This document shows positions 1 through 44,502 of a stretch of DNA of 44,502 bases, piece after piece. The stretch covers positions 1-44,502 of the IMG/VR virus record IMGVR_UViG_3300034101_003322; one strand, written 5' to 3'. The notes under the pieces are model-generated. The model saw nothing but the letters and a program-made list of their open reading frames with translations. It searched no databases and had not been told where the DNA came from. A program made the position numbers and the translations under genes. The number at the start of each line of letters is the position of its first letter. The first letter of the stretch is position 1. Source of the DNA: a virus.

Positions 1-2
1 CC

Positions 3-197
3 GACAGAATCAAGGCCAGCAAAGATCGACACTTTAACAACATAGACTTAAAGGTTTGGGACCGACTATCACTTCCTATTCCCATGGAGTCGAATAGTCT
101 GCTGCTCAAGTGTGGCGACTTTCCTACACTTGCTGGCGCTGTTTGTATCTTAAAGGAAGCTGCCCAACAAATCAGGGAGGGTTCGGCTAATGTCTGA
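3..197 (+). CDS. hypothetical protein, open at left edge
   Basis: The frame is open from the left edge to TGA at 195-197 (64 codons) and overlaps the next start by 8 nt. If the frame does not continue from outside the window, the likely start is ATG at 84 (begins MESNSLLLK, 37 aa). The ATG at 84 has the leader style seen elsewhere (tattcccATGg), a TAGACT element at 43-48 and no Shine-Dalgarno. I recognise no family. The C-terminal part contains a helix-like stretch (ILKEAAQQIREG). Confidence 0.45.
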   Translation, partial: DRIKASKDRHFNNIDLKVWDRLSLPIPMESNSLLLKCGDFPTLAGAVCILKEAAQQIREGSANV

Positions 198-459
198 CCT
201 AATTCTCGGCCCAGTAATTATCACAAAATACTGTTGTGCTACCAACAACAAAGAGTCCCGTGTTTTGGCAACACACAAGAGAGATAACGATACAACTTGG
301 CGCTGTTATCTTAGTGTTGACAATGCCTTAAGCAATGAAGAAAACCACTTAAAAGCTGCCGAAAAATTACTAGCAAGGTGGCCATACGAAAATAACCTCA
401 AGATAGTTGGCAGGGGCCATGATGCTAGTAATTATTTCTTTCTTTGTCAGTCTGTCTAG
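190..459 (+). CDS. small hypothetical protein (89 aa)
   Basis: An 89-residue ORF starting at ATG 190 and overlapping the upstream ORF by 8 nt. A purine-rich AGGGAGG lies about 8-14 nt before the start, one of the few Shine-Dalgarno-like sequences in the window. The predicted pattern is a beta strand (ILGPVIITKY), then a charged stretch and a helix (NHLKAAEKLLARW). No family recognised. The neighbours are also small unknown genes on the same strand. Confidence 0.6.
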   Translation: MSDLILGPVIITKYCCATNNKESRVLATHKRDNDTTWRCYLSVDNALSNEENHLKAAEKLLARWPYENNLKIVGRGHDASNYFFLCQSV

Positions 460-460
460 C

Positions 461-504
461 ATTCATTCATTCATTCATTCATTCATTCATTCATTCATTC
501 ATTC
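461..504 (+). repeat. (ATTC)11 tetranucleotide microsatellite
   Basis: Eleven uninterrupted copies of ATTC (44 nt) lie between the stop codon of the 190-459 gene and the ATG at 510, ending 5 nt before that ATG. An upstream TTG at 444 also reads through the repeat in the same frame as the 510 gene, so a change in copy number would break that longer frame or change the length of the leader. Confidence 0.95.
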
Positions 505-509
505 AAGCC

Positions 510-734
510 ATGCAAGTCCAAAGCATCTCCCCTGCTAATTTTCTGGTTAATCTTGAGGCTAACAAGGATAAGCGTAAGGCAGAGATTTACGATGCTGCCA
601 TGGTGTTATTAAGAGCACAACATGACCTAGGGATAACAACTCTTAGCCTTGCTGCTGTTACTGACTTAAGCGAATTGTGCCGAAAGATCGAATTAGGTGA
701 GAAAATATCAGGATCGCCCTTGCTAGAGTTTTAA
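510..734 (+). CDS. small hypothetical protein downstream of ATTC repeat (74 aa)
   Basis: A 74-residue protein starting at ATG 510 (begins MQVQSISPANF). It is mostly helical, with one long charged/hydrophobic helix (AEIYDAAMVLLRAQ), and no family is recognised. I prefer ATG 510 over TTG 444 because the longer version would encode a repetitive FIHS stretch from the microsatellite. The repeat therefore occupies nearly the whole 5' leader, and copy-number change would alter spacing to any upstream promoter element (TAGCAT at 457-462 is a candidate). A perfect hairpin follows the stop codon at 760-787. Confidence 0.6.
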   Translation: MQVQSISPANFLVNLEANKDKRKAEIYDAAMVLLRAQHDLGITTLSLAAVTDLSELCRKIELGEKISGSPLLEF

Positions 735-759
735 CCTTGCAAACTGTTAAGCATCCAAG

Positions 760-787
760 ATCCTACCATGCTAAGGCATGGTAGGAT
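760..787 (+). promoter_or_regulatory. perfect 11-bp hairpin containing a -10-like element
   Basis: An inverted repeat with arms ATCCTACCATG (760-770) and CATGGTAGGAT (777-787) and a 6-nt loop. It lacks a U-tract. The right arm ends in TAGGAT (782-787), a -10-like hexamer 33 nt before ATG 815, the spacing shared by the other promoters here. It may therefore end the upstream transcript and start the next one. Confidence 0.6.
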
Positions 788-814
788 ATGCAAGTACCAA
801 AGCAAACAAGCACC

Positions 815-1204
815 ATGTCACAAACATTCTCAGACTGGAACAATGTTCCTCAAACAATCGAGAGAAAGATTGCCAAGATGTGGCAAAAATGTGGTGCGGT
901 ATGTAGCGAAACTAGCACCGATAGCAACGGTAAGAAAGCAGAGGTGTATAGGCTAGGTTCCCATAAGGTAATAGATAACTTAGACTATCTTACCGATGCA
1001 CAGAAAATAAAGTTATTCGAGATCGCAGCCAACCATGGCGGAGTTATCTTGCATAACTTGCTACATTCTTTATCTTTTGAGACTGAGGCTGTTAGGGTAA
1101 CTGGCGACAATGAAATATACTACGTGCCAAGCATGATCGTAGGTACGTGGCCACACTGCGGACTCTTTGGCAGTATGGCTGATGATGGTAGCATCCACAC
1201 CTAG
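815..1204 (+). CDS. hypothetical protein (129 aa)
   Basis: Starts at ATG 815 (begins MSQTFSDWNNV). An in-frame ATG at 788 would add nine residues, but it abuts the TAGGAT -10 element and would precede the predicted transcript start, so 815 is preferred. The protein has a central region (YLTDAQKIKLFEIAANH) that looks like a helical pair and a C-terminal part with tryptophan, histidine and glycine (GTWPHCGLFG). No family recognised. The gene is flanked on both sides by hairpin-promoter elements, so it looks like a single-gene transcription unit. Confidence 0.6.
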   Translation: MSQTFSDWNNVPQTIERKIAKMWQKCGAVCSETSTDSNGKKAEVYRLGSHKVIDNLDYLTDAQKIKLFEIAANHGGVILHNLLHSLSFETEAVRVTGDNEIYYVPSMIVGTWPHCGLFGSMADDGSIHT

Positions 1205-1227
1205 CCAGCCACATTACTAACTGTTAC

Positions 1228-1263
1228 GGGTCAGATGCAGAGCGTAGCATCTGACCCTAGGAT
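1228..1263 (+). promoter_or_regulatory. perfect 11-bp hairpin followed by TAGGAT promoter element
   Basis: Arms GGGTCAGATGC (1228-1238) and GCATCTGACCC (1247-1257) with an 8-nt loop and no U-tract. TAGGAT at 1258-1263 follows directly, 32 nt before ATG 1290. The arrangement repeats the hairpin at 760-787 with unrelated arm sequence. Confidence 0.6.
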
Positions 1264-1289
1264 AAGCAGGCAAGCAACCCACAGCAAGC

Positions 1290-1595
1290 ATGCAAACTCA
1301 ACACGCGACAGGCCAAACCGTCAAAAGCTCGGATCCTTGCAACTCTAGCCCTTGCGACCTAGCTTTCTTAACAGAAGAACAGCTAATAACGCAGACGCTT
1401 ATTCATCAGGATAAGTTTAATTCTAATTGGATGATTTGTATGAACAATCATTACAGTTCGGGTGTCTATATTGATGCTGAGATCGCAATGAATAACGCCT
1501 ATGCAATACTACAGAGAATATTAGATTATGTCTATGCTTATCGCTCTTCCAGCTTTTATGTTATGCTCAATAACTTGTGCGCTCCCAAAGCATAG
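1290..1595 (+). CDS. hypothetical protein (101 aa)
   Basis: A 101-residue protein, ATG 1290, without Shine-Dalgarno (leader ends acagcaagcATG). The N-terminal 20 residues are polar and include two cysteines (SDPCNSSPCD). The rest is predicted helical, with many Asn, Tyr and Ile residues and a long helix near the C-terminus (NNAYAILQRILDYVYAY). No family recognised. It lies in the A+T-richer left cluster of small genes. Confidence 0.6.
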   Translation: MQTQHATGQTVKSSDPCNSSPCDLAFLTEEQLITQTLIHQDKFNSNWMICMNNHYSSGVYIDAEIAMNNAYAILQRILDYVYAYRSSSFYVMLNNLCAPKA

Positions 1596-1618
1596 CCTAT
1601 CACTCTCCAATCCTTCCC

Positions 1619-1765
1619 ATGGCACGCTCCGCTCTGTTCATTGGATTCTGCGCTTATTTAGTTACCGGAACTATCGCTATGTCGTTCCTTAGTTCTTTAG
1701 CTGACAAGTTCAAGGCTAAACAGTTTCCTATTACAACACAAATAGAATTGATTAAGTATAACTAG
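1619..1765 (+). CDS. small membrane protein (48 aa)
   Basis: Starts at ATG 1619 in the context aatccttcccATGgc, the leader type used across this genome. The N-terminal 25 residues form one hydrophobic segment (SALFIGFCAYLVTGTIAMSF) followed by a basic, polar tail (DKFKAKQF). An upstream in-frame GTG at 1577 lies inside the preceding gene and is less likely. The family is unknown. A small single-span protein could belong to lysis or host interaction, but nothing more specific is visible. Confidence 0.45.
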   Translation: MARSALFIGFCAYLVTGTIAMSFLSSLADKFKAKQFPITTQIELIKYN

Positions 1766-1786
1766 CGCTACCACTCTCCAATCGCT

Positions 1787-1811
1787 CCCCGGTTTGCTAT
1801 GCTTACCGGGG
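1787..1811 (+). other. GC-rich inverted repeat
   Basis: Arms CCCCGGT (1787-1793) and ACCGGGG (1805-1811) around an 11-nt loop, 21 nt after the last plus-strand gene of the left cluster. A TTTT lies 14 nt downstream rather than adjacent, so this is only a weak terminator candidate for the plus-strand cluster. Confidence 0.35.
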
Positions 1812-2011
1812 GCAGGGTTGCGATTTTCGTGTAGCGGGGAGGGGGTGCCCATACCTCTCCCATCTCGCAGTGCCCGTATAAAAATATAACAACAATTCGC
1901 CCACAAACCGAACTGTTGCATGTTTTTCATTCTTCCCCAAACAATATACCCACATACAAAAATACGCCAGCGTACAAGCTAGCGTATAAGTAACCGGGGG
2001 TAAGGGTTGCG
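1805..2011. repeat. pair of near-identical direct repeats in the 1766-2012 intergenic region
   Basis: The sequence ACCGGGGGcAGGGTTGCG at 1805-1822 recurs as ACCGGGGGtaAGGGTTGCG at 1993-2011. Between them lie an AT-rich patch (tataaaaatataac near 1875) and the minus-strand terminator at 1958-1987. I see no gene in 1766-2012. The pair could be regulatory or a trace of a duplication. Confidence 0.6.
1958..1987 (-). terminator. intrinsic terminator of the minus-strand peptidase operon
   Basis: Read on the minus strand, ATACGCTAGC and GCTGGCGTAT pair (one G-U) around a 6-nt loop and run straight into TTTTT. It lies 25 nt after the stop codon of the peptidase gene at 2013, as expected for its terminator. 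Confidence 0.75.
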
Positions 2012-2012
2012 T

Positions 2013-2567
2013 TTATGGCCGGCAAGTAAGCATCCAGCTTTCGCCCCCTGCCATCCAGCGAGGATTCCAGTTTTTCCGGCTATAGTTTTGGCGATAGCCA
2101 TTGTAATTGGCAGTGTAACCGCCTTGAATTAACTTAGCCTCACCGTTTGGATCGTTGTGAATCCAATGCGTAGCGGTGTAACCTACGATTACACTCCAGT
2201 GACCGCCGCCAATAGGATTGCTAACATTGCCTTGATGCAGCCAGCCTACGGCGATAGGCCGGCCAGCGTTAATTTCAGCTTCAAGATCGGCCAACTTGCC
2301 GTGTTTCGTAAAATTGACAGTTAAACCCAAGTGGTGAAGAGTCCCAAGTTGTGCCGTTACGTCCGTTGTGTCACCAAATTGCCGACGAATCCGGTTGTAA
2401 GCATCATCGTTGGCGATCTTGCCGTGAAACATGGCCAGCATGGCGCAGCTAGAGCTGAAGCACTCCCGGTAGCCACGGCCACTGGCGTTATCGTTTTGAG
2501 ACTGCCACTTGACATCGAGAGGATTGGGAAACCTGGCAGCCGGTGGCCTGGGCGGAGTTGCGGTCAT
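2013..2567 (-). CDS. C39-like (papain-fold) cysteine peptidase, candidate endolysin
   Basis: A 184-residue protein with the layout of C39-like peptidases. The probable catalytic Cys lies in the N-terminal helix (RECFSSSCAM, near residues 35-44), with His in GGHWSVIVGY (near 123) and a following HNDP (near 139) for the third site. This family cleaves peptide bonds, and phage members are often found with lysis or tail functions. No other stand-alone peptidoglycan hydrolase is visible in the window, so a role as endolysin is a reasonable inference. There is no signal peptide. It is last in a three-gene minus-strand operon with a 2-nt gap upstream and a terminator downstream. Virion-associated protease is the alternative. 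Confidence 0.6.
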   Translation of the reverse strand: MTATPPRPPAARFPNPLDVKWQSQNDNASGRGYRECFSSSCAMLAMFHGKIANDDAYNRIRRQFGDTTDVTAQLGTLHHLGLTVNFTKHGKLADLEAEINAGRPIAVGWLHQGNVSNPIGGGHWSVIVGYTATHWIHNDPNGEAKLIQGGYTANYNGYRQNYSRKNWNPRWMAGGESWMLTCRP

Positions 2568-2569
2568 GG

Positions 2570-2983
2570 TCAGCTTCCAGCGTCAGCGGCCAGTCTATCA
2601 CGCTCACGCCAAACAAGATCGTCTAATTCGTCCATCCACTCTTCTGGAATAGCTTGATCAGTAGCATTGCGCATGGTCATTGCCTGAAGAATGTCAGCAG
2701 TGCGCAGCCTATCAACTTCGCGCCGAGGCTTAAGGTCAACTGAAGGCTTTATATGCCCTGTGGCAGCAGGGTAAAACATCTCGGGGCCATCCCCTCCCTC
2801 CCATGGGCAAGGTATGACAGCTTCTCTCAAGGCGGTCTTTCCTGCTTGCCGGCCAGAAATAATAATCCGACGACGGTTTGTGTCAGGGTTTTGCGCAAAG
2901 CTGTGCAGCGCTTTTATTGTCTCGTTAAAATTGCGCACTGCATCTGGCGTGAGTTCCAAGGCCGTTTCCTGTTGATTACCCAT
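2570..2983 (-). CDS. hypothetical protein with degenerate P-loop-like motif (137 aa)
   Basis: A 137-residue protein starting at ATG 2983 (begins MGNQQETALELT). It contains RRRIIISGRQAGKTALREA near residues 37-55, a hydrophobic strand followed by SGRQAGKT. This closely resembles the Walker A motif of the terminase in this phage (AGRRGGKT). The protein is far too short for a full ATPase, and I see no Walker B motif. The remainder is charged and helical. It is the middle gene of the peptidase operon. Function unknown; a terminase-derived fragment or a nucleotide-binding accessory protein are both possible. Confidence 0.6.
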   Translation of the reverse strand: MGNQQETALELTPDAVRNFNETIKALHSFAQNPDTNRRRIIISGRQAGKTALREAVIPCPWEGGDGPEMFYPAATGHIKPSVDLKPRREVDRLRTADILQAMTMRNATDQAIPEEWMDELDDLVWRERDRLAADAGS

Positions 2984-2997
2984 CAATCATAGCACGA

Positions 2998-3165
2998 TCA
3001 TCGCAGCGTCAGCGTCTTGCGAGCAACAAGGTGCGTCACCCCTGCCGGATCAACGACAACAACGCCAGCCGTTGCAGAGGACGGTAACAGTTTGTAGGAA
3101 TATGGCAATTTCCAGCCAATCTCGCCGTTGTGCCGGACCATCGTAAACTCGCGGGGGCGTTCCAT
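2998..3165 (-). CDS. small hypothetical protein (55 aa)
   Basis: First gene of the minus-strand triad: 55 residues, beginning MERPREFTMV, with predicted beta strands (SATAGVVVVDPAG, THLVARKTLTLR). TATGAT on the minus strand (3172-3177) would place the transcript start at the A of this ATG, giving a leaderless message. If the leader length common elsewhere applies, the start would be the internal ATG at 3141 (47 aa). No family recognised. Confidence 0.5.
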   Translation of the reverse strand: MERPREFTMVRHNGEIGWKLPYSYKLLPSSATAGVVVVDPAGVTHLVARKTLTLR

Positions 3166-3171
3166 GGCTCA

Positions 3172-3177
3172 ATCATA
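3172..3177 (-). promoter_or_regulatory. -10-like element (TATGAT) for the peptidase operon
   Basis: GCTATGATTGA on the minus strand just before the operon. The same 11-mer recurs before the second gene (2983-2993), also close to its start codon. Confidence 0.5.
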
Positions 3178-3205
3178 GCTCATCCCTTGCCGGCAAGCAA
3201 CGTGA

Positions 3206-3224
3206 TAGAATGACACTGCAACAA
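3206..3224 (+). promoter_or_regulatory. promoter/leader repeat copy 1 (TAGAAT)
   Basis: A 19-nt sequence starting TAGAATGACACTGCAACAA is identical at 3206-3224 and 3499-3517. In each copy the TAGAAT hexamer lies 29-31 nt before a start codon (3237 and 3528). Identity extends through the presumed transcript start, so the unit looks like a duplicated promoter plus leader. Confidence 0.65.
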
Positions 3225-3236
3225 AACGATCCGCGC

Positions 3237-3506
3237 ATGACTCCGTTTTTCTGCCTGCTTTTGACAATTTACGTTCCAGAAACAAAACAGTTACGCCGTT
3301 GCGCTGTCGAATACGACCCGAATAGCCACCCAGACGGCGCGGATGTTATGGACTATTGGCAGGAACCGGAACACAAGGAAATTCTTTTGGCGCTGGCTTT
3401 TTGCGGGGAAACGCAAAACGACGAAGACTTCGTATTGGTTGACGTTCTCCTGATCGACTTAATTCTTACTAGGGATATGGCGCTGGAAAAGGTTGTGGTA
3501 GAATGA
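3237..3506 (+). CDS. hypothetical protein (89 aa)
   Basis: Starts at ATG 3237 (begins MTPFFCLLLTIYVPE). An in-frame ATG at 3210 overlaps the TAGAAT promoter element and would lie upstream of the transcript start, so it is rejected by comparison with the duplicated promoter before 3528. The N-terminus is hydrophobic (FFCLLLTIYV), followed by an acidic protein with strands and helices (HKEILLALAFCG, FVLVDVLLIDLI). No family recognised. It precedes the dCTP deaminase-like gene, and the promoter of that gene overlaps its last codons. Confidence 0.6.
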   Translation: MTPFFCLLLTIYVPETKQLRRCAVEYDPNSHPDGADVMDYWQEPEHKEILLALAFCGETQNDEDFVLVDVLLIDLILTRDMALEKVVVE

Positions 3507-3517
3507 CACTGCAACAA
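3499..3517 (+). promoter_or_regulatory. promoter/leader repeat copy 2 (TAGAAT)
   Basis: Identical to 3206-3224. The TAGAAT at 3499-3504 lies 29 nt before ATG 3528 and overlaps the stop codon region of the upstream gene. Confidence 0.65.
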
Positions 3518-3527
3518 TCAACGCATC

Positions 3528-4043
3528 ATGGGCACTCTCGCTGACTGGCGGATCCACGAACGCTGCATGGCTGGCATGGTCACTCCGTATGATCCTGCGC
3601 TGGTCAACCCGGCATCGCTTGACTTGCGCTTGGGCAGCAACATTATGATCGAATCAGCGGAAAGCCCAGAGATGGTGCTAGTTTCAATCGCTAAATACAC
3701 AGAGAAAAATCCTTATCTCATAGTGCCAGGACAATTCTTTTTGGCTGAAACTGAAGAGTTTTTTAACATTCCCAACGACTTGGAAGGCCAATTTATCCTT
3801 AAATCCTCTCGCGCGAGGAGTGGATTACAGCATTTGATGGCCGGTTTTTGCGATCCCGGCTGGCACGGCTCGCGCTTGACACTTGAGCTTAAAAATGTTC
3901 GCCAACTTTGGCCGATAGGCATTTATCCAGGCATGAAAATCGGGCAGATGAAGTTTTCTACGATGGATTCCGAGCCTACGTTCTCTTACGCCGTCACCGG
4001 CAGGTATAATAACGATGCAACCGTCACCGCATCAAAGGGCTGA
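3528..4043 (+). CDS. dcd: dCTP deaminase-like protein
   Basis: A 171-residue protein of the dCTP deaminase/dUTPase superfamily, which deaminates dCTP to dUTP (or hydrolyses dUTP) to feed dTTP synthesis. Visible signatures are PASLDLRLG (28-36), SSRARSGL (93-100), DPGWHGSRLTLEL (109-121) with the expected catalytic Glu at 120, GMKIGQM (135-141) and the C-terminal YAVTGRYNND. The length is slightly below the roughly 190 of the bacterial enzyme, as is common for phage versions. The start ATG 3528 follows the duplicated TAGAAT promoter. It probably acts with the DUF6378-like gene just downstream. Confidence 0.85.
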   Translation: MGTLADWRIHERCMAGMVTPYDPALVNPASLDLRLGSNIMIESAESPEMVLVSIAKYTEKNPYLIVPGQFFLAETEEFFNIPNDLEGQFILKSSRARSGLQHLMAGFCDPGWHGSRLTLELKNVRQLWPIGIYPGMKIGQMKFSTMDSEPTFSYAVTGRYNNDATVTASKG

Positions 4044-4047
4044 AGTT

Positions 4048-4572
4048 ATGACAAGCATCGAAGAAACACTGGAACAACGCGGCAAGCGTTACGGCAAGTT
4101 TACGGATCACGCTCAAGTCACGCAAGACCTAAAGCGAGTCGTCGCCGCCCACTTACAAGGAGGCCGCCCGCACATGGCAGCAGATCAATGGGAGGCGCTG
4201 GATATGATTTTCCACAAAATAGCTCGCATTGTCTGCGGCGATCCTAACTATGCCGATAGCTGGCACGATATTGCCGGTTACGCCAAGTTGGTGGAAGATC
4301 GGCTTAATGCTAATGGCGTCTTTGCCGTCGAGGAGCCGGCAGAGTTGGAATGGCCGCAGGAGGTGGTAATCAAAACAGTGGCTGGCCAAACTAAGCTTGC
4401 CAACGGATCGACTCGTATTGAGTTTGCCGATGGATCTTACGAAGAGCTGCCCCCATTAGAGGCCGTGCCCACCGAAGCCGCACCCATTTGCCCAAACTGC
4501 TCTTGCGCTGCCTGCGGCGCCATTGCTAGACTGCAAAACAATAGCGGCCTTAGACAAGCGATTGGCTTGTAA
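4048..4572 (+). CDS. DUF6378-like phage protein
   Basis: A 174-residue protein starting at ATG 4048, four nt after the stop of the dCTP deaminase-like gene. The first 100 residues carry the conserved pattern of a common phage family (DUF6378): LEQRGKRYGKF, QWEALDMIFHKIARI, GDPNYADSWHDIAGYAKLV. Its biochemical role is not established to my knowledge. The helical pattern and the regular company of nucleotide enzymes suggest, but do not show, a MazG-like nucleotide-metabolism role. The C-terminal region carries cysteines (CPNCSCAACGA) that may bind metal. An in-frame ATG at 4015 would overlap the upstream gene and is less likely. Confidence 0.75.
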   Translation: MTSIEETLEQRGKRYGKFTDHAQVTQDLKRVVAAHLQGGRPHMAADQWEALDMIFHKIARIVCGDPNYADSWHDIAGYAKLVEDRLNANGVFAVEEPAELEWPQEVVIKTVAGQTKLANGSTRIEFADGSYEELPPLEAVPTEAAPICPNCSCAACGAIARLQNNSGLRQAIGL

Positions 4573-4574
4573 CA

Positions 4575-4829
4575 ATGGGCAAACGAACTAATCCAGAAAA
4601 GTGCGCAAATCCTAGCTGCGCATCTTCCCACCAAGTCATTATCGTAGAAACACGCATGACAGCGTGCGGCGGTCGCGCAAGACGGCGGCGCTGCGATCAA
4701 TGCGGCCACCTGTGGTACACCGTGCAGCCACCTGAAGAGCAAGTCGAAAGCTGGCGGCTGATCTGGACGAAGAAAGGGCCAGTCACACTGGAGCCACCAC
4801 CAGAATCGCCAGAAAAAGGCAAAATATAG
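4575..4829 (+). CDS. zinc-ribbon protein (84 aa)
   Basis: An 84-residue protein starting 2 nt after the previous stop. Two Cys pairs, CANPSC (10-15) and CDQC (40-43), flank a short strand region, and the second pair is followed by GHLWYTVQ. This is a zinc-ribbon layout like the N-terminal ribbon of NrdR, but there is no ATP-cone domain. The C-terminus is Pro/Glu/Lys-rich and probably disordered. It could be a small regulator or a nucleic-acid-binding accessory. It ends 4 nt from the convergent terminase gene, with no terminator visible between them. Confidence 0.7.
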   Translation: MGKRTNPEKCANPSCASSHQVIIVETRMTACGGRARRRRCDQCGHLWYTVQPPEEQVESWRLIWTKKGPVTLEPPPESPEKGKI

Positions 4830-4833
4830 AGAA

Positions 4834-6207
4834 TTAGTAGACTCTGTGGGTAGTAACAGTACCCGATTCGCCTTTTGCAAGGTTAAATTTGCCTAGACAC
4901 AAATAACCAAAGGCGTCGAAAGCATGATCAACGCCAAGTTTTTTGTTTGGCATTCTTGTTCCTTCGGCATAACCTAGTGTACGGAACGACTTTATTAGCT
5001 CCCGGCAACGTGGATGGATCTTGGTATGCACTTCCCCGTCTGCCGTGCGAAGCGCTGCGTTTACGGATCGAATCTTGTCAGCGGTGTTATAGGGCGCTTC
5101 AGGGGCAAAAACAGTAATGCCAGCCTTCCTAAGGATCTGGTGATCGCTAACGCCAACACCAGACGTTTGCTTTCTTTTGCCGGTCGGGTCAGGGCAAGCA
5201 ATAATGCGGCGGCGAGTATCCGCGTCTTCGCTTGCCCAGCATTCGCCACCATATAGATCAATTAGCACGTCTGCCATGTCCCATGTATTGGCGCCCTTTA
5301 GGTTCAGTTCATTAAAAATTCGCAATTCTACAGCTCTGCCGTTTACCTTAATAATGTTTGCGCAAATAGCAGTAAGCGGATCGTTGTTAAAGTCCATTCC
5401 AACATATAGCGGCAACCTTGGATCGTCCTCAATCGTTGAGTCGATATTATCCATCGAAAAACACGACACCACAAGACCCGTATTTGATAGTATCTTTGCT
5501 TCGTACTCGCGCTCGAACACTTCAGGCGCCAGCGTTCTTCTAGCTTCCGCAATTTCGGCTGCTGGAATGTTGCCGCCTTGCAAGGATGTGTACTCATATA
5601 ATGACCATTGCTTGGGATCGAGCCTTTCCAGGCCAGGATCGGCCATATCAGCATTTTTCAAAAGCAAGATTGTTTCGTAGAACCAACCTGCGGTGCCTTC
5701 AGGCGAGGGAGTGGTAGTAAAGAGCGCCCAGCCGTTGCGGTCAGAAAGTGCAGGGCGGATAACTGATCTCCATGTATATTCCGTCTGGAAAGCGCATTCG
5801 TCTAAATTTACCCCGCTTAATGCAGGACCGCGCAAAGCATCTGGATCTTCAGAGCCCTTAAGATAGATGCAAGATCCGTTAATCAAGTCTATTCTAAGGT
5901 TTGATTCGTTTTTCTTTCTTATCCAACGTTCGGGAATAATACTCTTGTAAGTATCCCAAGCGATCTCTTTTGCCATCCGATACGTTGGCGCAACATAATA
6001 GTAATTGCCCTTGCGCTCACTAGCGCCGCGCAGCATTTCGATTGCCCCCAGCACCGTCTTTCCACCACGCCGGCCAGCTAAGACAACACGAAAACGGCGT
6101 CGATCATTAAAAATCATCCCCTGCATTGGCCGCAGAGAAAGCCGGTTTTTGCCTACTACAATATCGCCACTTGGGCGAAGTCCCGTAGGGGCAGTAGCTG
6201 TCGCCAT
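4834..6207 (-). CDS. terL: terminase large subunit
   Basis: A 457-residue packaging motor. The ATPase shows Walker A AGRRGGKT (44-51), an adenine-side motif region YVAPTYRMAK (71-80), Walker B VNLDE (133-137) and coupling motif TTTPSPEG. The C-terminal RNase H-like nuclease is visible as YVGMDFNNDP, a central CPDPTGKRK and DHAFDAFGYL near the end. I chose ATG 6207 because longer versions run into the divergent portal gene, and TACAGT on the minus strand lies 27 nt upstream. The gene is on the strand opposite to portal and capsid genes, which is unusual. No small terminase subunit was recognised. Confidence 0.9.
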   Translation of the reverse strand: MATATAPTGLRPSGDIVVGKNRLSLRPMQGMIFNDRRRFRVVLAGRRGGKTVLGAIEMLRGASERKGNYYYVAPTYRMAKEIAWDTYKSIIPERWIRKKNESNLRIDLINGSCIYLKGSEDPDALRGPALSGVNLDECAFQTEYTWRSVIRPALSDRNGWALFTTTPSPEGTAGWFYETILLLKNADMADPGLERLDPKQWSLYEYTSLQGGNIPAAEIAEARRTLAPEVFEREYEAKILSNTGLVVSCFSMDNIDSTIEDDPRLPLYVGMDFNNDPLTAICANIIKVNGRAVELRIFNELNLKGANTWDMADVLIDLYGGECWASEDADTRRRIIACPDPTGKRKQTSGVGVSDHQILRKAGITVFAPEAPYNTADKIRSVNAALRTADGEVHTKIHPRCRELIKSFRTLGYAEGTRMPNKKLGVDHAFDAFGYLCLGKFNLAKGESGTVTTHRVY

Positions 6208-6228
6208 GGGGACTCGATCCATCCATCG

Positions 6229-6234
6229 ACTGTA
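6229..6234 (-). promoter_or_regulatory. -10-like element (TACAGT) for terL
   Basis: TACAGT on the minus strand, 27 nt before the terminase start, in the divergent region shared with the portal promoter. Confidence 0.45.
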
Positions 6235-6260
6235 ACCTGTGCATCCTGGCGCCGGCAGGC

Positions 6261-6266
6261 TAGGCT
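6261..6266 (+). promoter_or_regulatory. -10-like element (GCTAGGCT) for the portal gene
   Basis: GCTAGGCTGA here, 27 nt before ATG 6288. The same GCTAGGCTGA precedes the genes at 26862 and 30425. Confidence 0.5.
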
Positions 6267-6287
6267 GACCGGAAACGCTTTGCCGCA

Positions 6288-7790
6288 ATGAACCTAACAA
6301 CCAGAGCAATATCACTGCCAAATTACATAGACGTAAATAGTCCATTTTTTATGGACGATACGGTTAAGCGAATGCGGCAAAAGTGGGAAATAATGCAGGC
6401 GGTTACTAAGGGAACTGAGTATTTACACGCAAATGGAGAAATTTACCTGCCGCGTGAACCAAGGGAACATCCAGATCCCAAGAACAAAACTATTGACCCG
6501 TGGAAAGCTCGCGTTAATCTTTCTGTTTTGGCGCCATTTACCAAGCGCTTAATTCATAACGCAGCCGGCATGGTTATGCGCAAAATGATTAAGCTGGAGG
6601 GCGGTGATCCTTATTGGGAAGAGGAATTTAGGAAAGATGTTGATGGTGACGGCACTTCGTTGGATTTGTTTGCCCTAAAGCGGCTCGAAGTTGCGCTTAC
6701 CTATGGAATGTCGTCGATAATTGTTGACGCAGAAAGGCGCGAGGCGCGGTCTGCTGACGATCAAATCGAACCATTGCGCCCATACTTTGTGCCGGTTGAT
6801 CCATGGCAGTATTTAGGCAGCCGGCGAGAAAGCGACGACCCTGGCGCAAAGCTAACGATGTTTCGCTATCAGGAAGAGCGTAAAGTTGCCAAAGGCGCCT
6901 ACGGAGAGGAGTACGTTCTTATTGCTCGCGTTCTTATCCCTGGCGCCTACGAAGTGTTTGAGGCAAACAAGCCAACAGGCAGCATTGGGCTCACTGCTCT
7001 TGACTATGTTCCACTGGTAAACATTTACGCGGAAAAAGAAGGCTTTTTATGCGCCACTCCCCCGCTATCTGATGTTGCGCATCTAAACATTGCCCACTAC
7101 CGGCGCTTGGCAGACCTTTTGCATTCGCTGCATATCGCTGCCATTGGTTTGCTGGTACTTGAGGATTACGATGGGGTGGAGGCAATTACGGGGCAAAACT
7201 ATGCCATTAAAATGCCTCACCCATCTATAGCGTACTGGGTTAAGTGTGACGCCGGCTCCTTTGCGGCGCAAGCGGCTCTACTTGATCGCTTGGAGAATGA
7301 AATCTCGCATCTTGGCGTTACAAAGCTGCTAGGTCAGAAGCATGTAGCTGAAAGTGCCGACGCAAAGCGTATCGACCATCAGCAAGCCAACTGCGTGCTA
7401 TCAGTGGCTGCAACTGAAACGCAAGCTGCGCTTAATGAAGCATTTAGAATGGCGGCAGAATACAGAGGCATAGAGCCACCTAGGGTTGTTATCGACAAAG
7501 ACTTTGACTTCTATCGCCTGCTAGGCCAAGACGTGGCCGTGCTGGCTGACATAGAAACCAGTGGCCAAATTACGACTGAACTATTCCATCGCATCTTGGC
7601 CCAAGGCGAATGGATACCTGAGGACGTGGACCTAGTTGAGCTAGGCAAAGCCGTTAAAGAGTTGAAAAAAGAGGCAGAGCGTGTTATGCTTGAGCAGCAA
7701 AAAGCGCAGAACGCCAATGGTGCCGCAGGATCAGGACGCTCGCTCTCGCCTTCTGGCGCTGGTCGAACAGCAAGCGCTGGCAGTGCGTGA
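6288..7790 (+). CDS. portal protein (DUF4055-like)
   Basis: A 500-residue protein of portal size placed directly before scaffold and capsid genes. The N-terminal part resembles DUF4055-type portal proteins (VKRMRQKWEIMQAVTKG, YLPREP, LSVLAPFTKRLIHNAAG), and a later segment (LAHLNIAHYRRLADLLHSLH-type region near residue 265) matches the conserved portal stem/wing helices. Portals form the dodecameric ring through which DNA enters and leaves the head. The C-terminus is a low-complexity Gly/Ser/Ala tail, and the next gene starts inside it. The leader before ATG 6288 lacks Shine-Dalgarno. Confidence 0.85.
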   Translation: MNLTTRAISLPNYIDVNSPFFMDDTVKRMRQKWEIMQAVTKGTEYLHANGEIYLPREPREHPDPKNKTIDPWKARVNLSVLAPFTKRLIHNAAGMVMRKMIKLEGGDPYWEEEFRKDVDGDGTSLDLFALKRLEVALTYGMSSIIVDAERREARSADDQIEPLRPYFVPVDPWQYLGSRRESDDPGAKLTMFRYQEERKVAKGAYGEEYVLIARVLIPGAYEVFEANKPTGSIGLTALDYVPLVNIYAEKEGFLCATPPLSDVAHLNIAHYRRLADLLHSLHIAAIGLLVLEDYDGVEAITGQNYAIKMPHPSIAYWVKCDAGSFAAQAALLDRLENEISHLGVTKLLGQKHVAESADAKRIDHQQANCVLSVAATETQAALNEAFRMAAEYRGIEPPRVVIDKDFDFYRLLGQDVAVLADIETSGQITTELFHRILAQGEWIPEDVDLVELGKAVKELKKEAERVMLEQQKAQNANGAAGSGRSLSPSGAGRTASAGSA

Positions 7791-8097
7791 GGAGTGTATT
7801 TTCAGCTTTGAGGAAACTCACCTGAATATATCACTGGCGCCTGATTCTGGCGCCGAAAGATCCGAGCGCATTACTCGCTTGCGGAATGCCATGCAAAGGG
7901 CTGAGGTTATCCTTGAGTCCGGCACGGTAGAGGCGATGACTTCACAGGAGGTTCAGAAAGAGATTGACGCTTGGAGAAGTGAAAGATCGGAAAGCGCCAT
8001 GGCATCTATCTTGCGTGGTCCTTTGGCCGCAGAAGTGAAGGCGGCTATGTCCAGCCCTTCCACGCCCTTGCGCGTTTACTACAAAGAAAGCCCCTGA
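7717..8097 (+). CDS. hypothetical protein overlapping the portal end (126 aa)
   Basis: Starts at ATG 7717 (begins MVPQDQDARSRLL) inside the last 74 nt of the portal gene in another frame; a GTG at 7681 is an alternative. Mostly helical and charged, with RITRLRNAMQRAEVIL and VQKEIDAWRSER. The stop codon sits inside the left arm of a bidirectional terminator. Its position between portal and scaffold suggests a head-assembly accessory, but I recognise no family. Confidence 0.6.
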   Translation: MVPQDQDARSRLLALVEQQALAVREECIFSFEETHLNISLAPDSGAERSERITRLRNAMQRAEVILESGTVEAMTSQEVQKEIDAWRSERSESAMASILRGPLAAEVKAAMSSPSTPLRVYYKESP

Positions 8098-8127
8098 ACC
8101 GCTACACGCAGCAGTTCAGGGGCTTTC
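8086..8127. terminator. bidirectional intrinsic terminator
   Basis: A 14-bp perfect stem: GAAAGCCCCTGAAC (8086-8099) with GTTCAGGGGCTTTC (8114-8127). It lies between convergent genes and overlaps the stop codon of the plus-strand gene. Short T-runs on each side suit termination in both directions. Confidence 0.8.
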
Positions 8128-8142
8128 AGTTGGGCGCTGTGG

Positions 8143-8478
8143 TCAGAAGCCTGCCTGGCGCTGAACTGCTTTAGTGGCTCGGATCATCTCAGGATTGATC
8201 ATCGGCTGCTTTAGTACCTTGGTCGTGCATTGGCCGTCTTCGTCAACAGACTTTTCGAGCACCATGCCGGACATGTCGATCCTCTCAACTGCAGGGCCGG
8301 CCTGCTTGTCTTCGCTTGCCGGCGAGTTTTCGGAAAGCGATTGAAGCCGCGCTATTTCCGCCTTAAGTTGCGCGATCTCGCCGGCAGAGTCAAGCGCAGT
8401 GGCCACGGGCGCAGCGGGAACAGCGGTGGGGGCGCTGGGCTTAGCCGAGGCGGCAGGGGCTGGGGCGGTAGTTGCCAT
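8143..8478 (-). CDS. minus-strand cassette protein, Ala/Pro-rich with coiled coil (111 aa)
   Basis: A 111-residue protein encoded against the direction of the surrounding head genes. The first 28 residues are an Ala/Pro/Thr-rich, probably disordered tail. Next comes a short coiled coil (EIAQLKAEIARLQSL) and a C-terminal part with RIDMSGMV and MIRATKAVQRQAGF. It has its own promoter at 8505-8510 (minus strand) and ends at the bidirectional terminator, so it is a self-contained transcription unit of moron type. Function unknown. It may be expressed at a different time from the capsid operon. Confidence 0.65.
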   Translation of the reverse strand: MATTAPAPAASAKPSAPTAVPAAPVATALDSAGEIAQLKAEIARLQSLSENSPASEDKQAGPAVERIDMSGMVLEKSVDEDGQCTTKVLKQPMINPEMIRATKAVQRQAGF

Positions 8479-8497
8479 GGTGCAATGAATCGGTTAC

Positions 8498-8514
8498 GCG
8501 CTACAGTATAGCGC
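8498..8514. promoter_or_regulatory. palindromic divergent promoter
   Basis: GCGCTACAGTATAGCGC is an inverted repeat with a 5-nt centre (GCGCTA and TAGCGC arms). The plus strand contains GCTACAGT (TACAGT at 8502-8507, 29 nt before ATG 8531). The minus strand contains GCTATACT (8505-8510, 32 nt before the start at 8478). One palindrome thus supplies overlapping -10 elements for both directions, and only one polymerase could occupy it at a time. Confidence 0.6.
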
Positions 8515-8530
8515 ATCCACCAATCAAGTC

Positions 8531-9232
8531 ATGGAACTCACCGCTGAACAAATTGCAGAATTGCAACGCAAGGCCGCAGAAGCCGAAGACCTCAAACAGC
8601 AACTGGCGGCTTTGAATGGCAACAAAGATACAATCTTAACTGAAAAGAAAAAAGTAGCCGACGAACTTAAGGAGCTGAGAGACAAGGAAGCAGAGCGCCA
8701 AAGGAAAGAGATGGAGCAAAAGGGCGAGTTTCAGGAGCTGCTAAAACAGGCAAACGAAAACATTGAAGCGCTAAGAAAAGAAAACGAAGAAAAGGACAAG
8801 GCCATTTTAGAAGCAGATACTAAGCGCGTCGAGGATCGCAAGCGAACCGATTTTCTTGCTGTTTTCAATGCTGCTGAAGTCTTCCATCCTGAGCACGCAT
8901 GGGCATTGCTACATTCTCTTGTTCAAGACAAGAACGGCAAAACTATTGCGGTTATTGACGGCTTAGAAGTTGCTATCACCGATCTGGCCGGCAAGCTCCG
9001 CAAAAAGGATGGGTATGCCTATCTGTTCAGACCCCAAGGCGGTGGCGGTGGCATGGGCTCCAGGCCGGCCACGGGCGCCTCTGGCGCTACCGGCGGCGCT
9101 GCGGTCGCCAATCCGTGGCTGCCGGGTGGAAGTGTCACTGCGCGGGTTGGCATACAGGTCGAAGATCCCGATTTAGCTGCTAGGCTGAAAACTGAAGCGG
9201 AGGCTATCATCGCCTCTCGCGGCCAGGGGTGA
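8531..9232 (+). CDS. scaffolding protein
   Basis: A 233-residue protein directly before the capsid gene. Residues 1-110 form a highly charged coiled coil (AEEDLKQQLAAL-like heptads, KKKVADELKELRDKEAERQ). The region AAEVFHPEHAWALLHSL, followed by VAITDLAGKLRKKDGYAYLF, matches phage scaffold C-terminal domains that contact the capsid protein. A Gly/Ala-rich tail follows. Such proteins template procapsid assembly and leave before packaging. No maturation protease was found nearby. ATG 8531 is set by the divergent palindromic promoter. Confidence 0.75.
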   Translation: MELTAEQIAELQRKAAEAEDLKQQLAALNGNKDTILTEKKKVADELKELRDKEAERQRKEMEQKGEFQELLKQANENIEALRKENEEKDKAILEADTKRVEDRKRTDFLAVFNAAEVFHPEHAWALLHSLVQDKNGKTIAVIDGLEVAITDLAGKLRKKDGYAYLFRPQGGGGGMGSRPATGASGATGGAAVANPWLPGGSVTARVGIQVEDPDLAARLKTEAEAIIASRGQG

Positions 9233-9308
9233 AGCTGTGCCGAGCCCTGGGCAAAAGCATCGACGGCTGTGCGGTCATGCCGACTAAACAACCTCTGCTT
9301 TTCCTCCA

Positions 9309-10361
9309 GTGTTCCTTGGTAACCTGGGCGGTACTTTTGCCGGCGATGTAACAAGCCTTACGCGGCTTGCTACTTCTGGCGAATTTGCCGCCTACCTTCA
9401 AGAAGAGATTTTTAACAAGTCCATGATGGTTCGCTCTGGCATTTTGGCCAGAAGCAACCAGCTCCTCACCTCCGCTATCGGCGTTCGGGTCGAAGCGCCG
9501 TTTTTCCGACCGATTGACCCGGTGGAAGAGAGGATGGATTCTGGCCGTGAGTGGGGCGATTCTGGCGAAGGGCACTTTAGTTTTCAGGGCATCACCAGCG
9601 CCACTCAGTACGCCACCATCACCCACCGGGGCTTTGCCTACGCTGTTGACAAGCTCTCGAAGCTGGCCAGCGGCGAAGACCCCTTGCTAGTGCTTGGAAG
9701 TCAACTTGAGCCGGCGCTTAACAAGATCAAGACCCGTAAGCTGATTGCTCAGCTTGAGGGCCTACTTGGCACTGGCGGCCCGCTTAATGCCACCAATAAC
9801 GTAAATAAGTCTGTCACCACTGGCTCTACCATCGCCAACTGGATGACGGCTGAAAACGTTATCGAAGCTCGTTACAAGCTGGGTGAGCGGCAGTCTGAGA
9901 TCACTACTCTGTTCTGTCACTCTCTTGTTCAAGCCTATCTTGAGCAAGTAGGCTTCTTGACCTATGATGCTGACCGCAGGGGCATTAATACGCGCTTGCT
10001 GATTGGTAGCGCTTTTAACGTTAAGGTCGTGGTTGATGACCAACTTCCGATCATTGGCACCAGCGGCCAACAGCGGCAGTTTGTTAGCTACCTCTGCGGT
10101 GATGGCGTCATGCTTGAGGGTGAACAGACCCCCCTTGAGATCGAGACGGTTCGCAATGCACCGTCCAAGCAAGATGGCATTATTGTGGACTACCATCACA
10201 GCTTCCACGTTCCTGGCACTACCTTGTCTGGTACTGCTGTTGACAACCCAACCAACGCTCAGCTAGCTACCGGCTCTCAGCACGCGCTTGCTTACAACGA
10301 TGCGCGACTGATCCCGCTGGTCCGGTTGGTGACAAACAGCCCCTACGGTGGTACGATCTGA
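9309..10361 (+). CDS. major capsid protein
   Basis: A 350-residue protein starting at GTG 9309 (begins with LGNLGGTFAGDVT after the initiator and Phe), 76 nt after the scaffold gene. Position, size and a repeated pattern of conserved capsid segments support this call: GYLTYDADRRG-type and GDGVMLEGEQTPLEIE, then IVDYHHSFHVPGTTL near the C-terminus. The HK97 fold is expected but cannot be confirmed by eye. No long N-terminal delta domain is apparent, consistent with a separate scaffold. A strong terminator follows 24 nt after the stop. Confidence 0.85.
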   Translation: MFLGNLGGTFAGDVTSLTRLATSGEFAAYLQEEIFNKSMMVRSGILARSNQLLTSAIGVRVEAPFFRPIDPVEERMDSGREWGDSGEGHFSFQGITSATQYATITHRGFAYAVDKLSKLASGEDPLLVLGSQLEPALNKIKTRKLIAQLEGLLGTGGPLNATNNVNKSVTTGSTIANWMTAENVIEARYKLGERQSEITTLFCHSLVQAYLEQVGFLTYDADRRGINTRLLIGSAFNVKVVVDDQLPIIGTSGQQRQFVSYLCGDGVMLEGEQTPLEIETVRNAPSKQDGIIVDYHHSFHVPGTTLSGTAVDNPTNAQLATGSQHALAYNDARLIPLVRLVTNSPYGGTI

Positions 10362-10385
10362 TCGGTTGACTCCGAGTTGGATTCC

Positions 10386-10420
10386 AGCCCCCAGGAGGTG
10401 ACACTCCTGGGGGCTTTTTC
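10386..10420 (+). terminator. intrinsic terminator after the capsid gene
   Basis: A 12-bp stem AGCCCCCAGGAG / CTCCTGGGGGCT with a 6-nt loop, followed by TTTTT. A -10 element for the next unit begins 17 nt later. Confidence 0.9.
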
Positions 10421-10436
10421 ATGGCCCGACCTGGGC

Positions 10437-10442
10437 TATGAT
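10437..10442 (+). promoter_or_regulatory. -10-like element (GCTATGAT) for the head-tail operon
   Basis: TATGAT lies 32 nt before ATG 10469 and immediately behind the capsid terminator. Confidence 0.6.
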
Positions 10443-10468
10443 CGAGGCTGGCCCTGTACCGTCTCCCG

Positions 10469-10663
10469 ATGGCGCTCTTTAGTTTCTACGAATATCGCAA
10501 GCCTTTCACGGTCGCCACTCTGCCCGCAAACCCCAGGACAGGCACAACCGTCAGGGTCAGCAATCTCACTTCCCCCACCGTAGGCGCTGCTCCCGTGGCC
10601 GGCGGCGCCGCCAACGCGCTCTGCTGGTATAACGGCTCTGCCTGGCGTGTGTACGCAGTGTGA
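10469..10663 (+). CDS. small virion-module protein, possible decoration protein (64 aa)
   Basis: A 64-residue, beta-rich protein (ATLPANPRTGTTVRVSN, then ALCWYNGSAWRVYAV). The pattern 'GTTVxVxN ... WYNGxxWR' is seen in many short phage structural domains that end fibres or decorate heads. Its position as first gene after the capsid terminator suits a head decoration or connector accessory. It overlaps the next gene by GTGA. Function is inferred only from context. Confidence 0.6.
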   Translation: MALFSFYEYRKPFTVATLPANPRTGTTVRVSNLTSPTVGAAPVAGGAANALCWYNGSAWRVYAV

Positions 10664-11217
10664 ACGCTTCCTGGTGGCCTTGGCATCGCCTGGCCGATCC
10701 CTATTACTACTCCAGCGCCAATGGCGAGCGTGCCTGCAACTGCACGCCCCCGGCGCTGGTCACGGTGGAGCAGGCCGATACCTACATGGGGGCCACGCTC
10801 AAGGCGACTGCCTGGACCGCGCTCAACGCAACGCAGAAGGCGCAAGCCCTTAACTCTGCTCAAGCTGCGCTGCGTACATTGCGCTGGTGTACTGATGAGG
10901 CGACTTGCTGCGGCAACAGTCTAACAGCGGGCTACCTTGCTGCCGCTTCAGAACTTGCGTTGGTACTTTTTAACAACAGTACCGCAGTCATTGGCGCCTC
11001 TAGTCAACTGCCGGCACCAGTAGTTAAACGAGAAGAGTTCGACGTATTCGAGCAGGAATACTTTGATCCTAACACCATAGCACAGGTACTGCCAAAAGAC
11101 AAGCGTGTTGGCAGTTATTCGCCCACCGTGCTACGGCTTTACCCGTGGCTACTGGACTTAATCGGCTGTTGGGTTGACCGGCAAAACGAAAGCTCTGTTC
11201 GCATTCTTCGAGGCTAA
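10660..11217 (+). CDS. head-tail adaptor protein (DnaT-like family)
   Basis: A 185-residue protein, GTG 10660 in a GTGA overlap with the upstream stop. Residues 35-75 (TVEQADTYMGATLKATAW, then ALNSAQAALRTLRW) match the start of the phage 'DnaT-like' family, whose members are head-tail adaptor proteins that bind the portal ring. The acidic middle and a conserved C-terminal segment (LYPWLLDLIGC) are also visible. The order adaptor, stopper, neck protein, tail terminator, tube fits a siphovirus connector. Confidence 0.7.
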   Translation: MNASWWPWHRLADPYYYSSANGERACNCTPPALVTVEQADTYMGATLKATAWTALNATQKAQALNSAQAALRTLRWCTDEATCCGNSLTAGYLAAASELALVLFNNSTAVIGASSQLPAPVVKREEFDVFEQEYFDPNTIAQVLPKDKRVGSYSPTVLRLYPWLLDLIGCWVDRQNESSVRILRG

Positions 11218-11700
11218 ATGAACGCTCCGCAAGATGCCTGGGCAAAGCCGTTGTCAAAACGGATGATAGACAAGTATAGATCCCAGTCGCTTACATACAT
11301 TAAAGTAACTTCTGGTGTTTACAATGAAACGTTAGGCACAGTTGCAATTACTGAAACAAGGTTTACCGCTGCCGGTGCTGTAACGCGCTCTAAAAAGTCA
11401 GAACGCAACGGAGTCGGGCAAGGCAACGAAGTCAGCGTATGGGTTGACCATGACACGGTGCCTTGGCCTATCAGTTCCAATGACAGACTCGAATACTTGG
11501 GGCGCAAGTGGAAGGTAACAGAAGTCGAAAGCTATGGTAGTGGTATTGACGGCGTTATCGTCGGACCAATCTACCTGACGACGCTAGACGGCAAAATGAT
11601 TACTACACTGGGCGGCAAAGCCATTGTCATACAAGGCTCTGAAGACGAAAGACCAACTTTTGCAATGTACGCAAGCAAAATAACGGCGAGGGCGGAATAA
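11218..11700 (+). CDS. head-tail stopper/closure protein
   Basis: A 160-residue protein starting directly after the previous stop and overlapping the next start by 1 nt (TAATG). The beta-rich middle (RLEYLGRKWKVTEVESY) is typical of head-closure proteins that plug the connector after packaging. Its place between the adaptor and the gp10-like gene supports this. Individual residues do not prove the family. A repeat-like C-terminal pair (LTTLDGKMI, ITTLGGKAI) is present. Confidence 0.6.
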   Translation: MNAPQDAWAKPLSKRMIDKYRSQSLTYIKVTSGVYNETLGTVAITETRFTAAGAVTRSKKSERNGVGQGNEVSVWVDHDTVPWPISSNDRLEYLGRKWKVTEVESYGSGIDGVIVGPIYLTTLDGKMITTLGGKAIVIQGSEDERPTFAMYASKITARAE

Positions 11701-12323
11701 TGGTAAGGCGACGCAAACCAACGAAGAAAGGCAAAGGCTTCGGCCTTGAGAAAATGTCTGACGAGATTAGGGACGCTGCATTTACTGCATTGCGCAATGC
11801 CGCCAAGGAAGTAGTAAACGATCTTGCTGCTATTAGCCCAGCTTGGGGCGGCAAGTTCAGGGAAAGTTGGTACGTCGAAACCGCCGATGGCAAAAGAGGC
11901 GCAAGGCCAGGCGGCAAAGATGGTAAGTACAATCTTTTTAACATCCCCTTGCTTAAGACCCAAGGCCGTAACGCAAAGGGCCAGTTTACATCTTCCCTGC
12001 CAGCAAGCGGAAGCAAGGTTGAGCTGCTTATCGGCAATTCTTCTCCTTATGCGCAGGAGGCAATGGATCTTATCCCTGGCAAGTTTATACGGCAAGAAGA
12101 AGATCCAATCAAAACGCCAGTTGCCATAGGCAGAAGAGTCGGCAAGTACCGGGGCGATGTTGAGAAAATGTCAACAGAAGAGATACTGGAACGAGGCAAG
12201 CGGCCAGCAATGTCAACAGCAGAAAAGGACTGGTATGACACTTACATGGGAGGCGGCAAATTTAAGGATGCTATTAAAAAGGGCGCAAAAGCCGGCTTCC
12301 TTATTCCTGTAAACAAAAAATGA
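11700..12323 (+). CDS. neck/tail completion protein (HK97 gp10-like)
   Basis: A 207-residue basic protein. It shows an amphipathic helix (IRDAAFTALRNAAKEVVNDL), then SPAWGGKFRESWYV and IGNSSPYAQEAMDL, the usual signature of gp10/Z-like tail completion proteins that build the neck end of the tail. The N-terminus is strongly basic (VRRRKPTKKGKG). It is linked to its neighbours by TAATG upstream and ATGA downstream, so translation is probably coupled. Confidence 0.75.
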   Translation: MVRRRKPTKKGKGFGLEKMSDEIRDAAFTALRNAAKEVVNDLAAISPAWGGKFRESWYVETADGKRGARPGGKDGKYNLFNIPLLKTQGRNAKGQFTSSLPASGSKVELLIGNSSPYAQEAMDLIPGKFIRQEEDPIKTPVAIGRRVGKYRGDVEKMSTEEILERGKRPAMSTAEKDWYDTYMGGGKFKDAIKKGAKAGFLIPVNKK

Positions 12324-12751
12324 CAGTCCCCCTACAGCAAATTCGTGGCATCTATGAACGCATTGTAATTGATGCCGCCAGTCCGGTGCGTGTTTATGTT
12401 GAGAATCAACTTGCTACTGAGTTTGCAGATGATGATGAATACTGCCTTGTTCGTGTCAACTTTGGACTGATGCAAGAGCAAGCCATTGGCGCCCAGGCTT
12501 CGTGGCACATTCGAGGCTCCCTGGTGTGCGAAATCTTCACTCGCAAAAGCATTGGCCCTGGCCGTGGCTTGGTCATCGCCGGCCCCGTGATCGACGCGCT
12601 ATCGGCCCTGAACGGCTCGATCCCGCCACCAACCCAGCAGATCATCGCTCGCGTCGGCACGCTCACAGGGCCGACCCAGGCGCAGCTACAGGACAGGGCG
12701 CATCACTTCACACGGTTCTCTATGCCCTTCATGGCTCGCCACAGGGAGTAG
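12320..12751 (+). CDS. tail terminator protein (DUF4128-like)
   Basis: A 143-residue protein starting in an ATGA overlap. It resembles phage tail terminators of the DUF4128/gpU group, with an N-terminal helix-strand (YERIVIDAASPVRVYVENQ), central strands and a C-terminal FSMPF strand. Terminators cap the growing tail tube and bind the head connector. The place right before the tail tube gene is standard. About 42 nt of non-coding sequence follows. Confidence 0.7.
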   Translation: MTVPLQQIRGIYERIVIDAASPVRVYVENQLATEFADDDEYCLVRVNFGLMQEQAIGAQASWHIRGSLVCEIFTRKSIGPGRGLVIAGPVIDALSALNGSIPPPTQQIIARVGTLTGPTQAQLQDRAHHFTRFSMPFMARHRE

Positions 12752-12793
12752 ACTGGCGGCTAAAGCACTCACCGGCCACGGGTCGGACATCCT

Positions 12794-13627
12794 ATGCCCG
12801 TCGCTAATTGCGGCCCTGTCAGCGTTCTTACCGGCCAAGATGGCATGATCGCCATGAAGCCCCCTGGCACCCTGGCTTGCCTGCTTGACAAAACTGATTT
12901 CCCTGCTCCCGTTGCTCCTGCTACCACTTCAGTTCTTCCTATTCCTGCTAACTCTGATTTTCGTGTTGGTGATCCTGTAACTTTCACGGAAAAAGGAACC
13001 GCTAACCTTGATGCTGCCATCACTGATGGAACAGTTTATTACATCAAGACCCGTCCCACTTCCACGTCTTGCACTATCTCTGCCACTCTTGGCGGCGCCG
13101 CGCTTGCTTTTACCGGCAACGGTGGCGCTGGCGGCGCGAACACTCCAGGCGAAGGCAACCACATCGAGATGAGCTTTGCCACGGCTTATGCCATGTGCGA
13201 AGTGCCATCTGTTGACCTTACCCTTACTAGGGGCGAGATTGATATTACCTCTCTTCCTTGCAAGCCTGGCTCTGGCACTGGCCCTAAACTTGCTCGATTC
13301 CGCAGGTATCAGGCCGGTTTTGCAGATGGCAATGGCACCTTGACTGTGCGCCTTACTGAGGATCGTCTTGCTTTCACCAATCGTATTATTCAAGGTACGA
13401 TGTTTAACGATCAAAACGGTGCCCAGTTGAAAGCGTACTTTAGTGCCGTCGCTACTACTGGCAACCCGAACATGGTTGACGATGCTGCTTCGCTGCCATG
13501 CATCTTCCCCATCGTCCTGCTTGGCCTTAGCGGCGCTATCTCGCAAGATGATAGCCCGACTGAGATTTCGATTAACTATCGAATCTCGGACACCCCCACC
13601 AACCTTTTTGGCTTGACTGACTTCTGA
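12794..13627 (+). CDS. major tail (tube) protein
   Basis: A 277-residue protein starting at ATG 12794; TAAAGC 33 nt upstream is a weak promoter candidate. The tube-fold signature is visible as VDLTLTRGEIDITSLP (near 136-151) followed by RYQAGFADGNGTLTVRLTED, as in lambda gpV-like tubes. Residues 30-100 form an inserted Pro/Ala/Thr-rich beta domain (VGDPVTF, DGTVYYIKT) that may be a surface decoration. A strong terminator follows, consistent with high expression. Confidence 0.8.
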   Translation: MPVANCGPVSVLTGQDGMIAMKPPGTLACLLDKTDFPAPVAPATTSVLPIPANSDFRVGDPVTFTEKGTANLDAAITDGTVYYIKTRPTSTSCTISATLGGAALAFTGNGGAGGANTPGEGNHIEMSFATAYAMCEVPSVDLTLTRGEIDITSLPCKPGSGTGPKLARFRRYQAGFADGNGTLTVRLTEDRLAFTNRIIQGTMFNDQNGAQLKAYFSAVATTGNPNMVDDAASLPCIFPIVLLGLSGAISQDDSPTEISINYRISDTPTNLFGLTDF

Positions 13628-13647
13628 TCGTTTGCGGATCGTCACAC

Positions 13648-13672
13648 AGCGGGGCTCTGGCCCCGCTTTTTT
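13648..13672 (+). terminator. intrinsic terminator after the tail tube gene
   Basis: An 8-bp stem AGCGGGGC / GCCCCGCT with a 4-nt loop, followed by TTTTTT. Confidence 0.9.
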
Positions 13673-13689
13673 GTGCCTTGGCCCGGTGC

Positions 13690-13695
13690 TATGAT
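13690..13695 (+). promoter_or_regulatory. extended -10 element (TGCTATGAT) for the tail operon
   Basis: TATGAT with an upstream TG, 29 nt before ATG 13719 and 18 nt behind the tube terminator. The leader ends atccttcccATG and has no Shine-Dalgarno. Confidence 0.7.
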
Positions 13696-13718
13696 TCCCT
13701 CGTTGCAACATCCTTCCC

Positions 13719-14099
13719 ATGGCCAAAAACGTCAAAGAACTGCTCAAGGCAACTCGCCAGCGCCGCAAAGTGGAGATCACGCTAAGCACTGGCGCATCGT
13801 TTGACATGTATTGGTGGCCCCTTACCGATGCAGAGGACGAAACAATCAGGGAAGCAGTTAGGAATGACAGGAATACCAATGCCTATGGCTTGAGCGTGCT
13901 TATTAAGCGTGCTGAGTACGAAGATGGCACAAAGATGTTCGACCCTGTTGCCGATAAAGGCGTAATGCGCCAGGAATATGCCAAGGCAGACTTGACCAAT
14001 ATGATGGTTGCAATTCTCGATAACGGAGGTATGCTAGCGGGCGAAGACTCCAAAAGCGATCAAGGAGGCGATAAAAAAGGATTCGGCCCTGATGCTTAG
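13719..14099 (+). CDS. tail assembly chaperone, short form
   Basis: A 126-residue protein between the tube and tape measure genes, where siphophages encode the chaperone that coats the tape measure (lambda gpG position). It has a beta-rich start (RKVEITLSTGASFDMYWWPLT) and a helical middle (LTNMMVAIL). The C-terminal tail is Asp/Lys/Gly-rich and contains the A6 run (14073-14078) that could support frameshifting into the ORF at 14092-14250. A longer fused form of about 176-177 residues is predicted. Confidence 0.8.
   Translation: MAKNVKELLKATRQRRKVEITLSTGASFDMYWWPLTDAEDETIREAVRNDRNTNAYGLSVLIKRAEYEDGTKMFDPVADKGVMRQEYAKADLTNMMVAILDNGGMLAGEDSKSDQGGDKKGFGPDA
14073..14079 (+). promoter_or_regulatory. 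candidate programmed frameshift site (A6G)
   Basis: AAAAAAG read as AAA AAA G in the chaperone frame. A -1 shift here meets TGA after four codons. A +1 or -2 shift enters the downstream chaperone frame, whose open window starts at 14038. Both shifts keep Lys-tRNA pairing (AAA or AAG). Confidence 0.55.
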
Positions 14100-14250
14100 A
14101 CTTGCGTTATGCAAGGAGCTGGGAATGACACCTTCTCAGCTCGCAAACAACGCAAGTCAGGATGACATAATTATGCTTGCTGCATATTTTGAAATCCTGG
14201 CCGATCAGATACCAGCCGTCCCACAGGCCAGCCAACCCAGGAGGCGCTAG
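14092..14250 (+). CDS. tail assembly chaperone, frameshift extension
   Basis: A 52-codon frame overlapping the end of the short chaperone (ATG 14092, TAG 14248-14250). Its sequence, with KELGMTPSQLANNASQDD and LAAYFEILADQ, looks like the second part of lambda gpGT-type chaperones, in which a helical domain binds the tube subunits. It is most likely produced as a fusion through a +1 or -2 ribosomal frameshift; independent initiation at ATG 14092 is possible. It lies 27 nt before the tape measure start. Confidence 0.65.
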   Translation: MLRLALCKELGMTPSQLANNASQDDIIMLAAYFEILADQIPAVPQASQPRRR

Positions 14251-14277
14251 GGTGGGACACTGGCGCCGGGACGGGAA

Positions 14278-17200
14278 GTGGCTGACTATCGGGGGCTAAT
14301 CAGTGTTGGCGTACAAGGCCTTGGCGAGATTCGCCAACTTAACGCAGCGCTTGAAAGAGCTAACCAGCTATACGGCAACCTTGAAAGCGCACAGCTTAAC
14401 GTAGGCCAGATTGCGCAATCTGCCACTCGCAACGTCAACAGAGCCGCTGGTCGCAGGGCGCAAGCAGGGCGCGATCTTTCTAGCGCCAGTCGCACTGTCG
14501 GAAACGTGGCAATGCGCCGCGATCCTGATACTGGGCGCTTTGTTGCCGGCGGGCCAAACGCTACGGCGCGAAGACTGGCAAACTCTCAACTACGGCTTGC
14601 CCAGCGTGACGTAAGGGAGTCGGATCGAGCCTTAAGAGAAGAACTGCAAAACCGCCGCTTAGTTACCGCTGCCGAGCGTAGATACGCAAAAGCGCTCAAT
14701 CGTACTAGCAATATCCAGGAAAACATACAGCGCAGGGGCGTAGACGCAGCCACTCAGGTAGCAAGCGCTTCGGCAGGTATTGGTAACGCAAGTCGTGGCA
14801 ATTATCTTACCAATTTATACCAAGGCCGGCAACGGGAATTTGCGAGGGGCGGCGCTGGTATGGGCCTAAGCCCAGAGCTGCAACAGCAAGCCCGTAACGT
14901 CCGTGGCGCCTGGGATCTAGCGACTGCTGGCGGCAGAGAAAATCTGCAACTGATGCAGCGAATCGCCACCGAAATGGCGGGCTTATTGCGCCAGCAAAAC
15001 GAGCTAAACCGTGGTCGCACTGGACGATCTACCGGCTTCGAAACGGGTAGACGCGGCCAGGAAAGGATCACCGCCCTGTCTGCGATGCCGGGAGCGGACC
15101 CAGCGCGAATTAGAAGGCTTCGCTCGCAAGCGACAGATGTAATTTCCGCCAGCAATACGGGCGATATTGCAGGCTCACGCGCAGCAACGTTGCGCATGAA
15201 TGCTTCGATTGGCAGGTATACACGCGAACTAAATGCGGCAGCGGCAAGTTTACGAGCTGCAATGAGTCGTGGCGGGCCAAGTCTGCCCATTCGTGGCGGC
15301 GCTCAGGTGGCCGGTTCCCCTGCCTACATGGATCGACTGGCGCGACTTGGCGGCCCAAGAGAAAGCATCAGAGGCAGAAAGAATTTAGAAGGTTCGCCGG
15401 CCTACATTGAAGAACAGTCTCGGCAATTACAGCGAGCCATAAACGCAGGCGGGCCAAGGGAAAGCATTAGAGGCAGGAAGAATCTTGGCGGTTCTCCTGC
15501 TGCTGTTACGGAAGGCACTAGAAGGCTCAATGCCGCCAGAAAGGCTGCTGAAAACGCTGCCGCGAAAAGGGTTGCGATTCAGGCGACACTAGAAGGCAGG
15601 GCGTTTGATGACAGGCTAAAAGAATCAGACAGTCTGGCAAGGAAAGAAATTAACCAGATCAAGACAGAAGGCAAAGAGGCTGGAAAGACCTTTGGCCAGC
15701 GTTTGCAAAATCGTGTCAAAGCAAGACGACTAGAGGCCAAAGGCCAGAAAGACCTTAGCGCTGCTACTCAGGCGGCCCAGGGCGCAACCGCAAAGGCGAT
15801 TACAACTCAGGCGACACTAGAAGGCAGGGCATTTGATGACAACCTAAAAGAATCAAATACACTTGCAAAGCAGGAAATAAAGCGAGCGAAAGCAGACAAT
15901 AGGGATGCCGGCAGGGACTTCAGCCAGCGCTTACAGAATCGCGCCAAAACAAAACAGCTAGAGGCTAAGGGACTGGAAAACCTTAGCGCTGCTACGAGAA
16001 GTGCGCAAAGCGCAAGCACAAGCGCAGCCGTAACACAAGCAGGAATAAACGCTAAACCGTTCGACGACAGGCTAAAAGCGTCTGCCGAAGCCACAAGGAA
16101 AGAAGCGAAACAATTTGACACGCAAAACAAAGAGGCCGGGAGAACCTTTGAACGGCGCCTGCAAAATCGCGTTGATGCCGGCAAGAATCTTAGCGCTGCT
16201 ACTCAAGCGGCTCAAGTCGCCGCTACAAAAACAGCCGCAGTCCAGGCAGCTTTAGACGATAAAACGTTCAAAAATAAACTGGACAAAATAAATCAACTTG
16301 CCAAAGCAGAGCTAAAACAAATCAAGGACAGTGATAAAGCTGACTTAAAAGCCTTTGACGATAGACTAAAAAATCGTACAGCCAAGAAAAAGCAAGACAA
16401 GCAAAACGCCTTCTTCCAGGGCGATGCACGGAGCGCAATCGGTGACGCGCTGATCGGTGGCGCCTTCCCGGCGCTGTTCGGCCAGGGCCTTGGCGCATCG
16501 GCGGGCGGTGCCCTGGGCGGGGGGCTAGGCGGCGCCCTGGGCGGCTCGTTTGGCTTCGGTCTGAGCCTTGTCGGCACAGCGGTAGGCCAGGTCATTGATA
16601 CAACCGCAAAAAATCTTACCGATCTCGCCAGCGCACTTAAAACTCCAGGCGACACGATGGAAGCGCTTGCTAAAAGCGGCTTCCATGTTAGCAATAGTCT
16701 GAAGTTTCAAGTTCAGCAACTCGAATCAGTTGGGCGTGCTTATGACGCGCAGACGCTGGTACTTCAAGAGGTCGAAAAGCGTCTTGGCCCTGGATCGGTG
16801 CGCCAGCTTAACGCACTTGAGTCAGAGCAGCGGCGATTACAGGAGCAATGGTCTTCGATTGCCGGCACACTGCAATCTGAGTTATTGCCTGCGCTTGTTG
16901 GCTTTACCGGTGTAATTGCCGACACCATTAACGTAGCGCGTGGCATTAACACCCTGCCAGGCGCCAAACAGATTGGATCTGCTCTTAGGGGCCAGGGGAT
17001 TGGCGGCGCCATATTAACGGCGGCCAACCCACTTGGCGGCGCTACTTCTTTGTTCGACAAGCTACAGCGGCGCGGCAAGGCGGTTGCGGCGGGACCGGCG
17101 GGCAACAGGCAGGCCGCAAAACCTCAGGACGAATTTGCTGCCGGAACAGCGCGAGTCCAAGAATCGCGTAAACTTGCAGATCAAATACAGTCGGCTTACC

Positions 17201-19758
17201 GTGAAGCGTTCAGCCTGCAACGGCAAGCGCATGACTTGCAACGCGATGGCGCGAAGCTAAATAAAGACATTGCTGATTACAGTTACAAAAAAGAACGTGA
17301 GATATTTGACTTGCGCCAGCAAGCGGCAGAGAAGCAGATTGAGAATAATCGCGCCAGGGCACAAAACCGCATCGAAAGTAGCGATCTGAATGCTCGCCAA
17401 ACGTTTGCGGCGGCTGTTGGCTTTGAACAGCAACTGCTAGCAAATGTGCGCGAAGTAGTGCGCTCCAGAAAAGAAGGCGAAGCTGATATTGAACAGTCAA
17501 GAAACAGGCTTGAGCTTGCGATGGCGAAGCTCAATCGTGATGTTGAGGATTACAAGCGCACAAATGCACGCGAAATAGAAGACATTGAGCAACGCAAACT
17601 CTCCTATGTGCGCTCAGTAGAAGATTACAAAATGAAAGTTGCGGATCATGTCCGTGATCGCGCAAGAGAAGCCGCTGATTTAATGCGCCAGGCAATGACA
17701 CTGCCTGGTATGGGCACTACTGCTGCGCCTGGCGGGTCTACCCGTACCGGCGTGGTAGGAGGTGTTGGCAATATGCTGCCTGGCACCAAGGGCGGGCCAA
17801 ACATAAATGAAGGCGTAGGCTATGGGCGCGGTCGTTTACATGCTGGGCGCGACCTTGGGCTTGATGTTGGCGACCCAATCCATGCCCGTCGCGCAGGCAC
17901 GGTAACGCAGTCTTACCCAAGCGGATTCGGCAAGGTTGGAGGGGCTGTAGTTATTAGGTATGACGATGGAATGCAAGGCACTTACGGCCACACCACGCCA
18001 GGCGTAAGGCAAGGTCAAAAGGTAGAGGCTGGGCAAAGAATCGCCACTGTAACTACAGATCCTAACCCCAGAAACACCCATTTACACTATGAGCTACGCG
18101 ATCAATTAGGCAAACTCTTAGAACCCCTAGCATACGTGCTGGCGAGCATCAAGGCTCCAGCGGGAGCGGCCAGTAACATCCAAGGTCAAGCCGCAACACA
18201 AATTAGCAACATTCCCGGCCCTAAGTTCAGTCCGGTCCCCATTGGCCCTACCCCTTCTATTGCGCCGGTCAATGCCGCTAACTTGGCGGCACGGCTACAA
18301 CTTGCCGGCGGAGAAAAAGAAGCGCAACAAATCCTGGAAGAGCAAAATAAGCTCAAACAAAAGGGTATCGAACTTGGCCAGATTGAGCAAATACTGCAAG
18401 CCAGCCAACTGCCGCAACTTAAGCAACAAGAGGACACCTTAAAACAGCAGATTGAAGCAAGGCAAAAGATTCTTGACCTTAGCGATAGCGCTGCCTCAGT
18501 TGCTGACATTGAAGCGGAAAGCAGGGCGCGAATCACGCAGCTTGAGCTAGACCGCAGCAATGCACTGGCAAAAATCAAGAAACAGTATGGCGATGATCCC
18601 GCGCTTACGGGAATGGTCAACAAGCGGGCTGACCTTGCTGTTGGCGTTGCCAAGAATGAAGAAAAGCAGCGCCGCATAAATCTCGACCTTAACAATAAGC
18701 TGCAAAATCAAGAACGGGCTCGCTCTGCCATCCTGCAGTTACAGGAAACACTAGCAACCGGCAAAGCGGAAGCTGCTGCACTGGAACGCGGCAAATTACA
18801 GGCGAGCAATGTCGAATTGCTTAAGGCTTCTGAGCTTTATCAGCTTGCAAGTGAAGCTGAAAAGACTAAGCTAGCCTTGCTTACAGCGCAAACCGAAGAG
18901 CTTGGCAAGCAAAATGAGTTCCGCAAGCGTATTAACGAAATCAGAAACGAAGCCCGTTTCACTGGCGCCGGCCTGCGTGCAGGGATGATCGGAGCGCCAG
19001 CACGGGCTTTTGAGGAAGAGATGAAGCGCTCTGGCAATATCGACCGGGCCACTGGCCTGGCCAACGAAACCAAGCTGCTCGAAAATCAGCAACTTGTTTG
19101 GGGCAACCTTGAGAAGAATATCGTTGCTACGTCTGACGCTATCTCCGGCGCATTAACAAATGGCTTGGCAAGCATTGTTGACGGCTCCAGGGAGATCGAA
19201 GACGTAGGGCGCGATATGCTAAAAGCTATCTCTAGCAGCTTTGCCGATTCAGCGCAACAACAGCTAACCACGCTGCTACAGCGTCAAATGGGCGGACTAT
19301 TCCAGGCCATAGCGTCTCAGGGGCTGCTCTCCGGCCTTGGCGGCGCTGGAGCTGGCGGGCTGGGCGGCGGCCTTGGCGCGGCGCTTTCCGGCTCCCTCGG
19401 CAACATCGGATCGGCATTTTCGGCCCCCACCTTCGGGGGCTTCATGGCCAAGGGCGGGATTACCAAGCCTGGCGAGGTTTATGTTACGGGCGAGAAAGAG
19501 CCAGAGTTCTTCTTTCCTGGCGTCACTGGCCGGGTTGTCCCACGTTCTGACATGCAAAAAGCAGAAGCATTGCGCAATAGTGGAAGCGAATCGGACTCTC
19601 TTGACATTAGCTATACTGTCAGGGAAGAAAGGGGAGAGCGTTACGTTACGGAAGATCAGCTACGCAAGAGTAATGCTATGGTTGAAAGGCGAGCATTCGC
19701 CAAGACCATTAACGGCATGAAGAACAATGGCGCTCTCCGTGATTCAATCAACATATAA
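14278..19758 (+). CDS. tail tape measure protein with M23 peptidase domain
   Basis: A 1826-residue protein starting at GTG 14278. It sets tail length. The N-terminal 700 residues are Ala/Arg/Gln-rich helices with internal repeats. Residues about 721-771 are a Gly/Ala-rich hydrophobic stretch that could insert in membrane. Coiled coils follow. Residues about 1174-1284 form a LytM/M23 peptidase domain with all metal ligands visible (H1188 and D1192 in HAGRD, H1238 in YGHT, H1268 and H1270 in HLHYE), so it probably cuts peptidoglycan crosslinks during DNA entry. A second coiled coil and a Gly-rich C-terminus (FMAKGGITKPGEVY, then EPEFFFPG) end the protein. TAATG coupling to the next gene. Confidence 0.9.
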   Translation: MADYRGLISVGVQGLGEIRQLNAALERANQLYGNLESAQLNVGQIAQSATRNVNRAAGRRAQAGRDLSSASRTVGNVAMRRDPDTGRFVAGGPNATARRLANSQLRLAQRDVRESDRALREELQNRRLVTAAERRYAKALNRTSNIQENIQRRGVDAATQVASASAGIGNASRGNYLTNLYQGRQREFARGGAGMGLSPELQQQARNVRGAWDLATAGGRENLQLMQRIATEMAGLLRQQNELNRGRTGRSTGFETGRRGQERITALSAMPGADPARIRRLRSQATDVISASNTGDIAGSRAATLRMNASIGRYTRELNAAAASLRAAMSRGGPSLPIRGGAQVAGSPAYMDRLARLGGPRESIRGRKNLEGSPAYIEEQSRQLQRAINAGGPRESIRGRKNLGGSPAAVTEGTRRLNAARKAAENAAAKRVAIQATLEGRAFDDRLKESDSLARKEINQIKTEGKEAGKTFGQRLQNRVKARRLEAKGQKDLSAATQAAQGATAKAITTQATLEGRAFDDNLKESNTLAKQEIKRAKADNRDAGRDFSQRLQNRAKTKQLEAKGLENLSAATRSAQSASTSAAVTQAGINAKPFDDRLKASAEATRKEAKQFDTQNKEAGRTFERRLQNRVDAGKNLSAATQAAQVAATKTAAVQAALDDKTFKNKLDKINQLAKAELKQIKDSDKADLKAFDDRLKNRTAKKKQDKQNAFFQGDARSAIGDALIGGAFPALFGQGLGASAGGALGGGLGGALGGSFGFGLSLVGTAVGQVIDTTAKNLTDLASALKTPGDTMEALAKSGFHVSNSLKFQVQQLESVGRAYDAQTLVLQEVEKRLGPGSVRQLNALESEQRRLQEQWSSIAGTLQSELLPALVGFTGVIADTINVARGINTLPGAKQIGSALRGQGIGGAILTAANPLGGATSLFDKLQRRGKAVAAGPAGNRQAAKPQDEFAAGTARVQESRKLADQIQSAYREAFSLQRQAHDLQRDGAKLNKDIADYSYKKEREIFDLRQQAAEKQIENNRARAQNRIESSDLNARQTFAAAVGFEQQLLANVREVVRSRKEGEADIEQSRNRLELAMAKLNRDVEDYKRTNAREIEDIEQRKLSYVRSVEDYKMKVADHVRDRAREAADLMRQAMTLPGMGTTAAPGGSTRTGVVGGVGNMLPGTKGGPNINEGVGYGRGRLHAGRDLGLDVGDPIHARRAGTVTQSYPSGFGKVGGAVVIRYDDGMQGTYGHTTPGVRQGQKVEAGQRIATVTTDPNPRNTHLHYELRDQLGKLLEPLAYVLASIKAPAGAASNIQGQAATQISNIPGPKFSPVPIGPTPSIAPVNAANLAARLQLAGGEKEAQQILEEQNKLKQKGIELGQIEQILQASQLPQLKQQEDTLKQQIEARQKILDLSDSAASVADIEAESRARITQLELDRSNALAKIKKQYGDDPALTGMVNKRADLAVGVAKNEEKQRRINLDLNNKLQNQERARSAILQLQETLATGKAEAAALERGKLQASNVELLKASELYQLASEAEKTKLALLTAQTEELGKQNEFRKRINEIRNEARFTGAGLRAGMIGAPARAFEEEMKRSGNIDRATGLANETKLLENQQLVWGNLEKNIVATSDAISGALTNGLASIVDGSREIEDVGRDMLKAISSSFADSAQQQLTTLLQRQMGGLFQAIASQGLLSGLGGAGAGGLGGGLGAALSGSLGNIGSAFSAPTFGGFMAKGGITKPGEVYVTGEKEPEFFFPGVTGRVVPRSDMQKAEALRNSGSESDSLDISYTVREERGERYVTEDQLRKSNAMVERRAFAKTINGMKNNGALRDSINI
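15340..15510 (+). repeat. short tandem repeats in the tape measure gene (GGPRESIRGRKNL unit)
   Basis: The peptide GGPRESIRGRKNL followed by (E/G)GSPA occurs twice, about 96 nt apart, and a divergent third copy (GGPSLPIRGG, then AGSPAYM) lies just upstream. DNA of the two good copies is nearly identical, pointing to recent duplication. Confidence 0.7.
15570..16390 (+). repeat. four ~70-76 residue tandem repeats in the tape measure gene
   Basis: Units contain (A/K)xFDDRLKxS, xRLQNR and LSAATQAAQ. The first two units are close at DNA level (TLEGRAFDD at about 15586 and 15814, 228 nt apart); units three and four have drifted. Gain or loss of units would change tail length. Confidence 0.75.
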
Positions 19759-20282
19759 TGATCGACGTAACTCATTACATCGAGTTCCTTGACGCTACTG
19801 GCGCTGCGTTGCCGTTACCGTTACGCTATCAACCTTTCTTTATTGGAGAGAATAGAACGTTTAACGGACTGGAGTATAAGTTTAGCCCTTACAGTATTGC
19901 CGGCGACCTGTCAACTGATGGCAACGAAAGCGGAGACTATGAGTTAATTGCGCCAGCAAACATTATCTCAACTGCAAAGCTATGGCAAGCGTCTGAGGAT
20001 TTATTGCTTGCCAAGATTTCGACCGTGCTACTTGTCGGCACGCCACCATCTAGCGTAAACGGATACCCGACATGGAACGAGTTGAACTTTCTAAGCTCAA
20101 CCATTTGCGTTTGCGATACCTTTAGTTATGTCGATGCTGTGCCAGGAGAAGAAGAAGCATTCTCTGTTGTTACCTTAAAACTTGGCAATCCGCTTAATTT
20201 TGTCACGGGGACCGCGCCAACCCGTAGACTCACGGCGGCCCAGGTTGGGCCACTGCCATCTAGCGGAGGGATTTCGTTTTGA
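19758..20282 (+). CDS. minor tail/tip protein after the tape measure (174 aa)
   Basis: A 174-residue protein starting in a TAATG overlap with the tape measure stop. Beta-rich, beginning VTHYIEFLDATGAALP, with a conserved ISTAKLWQASEDLLLAKIS region. It occupies the place of lambda gpM/gpL-type distal tail proteins that join tube and tip, and a DUF1833-like relation is possible. It overlaps the NlpC/P60-like gene by 4 nt. The assignment is from context and fold impression only. Confidence 0.6.
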   Translation: MIDVTHYIEFLDATGAALPLPLRYQPFFIGENRTFNGLEYKFSPYSIAGDLSTDGNESGDYELIAPANIISTAKLWQASEDLLLAKISTVLLVGTPPSSVNGYPTWNELNFLSSTICVCDTFSYVDAVPGEEEAFSVVTLKLGNPLNFVTGTAPTRRLTAAQVGPLPSSGGISF

Positions 20283-20662
20283 CATTTTGGCGCAAATGGT
20301 CTGGCTTGCCCTGGCAACTCGGCGCAGACCCAAGGGACGGTCGGGGAGCCTGCTGCTTCAGGACTGCCCAGGCGGTACGTCAGGAGCTGGGAATGTCCTG
20401 GCCGGCAGATCGTATGCGGAGCTGGTACACGGCGGCTGAGCGGGGGCACTGGAGGGAGCTGGACGAAGACTGGACCGAGCTGACCGAACCTATCGAGAAG
20501 CCTGAGGCCGGCGCCCTGATCCGCTTCGACCGGGGAGACGGCTCCTTTGGCATCGGCGTGTTACCCGACGAGAACACATTTATTACTGTCAGGCATTATG
20601 GCTGCTTAATTGCCGGTCCTGTCAACGCTTGCGGCTCACTTAAACTTTTTCGCTTACTGTGA
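20279..20662 (+). CDS. NlpC/P60-like tail protein, possibly degenerate
   Basis: A 127-residue protein. GLPWQLGADPRDGRGACCFR near residues 9-28 resembles the start of phage NlpC/P60 (gpK-like) domains, with Cys in place of the usual catalytic Cys motif. The following helix (AQAVRQELGMSW) and the later strand pair (ALIRFDRGDGSFGIGVL) fit too. The usual HVGI-type His is not obvious; the only candidate is in ITVRHYGCL. It lies between the distal tail protein and the large tip protein, as in lambda (L-K-I-J). Enzymatic activity is uncertain. Confidence 0.6.
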   Translation: MTFWRKWSGLPWQLGADPRDGRGACCFRTAQAVRQELGMSWPADRMRSWYTAAERGHWRELDEDWTELTEPIEKPEAGALIRFDRGDGSFGIGVLPDENTFITVRHYGCLIAGPVNACGSLKLFRLL

Positions 20663-23600
20663 TTAAGTTACTCCCTTACGAAAAGCGTCTTGCTCAAATT
20701 CTGGGCGTATCGGAGGATGCGTACCGGGAATGGAAGGCGATTACGCTAAGGGAGTCAGTAGAACGGCCCGCTGCTGCTGAAGGGCCAGTATGCGGGCCAT
20801 TGGTTCCTGTACTTGTTAATTTAGCGATCTCAGTTGGCGTATCGCTACTGTCTTCGCTGCTGTTCCCGGCGCGGCAACAATCGAGAATCACTACCACCAG
20901 AAAAAGCGGTACTCCAACAACTAACAACCAACGATCTTCGCCGCGCTTCGGGTTCGACTCGATGCAGGAACCCGCCAGGATCGGGCAATTTGTTCCCGTA
21001 GTAATTGCCAAACGCGAAAACAACCTTGGCGGCGTTCGTGTCGCAATGCCGTTGCTTTGGTCGCAGATGCTGGCCAACAACGGATCAGTAATGTTTCGTG
21101 GTATTTTTCTTGGCGGCACCGCTGGAATGCCGGCAGATGCTTGGGATCAAAGAGGCTGGGCGTTTGGTAACAACACACTTGGCGCTTACGCATACACCGG
21201 CACAGCGTTAAGTCAGGGAGCGCGATATTCCATATATTTTGCGCCTAACGGTGGGCGGATTAACTCAACCCAACTCATCGCCGGCAGAAGTGCAAGCAGA
21301 GATCCTGGCAACTCGCAAAACAGTGGCGGCCAAGATGTATTTGCGCTTGAAACCACAAGCGGTCAATACAAGACAGCATTTTGCATGAGCGAAACGCCGT
21401 CAACAAGTACATCGTTTGGCTTGTACGGCTGGTGCCCTAACGCAATGATGCACAGGCAACCAGTAACAATACAGCCAACCATCGCAGCAAGGATTGACGA
21501 TGACGACAAGGTACGCACCGATGACGATGCAGCGGCCTTGGTAGAGATATGGAAAGGTAAATTCTATTGGTCAATGCGAAGCGGGTTGCGCAAGCGCAAG
21601 GCCAGTGGTTCTTCGACGTGGACAACTCCTGCGACCGGCGACTATCAAATCGTTACGCAAAGCGTTGCTGTTGGCGATTCGTTGCTTTACGCAATCAATG
21701 GCACTACTGATGCTAAGACAAAGATCCGATTTAATACCACCAATTCACGGGTCATAGATAATGATGCAGAGTCCGAAGCGGAAATGGGCGGCGTTGCGGC
21801 TGCTGTTGCCGGCGTACAAAACTCGGCAGATTCTGCCTTGGTCCCCAATGAACTTTACAGGATAGGCAGTTGCTGGGCAATACTCGAAGAAAGAATATCG
21901 GAAAGCCCTAGTGAGTCGATCTTTATTAGCGACTCAGAGCAGGAGCCTGTTGGCGATGGCAACAGCATGGAATATATCTTTACGGTAGTACAGGCCGGAA
22001 GCGTGCAATTCATTGGTCCTAAGTTTCTGTTTCCAGATGAATCCGGCACTACGATTCTGCCGCCAGAGTACAACCCAAGCAGTGATCTTGCCAACCTGCA
22101 AAGCGGTACTCAAGGCCGTTACAGGCTATGCTCTCAAGCTGCGCAAGTCTTTCGCATGGCAATAGCATCATTTAGCGCAGTGAGAGAGTTTAGGGTTTGC
22201 GAAATTATCATTAAGTCAAGAGTTGGCATAACCGTAAATGGTATAACGGGTTTCAGGTCATGCCCAAAAGTGCAGACCATCAACAGTCGCGCAGGCCAAA
22301 ACCAAGTTGGCAAGACAGCGAATGGCGTTATATCAGTTTCTCGCTACGATAGCGGCGGAGATTCTATCACTACAAAGACACGTCGCTATAGCTGTTTCAA
22401 CTTGCAATACAGCCTGGACCGTGGCGCAACATGGACGCAGTTCCCTGACGTTTTTGCAGTCGCCGGCATCAGCGGTGAAGAGATCCACAACTACTTAAGA
22501 ATCGTTCTTCCATCTAACAAGCGATGGACGATTAGAACTGTGCCGGTTTCTAGTTGGGAAGTTCGCCAAAGTGCTATTACTCGAATCCTGGTGCTCGATA
22601 CCAACAGCGGCGAAGAGGTGGAGTCTGCTGCTGCCGGCGTCACCGTAATATCAACTGGCTACATCATAAACCCAACAAATAGCAAGAACCGCAAAATCTC
22701 ACAGCTTGAGCCTAAGTTTGACATTGGCCTTGGCTGGGCCGACCCTGAGTACGAATCCATGATCGGCGGTTACGCTAGGTTCGATGAAGCATTCCCGTAC
22801 GAAAATATCCAATCAAGCGTAAGCAATAGCCCAGAGCATCAAATCACGCAAATAAATTACTATGGCGATCTCGACATGACGCCATCTTATGAATCTCTGG
22901 CGCCTGTAGGCGTGAACATCTCAGCATCGCTTGAGTTCAACAGTCTTTCAGGTTTTAGCGGCTTTTGCAATAACGGCCATCAAATGCCTAGGCTATTAAA
23001 CAACGACACAGAAGGGTCAAGCCATCTATGGCCAGACTGGTTACGCGAAGTAATGACCAATCCAGGGCTAGGCGCCTTCCCTCGCACGCAACTGGCGCAA
23101 ATTGACAGGCCAAGTTTTCAGGAGGCGGCGCAATGGTGCCAGGACCGTGGCTACTTTTACGATAAAGTCGAAGATGAACCGCTAAACATTTTGAGCTGGG
23201 CGTCAGAGATTGCATTAGCGCATCTGCTCAAGCTGGTTCGACTTGGCGGCGTTTACTATCTTAAAAAAGCGATTGAGTTTGATGCGCCGCTTAAAGTAGA
23301 AGCGCAATTTAACAACGGCAACATCGAAGAGGGATCTTTCAGGCTAAACACTATTGACTATGCAACAAGGCAGCCGTTTATAGTACAAGTCAAATGGAGA
23401 GAAGAATCAACAGGAACAGAGTCGCCGCTGTTCGCCCGCGAGCGCGTGGCGATGGTGAGAGAAGCGAGTACCAGCGTAAATGCTCCAGTCAAAGAACTTG
23501 ACTTATCGGAGTGGTGTACTAACTACAGGCAAGCTATTGATGCTGCGTGCTACTACATTCGATTCGTAACCATACACGATCATCAAATTAGCTTTACAAC

Positions 23601-24030
23601 ATCGCCAGACGTACTAGCGGCGCAACTGCGCTCTAGCGGTTTCTTCATAATGGACTTTGACGCTGTTAGCTATAGCACTTCTTTCCAGGGCTTTATACAG
23701 AGAGACGGAACCATCGTCACCATTCGCCCATGGCTTCTGCCGGCAGCAGACGGCTATTATGATGCGATCACTTGGGACATGAGTAACGACCCGCAGGAAG
23801 AGCAGATCGTTGTGCTCGACGGCCTTGCTTCACCAACGGAGCGCTTCTTTGCGATAAGAAACGCTACCACAAAACCCCGCGTCTACGAAATAAAGAAAGT
23901 GAATATCGACGGCGAAGGAGTCATCACCATTGAAGCGTTCCACCATCCCACCGATGCAAACGGTTATAGTCTGCTTGGGGCAAACTGGACTACATACGAG
24001 ACTGACGCAAATTGGGTGATTGAGCTATGA
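20659..24030 (+). CDS. tail tip / host specificity protein (gpJ-like)
   Basis: A 1123-residue protein starting at GTG 20659 in a GTGA overlap with the NlpC-like gene. An early hydrophobic segment (LVPVLVNLAISVGVSLLSSLLF, about residues 48-70) precedes a Ser/Thr/Asn-rich region. Size, position and a gpJ-like segment late in the protein (QEAAQWCQDRGYFYD, then EPLNILSWASEIALAHLL) support a tip protein that anchors the receptor-binding apparatus. The hydrophobic stretch resembles the membrane-seeking segment found near the start of gpI/gpJ-type tips. ATGA coupling downstream. Confidence 0.75.
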   Translation: MIKLLPYEKRLAQILGVSEDAYREWKAITLRESVERPAAAEGPVCGPLVPVLVNLAISVGVSLLSSLLFPARQQSRITTTRKSGTPTTNNQRSSPRFGFDSMQEPARIGQFVPVVIAKRENNLGGVRVAMPLLWSQMLANNGSVMFRGIFLGGTAGMPADAWDQRGWAFGNNTLGAYAYTGTALSQGARYSIYFAPNGGRINSTQLIAGRSASRDPGNSQNSGGQDVFALETTSGQYKTAFCMSETPSTSTSFGLYGWCPNAMMHRQPVTIQPTIAARIDDDDKVRTDDDAAALVEIWKGKFYWSMRSGLRKRKASGSSTWTTPATGDYQIVTQSVAVGDSLLYAINGTTDAKTKIRFNTTNSRVIDNDAESEAEMGGVAAAVAGVQNSADSALVPNELYRIGSCWAILEERISESPSESIFISDSEQEPVGDGNSMEYIFTVVQAGSVQFIGPKFLFPDESGTTILPPEYNPSSDLANLQSGTQGRYRLCSQAAQVFRMAIASFSAVREFRVCEIIIKSRVGITVNGITGFRSCPKVQTINSRAGQNQVGKTANGVISVSRYDSGGDSITTKTRRYSCFNLQYSLDRGATWTQFPDVFAVAGISGEEIHNYLRIVLPSNKRWTIRTVPVSSWEVRQSAITRILVLDTNSGEEVESAAAGVTVISTGYIINPTNSKNRKISQLEPKFDIGLGWADPEYESMIGGYARFDEAFPYENIQSSVSNSPEHQITQINYYGDLDMTPSYESLAPVGVNISASLEFNSLSGFSGFCNNGHQMPRLLNNDTEGSSHLWPDWLREVMTNPGLGAFPRTQLAQIDRPSFQEAAQWCQDRGYFYDKVEDEPLNILSWASEIALAHLLKLVRLGGVYYLKKAIEFDAPLKVEAQFNNGNIEEGSFRLNTIDYATRQPFIVQVKWREESTGTESPLFARERVAMVREASTSVNAPVKELDLSEWCTNYRQAIDAACYYIRFVTIHDHQISFTTSPDVLAAQLRSSGFFIMDFDAVSYSTSFQGFIQRDGTIVTIRPWLLPAADGYYDAITWDMSNDPQEEQIVVLDGLASPTERFFAIRNATTKPRVYEIKKVNIDGEGVITIEAFHHPTDANGYSLLGANWTTYETDANWVIEL

Positions 24031-24455
24031 ACATCATTAACGCATTGCCAGGTATTGTGCCTACAGCGCGTTCCTTTGCGATGGGCCAATGGCCGCAAAA
24101 GCGTGTCAAGATGCGCAATGGCCGAACAGTGCGATGGGCGCTTTGCAATCAGCCGTCTGGCGATACAATGGATCTTGCATGGGAAAACATAACTTACGCG
24201 CAGGCAGAGCAAATCTGCATAGTGTGGGATAATAACTACGGGATCTACGGCTCTCTCTCTCTGATACCTTCAATCAATCTGACGCCAGAGATTCTGGCCG
24301 GCACAAGTGGAGGGCTAAATAGCCTTTTGACGCTACCCTTTCCTGGCGCAACGTGGCATTTTGCGGGCTCGCCGCAGGTTGTCGCTGCCAAGGCGGGACG
24401 CTGCACGGTGAAGCTACCAATCAAAGCGCGAGTGGCAGCCACCTACTCGCCATGA
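24027..24455 (+). CDS. tail tip-associated protein, paralog A (142 aa)
   Basis: A 142-residue protein in an ATGA overlap with the tip gene. Its central pattern (WENITYAQAEQICIVWDNNYGIYGSL, then LAGTSGG and GATWHFAG, ending RCTVKLPIKA) is matched piece by piece in the next gene, so the two are tandem paralogs. Such small beta proteins after gpJ are usual in cyanobacterial siphophages. A role in tip assembly or adsorption is likely but not shown. Confidence 0.6.
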   Translation: MNIINALPGIVPTARSFAMGQWPQKRVKMRNGRTVRWALCNQPSGDTMDLAWENITYAQAEQICIVWDNNYGIYGSLSLIPSINLTPEILAGTSGGLNSLLTLPFPGATWHFAGSPQVVAAKAGRCTVKLPIKARVAATYSP

Positions 24456-25237
24456 CTATACGCCTACCCTTAACACTGCCGGCAATAACTCCAACGGATT
24501 GGGAGCTAACACTACCTGGCTACCCGGTTATCGTCGCTAGTTTTCGGTCGGCTTCATTCCCTGAGATTCTTGGCTCGCTGCCTAGCGATTCAAGATGGAA
24601 GCTAACATTTGAAAACGTAAATGACGCGCAAGCATTGGCACTGCTGCTGCCATGGTATGCCAGCGGTTGCGGATTGTGGTCGCTAACACAACTGCCCGAA
24701 GAATTGGCGGGAGGCGTTAATAACGCAGACTTTAGAAAAAGGCTTACGGGAACAACGTGGACAATCGAAAGAGAGCCAACCAAGCAGTCAGTAAAGAAAG
24801 GCAGATTCAATGTCACCATTGACCTTATCTATGAATTAACGTTCGAGTCTGTCTATGGCCCGCGCAACTCGCCGCTGAATCTGGGCGCTAATCCGTTACT
24901 GCTGAACCTATCCAACATAATGTCAGTCGTAGCCGTGCCGGTTACGCTCGATCCGTTCCTGCCTGTGCTGCGAAGTGCTGGCCCGGTTGTCAACCTGGAC
25001 TATGCAACTATCGACGGACTAACGGCAGTCGCGTTCCCAGTGTTCCTGGATAAAACGATCCGGCGCGATGCGGCAGTGGTGTTGATGCTCGATTTGCCGA
25101 CGACAGATGCTACCGCTGTTGCGCTCCCGGTCGGCCTGGTGCCGCTGCTGCCGGCCCTGCGGAGCGCTGGCCCGGTGCTAGGTCTTGGCCTCGAGTCGGG
25201 CCTGACCGTGGCAGCTACGGGACTGACCCGGCCCTGA
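24452..25237 (+). CDS. tail tip-associated protein, paralog B with repeated C-terminus (261 aa)
   Basis: Starts at ATG 24452 in an ATGA overlap (begins MTIRLPLTLPA). Residues 1-145 parallel the upstream protein: FENVNDAQALALLLPWYASG, EELAGGV, GTTWTIE, GRFNVTIDL. The extra 115 residues are hydrophobic and carry two copies of a unit of the type LP(V/A)LRSAGPV, one after the other, probably beta strands exposed at the tip. A promoter follows immediately, so this ends the long tail operon. Confidence 0.65.
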   Translation: MTIRLPLTLPAITPTDWELTLPGYPVIVASFRSASFPEILGSLPSDSRWKLTFENVNDAQALALLLPWYASGCGLWSLTQLPEELAGGVNNADFRKRLTGTTWTIEREPTKQSVKKGRFNVTIDLIYELTFESVYGPRNSPLNLGANPLLLNLSNIMSVVAVPVTLDPFLPVLRSAGPVVNLDYATIDGLTAVAFPVFLDKTIRRDAAVVLMLDLPTTDATAVALPVGLVPLLPALRSAGPVLGLGLESGLTVAATGLTRP

Positions 25238-25244
25238 TGCCGGC

Positions 25245-25250
25245 TATACT
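25245..25250 (+). promoter_or_regulatory. -10-like element (GCTATACT)
   Basis: TATACT 30 nt before ATG 25275; no terminator lies between it and the upstream operon. Confidence 0.6.
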
Positions 25251-25274
25251 GCCAACAGACTCTTTCAGCTTGAT

Positions 25275-26324
25275 ATGGCCGTTACTAAGCAGGAATATCC
25301 TATGACCGCAGGCTTTACAAGCGCCAGCGTAGCGACAGCCTTGCGGTCTGCGCTTATAGACGCGGGGCTAATGACGGAATGGTTCGATAGCTTTACAATT
25401 AGCGGAGACAGAATATGTCGAGTGTTGCAGATAGTTCACGATCCCACGAAAACCTATGGCACATGCTTTTATTATTTCATTATTGAAAACGGAGGCATAG
25501 CGGTTGCGTTGGCCACAAACGGTTGGGATGCTACAACCCCCGCACCTATCAATATCCCAACCGGAACGCAATACCTGGACTGGCATACTTTGCCGGCAAG
25601 CTTGAGCGTTAACGTTCAACAGCTTAGTTGCACTACTCTGTTTAATTACTCTACAACTTCCAATCTCGTGCTGGACAGGTTTACGTCGGGCAGTGACACT
25701 AAGCAAAGCTGGTTCGTATTTAGGCAAACGTCTACCGTAACAAGATCTCGCCCATTTACTTTTCTGCACAAAGATATAGCGCTGCACAGTTGGATTGACT
25801 TAAGCAAGGGTTGCATTAGCGGCCTGACTCGCTTAACTGCTACCACATCAGATAGGGCCGGTTTAGTTAATTTTCAGATTGACGAAAACTTACGCAGATG
25901 CCTTAGCATCGGTTCGGCGCTACAGGGGTCTACTAGCGGGCTTAACTACCACGGACAGCAGTACAACGTTTACTCCTACTTTGGCGCAGGCTCCTCAGCG
26001 AGCGGCGCTAGCGTGAACTTCCCGAACTGGGGCGGAAGCAACAGAATAGCCGCGACACCACTTCCTGTTGGCAGAAATGCTGCCAACCCGGCATACACCA
26101 GTGACTATGTGCCGGTCTGCTCAAACATACCATGGAACCTTTGGACGCCAACAAGATTGGCTGATGATTTTGGGGTCTACATGCGTTATGATGCCAATGA
26201 TATTGCACTTGGCGACCGCTTTGTAGTTCAAGCAGCAACAAATGAGTGGCAAGTGTTGGACTTTGCCAATAACGCAGTCTTAAATGATGGGGCATCAGCT
26301 TCTTTCTTGGCAAGAATTATTTAG
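25275..26324 (+). CDS. probable tail structural/adsorption protein (349 aa)
   Basis: A 349-residue, Ser/Thr/Asn-rich beta protein with its own promoter. The start (TAGFTSASVATALRSALIDAG) is helical. The middle has evenly spaced aromatic residues (WFVFRQTST, LHSWIDLSKG), and the C-terminus has a small beta module (GDRFVVQAATNEWQVLDF). That C-terminal pattern is common in phage fibre proteins. I do not recognise a named family. Two nt separate it from the next gene. Confidence 0.6.
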   Translation: MAVTKQEYPMTAGFTSASVATALRSALIDAGLMTEWFDSFTISGDRICRVLQIVHDPTKTYGTCFYYFIIENGGIAVALATNGWDATTPAPINIPTGTQYLDWHTLPASLSVNVQQLSCTTLFNYSTTSNLVLDRFTSGSDTKQSWFVFRQTSTVTRSRPFTFLHKDIALHSWIDLSKGCISGLTRLTATTSDRAGLVNFQIDENLRRCLSIGSALQGSTSGLNYHGQQYNVYSYFGAGSSASGASVNFPNWGGSNRIAATPLPVGRNAANPAYTSDYVPVCSNIPWNLWTPTRLADDFGVYMRYDANDIALGDRFVVQAATNEWQVLDFANNAVLNDGASASFLARII

Positions 26325-26326
26325 TC

Positions 26327-26806
26327 ATGGGCGTTATTGTCGGCTCTGATGGAGGTGTTCAAATCAACCTTGGCGGCGGACTAAAGTACGTTGCTAATAT
26401 ATTCTCTTGGAATGTGAATATGGGACGCGATATGCTGCGAACCACAACGCAAGCAGATGAGGCCGAAAGACGCACGGGCGGCCTGGCTGACTGGACCGGC
26501 GATTTTAGTATGCGCCTGCAATTCTCTGACGATGTAAGCGTTGCGCAAAGCTCCTGGCAGATGCTAAATTTTGCGCTAGCCGGCGTAGACGATGGCTTAA
26601 AGGCTGATCTTAGACTGATGCTGCAATCGTATCAGGTCTTGCCTGAAGACTGCGACATTTTTAGGACAACTATTCATGGTATAATAAGCCTTGTTGGTAC
26701 GGTCGTAATTGGAGACGTAAGGCTCGATTGCACGGACCCTGGAGAGCCAATTATTTTGGTGCTGAGCTGGAGCGGTGACGGAGCACTCACGCCACAACGC
26801 AGTTAG
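26327..26806 (+). CDS. second tail-tube-like protein (159 aa)
   Basis: A 159-residue protein whose core reads like the tube protein at 12794. Compare NVNMGRDMLRTTTQ, then GGLADWTGDFSMRLQFSDD, with TLTRGEIDITSL, then AGFADGNGTLTVRLTED in the tube. Being downstream of the tip genes, it may be a distal tube-fold adaptor or a fibre-attachment ring rather than the main tube. Orthology cannot be judged by eye. A short intergenic stretch with a promoter follows. Confidence 0.6.
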   Translation: MGVIVGSDGGVQINLGGGLKYVANIFSWNVNMGRDMLRTTTQADEAERRTGGLADWTGDFSMRLQFSDDVSVAQSSWQMLNFALAGVDDGLKADLRLMLQSYQVLPEDCDIFRTTIHGIISLVGTVVIGDVRLDCTDPGEPIILVLSWSGDGALTPQRS

Positions 26807-26831
26807 TTTGACGACAGCTACCGCCAGGCGC

Positions 26832-26837
26832 TAGGCT
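26832..26837 (+). promoter_or_regulatory. -10-like element (GCTAGGCT) for the holin candidate
   Basis: TAGGCT lies 30 nt before GTG 26862. GCGCTAGGCTGAGC is identical at 26829-26842 and 30390-30403. Confidence 0.55.
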
Positions 26838-26861
26838 GAGCCGGCATGGCCACGCTTCCCA

Positions 26862-27281
26862 GTGTTTGGAGTGGATAGACGAATCTCAGTCCTAGAGCAA
26901 AGCATGGTTCGCCTGGAAACGCTGGTCGGGCAGCTAGTGACTCGCATGGACAACGATCACAAGGCGGCGCTGGACACGCGCAAGGACGACCGAGCATCAA
27001 TAAAAGAATTAGGAGAAAGAATGGAAAGAGCAGGGGAAAAAATGGAAGAATCGGTTTCAAACTTGGCCGGCGAGATGAAAAAATTAGCAGATCGCACAGC
27101 TACCAACGACAACAAAGCGGCCGGCGCTCTTGATGCCGGCAGGTGGATTGTTGCAACATTGTTAGGCGTTGGCACATTGGCAGTCGGAGCGCTTGGCTTA
27201 CACGCTGCCTATCAAGCCGGTCAGCGAGGTGTTCACTATGAGCCAGAACTGCCGACACCGCGCTACAGCGAACGAAAATGA
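26862..27281 (+). CDS. XhlA-like membrane protein, holin candidate (139 aa)
   Basis: A 139-residue protein, GTG 26862 chosen by promoter spacing (GTG 26871 is an alternative). Residues 1-90 are an amphipathic coiled coil (RISVLEQSMVRLETLVGQL, then ERMERAGEKMEESV). One membrane segment follows (WIVATLLGVGTLAVGALGL, about 94-112) and a short polar tail. This coiled-coil-plus-TM layout is that of XhlA-type holin-associated proteins, which help permeabilise the host membrane. A ten-codon ORF (ATG 26846) lies between promoter and start. ATGA coupling downstream. Confidence 0.6.
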   Translation: MFGVDRRISVLEQSMVRLETLVGQLVTRMDNDHKAALDTRKDDRASIKELGERMERAGEKMEESVSNLAGEMKKLADRTATNDNKAAGALDAGRWIVATLLGVGTLAVGALGLHAAYQAGQRGVHYEPELPTPRYSERK

Positions 27282-27610
27282 CACTTGAAACTACCACGAT
27301 CTCAGGACTGCCAAACGCAGCGACGCCACTAACAGGCGCTGAGCGAATTGTGATGGATCAGGCCGGCGCCACCGTAGACGCGACGACCCAGGACATCGCC
27401 AACCTGGCGTCGGCAGCGGCGGGGTTCACCTATACTCAAGCTATCCCAGCCGCCGTCCACACCATTAACCACGGGCTTGGCTATCGGCCTAGCGTCGAGC
27501 TGTTGAACGCTGGCGGCCAAGAGATAGGCGCCGAAGTTTTGCACCCTACCGTCAACCAAACTATTGTCACAGTAAACCCACCTATCGCGCTTTCGGCCCG
27601 TCTTCTCTAA
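27278..27610 (+). CDS. short tail fibre protein (110 aa)
   Basis: A 110-residue protein in an ATGA overlap. It begins TISGLPNAATPLTGAERIV, a repeat-type start common in phage fibres. It continues with HTINHGLGYRPSVELLNAGG and ends HPTVNQTIVTVNPPI, the usual 'NHxLGxxPxVxxxDxxG' fibre-tip domain seen in many phages. It probably forms or caps a side fibre with the next gene. Confidence 0.75.
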   Translation: MTLETTTISGLPNAATPLTGAERIVMDQAGATVDATTQDIANLASAAAGFTYTQAIPAAVHTINHGLGYRPSVELLNAGGQEIGAEVLHPTVNQTIVTVNPPIALSARLL

Positions 27611-27634
27611 TCCCGGCCACTACTAACAAGCATC

Positions 27635-28435
27635 ATGCCAATTCCACAAAACGCTAGTCTTGATTTTCTTAATGTCAACCGGCCACTAAACCTCCCTGAC
27701 CCGGTAAACGCTGGTGACGCGGCAAACATGAGGTTTGTCCTCGCGCAGATCGAGGGCTTATGGCCGAAGGACAATGTTCGTACCAAAAGTTCTGCCAACG
27801 TAAACCTAGCATCCCCAGGTTCGTCCATAGGTGCAGTCACCCTTGATCGACCTGGCGTAGATCGCGTGCTGGCAGGGGATCAAACCAATCCCGCCGAAAA
27901 TGGCATCTACGTTTGGAATGGACCGTCTACGGCGATGGTTCGTTCATTTGATGCTAACAGTATCGAAGAACTCAAGTCAGCAATCACCGTCGTTGACGAG
28001 GGTAGCGCTGCTGGTACTACGTGGAGGCAGACTACCGTTAGTGGCACTTTAGGCACTACCGCTATCCAGTGGATACCGTCTGGGACAACTGCCCCTCCCG
28101 CCTCCGAAAGTACGCCAGGCGTCTCCGCTGAAGCGACCCAGGCCGAAACTGACGCTCAGTTAATTACCGGCAAGTTTGTTAGCCCGGCCAAACTAGGAAA
28201 CTGGTCAGGGCGAAAGCTAAAGGCTACCGCTGTTATTGGCGACGGAACTGCGCTTGTTTGGGTAGTAACGCACGGATTTAACAGTTACGATGTTGTGCCA
28301 GAAGTTTACAAAAACAGCGGAACCAGAGCCAGTATAGACTGTAACAAAGAAAGAACATCGGTAAATGCTGTTACCTTTACGTTTGAAGGCGTTGCGCCTG
28401 GCATCAATGAATTCAAGGCAGTGATACTAGGTTAA
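27635..28435 (+). CDS. tail fibre protein (266 aa)
   Basis: A 266-residue protein with three recognisable fibre parts. The N-terminal attachment region resembles DFLNVNRPLNLPDPVNAGDAA. A central module contains VRTKSSANVNLASPG and GVDRVLAGDQTNPAENGIYVW, a widespread domain in fibres. A C-terminal ATQAETDAQLITGKFVSPAKL segment and an NSYDVVPEVYKN tip complete it. It mediates host-surface contact. ATG 27635 has a leader without Shine-Dalgarno (acaagcatcATG). Confidence 0.8.
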   Translation: MPIPQNASLDFLNVNRPLNLPDPVNAGDAANMRFVLAQIEGLWPKDNVRTKSSANVNLASPGSSIGAVTLDRPGVDRVLAGDQTNPAENGIYVWNGPSTAMVRSFDANSIEELKSAITVVDEGSAAGTTWRQTTVSGTLGTTAIQWIPSGTTAPPASESTPGVSAEATQAETDAQLITGKFVSPAKLGNWSGRKLKATAVIGDGTALVWVVTHGFNSYDVVPEVYKNSGTRASIDCNKERTSVNAVTFTFEGVAPGINEFKAVILG

Positions 28436-28439
28436 CAGC

Positions 28440-28904
28440 ATGGACTTTTGGGGGCCTTTCACTATCAGGGGTCAGCCTGGTACAACCGGGCAGAATCCAA
28501 CACGCCAGGCCAATGGCTCCATAGCTTGGCAAGGGATGACCGAAGGCATCTGCCTTCAATGCTCCGAAATCGGCGAAACAGTTGCTGCTCGCCTAAACCA
28601 TAAAGAAAAGGCCGTAGATCGTGCCTGCACGGTGGTTAGGGTTACGTGGGAGTTAGCCCCTACGTCTCCCTCTAGCAGTGGCAGCACCCAGGCGATGCTC
28701 TATGCCCGCCGCAGCGGCACTAAAACCTCTCTGCTCACGGGCAACGCTTCTCTGCCTGTAACCACTGGCATCTTTACTGATGTGAGTGGCACGCTCACGG
28801 GTAACCTGGCGCTTGCCGCTGGGGACACTCTAGGTGTCGATCTTAACCAGGTCGGCACTGGAGCGTCTGGCCTTATCCTCACTGCTTACGTTCGCTACTC
28901 CTGA
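28440..28904 (+). CDS. hypothetical beta-rich virion-module protein (154 aa)
   Basis: A 154-residue protein four nt after the fibre gene. Beta-rich and Ser/Thr/Gly-rich (TRQANGSIAWQG, VVRVTWELAPTS, GNLALAAGDTLGVDL). Likely a structural surface or fibre-associated protein given its place and composition. No family recognised. Confidence 0.55.
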   Translation: MDFWGPFTIRGQPGTTGQNPTRQANGSIAWQGMTEGICLQCSEIGETVAARLNHKEKAVDRACTVVRVTWELAPTSPSSSGSTQAMLYARRSGTKTSLLTGNASLPVTTGIFTDVSGTLTGNLALAAGDTLGVDLNQVGTGASGLILTAYVRYS

Positions 28905-28909
28905 TCGCC

Positions 28910-29590
28910 ATGGCAACCACCGTCCATCCCGCAACCGGCGTTGAGTATTACACCGATGGCCCCCTTGAAGGCCAAAGTGTTGCGCTATTTGTCAATGTCA
29001 ATGCCAGCAATGGCCAAATTAACAACCCTGCCGGCGACTGGTGGCCAAGGCCCAATGGCGAGCCTCACGATTTTAACGAGGAATTTTACAGGATAGTGCC
29101 ATTTGAAGCGGCGCCTTTTGATCCCGAATTGCGCGTTATTGACGAAACAGCCAGCGGTCGAGCGCTGAAACCTGCCACGCCAAAGCCCCCTGCTGGGCAT
29201 CCTCAGGGCACCTACGAGGAAACTCAAGTCACCAAGCGCCGCAGCGTGGCTAGTCTAAGGGGGTTGGCTAAAGGGTACTGTGAAGGGTTTAACCGGGAAA
29301 TATGGCAACGGCTGCCGCAGGATGTTTGGTCTGTCGAAAAACTAGCTTTTGCAAAAGATGAGATTGCGAAGGGCAATAGCCTGGATCAATTTGTAGAAGC
29401 AGTAGAAGAAGACGAATCTCTTAGGACGAAACTTAGGGCTGCATCTTTCCACAACGATGCCCGCCTCGCCCAGCTTTACGCAAAAATCGAAGAAGCTGGA
29501 GAAGACGGCAACATTGACGACTGGCCCTTTAGTAAAATGCAAGACGGCAACGAAGGCTACACCGGCTGGGTAAATGGAATTGAGGAATGA
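28910..29590 (+). CDS. hypothetical protein in fibre module (226 aa)
   Basis: A 226-residue protein with a beta-rich first half (VEYYTDGPLEGQSVALFVNV) and a Pro/Lys-rich linker (PATPKPPAGHPQG). The acidic helical second half (SVEKLAFAKDEIAKGN, LYAKIEEAGEDGN) is unlike the neighbouring fibre proteins and may be a chaperone-like or regulatory domain. Start ATG 28910 in gatcgccATGgc. The stop overlaps the next start region. Confidence 0.55.
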   Translation: MATTVHPATGVEYYTDGPLEGQSVALFVNVNASNGQINNPAGDWWPRPNGEPHDFNEEFYRIVPFEAAPFDPELRVIDETASGRALKPATPKPPAGHPQGTYEETQVTKRRSVASLRGLAKGYCEGFNREIWQRLPQDVWSVEKLAFAKDEIAKGNSLDQFVEAVEEDESLRTKLRAASFHNDARLAQLYAKIEEAGEDGNIDDWPFSKMQDGNEGYTGWVNGIEE

Positions 29591-30359
29591 TGGATTACGC
29601 CTTCCGCCGCCATGGATCACCCCTGCTGCCGGCAGGCCGGATCGGGAGGTGCAGCCAGTGATTACCGTGAACAGGCGAAAGCCCAGCCCCGGCGGCAGCC
29701 CTACTGATCCCCACTTTGCAAACGTCGTTTTACTACATCACGGGGCTACATTAACCCCTGAAAGCAGCAGCGCGGCGCGTACTATTACTGCCCTGGGATC
29801 AACCCCCCCGAGCATTAGTGCAACGGGAGGTTACAACGACGGCAGCTCAATACTTTTTCCAAATACAAGCGGCAGTAGGCTAACTGTGTCGCCTAGTTCA
29901 GGTATTGCTCCTGGCACTGATGATTTTACTGTTGAAGGCCTTGTCAATCTGGCAGGCTTTAATCAATATTCGGCCCTGCTTGAAATAGGCAACCATGGAC
30001 TTACGACTGGTATAATATTCCTTGTTGGAACTGACCCTACCGCGAAAGCCTATTCTGGCGGATGGGTTGGCGGAGGAGGCTCCATGGGGGCAACGTTAAA
30101 CCAACTGACTTACCTTGCCTGGGTGCGGCGCTCTGGAGTGTTATCCGTTTACCGAGACACTACTAGGTTATCGAGCGCACCATTTACCAACAACCTTACA
30201 AATTCAAACACAATTACTATTGGCGGTGATTCTTCAGGCGGTTCTGTCTATTTATTAAACGGCAAGGTTGATGAACTAAGGGTAACGCGATCAGTGGCCC
30301 GAGAATATCTTTCAGGTCCGACCATAACCCTGCCGCCCTTCCCGTTCCCTGATGCCTGA
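29574..30359 (+). CDS. LamG/concanavalin A-like lectin-fold protein (261 aa)
   Basis: A 261-residue protein. Residues about 60-255 match the LamG-type jelly-roll pattern: FANVVLLHHG at the start, then DDFTVEGLVNL, YLAWVRRSGVLSVYRDTTR, TITIGGDSSGG and a final GKVDELRVTRSVARE. Such domains bind sugars or proteins, so this is a candidate receptor-binding or fibre-tip protein. The start at ATG 29574 overlaps the upstream gene by 17 nt; GTG near 29658 is possible. Confidence 0.75.
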   Translation: MELRNDGLRLPPPWITPAAGRPDREVQPVITVNRRKPSPGGSPTDPHFANVVLLHHGATLTPESSSAARTITALGSTPPSISATGGYNDGSSILFPNTSGSRLTVSPSSGIAPGTDDFTVEGLVNLAGFNQYSALLEIGNHGLTTGIIFLVGTDPTAKAYSGGWVGGGGSMGATLNQLTYLAWVRRSGVLSVYRDTTRLSSAPFTNNLTNSNTITIGGDSSGGSVYLLNGKVDELRVTRSVAREYLSGPTITLPPFPFPDA

Positions 30360-30392
30360 TCGAACGCGATCTGCCACCTCCCGCGTTTGCGC

Positions 30393-30398
30393 TAGGCT
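30393..30398 (+). promoter_or_regulatory. -10-like element (GCTAGGCT)
   Basis: TAGGCT 32 nt before ATG 30425, inside the 14-nt sequence shared with 26829-26842. Confidence 0.5.
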
Positions 30399-30424
30399 GA
30401 GCACCAACCCCCTCGAAAACAACA

Positions 30425-30619
30425 ATGGACCTCCCACGCTTTGCAGTCGTTCGCAAAAACGTCGAAAACGATTTTTGGGAACTAATGTCGATGGACGATC
30501 TGATGAAATACGAGCAGGCCAAGGAAGTCCTAGACCGTTGCCGCAGCAAGGGCTACACGGACTGCTACCTGGTGTCGGTCGCTTTTATTGCCGGGCCGAG
30601 CACTAACCTTGAAGCCTAA
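30425..30619 (+). CDS. small hypothetical protein (64 aa)
   Basis: A 64-residue protein (begins MDLPRFAVVRKNVENDFW) with a helical centre (DLMKYEQAKEVLDRCRSKG). Own promoter; leader cgaaaacaacaATG without Shine-Dalgarno. Family unknown. It sits between the lectin-like gene and a membrane protein. Confidence 0.55.
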   Translation: MDLPRFAVVRKNVENDFWELMSMDDLMKYEQAKEVLDRCRSKGYTDCYLVSVAFIAGPSTNLEA

Positions 30620-30695
30620 GTTACCGACTTAAGCCAATAGGCGGGACGGTGAAGCGATCATCCGCTATCCGATCTAATGCCCCTGGTAACAGCTA

Positions 30696-31052
30696 TTGAA
30701 ACAACAACCGCAACCCAAGGTAATCACAGTTGGATTAATTGGCTCAATTAGCGCTATAATAGTGTTGTTTGCCTTGCTGTTTTTGGGGCACAAATATAAA
30801 GACGACTGCCTTGCTGCCGGCAAGGATTTCGAGCAATGCTGGGAAAAAGGCTTAACAATAGCTGGGATGAATGCCGGGGGGCCAGTTAACGCAGCTGCTA
30901 TTGTCGGCTACCTTATCGGCCAGGCGAATAAAGAAAAGGAAAAAGCGGAAAAATATCAACAAGGCTTTTGGACCTTGAACCCAGCGTTGGATCGCAATGA
31001 AAAGCCCCAGGAGGCGTCTCCTGGGGCTGTGGATCAGGCTTCGGAAGTCTGA
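30696..31052 (+). CDS. membrane protein (118 aa), lysis-module candidate
   Basis: A 118-residue protein from TTG 30696; no ATG or GTG fits before the membrane segment. Residues about 10-32 form a clear membrane span (TVGLIGSISAIIVLFALLFL), followed by a charged stretch with two Cys (DDCLAAGKDFEQC) and a second weakly hydrophobic Gly/Ala region (AAAIVGYLIGQA). The C-terminus is charged. It could be a holin or spanin-type lysis protein. It overlaps the convergent cyAbrB-like gene, whose terminator lies within its last codons. Confidence 0.45.
   Translation: MKQQPQPKVITVGLIGSISAIIVLFALLFLGHKYKDDCLAAGKDFEQCWEKGLTIAGMNAGGPVNAAAIVGYLIGQANKEKEKAEKYQQGFWTLNPALDRNEKPQEASPGAVDQASEV
31000..31028 (-). 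terminator. intrinsic terminator of the minus-strand regulator operon
   Basis: An 11-bp stem AGCCCCAGGAG (31003-31013) / CTCCTGGGGCT (31018-31028), followed on the minus strand by TTTT. The plus side lacks a T-run. It lies inside the 3' end of the plus-strand membrane-protein gene. Confidence 0.75.
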
Positions 31053-31708
31053 TCGAGCAGGGGTGTGCCCGCTTGTTCAGCAGGAGCTACCCGCTTGCCG
31101 CGTGGAATGACAGCCTCAACCACTCCCGTACTGGTCAATAGGATCTGACCGTCAGCGGGATACTCGACCACAAACACCTCGCCAGCGACTGCGCCCACTC
31201 GATTAACGGCGAGCTGACTGACCAACAACACCCCTTGGCCGGTAACGCGAGCGCGAGTCTCGCCGGCATGGGATCGACCGCCACCGGGACTGGATTCGCC
31301 TTCCTGAATAGTGCCTTGCGCCTTCAGGTACTCCTTGTTAAAGGCTGCGGCTTGGAACCGTTCTTGCTTGGTCTTGGTGATACTGACGTAGCCGGCGTTA
31401 AAGCCAATCGTTTCGTGGCTCCAGCCTTCGGCCTTCTTGGCGTTGTAGAAGTCCAGTAGCTCTTGGCCGACAAGGCGGGCGGGAAGCTCAGGGGCCTCTT
31501 CGGGAGCTTCGGGAGCAACTTCAACGCCTTGCGATTCGTGGTGAAATTGCCCATCGGGTTCGTAGCCTTCATCCTCGCCGGGATCTTTGTCACTATCGAC
31601 AAGGGGCTCTTGGTCGTAATCAGTGTCAGCCAAAAGGTTTTCTTCGACAGCATCGGTAGGACCGACTTCAGTCTCAGCCTCAGGGGTTTTCTTGGTGCGG
31701 GTTGCCAT
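31034..31708 (-). CDS. cyAbrB-like transcriptional regulator
   Basis: A 224-residue protein. Residues 1-75 are an acidic, probably disordered extension. Residues about 78-133 follow the cyanobacterial AbrB (cyAbrB/CalA) pattern: LVGQELLDFYNAKKAEGW, then GFNAGYVSITKTKQERF and FNKEYLKAQG. A C-terminal part (GQGVLLVSQLAV, then GEVFVVEYPADGQILLTS) resembles the strand-rich end of the same family. cyAbrB proteins bind DNA and control carbon, nitrogen and toxin genes and are known from cyanobacteria, so this is the best pointer to the host. The phage copy could modulate host or phage transcription. Own promoter; terminator downstream. Confidence 0.65.
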   Translation of the reverse strand: MATRTKKTPEAETEVGPTDAVEENLLADTDYDQEPLVDSDKDPGEDEGYEPDGQFHHESQGVEVAPEAPEEAPELPARLVGQELLDFYNAKKAEGWSHETIGFNAGYVSITKTKQERFQAAAFNKEYLKAQGTIQEGESSPGGGRSHAGETRARVTGQGVLLVSQLAVNRVGAVAGEVFVVEYPADGQILLTSTGVVEAVIPRGKRVAPAEQAGTPLLDQTSEA

Positions 31709-31741
31709 TGGAAGGAAAGGGATGAATGTGTGACCTGTGAA

Positions 31742-31747
31742 AGCGTA
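31742..31747 (-). promoter_or_regulatory. extended -10 element (TGCTACGCT) for the cyAbrB-like gene
   Basis: TACGCT on the minus strand, 39 nt before the start, with upstream TG. Confidence 0.5.
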
Positions 31748-31752
31748 GCACG

Positions 31753-32649
31753 CTATCGAGCGTGCATCAATGGGCCGAGCGCGTTAAGTGCGGCGCCAAA
31801 CACCGGATGGCCGCCAGATGCCGCCTTTCTTTGGTGGTGCAGCGCAAGGCCACCGGCAAACTGAAGCCAGCCCTGATCAAGGTCAGGCCGATTCCAGGTT
31901 TTTTCGCTGACGCCATCGACGCTCAAGCCGAAATTGATCCCGCGCTCAACGCGCAGGCCGGCTACCGCTTCGACACCAAAAGCGTAAGAACCTTGTTGCA
32001 TTTGCCAGCCACCTCGCACCTTGAAAGTGGACTCCTTAACCTTGCCGGCTTCGGCGTCAACTTTTGTAAGAAGTTCGCAGATGCTGGCAAGGATCTCATC
32101 GTCTGGAGCGTATTCACACAAACGCTTATAGCGCTCGGCAAAACGGTCCGGCTGATTAGTCTTCCAATCGCACACGCTCAGGATCCCATCAACTTCGGCA
32201 ATGAGATCAGGAGTGAAGCCGTAGCAGCCGCCAGGGTGAATCATCGGCTCTTCGATGACATACACCTTGCCAATACGCGGCCTAACGTAGTCATACCAAA
32301 GAGAATGGATGATGGCAGCTTCCGTGTCTCTGTGAAAATCAGTGCTAATTTTCTCCTGCTCGAAAGAGCCAAGTGACAAGCCAACCATGCCATGCAGCCT
32401 TGTGCCAATGTCTGCGCGGATGTCTCGAACTCGATCCATGAAATACTCGGCGCCCATATCGGTAAGCCCCTTGCGCATCAAGGATTGCTTCCAATGCTCT
32501 TTTGGAAAATCCTTGCCGCCAGCAAGCTCGATGATATGCGAAGATGATGGTACTTCGATCTGCTCTTGTGGAGTGTGATAGAAATACTTGTGGTCTTCAT
32601 CTCTAAAAAAAACTCCCGGTTGAGCCGGGAGTAGTTGCAGTTCAGGCAT
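31753..32649 (-). CDS. PD-(D/E)XK nuclease (RecB/Cas4-like exonuclease)
   Basis: A 298-residue protein starting at ATG 32649; longer in-frame starts lie inside the upstream gene. The N-terminus (GVFFRDEDHKYFYH, then EVPSSSHIIELAGG) and the catalytic core match phage exonucleases of the RecB/Cas4 group: YGFTPDLIAEVDGILSVCDWKTNQP, with Asp and the DWK motif. MQQGSYAFGVEAVAG, where Gln-Tyr is expected, follows. Beside the Erf-like annealing protein it probably resects DNA ends for recombination, as lambda Exo does with Beta. A terminator-like hairpin with U8 lies inside its first codons. Confidence 0.8.
   Translation of the reverse strand: MPELQLLPAQPGVFFRDEDHKYFYHTPQEQIEVPSSSHIIELAGGKDFPKEHWKQSLMRKGLTDMGAEYFMDRVRDIRADIGTRLHGMVGLSLGSFEQEKISTDFHRDTEAAIIHSLWYDYVRPRIGKVYVIEEPMIHPGGCYGFTPDLIAEVDGILSVCDWKTNQPDRFAERYKRLCEYAPDDEILASICELLTKVDAEAGKVKESTFKVRGGWQMQQGSYAFGVEAVAGLRVERGINFGLSVDGVSEKTWNRPDLDQGWLQFAGGLALHHQRKAASGGHPVFGAALNALGPLMHAR
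32605..32632 (-). terminator. hairpin with U8 tract inside the start of the nuclease gene
   Basis: On the minus strand ACTCCCGG / CCGGGAGT pair around a 5-nt loop and continue into TTTTTTTT. The hairpin covers codons about 6-13 of the nuclease. It could end most transcripts of the upstream SSB-like/Erf operon and leave the nuclease expressed at a lower level. Confidence 0.65.
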
Positions 32650-32654
32650 CAGGA

Positions 32655-33302
32655 TCAGAAGCCGGGGGGAAGGTGCTGGGAAGGCATGAGGCCCGCAGCG
32701 GCCTGGCCATGGATCGCGCCAGGCATGGGCTGGACGGGCGCTGGAGGGGCAACAGGCGTAGGCGCTTGGCCTTGTGCCGGGGGCTGGGCGTAACCCTGTG
32801 GGGCCTGCTGCTGATAGGCCGGTTGCGGTTGCTGAGGCTGTGCCTGATCGACAAAGCCAGCAGGCATCGGCACGTGGGCTGGCCAACCCTGTGGAGCCGC
32901 CTGAGGCTGTGTTGGCTGTGGCGCTTGCGCGTAACCCTGGGGAGCCGCCTGTGGCTGTGCGTACTGAGGTTGCTGAGGCGCTTGTTGTTGGGGCGCTTGG
33001 GCATATCCCTGCGCAGCCTGTTGGCGTGCAAGGGCGCTATTTTGTGTCTCGGCCAAAGTCGAAACACTGCCGGACAGGCACGGCTTCTTGTCGCCGGGAT
33101 TAACTGGTTGCAGGTAAAGCCCAACGTCGAGCTTAATGCACGGCTGGCCGTTGTAGTCCAACTCGTATTGGCCTGCGTTAAACGCAGCATTTGCTTCTTG
33201 TAGCAATTCCCAAGAAAGCTCAAACTTGCCTTTGTAGTCAGGCTGGTTTGCAGCGCTCTTGCGATCATTGACCCAAAAAGCGAGTCTGTTGCGGGAAGCC
33301 AT
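32655..33302 (-). CDS. putative single-stranded DNA-binding protein (215 aa)
   Basis: The first ~85 residues are ordered and beta-rich (NRLAFWVNDRKS, DYKGKFEL, YNGQPCIKLDVGLYLQPVN). The rest is a Gln/Pro/Ala/Gly-rich linker ending in LPPGF. This layout, a folded head with a disordered tail ending in a hydrophobic residue, resembles SSB. The gene lies between the annealing protein and the nuclease, where phages often place SSB. An OB fold cannot be confirmed by eye. It is coupled to the Erf gene by TGATG and separated from the nuclease by 5 nt. Confidence 0.5.
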   Translation of the reverse strand: MASRNRLAFWVNDRKSAANQPDYKGKFELSWELLQEANAAFNAGQYELDYNGQPCIKLDVGLYLQPVNPGDKKPCLSGSVSTLAETQNSALARQQAAQGYAQAPQQQAPQQPQYAQPQAAPQGYAQAPQPTQPQAAPQGWPAHVPMPAGFVDQAQPQQPQPAYQQQAPQGYAQPPAQGQAPTPVAPPAPVQPMPGAIHGQAAAGLMPSQHLPPGF

Positions 33303-34030
33303 CAGGAAGGTTGCGAAAGGACGGGAAGAGGTTGGACGGGATTAACCATGCCAGGCGGCATGGTTGAAATGACTGGCCAACCCTGGGGTGTAGTGGCGTA
33401 GTTGGTCGCCATCGGCGGCTGTGGTTGGTAGCCGGTCGTCAACGGCTGCGAAAAGACTGCCTGAGGGTGTTGCACTTGCTGACCCGGCGCCGGCCAAGAG
33501 GCGGGAGCAGGCAGGCCAGGTAGTTGCGCTGCGGCGGGAGGATTGTTGCCATAGACAACCCCGTTGCCATCGTCTTCGTCTTTTTCAGAACAAAGAGCTA
33601 ACAACGCATAAAGATTGAAGCGAACACCGTACCTGACATGCCCAGCTACCTTGTGCATGGTAGTCAGATCGGTAACGGGAAAGTCTGAAAACAGCTCTTC
33701 GCTACCATCCTTGAAGCCGACAGTTGTACGTAAACGCCAAAACGGCTCTTCGTACACGAATTGCGAGTAAATCACAATTCCCTGGTCAAGCAGGGCCGGC
33801 TCAACTGCGCGAAGCAGTTTTGGTAGGCCGGTGTACTCTGATTTTAGATAAGTGTTTTTTTGATCCCAGCTAAGATCGCCAAAGTCTGCCTTGGCAGCGG
33901 CGATTGCTTCAAGCAGGGAGGGTCTAGGAGGCGCAATGAGCGGGATTGGTGCAATGGGTTGCGCCATTGGTGGCGGCGCTTGCGTTGGCGGTGCTACCGC
34001 TTGCGGTGGAGCTGTTGAGGTTCGTGTCAT
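33302..34030 (-). CDS. erf: Erf-family single-strand annealing protein
   Basis: A 242-residue protein. The core, about residues 37-150, matches the ERF superfamily: LLEAIAAAKADF, then YTGLPKLLRAVEPALLDQGIV, LRTTVGFKDGSEE and HKVAGHVRYGVRFNLYALLAL, ending in DEDDGNG. Erf-type proteins anneal complementary single strands and promote recombination. Both ends are Pro/Gln-rich and probably disordered. The C-terminal tail shares the motif GWPxxxxMPxGxV with the SSB-like protein. Own promoter TACACT 28 nt upstream; TGATG overlap downstream. Confidence 0.8.
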   Translation of the reverse strand: MTRTSTAPPQAVAPPTQAPPPMAQPIAPIPLIAPPRPSLLEAIAAAKADFGDLSWDQKNTYLKSEYTGLPKLLRAVEPALLDQGIVIYSQFVYEEPFWRLRTTVGFKDGSEELFSDFPVTDLTTMHKVAGHVRYGVRFNLYALLALCSEKDEDDGNGVVYGNNPPAAAQLPGLPAPASWPAPGQQVQHPQAVFSQPLTTGYQPQPPMATNYATTPQGWPVISTMPPGMVNPVQPLPVLSQPS

Positions 34031-34044
34031 GAGGAAGCGTGTGA

Positions 34045-34067
34045 ACTAAAAGAGTGTAGCATGAAGC
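34045..34067 (-). repeat. 23-bp direct repeat carrying a minus-strand promoter, copy 1
   Basis: ACTAAAAGAGTGTAGCATGA plus AGC on the plus strand is identical to 34479-34501, and similarity continues about 18 nt further to the stop codon of the upstream gene. On the minus strand it holds TGCTACACT (TACACT at 34053-34058), 28 nt before the Erf start. Confidence 0.8.
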
Positions 34068-34075
34068 AGGGCAAG

Positions 34076-34453
34076 TTAGCCAAGCTGCTCAAGGCCAGCC
34101 ACATATAAGGCCAAAGAAATTTCAGATCCGGCTTGCGGTAGGTCAGGCGCTAACGGCTTCAAAGCGTAATTGCAAAGAAAGTCAACATCGCTAGGCCAAT
34201 GATCGCCATTTTCGTCGCAGCGATCTTCGTCCAGCTCGCCTTCGGGATGCTTAACGTCAACCTGCGCAGCTTTGTGACTAACAGTAAACGCAAAAACGTC
34301 GCCTACGTCTTCCGACCATTCGCCTTCTTGCAAATGCTCTTGGATTACGTCCTTGGCTTCCAAGTCGCGCTCTTCAGTGGTTGCGTAAAACGTTAAGCCG
34401 TTGTAAGGGCAGGAAAGCCCAAAAATGTGATCCTTGTCTGGAGAGGTTTTCAT
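34076..34453 (-). CDS. hypothetical acidic protein (125 aa)
   Basis: A 125-residue protein, ATG 34453, with an acidic middle (EGEWSEDVGDVFAF, ELDEDRCDENGDHW). Strands at the start (FGLSCPYNGLTFYATTEE) are followed by a helix (DVIQEHLQ). No family recognised. It has its own repeat-borne promoter (TACACT at 34487-34492) and lies within the replication/recombination cluster. Confidence 0.6.
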   Translation of the reverse strand: MKTSPDKDHIFGLSCPYNGLTFYATTEERDLEAKDVIQEHLQEGEWSEDVGDVFAFTVSHKAAQVDVKHPEGELDEDRCDENGDHWPSDVDFLCNYALKPLAPDLPQAGSEISLALYVAGLEQLG

Positions 34454-34478
34454 GGAAAGAAAAAGTTTTTTCTGTTGG

Positions 34479-34501
34479 ACTAAAAGAGTGTAGCATGAAG
34501 C
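34479..34501 (-). repeat. 23-bp direct repeat carrying a minus-strand promoter, copy 2
   Basis: Identical to 34045-34067. On the minus strand TACACT (34487-34492) lies 39 nt before the start at 34453. Adjacent ttttctgttggac (34468-34480) recurs at 35116-35128 before the next gene. Confidence 0.8.
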
Positions 34502-34509
34502 GGAGCAAA

Positions 34510-35109
34510 TTAGCCAGGCGGTAAAGGTTCAAGAGCAGCAGGCAGCCCTTCCGCAGCCTTGCGAAGAACAGTCAGTGGCGTAATTCGCATCGCAAGGCGC
34601 ATGATCCAGCTTTTTTCAAGCGTAGATACAATGGCCAGAACCGCAGCAGTAGCGCCATCTTTCGTTCCTTGAATGTATGCTGCGTCAAGATTGGCGCGGC
34701 TAGACGGCACTTCCTCTTCCACGGTTGGCACAATGTAACTACCATTGCCGTGGACATGAGAGCAGCCAGCTAAAAACGCTTCTCGCAAGGCCCAGCCGTG
34801 CCAGGCAGGCACAGTATCAATGCCAGTAGATGAAATCGCATCAGCGTGTTGCACCACGCTATCGACATACCCGTAGGCAGCCTCGACCTCAGGAAAATTG
34901 TCACCGCCATAAGGGCGAGCAGAATGCTCTGGCGTTAGCACGTCGCTGGACTTGTTGCAATTCCATCGCCGCACACCGATGCCAGTACCAGAAGGCATAC
35001 TGTCAATAATCTTGCGGAAGCGAAGCATGTAATCCACGTTTGGATTTTCAAGGTGCATAAACGCTAAGCGATGATAAATGAAATTTAGATGCTCTTTGTC
35101 AGTGGTCAT
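34510..35109 (-). CDS. hypothetical protein (199 aa)
   Basis: A 199-residue protein starting at ATG 35109 (begins MTTDKEHLNFIYHRL); GTG 35130 would overlap the presumed promoter. An N-terminal helical part is followed by a Ser/Gly-rich centre and a C-terminal helical region (ANLDAAYIQGTKDGATAAVL, then LEKSWIMRLAMRI). No family recognised. It is the second gene after the primase-helicase on the minus strand. Confidence 0.6.
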   Translation of the reverse strand: MTTDKEHLNFIYHRLAFMHLENPNVDYMLRFRKIIDSMPSGTGIGVRRWNCNKSSDVLTPEHSARPYGGDNFPEVEAAYGYVDSVVQHADAISSTGIDTVPAWHGWALREAFLAGCSHVHGNGSYIVPTVEEEVPSSRANLDAAYIQGTKDGATAAVLAIVSTLEKSWIMRLAMRITPLTVLRKAAEGLPAALEPLPPG

Positions 35110-35167
35110 GGCATGTTTTCTGTTGGACACCTAAGCATTGCACGCTGACCCCCTTTTGTTAAGCCCC

Positions 35168-37615
35168 TTAATCCGGGAACCTCCCAAGCGCTACAAAAGT
35201 TTGCGTTTTGCCTTTGACACGCCACTCGCCAAGCTCCATCGAAACCAGTTGATCCATTGCAGCCTTGACCTCGGACACCTTCATATCTTTACGATGCTTA
35301 ATCGGAACACAGCTCGAAAAGAAGCGCGATGCAGTAACGCCATCGTTCGCTTTTGCAAAGTTATGTATCCTTCTGTTAATATCGAAAGCGCCATGGCGTT
35401 GCATCTGCGATTCTTGCTGCTCCACAATCGCATAACTTTGTAACAAATCAACCAAGATAACTGACCTAGCTAAGGTGTTTTTGGAAAGAAACAGCTCATC
35501 TACACCCTCTTCGCCGGCAGCAACGCGACATAGGTGCATGGCAAGCGCAACTTGCAGAACATAGCCGAGCCTTTTGCCTAGCACAGCTCTTTGAGATTCG
35601 AGCGCTACCATTTTTGACTTGTCGTAAGTGTCGCGTGATAACAGAACAAACAAATCAACCGCTTCCTTTTCAAGTCTTAAAACAAGCGGCGCTACCTCCA
35701 TGCAGCGCAAATAAAAGTTCTCTAGGCATTGCTCAGCCATGTGTACTGCCATCAACTCTTCCGGCGAGCGAAAAAAGTTAGGCTCTACATAATCGTCAAT
35801 CAATGGGACCATCAAACACCGAGCAAACAAGCCAGCGTCATCGCCTTCTTCGACCATCTTGCGAAATACGCCAGGCTGAACACCGCCAAGCAACGCATTC
35901 TGGACCTTGCCTTCGACCGGCTTTGCCCTGCGGCCAACACGAAGCGATGGATCAACAATGCCATCGAATAAGCACAAGAATGTTTCCTTGCCTTTGCCCT
36001 TGCCATGGGCTTTGTATTCATCAAAGTTGCCAAGAATGGACTTAATCTCTTCAGAATAAATGAAAGTCCCAAGACCAACGCTATGGTTGTCGCCTAAAAT
36101 CCTGCCAAACTCTTCAGTCGAAAAGTTTGTAAGGCATGTCATAAATGGCCTGGGTTCTTCTGGGCGAACATTTTTAGCCATGCCACCATACCTAGCGTCG
36201 TAAGCGGCTTGAGCATTGTCGCTCAAGAATTTGTAATGATTGTGTATAGGTTTCAGGCGAGAATAGCAAAGGTGCTGCATTATTGGACTCTTGCCACTGC
36301 CGGAAGGGCCAGACAAAAGCAGCCAGATTACTGGTTGCTTAACAAACAAGCCATCACCTGCATCAACTCGATGGCCCGCCCTGAGCACGCCGGCAGCGGC
36401 GGTGAGCACAACAGATACAGCCGTCAGCGGATCGCAGGCGAGGTTGGCTGTTATCGTTTCAACAGCATTGCAAATCGACTCCGGCAAGTAGTCAGCCAGC
36501 CTAACGGCCTTGCGCTTATCTGCTATGCCTTGCCTTGCGGCAATGGCGGCACTAGCACCCAGGGCTTCACTTTCTACCTGCCGGTCATCTTCGAGCGAAT
36601 CCCAAATCCTGCGCACGTCAAACGCCGAAGCATTATGAGCGCTAGCAATATCCGCTACACCGGTCTGAATGTCAGCGCTTGAGCTTGGGCTGGTTTCGTA
36701 AAACTCCTGCAGAGCTTTCTTGATTGCGCCATAACTAACGCGATTAAGGTCAGGTAGCTTTGCTCCTGATGCCCCCTTTATCGCAACTGCTATTAAAGAG
36801 CTGAGTTGTTCTGGTGGCATATCATCAACGCTTCCGCCGTCTGGCACTTCATAGATTGACTCAGCAGGTATAATCCGTAAGTCAATCTCAGCCAGCTTGG
36901 CAGCGGCCAGGTTCCTGGCGCCCATCTTTCTGCCGGCAACATCATTGTCAATGATCGAATAGACGGTCTTGATCCCAACCGCAGCAAGCCCAGCATACCT
37001 GGCTCTACAACTTGTTTCGTCTCGCTGGTGGCCAGGGTGTGTAATTGCAGCGATCCCGTTAGCGCGTAAAATCTCAACGCATTTTTCCCCTTCTACCTCT
37101 AGCGCTGACGTACTGCTACCTGGGTCCAGTGATCCATAAAAAGGCCAGGTTTCAGGTCCAGCGCCTGTATTCCAGCGCCTGTTAAACAAGAATTGTGGCT
37201 CAAATCTCTTCTTTTTATTGCCTTCATAATCATAGCGAATTGTACGCAAGTCTTCCCTGTATTGATACGTTGTCGTCAGGCAATGTCCTTCCTTGTCTAC
37301 TGCCGGCACGGGGACTGTGGCTGGCTGTGGCTGGCAGGCTGGCAGCACATGGCCACTGGCGTTCTCCTGCTCGACGTGGATCACGAATATGGCCGCATCA
37401 CGGCTGTCATCCCTGGACTCTCCAGTGTAGGCCCATTGGCGGTTGGCGGCGTCGGTCAGTACCTGGCCCTTCCTGAGCCGCTGTGAAGGCCCCAGGCTCT
37501 TGCCGCGATGGCAAACAACCATCCCACCATCTTGCCTGACGCGACAATCTCCGTCCTTTGTTCGACCGCAGATCGGGCAGGGGTTACGCTCGCTGGACTG
37601 GTTCCAACGCTCCAT
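35168..37615 (-). CDS. primase-helicase (zinc finger, TOPRIM, DUF3987-like ATPase)
   Basis: An 815-residue replication protein. The N-terminal zinc-binding motif uses C13, C16, C24 and C35/H36 (CPICGRTKDGDC, then VVCHRG). A TOPRIM domain follows with LEVEGEKCVEILRANG and the acidic IIDNDVAGRKMG. A DUF3987-type ATPase has P-loop SGPSGSGKS near 436-444 and a downstream TFIYSEEIKSILGNFDEY. It probably primes and unwinds phage DNA. No DNA polymerase is seen, so the phage may use that of the host. Its 5' leader holds an oppositely oriented terminator. Confidence 0.85.
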   Translation of the reverse strand: MERWNQSSERNPCPICGRTKDGDCRVRQDGGMVVCHRGKSLGPSQRLRKGQVLTDAANRQWAYTGESRDDSRDAAIFVIHVEQENASGHVLPACQPQPATVPVPAVDKEGHCLTTTYQYREDLRTIRYDYEGNKKKRFEPQFLFNRRWNTGAGPETWPFYGSLDPGSSTSALEVEGEKCVEILRANGIAAITHPGHQRDETSCRARYAGLAAVGIKTVYSIIDNDVAGRKMGARNLAAAKLAEIDLRIIPAESIYEVPDGGSVDDMPPEQLSSLIAVAIKGASGAKLPDLNRVSYGAIKKALQEFYETSPSSSADIQTGVADIASAHNASAFDVRRIWDSLEDDRQVESEALGASAAIAARQGIADKRKAVRLADYLPESICNAVETITANLACDPLTAVSVVLTAAAGVLRAGHRVDAGDGLFVKQPVIWLLLSGPSGSGKSPIMQHLCYSRLKPIHNHYKFLSDNAQAAYDARYGGMAKNVRPEEPRPFMTCLTNFSTEEFGRILGDNHSVGLGTFIYSEEIKSILGNFDEYKAHGKGKGKETFLCLFDGIVDPSLRVGRRAKPVEGKVQNALLGGVQPGVFRKMVEEGDDAGLFARCLMVPLIDDYVEPNFFRSPEELMAVHMAEQCLENFYLRCMEVAPLVLRLEKEAVDLFVLLSRDTYDKSKMVALESQRAVLGKRLGYVLQVALAMHLCRVAAGEEGVDELFLSKNTLARSVILVDLLQSYAIVEQQESQMQRHGAFDINRRIHNFAKANDGVTASRFFSSCVPIKHRKDMKVSEVKAAMDQLVSMELGEWRVKGKTQTFVALGRFPD

Positions 37616-37642
37616 GCTAAAATTTCCTGGTTAGCGAGTTCC

Positions 37643-37686
37643 AAAGGGGTCGGAATTGCTTGGCGGCGTTCCGACCCCTTTTTTTT
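37643..37686 (+). terminator. strong intrinsic terminator, plus orientation
   Basis: A 12-bp perfect stem AAGGGGTCGGAA / TTCCGACCCCTT with a 13-nt loop and eight T in total on the plus strand. It lies upstream of the minus-strand primase gene and 54 nt before the plus-strand promoter at 37741, so it would stop antisense transcription through the primase gene. Confidence 0.85.
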
Positions 37687-37713
37687 GCGCCGCCTTGGTA
37701 CGGCATGGTTCAG

Positions 37714-37719
37714 ATTATG
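37714..37719 (-). promoter_or_regulatory. candidate extended -10 (TGCCATAAT) for the primase gene
   Basis: CATAAT with upstream TG on the minus strand, 104 nt before the primase start. The leader would contain the 37643-37686 hairpin. Confidence 0.35.
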
Positions 37720-37740
37720 GCACACTCCCGCGCCAAGGCG

Positions 37741-37746
37741 TAGGAT
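37741..37746 (+). promoter_or_regulatory. -10-like element (TAGGAT) for the right plus-strand cluster
   Basis: TAGGAT 33 nt before ATG 37774. Confidence 0.5.
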
Positions 37747-37773
37747 GGACAAGCATCGTAACAGAGAAACCCC

Positions 37774-37926
37774 ATGATTGGCCGCCTTGCTGATTGGACC
37801 GCCCTTGAACAAGCTGGCCAAATAATCCCGCCACCTGGCAGGATGGAAGCAGTAGCAGCTACAGTAGCGAGAACGGCAGCCAAAAAGGCAGCCGAATCCG
37901 CAGCCAAACTACCAAAAGGCAAATGA
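37774..37926 (+). CDS. small protein resembling the dCTP deaminase N-terminus (50 aa)
   Basis: A 50-residue protein. The start MIGRLADWTALEQAGQIIPP resembles the N-terminus of the dCTP deaminase-like protein in this phage (LADW, then AGMVTP). The remainder is a basic Ala/Lys-rich helix ending LPKGK. All catalytic motifs of the enzyme are absent. It could be a shrunken paralog, a regulatory peptide, or chance similarity. ATGA overlap with the next gene. Confidence 0.55.
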   Translation: MIGRLADWTALEQAGQIIPPPGRMEAVAATVARTAAKKAAESAAKLPKGK

Positions 37927-38384
37927 GCGATTCTATCGAGGCCATTGATCAAGAAGTCTGGATTATTCCAGGCGATCCAAGCAACATGGCACCGTTGCCG
38001 GCGATTTTCAGGCTTGGCCAAATTGCTCTTTACGACCGCAAGCGGCAAGTCTTTGGCAAGTTTTCTGGATACTCCGCTGGGGTAGCGCGTTATGCCACTT
38101 TTGAAGAGTGCCGCGCTGCTATACTTGCGGAACGTTCAGAGCTTCTTGAGGAACTGAACGCAACATGCCGCGAACTAGCGGCATCCATCGAGCACACACG
38201 CACCATCCCAACCGCCACTTTCCCAAATGTCCAGCGAGAAGTACGAGAAGAGCAACAAGGGCAAGAAAAAGCCCAAGCCGAAGAAAAAGTCCCCGATGCC
38301 GGCGAAAAAGTAAAACCCGCGCTTACTCAGCCGCCGTCGCGCAAGACTGGCGGCAAAGTCGATCCCAAAACCCCCATCGTTTAA
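37923..38384 (+). CDS. hypothetical protein with charged disordered tail (153 aa)
   Basis: A 153-residue protein in an ATGA overlap. The first 95 residues look folded (EVWIIPGDPSNMAPLPAIF, then LYDRKRQVFGKFSGYS, then a helix EELNATCRELAAS). The last 45 are Glu/Lys/Pro-rich and probably disordered (EEQQGQEKAQAEEK). No family recognised. Confidence 0.55.
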   Translation: MSDSIEAIDQEVWIIPGDPSNMAPLPAIFRLGQIALYDRKRQVFGKFSGYSAGVARYATFEECRAAILAERSELLEELNATCRELAASIEHTRTIPTATFPNVQREVREEQQGQEKAQAEEKVPDAGEKVKPALTQPPSRKTGGKVDPKTPIV

Positions 38385-38390
38385 TCAATC

Positions 38391-38657
38391 ATGCCCAAAG
38401 CACAGATTCGAGACGCGCACTTACCGTCTCCAGAAGTTTGCGACTGGTTGCTTTCCCTTGAGTGGGCGGAACAAAATGGCATCCACCTGGAGACGCCTGA
38501 CTTTAAAGGCATCAGAGAGGACTCCTGTTATGCACGCACCGCAATCGGCGCCGATGAATGTATCGAGCTTCTACTGCCGGTAGAAGCTCTGGAGTGTCTT
38601 GAAAAAGATGCGCAAGCCAGAATAGCGCACGCTCATTTTGAGCTACCATACGGTTAA
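38391..38657 (+). CDS. hypothetical protein (88 aa)
   Basis: An 88-residue protein beginning MPKAQIRDAHLPSPEVC six nt after the previous stop. Contains VCDWLLSLEWAEQNG and a C-terminal helix (VEALECLEKDAQARIAHAH). No family recognised. A strong terminator follows, so this ends a three-gene unit started at 37774. Confidence 0.55.
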   Translation: MPKAQIRDAHLPSPEVCDWLLSLEWAEQNGIHLETPDFKGIREDSCYARTAIGADECIELLLPVEALECLEKDAQARIAHAHFELPYG

Positions 38658-38681
38658 GGCCAGGCGCTAAGCACCCATTTT

Positions 38682-38711
38682 AGGGCGAGCGTCACAAGCT
38701 CGCCCTTTTTT
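38682..38711 (+). terminator. intrinsic terminator
   Basis: A 9-bp stem AGGGCGAGC / GCTCGCCCT with a 7-nt loop and a T6 run. The next promoter begins 4 nt after it. Confidence 0.9.
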
Positions 38712-38715
38712 GTGC

Positions 38716-38721
38716 TAAGAT
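38716..38721 (+). promoter_or_regulatory. extended -10 element (TGCTAAGAT)
   Basis: TAAGAT with upstream TG, 37 nt before ATG 38753, directly behind the terminator. Confidence 0.65.
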
Positions 38722-38752
38722 ACCAAGGCCCACACAACAAGCTCAACCCATC

Positions 38753-39199
38753 ATGGGACAACAGAACAAGCCCCGGCGCATCTATCTTGCGTCTTCGTGG
38801 CGTAACCCTACCCAGCCAGCAGTATTGGCCGCCTTGCGTAATGCCGGGCATGAAGTGTACGACTTTCGCAATCCCGCTCCAGGCCAAAAAGGCTTTGCAT
38901 GGAGTGATTGCGAGACGGGCGGGGGAGCCAAAACGATCCCGTCCTACTTGGAAGCGATCCGCTCGACACGCGCAGCCGAAGGTTTTGCGCTTGACAAGGA
39001 AGCGTTAGACTGGTGCAATACTTGCGTACTAGCGTTGCCATGTGGCCGTAGCGCTCATCTTGAACTAGGCTACGCAACTGGCCAAGGCAAGGATACCTAT
39101 GTGCTATTGCATGAGCACCAGTTCGAGCCTGAATTGATGTATCTGCTGAATACGGGTATTTGCGCCAACACGCAAGAACTTATCGACCTACTGAAGTAG
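38753..39199 (+). CDS. nucleoside 2-deoxyribosyltransferase-like protein
   Basis: A 148-residue protein. RRIYLASSWRNPTQPAVLAALRNAGHEVYDF is the start of the family fold, and CNTCVLALPCGRSAHLELGYATGQGK carries the expected active-site Glu (in HLELG) and Ser/Gly phosphate or nucleobase-site residues. Family members transfer or hydrolyse the deoxyribosyl-base bond of nucleosides or nucleotides, so it likely recycles host nucleotides together with the deaminase-like protein. Whether it is a transferase or a hydrolase cannot be read from sequence. Confidence 0.75.
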   Translation: MGQQNKPRRIYLASSWRNPTQPAVLAALRNAGHEVYDFRNPAPGQKGFAWSDCETGGGAKTIPSYLEAIRSTRAAEGFALDKEALDWCNTCVLALPCGRSAHLELGYATGQGKDTYVLLHEHQFEPELMYLLNTGICANTQELIDLLK

Positions 39200-39207
39200 C
39201 GCCATGC

Positions 39208-39213
39208 TATTAT
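39208..39213 (+). promoter_or_regulatory. extended -10 element (TGCTATTAT)
   Basis: TATTAT with upstream TG. It overlaps an in-frame ATG at 39212 and lies 31 nt before ATG 39239, so it decides the start of the resolvase gene. Confidence 0.6.
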
Positions 39214-39238
39214 GGCGATGACCCTCGCTTCATCGCCA

Positions 39239-39739
39239 ATGAAGTCCATCCTTTCACTTGACCTTGGCACCACAACCGGATGGGCATTGCGAAACCGCGA
39301 TGGCTCGATTGTTTCAGGCAGTCAATCGTTTAAGCCGCAACGCTTTGAGGGTGGCGGAATGCGCAACCTTCGCTTTAATCGTTGGCTGTCAGAGATTGCA
39401 GTCGAAACCGTAGAAGAACCTCGCCCTCCTCTCGGTACTGAATTTATCGAAAAAACTTTAATTGACGTGATCGTGTTTGAGGAAGTTCGCAGTCACGCTG
39501 GCACCGACGCGGCTCAGATATATGGTGGCCTGATGGGTCAAGTTGAGGTACTGGGTGAAACAAAAAAGATTCCTTACGAAGGCGTGCCTGTTGGCACAAT
39601 CAAGAAACATGCTACCGGCAAAGGCAACGCTAACAAGCTGATGATGATTACTGCCATGCAAGCGCTTGGCCATAATCCGGTTGATGATAACGAAGCAGAT
39701 GCCTTGGCGCTTCTTCGTTGGGCAATCGAGAGGTATTGA
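39239..39739 (+). CDS. RuvC-like Holliday junction resolvase
   Basis: A 166-residue protein with the RNase H-like fold of RuvC resolvases. The first catalytic Asp is in SILSLDLGTTTGW (residues 3-15), the Glu in DVIVFEEVRSH, and the late acidic pair in DNEADALALLRWA, with the substrate loop GTIKKHATGKGNANK between. It probably resolves branched DNA before packaging. The ATG at 39212 overlaps the -10 element, so 39239, which begins directly at strand one, is preferred. Confidence 0.8.
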   Translation: MKSILSLDLGTTTGWALRNRDGSIVSGSQSFKPQRFEGGGMRNLRFNRWLSEIAVETVEEPRPPLGTEFIEKTLIDVIVFEEVRSHAGTDAAQIYGGLMGQVEVLGETKKIPYEGVPVGTIKKHATGKGNANKLMMITAMQALGHNPVDDNEADALALLRWAIERY

Positions 39740-39742
39740 GCA

Positions 39743-40141
39743 ATGGGACTCAATGTTTCTCACGGCGCATTCTCCGGTAGTTACGTTGCATTTAACCATT
39801 TTCGTTCATTTATTTGCGAGTCTGCCGGCGGCAGTTGGCAGGATCACTCCGATAAATCTCTTGACCCAGACCTGTGGTATGTTGATAGTGCTTTTAGTAA
39901 AGCTACCCATCCTGGGCTCTGGGAATTATTGCTACATGAAGACGATACGGGCAAAATTAGCCCGTCAGCGTGCGCCTTGGTGGCAAGAGACTTGGAAGAA
40001 CTCTTGCCTGTTATGTTAGGCATGGATTCACTTGGTTTTGGCTGCATTGCGCGTAATGGCGGCTATGTCGCAACAGTTAAAAAATTCATTGCTGGCTGCT
40101 GGTCCGCTGCTGCAGTGGGCGAGTCGCTGATCTTCTCCTGA
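39743..40141 (+). CDS. conserved phage hypothetical protein (132 aa)
   Basis: A 132-residue protein. It follows a pattern I recognise from many phages without known function: GAFSGSYVAFNHFRSF at the start, then LWELLLHEDDTGKISPSACALVARDLEELLP, then ATVKKFIAGCWSAAAVGES. It lies three nt after the resolvase gene. No activity is assigned. Confidence 0.65.
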   Translation: MGLNVSHGAFSGSYVAFNHFRSFICESAGGSWQDHSDKSLDPDLWYVDSAFSKATHPGLWELLLHEDDTGKISPSACALVARDLEELLPVMLGMDSLGFGCIARNGGYVATVKKFIAGCWSAAAVGESLIFS

Positions 40142-40150
40142 CCCATTCTT

Positions 40151-40156
40151 TATACT
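40151..40156 (+). promoter_or_regulatory. -10-like element (TATACT)
   Basis: TATACT 37 nt before ATG 40188; leader is pyrimidine-rich. Confidence 0.45.
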
Positions 40157-40187
40157 TTCTCTTTTCCGCTCAATTCTGGCCGCAGCC

Positions 40188-40532
40188 ATGACCAATTCAC
40201 GTTTGACGTTTGGTGAAATGACGACCCTGGGCGAGTTGGCGATTTGGCCGCCGGGCTGTGACCCTGCTGACCATCTGACCCTGAAGATGGCGCTCGCGCT
40301 TGGCCAGCCACCGCATGGGACCGACCAGCTACCGCCACCATTCGCCACCCTGCCGGTGTTGTTCGACGGGCAGGAAATCGGCCAAATGTTAAGAATCCAA
40401 TACGTTCCTGCCTACGGCCTGCAAGAACTGACATACGAGTTTCGCTCGACAAGCGGTAGAACGCGAATTGTTTGCAATGATCGAGACGGAGTGTTGGAAC
40501 GGCTTGAACAGGTGCTACAATTAACGAGTTGA
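40188..40532 (+). CDS. hypothetical protein (114 aa)
   Basis: A 114-residue protein with an N-terminal polar/Pro-rich part (GELAIWPPGCDPADH), a strand-rich middle (LPVLFDGQEIGQMLRIQYV) and a C-terminal helix (DGVLERLEQVLQL). No family recognised. The promoter of the next gene overlaps its last codons. Confidence 0.55.
   Translation: MTNSRLTFGEMTTLGELAIWPPGCDPADHLTLKMALALGQPPHGTDQLPPPFATLPVLFDGQEIGQMLRIQYVPAYGLQELTYEFRSTSGRTRIVCNDRDGVLERLEQVLQLTS
40516..40521 (+). promoter_or_regulatory. extended -10 element (TGCTACAAT)
   Basis: TACAAT with upstream TG, 35 nt before ATG 40551. TTGGAA about 17 nt further upstream is the best -35-like hexamer I see in the window. Confidence 0.6.
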
Positions 40533-40550
40533 CCTTCAACCCAACACGCC

Positions 40551-40943
40551 ATGCAAGCTCCAGCACCCAACGCAGCGCCAGCCAAGCTCACTCCAGAACA
40601 GGTCCAGCAAGAAATCAGCAGGCTCGCCGCTAGGCTGATGTGCTTGCAGAACACAGGAAAGCAGATCGAAGAAGATGTCAAAAAAATCAAGGCAAAATGC
40701 GAAAGGCTGTACTCCGAGAATGCTATCCCTGCGAAAAACGACTTAGAGCTACTGTTTGACGATCAAAGCGTGCAAAAAGTACGCCTTAGCCGTCAAGAAA
40801 CTGGCACTTATTTTAAGCCAAATGAAGAATGCAAAGACGAATTTAACAACTTAAAGCGTCAGATAGAGGGACTGTTCCTTGATGCCGGCAAGGCAGAAAT
40901 GGCCGAGAAGGCATGTACCTGGAAAGCGCAGGTAGTAAAGTAG
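40551..40943 (+). CDS. coiled-coil protein (130 aa)
   Basis: A 130-residue helical protein (begins MQAPAPNAAPAKLTPEQVQQ). Two coiled-coil regions (EISRLAARLMCLQNTGKQIE, and ECKDEFNNLKRQIEGLF) flank a short strand segment (QSVQKVRLSRQETGTYF). It lies three nt before the helicase and may be a partner of it. Family unknown. Confidence 0.6.
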   Translation: MQAPAPNAAPAKLTPEQVQQEISRLAARLMCLQNTGKQIEEDVKKIKAKCERLYSENAIPAKNDLELLFDDQSVQKVRLSRQETGTYFKPNEECKDEFNNLKRQIEGLFLDAGKAEMAEKACTWKAQVVK

Positions 40944-40946
40944 TCA

Positions 40947-42353
40947 ATGTTTGACCTTAGGGGATACCAGAATCCGTTAGTGCGCGAAACTATCACGCAC
41001 ATGAACGAAGGCGGGGCGCCTTGTTTGGTATCCCCCACCGGTAGCGGCAAAACAGTAATGATGGCCGAAATTGCACGGCTTTACCGTGAATGGGGCTATC
41101 AGGTTGTGCTGGCTGCGCATCGCAATGAGATAATTAAACAGCTTGCTAAGTCATGCCGCAGTCACTGTAACGAGTCGGTCGGCTTCTACACTGCTAAGCG
41201 TGCAACAGAAGACAAAGGCATCATGGTAACGATGATGCCAACACTTGCCAGAAGACGTGATGCAATCTCTACCTTTCGTGGTAGGGTGCTCTTATTGGAC
41301 GAAGCGCATCATATTCAAGCAAAGACATATCAAGAGATCATTCGTGAAATGCAACCAGTATTCTTTGCCGGTGCAAGTGCTACGCCGATTACTCCCACTG
41401 GTGCTGGTCTTGGCAAGTTTGGCATCACCAAGCTAATCCTTGGCCCACAACCCAAGCAGCTAATGGACGAAAATTCATTGTGCAGATACAAGATGTTTGG
41501 TGGTGATACTGCTGTAGTCGATACAGAGGGTGTCACCATAAGAGGCGGAGATTTTAAGAAAGAAGAGATTGAAGAGCGCATCGTTAATGTGCAAGGCGAT
41601 TTCCTGCGCGATCTGTTGCACTTCAATCCAGACTTACAGCCCACAATCACAGTTACTATCAGCGTCGAGCACGCGCACATGATAGCAGCCGAGTACATGG
41701 CGCAAGGCATTAGCGCTGAGGTCATTATCGGCACTACTTCAGAGCGCGACAGAGACTATGCTTTTGAGCGCTTTACTGCCGGCAAGTTACAGGTAATTGT
41801 ATCAGTTGCGTTAATTGATGAAGGCTTGGACTTGCCGGCAGCAACGTGCCTGCAACTAATCAGGCCAACACGCTCCCTGCGCTTATGGAAACAGTTGATC
41901 GGCAGGGTATTGCGCACTGATCCATCCAATCCAGATAAGATAGCGCTGATTATTGACCATGGCAACTGCTGGGAGCGTCTACCATTGCCTCACGAACCTA
42001 TCGACTGGACACTAGAAGGCAAAGTCAAGTTTAAGAAGGCCAAGTTTCACCTTAACGAAAACAAGGAAGTGGTTGAAAAACCAGAAAAACAAGAGCGAGT
42101 TACACTGGCTAAAGGTGACAGAAGAGAGCTAAAAGAGTTGTCCATTGAAGAGATATACGCAGAAAGAATCAAAAAGCGTGTTAAAGGTGCCAATCGTAAT
42201 TTGCACCTTGTCGAGCGCAAAGGTTGGAGTCCAGTCATCCTTAACGCATTCGCCAGCTCCCCAGAGGGGCTTAGCAACGATCAGCGCCGCCGCATCGAGC
42301 GTGCCATGGGCTTGCCTTATGGCCACTGCGGCGAAGCGGAGCTATGTTACTAA
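40947..42353 (+). CDS. superfamily 2 DNA helicase (DEAD/DEAH box)
   Basis: A 468-residue helicase. Motif I SPTGSGKT (29-36), motif II DEAH (near 119-122), motif III SATPIT (near 145), motif V-like VALIDEGLDLPAAT and motif VI QLIGRVLR (near 315) are all visible. It resembles phage UvsW-like/RecG-type SF2 enzymes that unwind recombination or stalled-fork structures. The C-terminal 100 residues are Lys/Glu-rich. With Erf, the nuclease and the resolvase it makes a full recombination set. Confidence 0.85.
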   Translation: MFDLRGYQNPLVRETITHMNEGGAPCLVSPTGSGKTVMMAEIARLYREWGYQVVLAAHRNEIIKQLAKSCRSHCNESVGFYTAKRATEDKGIMVTMMPTLARRRDAISTFRGRVLLLDEAHHIQAKTYQEIIREMQPVFFAGASATPITPTGAGLGKFGITKLILGPQPKQLMDENSLCRYKMFGGDTAVVDTEGVTIRGGDFKKEEIEERIVNVQGDFLRDLLHFNPDLQPTITVTISVEHAHMIAAEYMAQGISAEVIIGTTSERDRDYAFERFTAGKLQVIVSVALIDEGLDLPAATCLQLIRPTRSLRLWKQLIGRVLRTDPSNPDKIALIIDHGNCWERLPLPHEPIDWTLEGKVKFKKAKFHLNENKEVVEKPEKQERVTLAKGDRRELKELSIEEIYAERIKKRVKGANRNLHLVERKGWSPVILNAFASSPEGLSNDQRRRIERAMGLPYGHCGEAELCY

Positions 42354-42399
42354 ATGTTAAGAGATCAACACGCCACCTAGCAGGGGGCAGCTAACACGC

Positions 42400-42405
42400 T
42401 ATGCT
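42400..42405 (+). promoter_or_regulatory. -10-like element (GCTATGCT)
   Basis: TATGCT 36 nt before ATG 42436. Confidence 0.45.
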
Positions 42406-42435
42406 TACATTGTTCAACCAACAACGAACCGCCCC

Positions 42436-42588
42436 ATGACGCTTGAGACTCTTCAGAGCCTGGCCAACGTGGTTATTGGTCTTCAGCTTCTTTTGATTGT
42501 AATTGTTTCGCTAGGCTTGGCTACAGGTGTGGCTAAGTTCAAATTCGATTTCAACTTTGACCATAAAATCTACTCCGACAAAGACTAA
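42436..42588 (+). CDS. small membrane protein 1 (50 aa)
   Basis: A 50-residue protein with one long hydrophobic segment (LANVVIGLQLLLIVIVSLGL, about residues 9-28) and a charged aromatic tail (KFKFDFNFDHKIY). Leader ends accgccccATG, no Shine-Dalgarno. Family unknown. With the next two genes it forms a run of tiny membrane proteins. Confidence 0.5.
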   Translation: MTLETLQSLANVVIGLQLLLIVIVSLGLATGVAKFKFDFNFDHKIYSDKD

Positions 42589-42627
42589 ATCATTTTTCGC
42601 ACCAACCACCCTTTCGCCAATCGCCCC

Positions 42628-42726
42628 ATGACCGAAGTTCTTGTGGATTTAACCTTTCTGATAGGGTTTCTTTGCCTGTCAGCTTGTGTTATCGTTTTTG
42701 TCGAGAGTACACTTAACCGACAATGA
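42628..42726 (+). CDS. very small membrane protein 2 (32 aa)
   Basis: A 32-residue protein (begins MTEVLVDLTFLIG) that is almost entirely one membrane span with two Cys (FLCLSACVIVF), ending ESTLNRQ. Start context gccccATGac. The stop overlaps the next ATG (ATGA). So short that coding status rests on the ATGA chain and the leader. Confidence 0.4.
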   Translation: MTEVLVDLTFLIGFLCLSACVIVFVESTLNRQ

Positions 42727-42842
42727 CACGCTTTCTCGTCGTTATTTTTACTATCTTGATGGCGGCGAGCTTGCTTGGCAGGAGCAACCTGCCGCAACGC
42801 TTCACTGAACACTTATCCAATTCTTGTTTTTGCCAAAAATGA
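42723..42842 (+). CDS. very small membrane or exported protein 3 (39 aa)
   Basis: A 39-residue protein in an ATGA overlap with both neighbours. The N-terminal MTRFLVVIFTILMAASLLG looks like a signal peptide or anchor. The polar tail has two Cys (NSCFCQK). No lipobox of standard form. Confidence 0.4.
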   Translation: MTRFLVVIFTILMAASLLGRSNLPQRFTEHLSNSCFCQK

Positions 42843-43336
42843 CAACCTTCGATCCTGACAGCATTACGCCATCTGATGACTTCATGCGGGGGCTAATTAG
42901 CGAAACAAATTACAGAGACGCTTGTATATTAAGCGCTCGCTGGGGCGCCGAGCAAGCCGTCTATGCGCTTAAGCACCAATGGCCAGAGCCTTTAATGAGG
43001 CCCGTAACCAAGGAAGATGGAGACAAAAACGGATTCGTTCAAGTCTGGTTCCAGGAAAATGGCAGTTGCTATTACAACTTGTGCCACTGGCAAGATGTTA
43101 GGGGTCGCCTCTGGCTCCACACTGCTAGCTGGGAACCCAAGCCCGAACCAACGCCCAAAGTGAAAGCGCTAAATATCTTGCAAAACAGGCTAAATGCAAC
43201 TCGCCCAGAAGGTTGTGCATATTTTGGTGTCAATGACGCCGAGGAACTACTTAGCGCATTACTTGCTCTTCCTGACGAAGTGTCACGAGTGCCACACATC
43301 CACGATGGAAACATCGAATATACCTGGAAAGAATAA
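42839..43336 (+). CDS. hypothetical protein (165 aa)
   Basis: A 165-residue protein, ATG 42839 in ATGA overlap. Contains YRDACILSARWGAEQAVYAL, an aromatic strand region (QVWFQENGSCYYNLCHWQD), and a helical C-terminal part (DAEELLSALLALPDEV). No family recognised. It ends in a TAATG overlap with the next gene, so the chain of coupled genes continues. Confidence 0.6.
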   Translation: MTTFDPDSITPSDDFMRGLISETNYRDACILSARWGAEQAVYALKHQWPEPLMRPVTKEDGDKNGFVQVWFQENGSCYYNLCHWQDVRGRLWLHTASWEPKPEPTPKVKALNILQNRLNATRPEGCAYFGVNDAEELLSALLALPDEVSRVPHIHDGNIEYTWKE

Positions 43337-43503
43337 TGCAGCGCTTCAATCTCTGGCTAACTGATCCAACAGAATCAAAGATCCTTTGTTACGGGGATCA
43401 ATCCGATATGGATGAGCTTGCTGCGTTTAGCGCCGCAATCGGCCTTAATGTCGAAGTTCGGCCTGACAGACGCTTGACTGACTCACCGCAGGAAGACCCA
43501 TGA
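43336..43503 (+). CDS. small hypothetical protein (55 aa)
   Basis: A 55-residue protein (begins MQRFNLWLTD), with TAATG overlap upstream and ATGA overlap downstream. Predicted helix-strand (DMDELAAFSAAIG, then LNVEVRPDRR). Family unknown. Supported mainly by the tight coupling on both sides. Confidence 0.5.
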   Translation: MQRFNLWLTDPTESKILCYGDQSDMDELAAFSAAIGLNVEVRPDRRLTDSPQEDP

Positions 43504-43781
43504 ACAGGCTAAGTTTTGACAATTTTCTGAAATCGTTTTCCAGGCTACGAGATAAGAATCGAGCAGCCCGAAAACAGCGATGGTTTTTCTATGCAGCCAC
43601 ACTCTGGGAAGAAAGCCAAGGTCAAACGTACATGAACGGAACAATCTCTTTTGACTTTGACAGCTTTGACCCGCTAACCTGCATAGATTTACTCACGGGA
43701 TACATCGCCAAGCGGTCTGGCTGCCGAGTCAACCATATTCATGTCACCGCACTTACGCCACTGGAGATCCCGCCCCCATGA
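43500..43781 (+). CDS. hypothetical protein (93 aa)
   Basis: A 93-residue protein, basic at the start (SFSRLRDKNRAARKQRWF), then a strand region (GTISFDFDSFDPL) and a C-terminal GCRVNHIHVTALT. No family recognised. ATGA overlaps at both ends. Confidence 0.55.
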   Translation: MNRLSFDNFLKSFSRLRDKNRAARKQRWFFYAATLWEESQGQTYMNGTISFDFDSFDPLTCIDLLTGYIAKRSGCRVNHIHVTALTPLEIPPP

Positions 43782-43936
43782 ACAAGCGCAGCATGGTAGC
43801 AGCCGTGTTACTATTGCTTAGCGGTTCTACCGCCGTCCTGCATGTTTCCGTTCTTCTTTTTTTCACCGCAATTCTCTTTCTCTTACCATGGAAAAAACTT
43901 TTGACTTTGACAGCATTCCAGACGAGGCAACGCTAG
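43778..43936 (+). CDS. small two-span membrane protein (52 aa)
   Basis: A 52-residue protein in an ATGA overlap. Two adjacent hydrophobic stretches (VAAVLLLLSGSTAVL, and VSVLLFFTAILFLLP) suggest a helical hairpin in the membrane, followed by a basic tail. A holin of small type is conceivable. It overlaps the next gene by 49 nt in another frame. Confidence 0.45.
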   Translation: MNKRSMVAAVLLLLSGSTAVLHVSVLLFFTAILFLLPWKKLLTLTAFQTRQR

Positions 43937-44217
43937 AGGTAGAACTTAAAGATGTGCAGTTTCCTGTTAGCGCTGAGATCCGGCAAGGGGAAAGACGGCC
44001 GGTTCGCACTGCTAACGGAACCTACTGGCCTGTCCATGCAATACTGGACGCCAATAGCCTCTACGAACTTAACGCCTTGCTCGAAAATGGCAAGGCAGAT
44101 GGTTGGCTGAAAGATCAAGCAATGGTAATGATCTGCGAAGAATGGGCAGAGGAGGATTTAGGTCCAGAGCCTAGCCTGAGCGCAGCAGAGCGTAATCCAT
44201 CCATGGTAGGCAAGTAA
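43888..44217 (+). CDS. hypothetical acidic protein (109 aa)
   Basis: A 109-residue protein, ATG 43888 (tcttaccATGg). An acidic beta-rich start (FDFDSIPDEATLEVELKDVQF) is followed by a helix (LYELNALLENG) and an acidic C-terminal half (MICEEWAEEDLGP). The N-terminal 'TFDFDS' motif also appears in the 43500-43781 protein ('SFDFDSF'). No family recognised. Confidence 0.55.
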   Translation: MEKTFDFDSIPDEATLEVELKDVQFPVSAEIRQGERRPVRTANGTYWPVHAILDANSLYELNALLENGKADGWLKDQAMVMICEEWAEEDLGPEPSLSAAERNPSMVGK

Positions 44218-44502
44218 ATGGAAGTTTCTACTGAGCGCTCTATCGAGAGTTTCGATTTCACGGTTACGTTTGCAATCGGCGAATATAGATGGAAAGAGTT
44301 TCTTTATGACAGATATGGTTCCGCTACCTACAGTCACCCTTCTGTTGACCATAACCTGCGCAGCGATGATCTAGTCGGGTTGATGCTACTGCTTCTACGA
44401 GAGTTCTACCTTTGGGAGTCAACCGTGCATTCGAGGGTGCAAAAAGTCAACGTCGAAACAGTAGAACCTACCACGCCAATCCTTCCCCCTACCATCAAAA
44501 AC
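44218..44502 (+). CDS. hypothetical protein, open at right edge
   Basis: Starts directly after the previous stop and is open for 95 codons to the right edge. Begins MEVSTERSIESFDFTVTF, with a helix (LVGLMLLLLREFYLW) and a Pro/Thr-rich end (VEPTTPILPPT). If the molecule is circular at this length, the frame continues 14 codons past position 1 and stops at TAG 43-45, giving 109 residues. Confidence 0.5.
   Translation, partial: MEVSTERSIESFDFTVTFAIGEYRWKEFLYDRYGSATYSHPSVDHNLRSDDLVGLMLLLLREFYLWESTVHSRVQKVNVETVEPTTPILPPTIKN

Follow-up and report, generated by a model that had tools for sequence, protein, structure and literature searches.

The window that we analysed is the whole 44,502-nt stretch of IMG/VR record IMGVR_UViG_3300034101_003322. 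In its accessory island a G-free tetranucleotide microsatellite separates two small genes. On balance we favour the reading that, in an array of cassettes, this tract forms an intercistronic seam inside which recombination can resolve, whose length is elastic and which gives the downstream gene an unstructured leader. The joint and its surroundings contain the following features:

190..459, plus strand: gene F6 (P0003), 89 aa, phrog_3199, whose TAG adjoins the tract; orthologues in 10 viral contigs
460..505, plus strand: (CATT)11.5 microsatellite, the putative intercistronic seam and leader, from the sequence and TRF; equivalents of variable length in relatives
506..509, plus strand: AGCC between tract and ATG, without a Shine-Dalgarno motif, from the sequence
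510..734, plus strand: gene F2 (P0002), 74 aa; dN/dS 0.07-0.17; AlphaFold2 pLDDT 64
735..814, plus strand: stem-loop (12-bp stem) and leader before the F4 start, right end of the F2 cassette; repeated at many joints; fold z = -3.8
788..1204, plus strand: F4, 138 aa from ATG 788, the next cassette gene
507..1000, plus strand: segment divergent from contig 042945, a putative replaced cassette, from mismatch positions

The perfect period-4 run covers 46 nt (460-505, plus strand). The preliminary description had placed (ATTC)11 at 461-504, ending 5 nt before ATG 510, and the sequence and TRF confirmed this; the whole run equals (CATT)11.5. It is unique in the 44,502-bp record, where the longest other non-trivial period-4 run was 11 nt. 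The longest runs in 200 trinucleotide-Markov simulations averaged 11.8 and never exceeded 18, against the 46 observed. The tract had also been described as filling the leader of F2. This stands for its extent, since it occupies 46 of the 50 nt between the F6 stop and ATG 510, but not for its setting: its first base follows the TAG (457-459) that ends the upstream ORF (190-459), and it is therefore an intercistronic spacer rather than a leader behind an obvious promoter.

The repeat unit is rare at this length. We found (ATTC)7 in 24 stretches of 2.9 million IMG/VR contigs, and 11 of these align to the window lineage, with alignments from hundreds of bases to several kb in length. The control (CTTA)7, which has the same composition, was present in 23 stretches that fell into about 20 unrelated groups. 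In the distant viral contigs L013, L015, L020, L021 and L030, CATT runs of 34-86 nt stand directly after a gene resembling the terminase small subunit, and some of these contigs carry many dispersed CATTCAT copies downstream of the run. These TerS-like genes gave no match to the F1 profile.

The window is probably a cyanophage. Its best named match is cyanophage S-2L (36%, IMG/VR portal), and a stretch encoding a C39 peptidase has 72% DNA identity to the freshwater Synechococcus phage S-SRP02. No adenylosuccinate-synthetase match, which would indicate PurZ, the marker of S-2L-type modified DNA, was found in the record. No end repeats were detected. Position 1 falls inside gene F16, and in the contig IMGVR_UViG_3300042301_003145 (L008) the points that correspond to window 44230 and window 1 are separated by about 4 kb of island DNA; a few kb are therefore likely missing from the record.

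Scanning viral contigs by protein and by pattern gave a lineage set of about 20 related contigs. All of them come from metagenomes, and each six-digit name (e.g. 042945) is the end of the contig's IMG dataset number. Five chance loci from the exact-leader pattern scan (L056-L059, L061) were discarded, and a further scan for F10-tract alleles gave no new contig. Scanning 84,980 genomes with the F2 profile and the stem-loop leader pattern revealed no host or named-prophage copy; among named phages the F2 protein had no match, and DNA matches were short or distant only. F2 also had no Pfam or PHROGs match, and its AlphaFold2 model is all-helical with low confidence (the pLDDT of 64 given above). 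In this lineage the accessory island, upstream of the dCTP deaminase gene (3528-4043, plus strand, in the window), consists of small gene families arrayed in differing order.

Variation in copy number, which the preliminary description had predicted, was borne out by counts in related genomes. At the F6|F2 joint the tract measures 46 nt in the window and in 042301, 38 nt in 042945, 29 nt in 042924 and 12 nt in 044846. At this joint and its equivalents the tract spans 12-46 nt in the about 20 contigs, and the stop-to-start spacer of one gene pair ranges from 18 to 50 nt. Contigs 044643 and 002835 have identical flanks over 300 bp upstream and 225 bp downstream and differ by one unit (34 vs 30 nt), so that close relatives show the whole-unit length change typical of contingency loci. 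L008 has the same 11.5 copies as the window within 6014 identical bases. Taken together, the compared sequences indicate that tract length is elastic over short evolutionary time, with equal lengths in three of the four closest contig pairs.

Support for a seam comes from the genes on either side. Nine pairs are joined by the tract: F6|F2, F10|F2, F37|F2, F10|F37, F6|F18, F10|F18, F10|54-aa ORF, 172-aa ORF|F37 and 98-aa ORF|F6. Tract-type leaders precede F2, F37, F18, F6 and a 54-aa ORF. Which bases begin the tract depends on the upstream gene (C-ATTC after F6, ATTC after F10, TTTTC after F37) and which bases end it on the downstream gene (TTCAARCC before F2, TAGAACA before F18, CACTTAACC before F37), while the middle is elastic between these gene-specific edges. 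Even the shortest joints, F6|F30 and F10|F30, retain 8-10 nt of repeat. The shared side aligns with about 76-100% identity, the swapped side with about 50%, and the switch occurs at the tract.

Two comparisons illustrate this. Contig 042924 carries two 325-bp, 100%-identical copies of tract, F2 and stem-loop leader; the two copies have different neighbours to the left as well as to the right, and their tracts measure 40 and 29 nt. The window and 042945 are identical over 335-506 and 1001-5613, except for an 8-nt difference in the tract, and divergent over 507-1000. This pattern points to a replaced cassette at 507-1000, whose left border can be placed within 335-506, the interval containing the tract, and no more finely.

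The stem-loop leader takes part in the same array. The form at 735-814 recurs at many joints of the lineage, including L019 (042462), L022 (042924) and L029 (002835), and its arms change together, from TACC/GGTA to TGCC/GGCA. F18 is led by the tract after F6 or F10 and by the stem-loop leader after F2. Between 002835 and 044643, one cassette (F18) is present or absent between two stem-loop leaders. The true start of F4 is probably ATG 815, not 788. Another strong stem-loop (1200-1289, 11-bp stem, z = -2.7) precedes F8 (101 aa) and is repeated in relatives.

Starts led by the tract have no Shine-Dalgarno motif. Folding predictions gave them a mean dG of -2.6 kcal/mol vs -11.8 kcal/mol for other starts, with 79% vs 56% unpaired bases, and the tract region folds worse than its shuffles (z = +1.4). 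Composition and predicted folding thus suggest that the tract may serve as an unstructured, G-poor leader lacking a Shine-Dalgarno motif. We found no convincing promoter or regulator site flanking it, and the 50-nt gap contains the tract alone. The lone nearby plus-strand promoter-like match (407-435, 9/12) lies inside the upstream gene, and the region around it holds 9 such matches vs 5.5 expected, which is chance level.

A lesser but real possibility is that the tract is a neutral bystander. Small genes of the island would have G-poor, CATYC-rich leaders, one of which was expanded by slippage, and, independently of it, illegitimate or homologous recombination would swap cassettes where genes meet. 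Simple counts of distinct pairs per joint (8/14 for the tract, 47/65 for the stem-loop leader, 63/98 for the remaining joints) gave no excess of mosaicism at tract joints. Since mosaicism is no lower at joints that lack the tract, the tract may only sit where exchanges are tolerated. Moreover, spacers at several other joints are G-poor ATCATCCC-like repeats whose copy number varies too (6% G vs 21% before structural genes). This points to a general tendency of the island towards repetitive G-poor leaders, and part of the pattern may be neutral slippage in low-complexity leaders. However, a mere bystander does not fit well with edges that are conserved exactly up to the repeat across unrelated partners, with a tract found beside many genes and not F2 alone, or with a 28-nt perfect run of the ATTC unit that is otherwise very rare in viral contigs. 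Contigs 044729 (L068), 036398 (L102) and 034111 (L014) carry this second, ATCATCCC-like leader repeat, with varying copy number, before other small island genes.

The seam reading, which we prefer, starts from what is observed: a G-free (ATTC)n lies between stop and start at several joints of small co-directional genes, the flanking genes are exchanged and the run stays. Because the run would be the only DNA common to otherwise unrelated cassettes, recombination between co-infecting phages could be resolved inside it and leave both genes undamaged. The phage may carry out the exchange with enzymes of its own, namely an exonuclease, an Erf-type annealing protein and a RuvC-like resolvase, for which the window encodes these candidates:

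33302..34030, minus strand: Erf-like single-strand annealing protein, candidate recombinase (phrog_2324, E 3.4e-10; Pfam ERF, E 1.7e-4, just below its cut-off)
31753..32886, minus strand: exonuclease (phrog_298, E 4.2e-13), candidate partner of the annealing protein
39212..39739, plus strand: RuvC-like Holliday junction resolvase (phrog_159, E 8.4e-25)

Mosaicism has been linked to Red recombination between diverged sequences, and a similar action was suggested, but not tested, for Erf (PMC2327257). The tract would tolerate crossovers in any register, and exchange together with replication slippage would make its length elastic. The run would also act as an unstructured leader without a Shine-Dalgarno motif for the downstream gene, and exchanges may be tolerated there for this reason. 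A change in tract length alters the stop-to-start distance alone and keeps the reading frame. A bolder version, which we hold to be rather unlikely, is that an expandable microsatellite is maintained as a recombination zipper: there would be no integrase or att site, and the repetitive register would join any cassettes by single-strand annealing, an integron-like exchange without an integrase.

Slippage might instead tune the translation of F2 through coupling by altering the stop-to-start spacing, a graded form of phase variation. The varying copy number, including the one-unit change between identical flanks, and the spread of the spacer at one gene pair would allow this. There is also a precedent in the meningococcus, where intergenic tetranucleotide tracts change nadA expression (PMC2791445). 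As in Neisseria meningitidis nadA, the perfect tetranucleotide tract lies upstream of a start and varies by whole units, but here it is intercistronic, without promoter or operator flanks, in a phage and known from sequence alone (PMC2791445). The missing promoter or regulator site, the equal lengths in most of the closest contig pairs and the lack of a known surface or host-range role for F2 all speak against tuning, and we consider it improbable.

Far less probable still is that the tract is an assembly artefact, as the preliminary description had allowed. All sequences are metagenome assemblies and repeats are prone to collapse, but the tract occurs in many contigs from different IMG datasets, both at one shared joint and at others, and in L008 its length is the same within 6 kb of identical DNA, although exact lengths may be wrong by some units. 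On/off phase variation by frame, in which the gene would start at TTG 444 and slippage would break this longer frame as proposed earlier, has practically nothing to recommend it beyond the frame being open in the window: the in-frame upstream extension of F2 has no start codon in 5 of the 6 relatives compared, reading upstream of the F2 start is set by the neighbouring gene, and ATG 510, which lies after the tract, is conserved as the F2 start with purifying selection running from it. We therefore rejected frame switching, another hallmark of contingency loci; as judged from the sequences, slippage is unable to switch F2 off by frame.

It has long been asked whether phage mosaics at gene borders arise from short boundary homology or from illegitimate joining followed by selection, in part because no boundary sequence is seen at most joints. 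In this island the putative seam is visible, recurs at many joints and keeps in its length a record of exchange or slippage. With such a visible seam of elastic length, crossover placement and copy number become countable in new genomes. The locus is also a warning that a microsatellite before a phage start codon need not mean phase variation.

By analogy, the tract may work like the promoter early stem-loops (PeSLs) of T4-like phages or like lambdoid boundary sequences, without being a member of either class. PeSLs, as outlined in PMC4503421, are mobile cassettes with a regulatory role that serve the shuffling of modules (Arbiol 2010; Comeau 2014). The likeness to that outline is a repeated intergenic element at the borders of small accessory genes that offers homology for shuffling (PMC4503421), and at its nine joined pairs the tract is indeed repeated at the borders of exchanged genes. 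In contrast to PeSLs as outlined there, it has neither a stem-loop (z = +1.4) nor a convincing promoter; measured against the same outline, the stem-loop leader at 735-814 is closer to the PeSL type than the tract is. The tract further differs from PeSLs, as far as that outline goes, in being a length-variable microsatellite, and the phage here is not T4-like and has an Erf-type recombinase. Lambdoid boundary sequences are short stretches of shared DNA that allow homologous exchange where modules meet (PMC3029335). The tract is likewise shared DNA at the junction of unrelated modules, but as an elastic tetranucleotide repeat at many joints of one island.

In cluster K mycobacteriophages, the SAS/ESAS motif stands immediately before the starts of many small genes, and about half of the SAS genes have an inverted repeat (PMC3203893). 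The tract resembles SAS as a conserved sequence directly before the starts of several genes, but by the published description it is another kind of sequence and has no fixed length (PMC3203893). Furthermore, one gene family here can carry either leader depending on its neighbour, whereas ESAS go with the gene phamily (PMC3203893). The simple sequence repeats of T7M/T3-group phages show whole-unit indels between related phages as well, though in very short repeats for which no position at cassette joints is described (PMC4956903).

We also noted other features of the window. A 23-nt direct repeat (96%) at 3202-3224 and 3495-3517 flanks a 98-aa ORF (3210-3506); the alignment of relatives jumps between the two copies, so the intervening segment is absent there. 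A cysteine-peptidase-type endolysin (PHROG lysis family) is encoded at 2013-2567 on the minus strand. Within an 1826-aa ORF, an imperfect 228-bp tandem duplication (76%) extends over 15579-15995.
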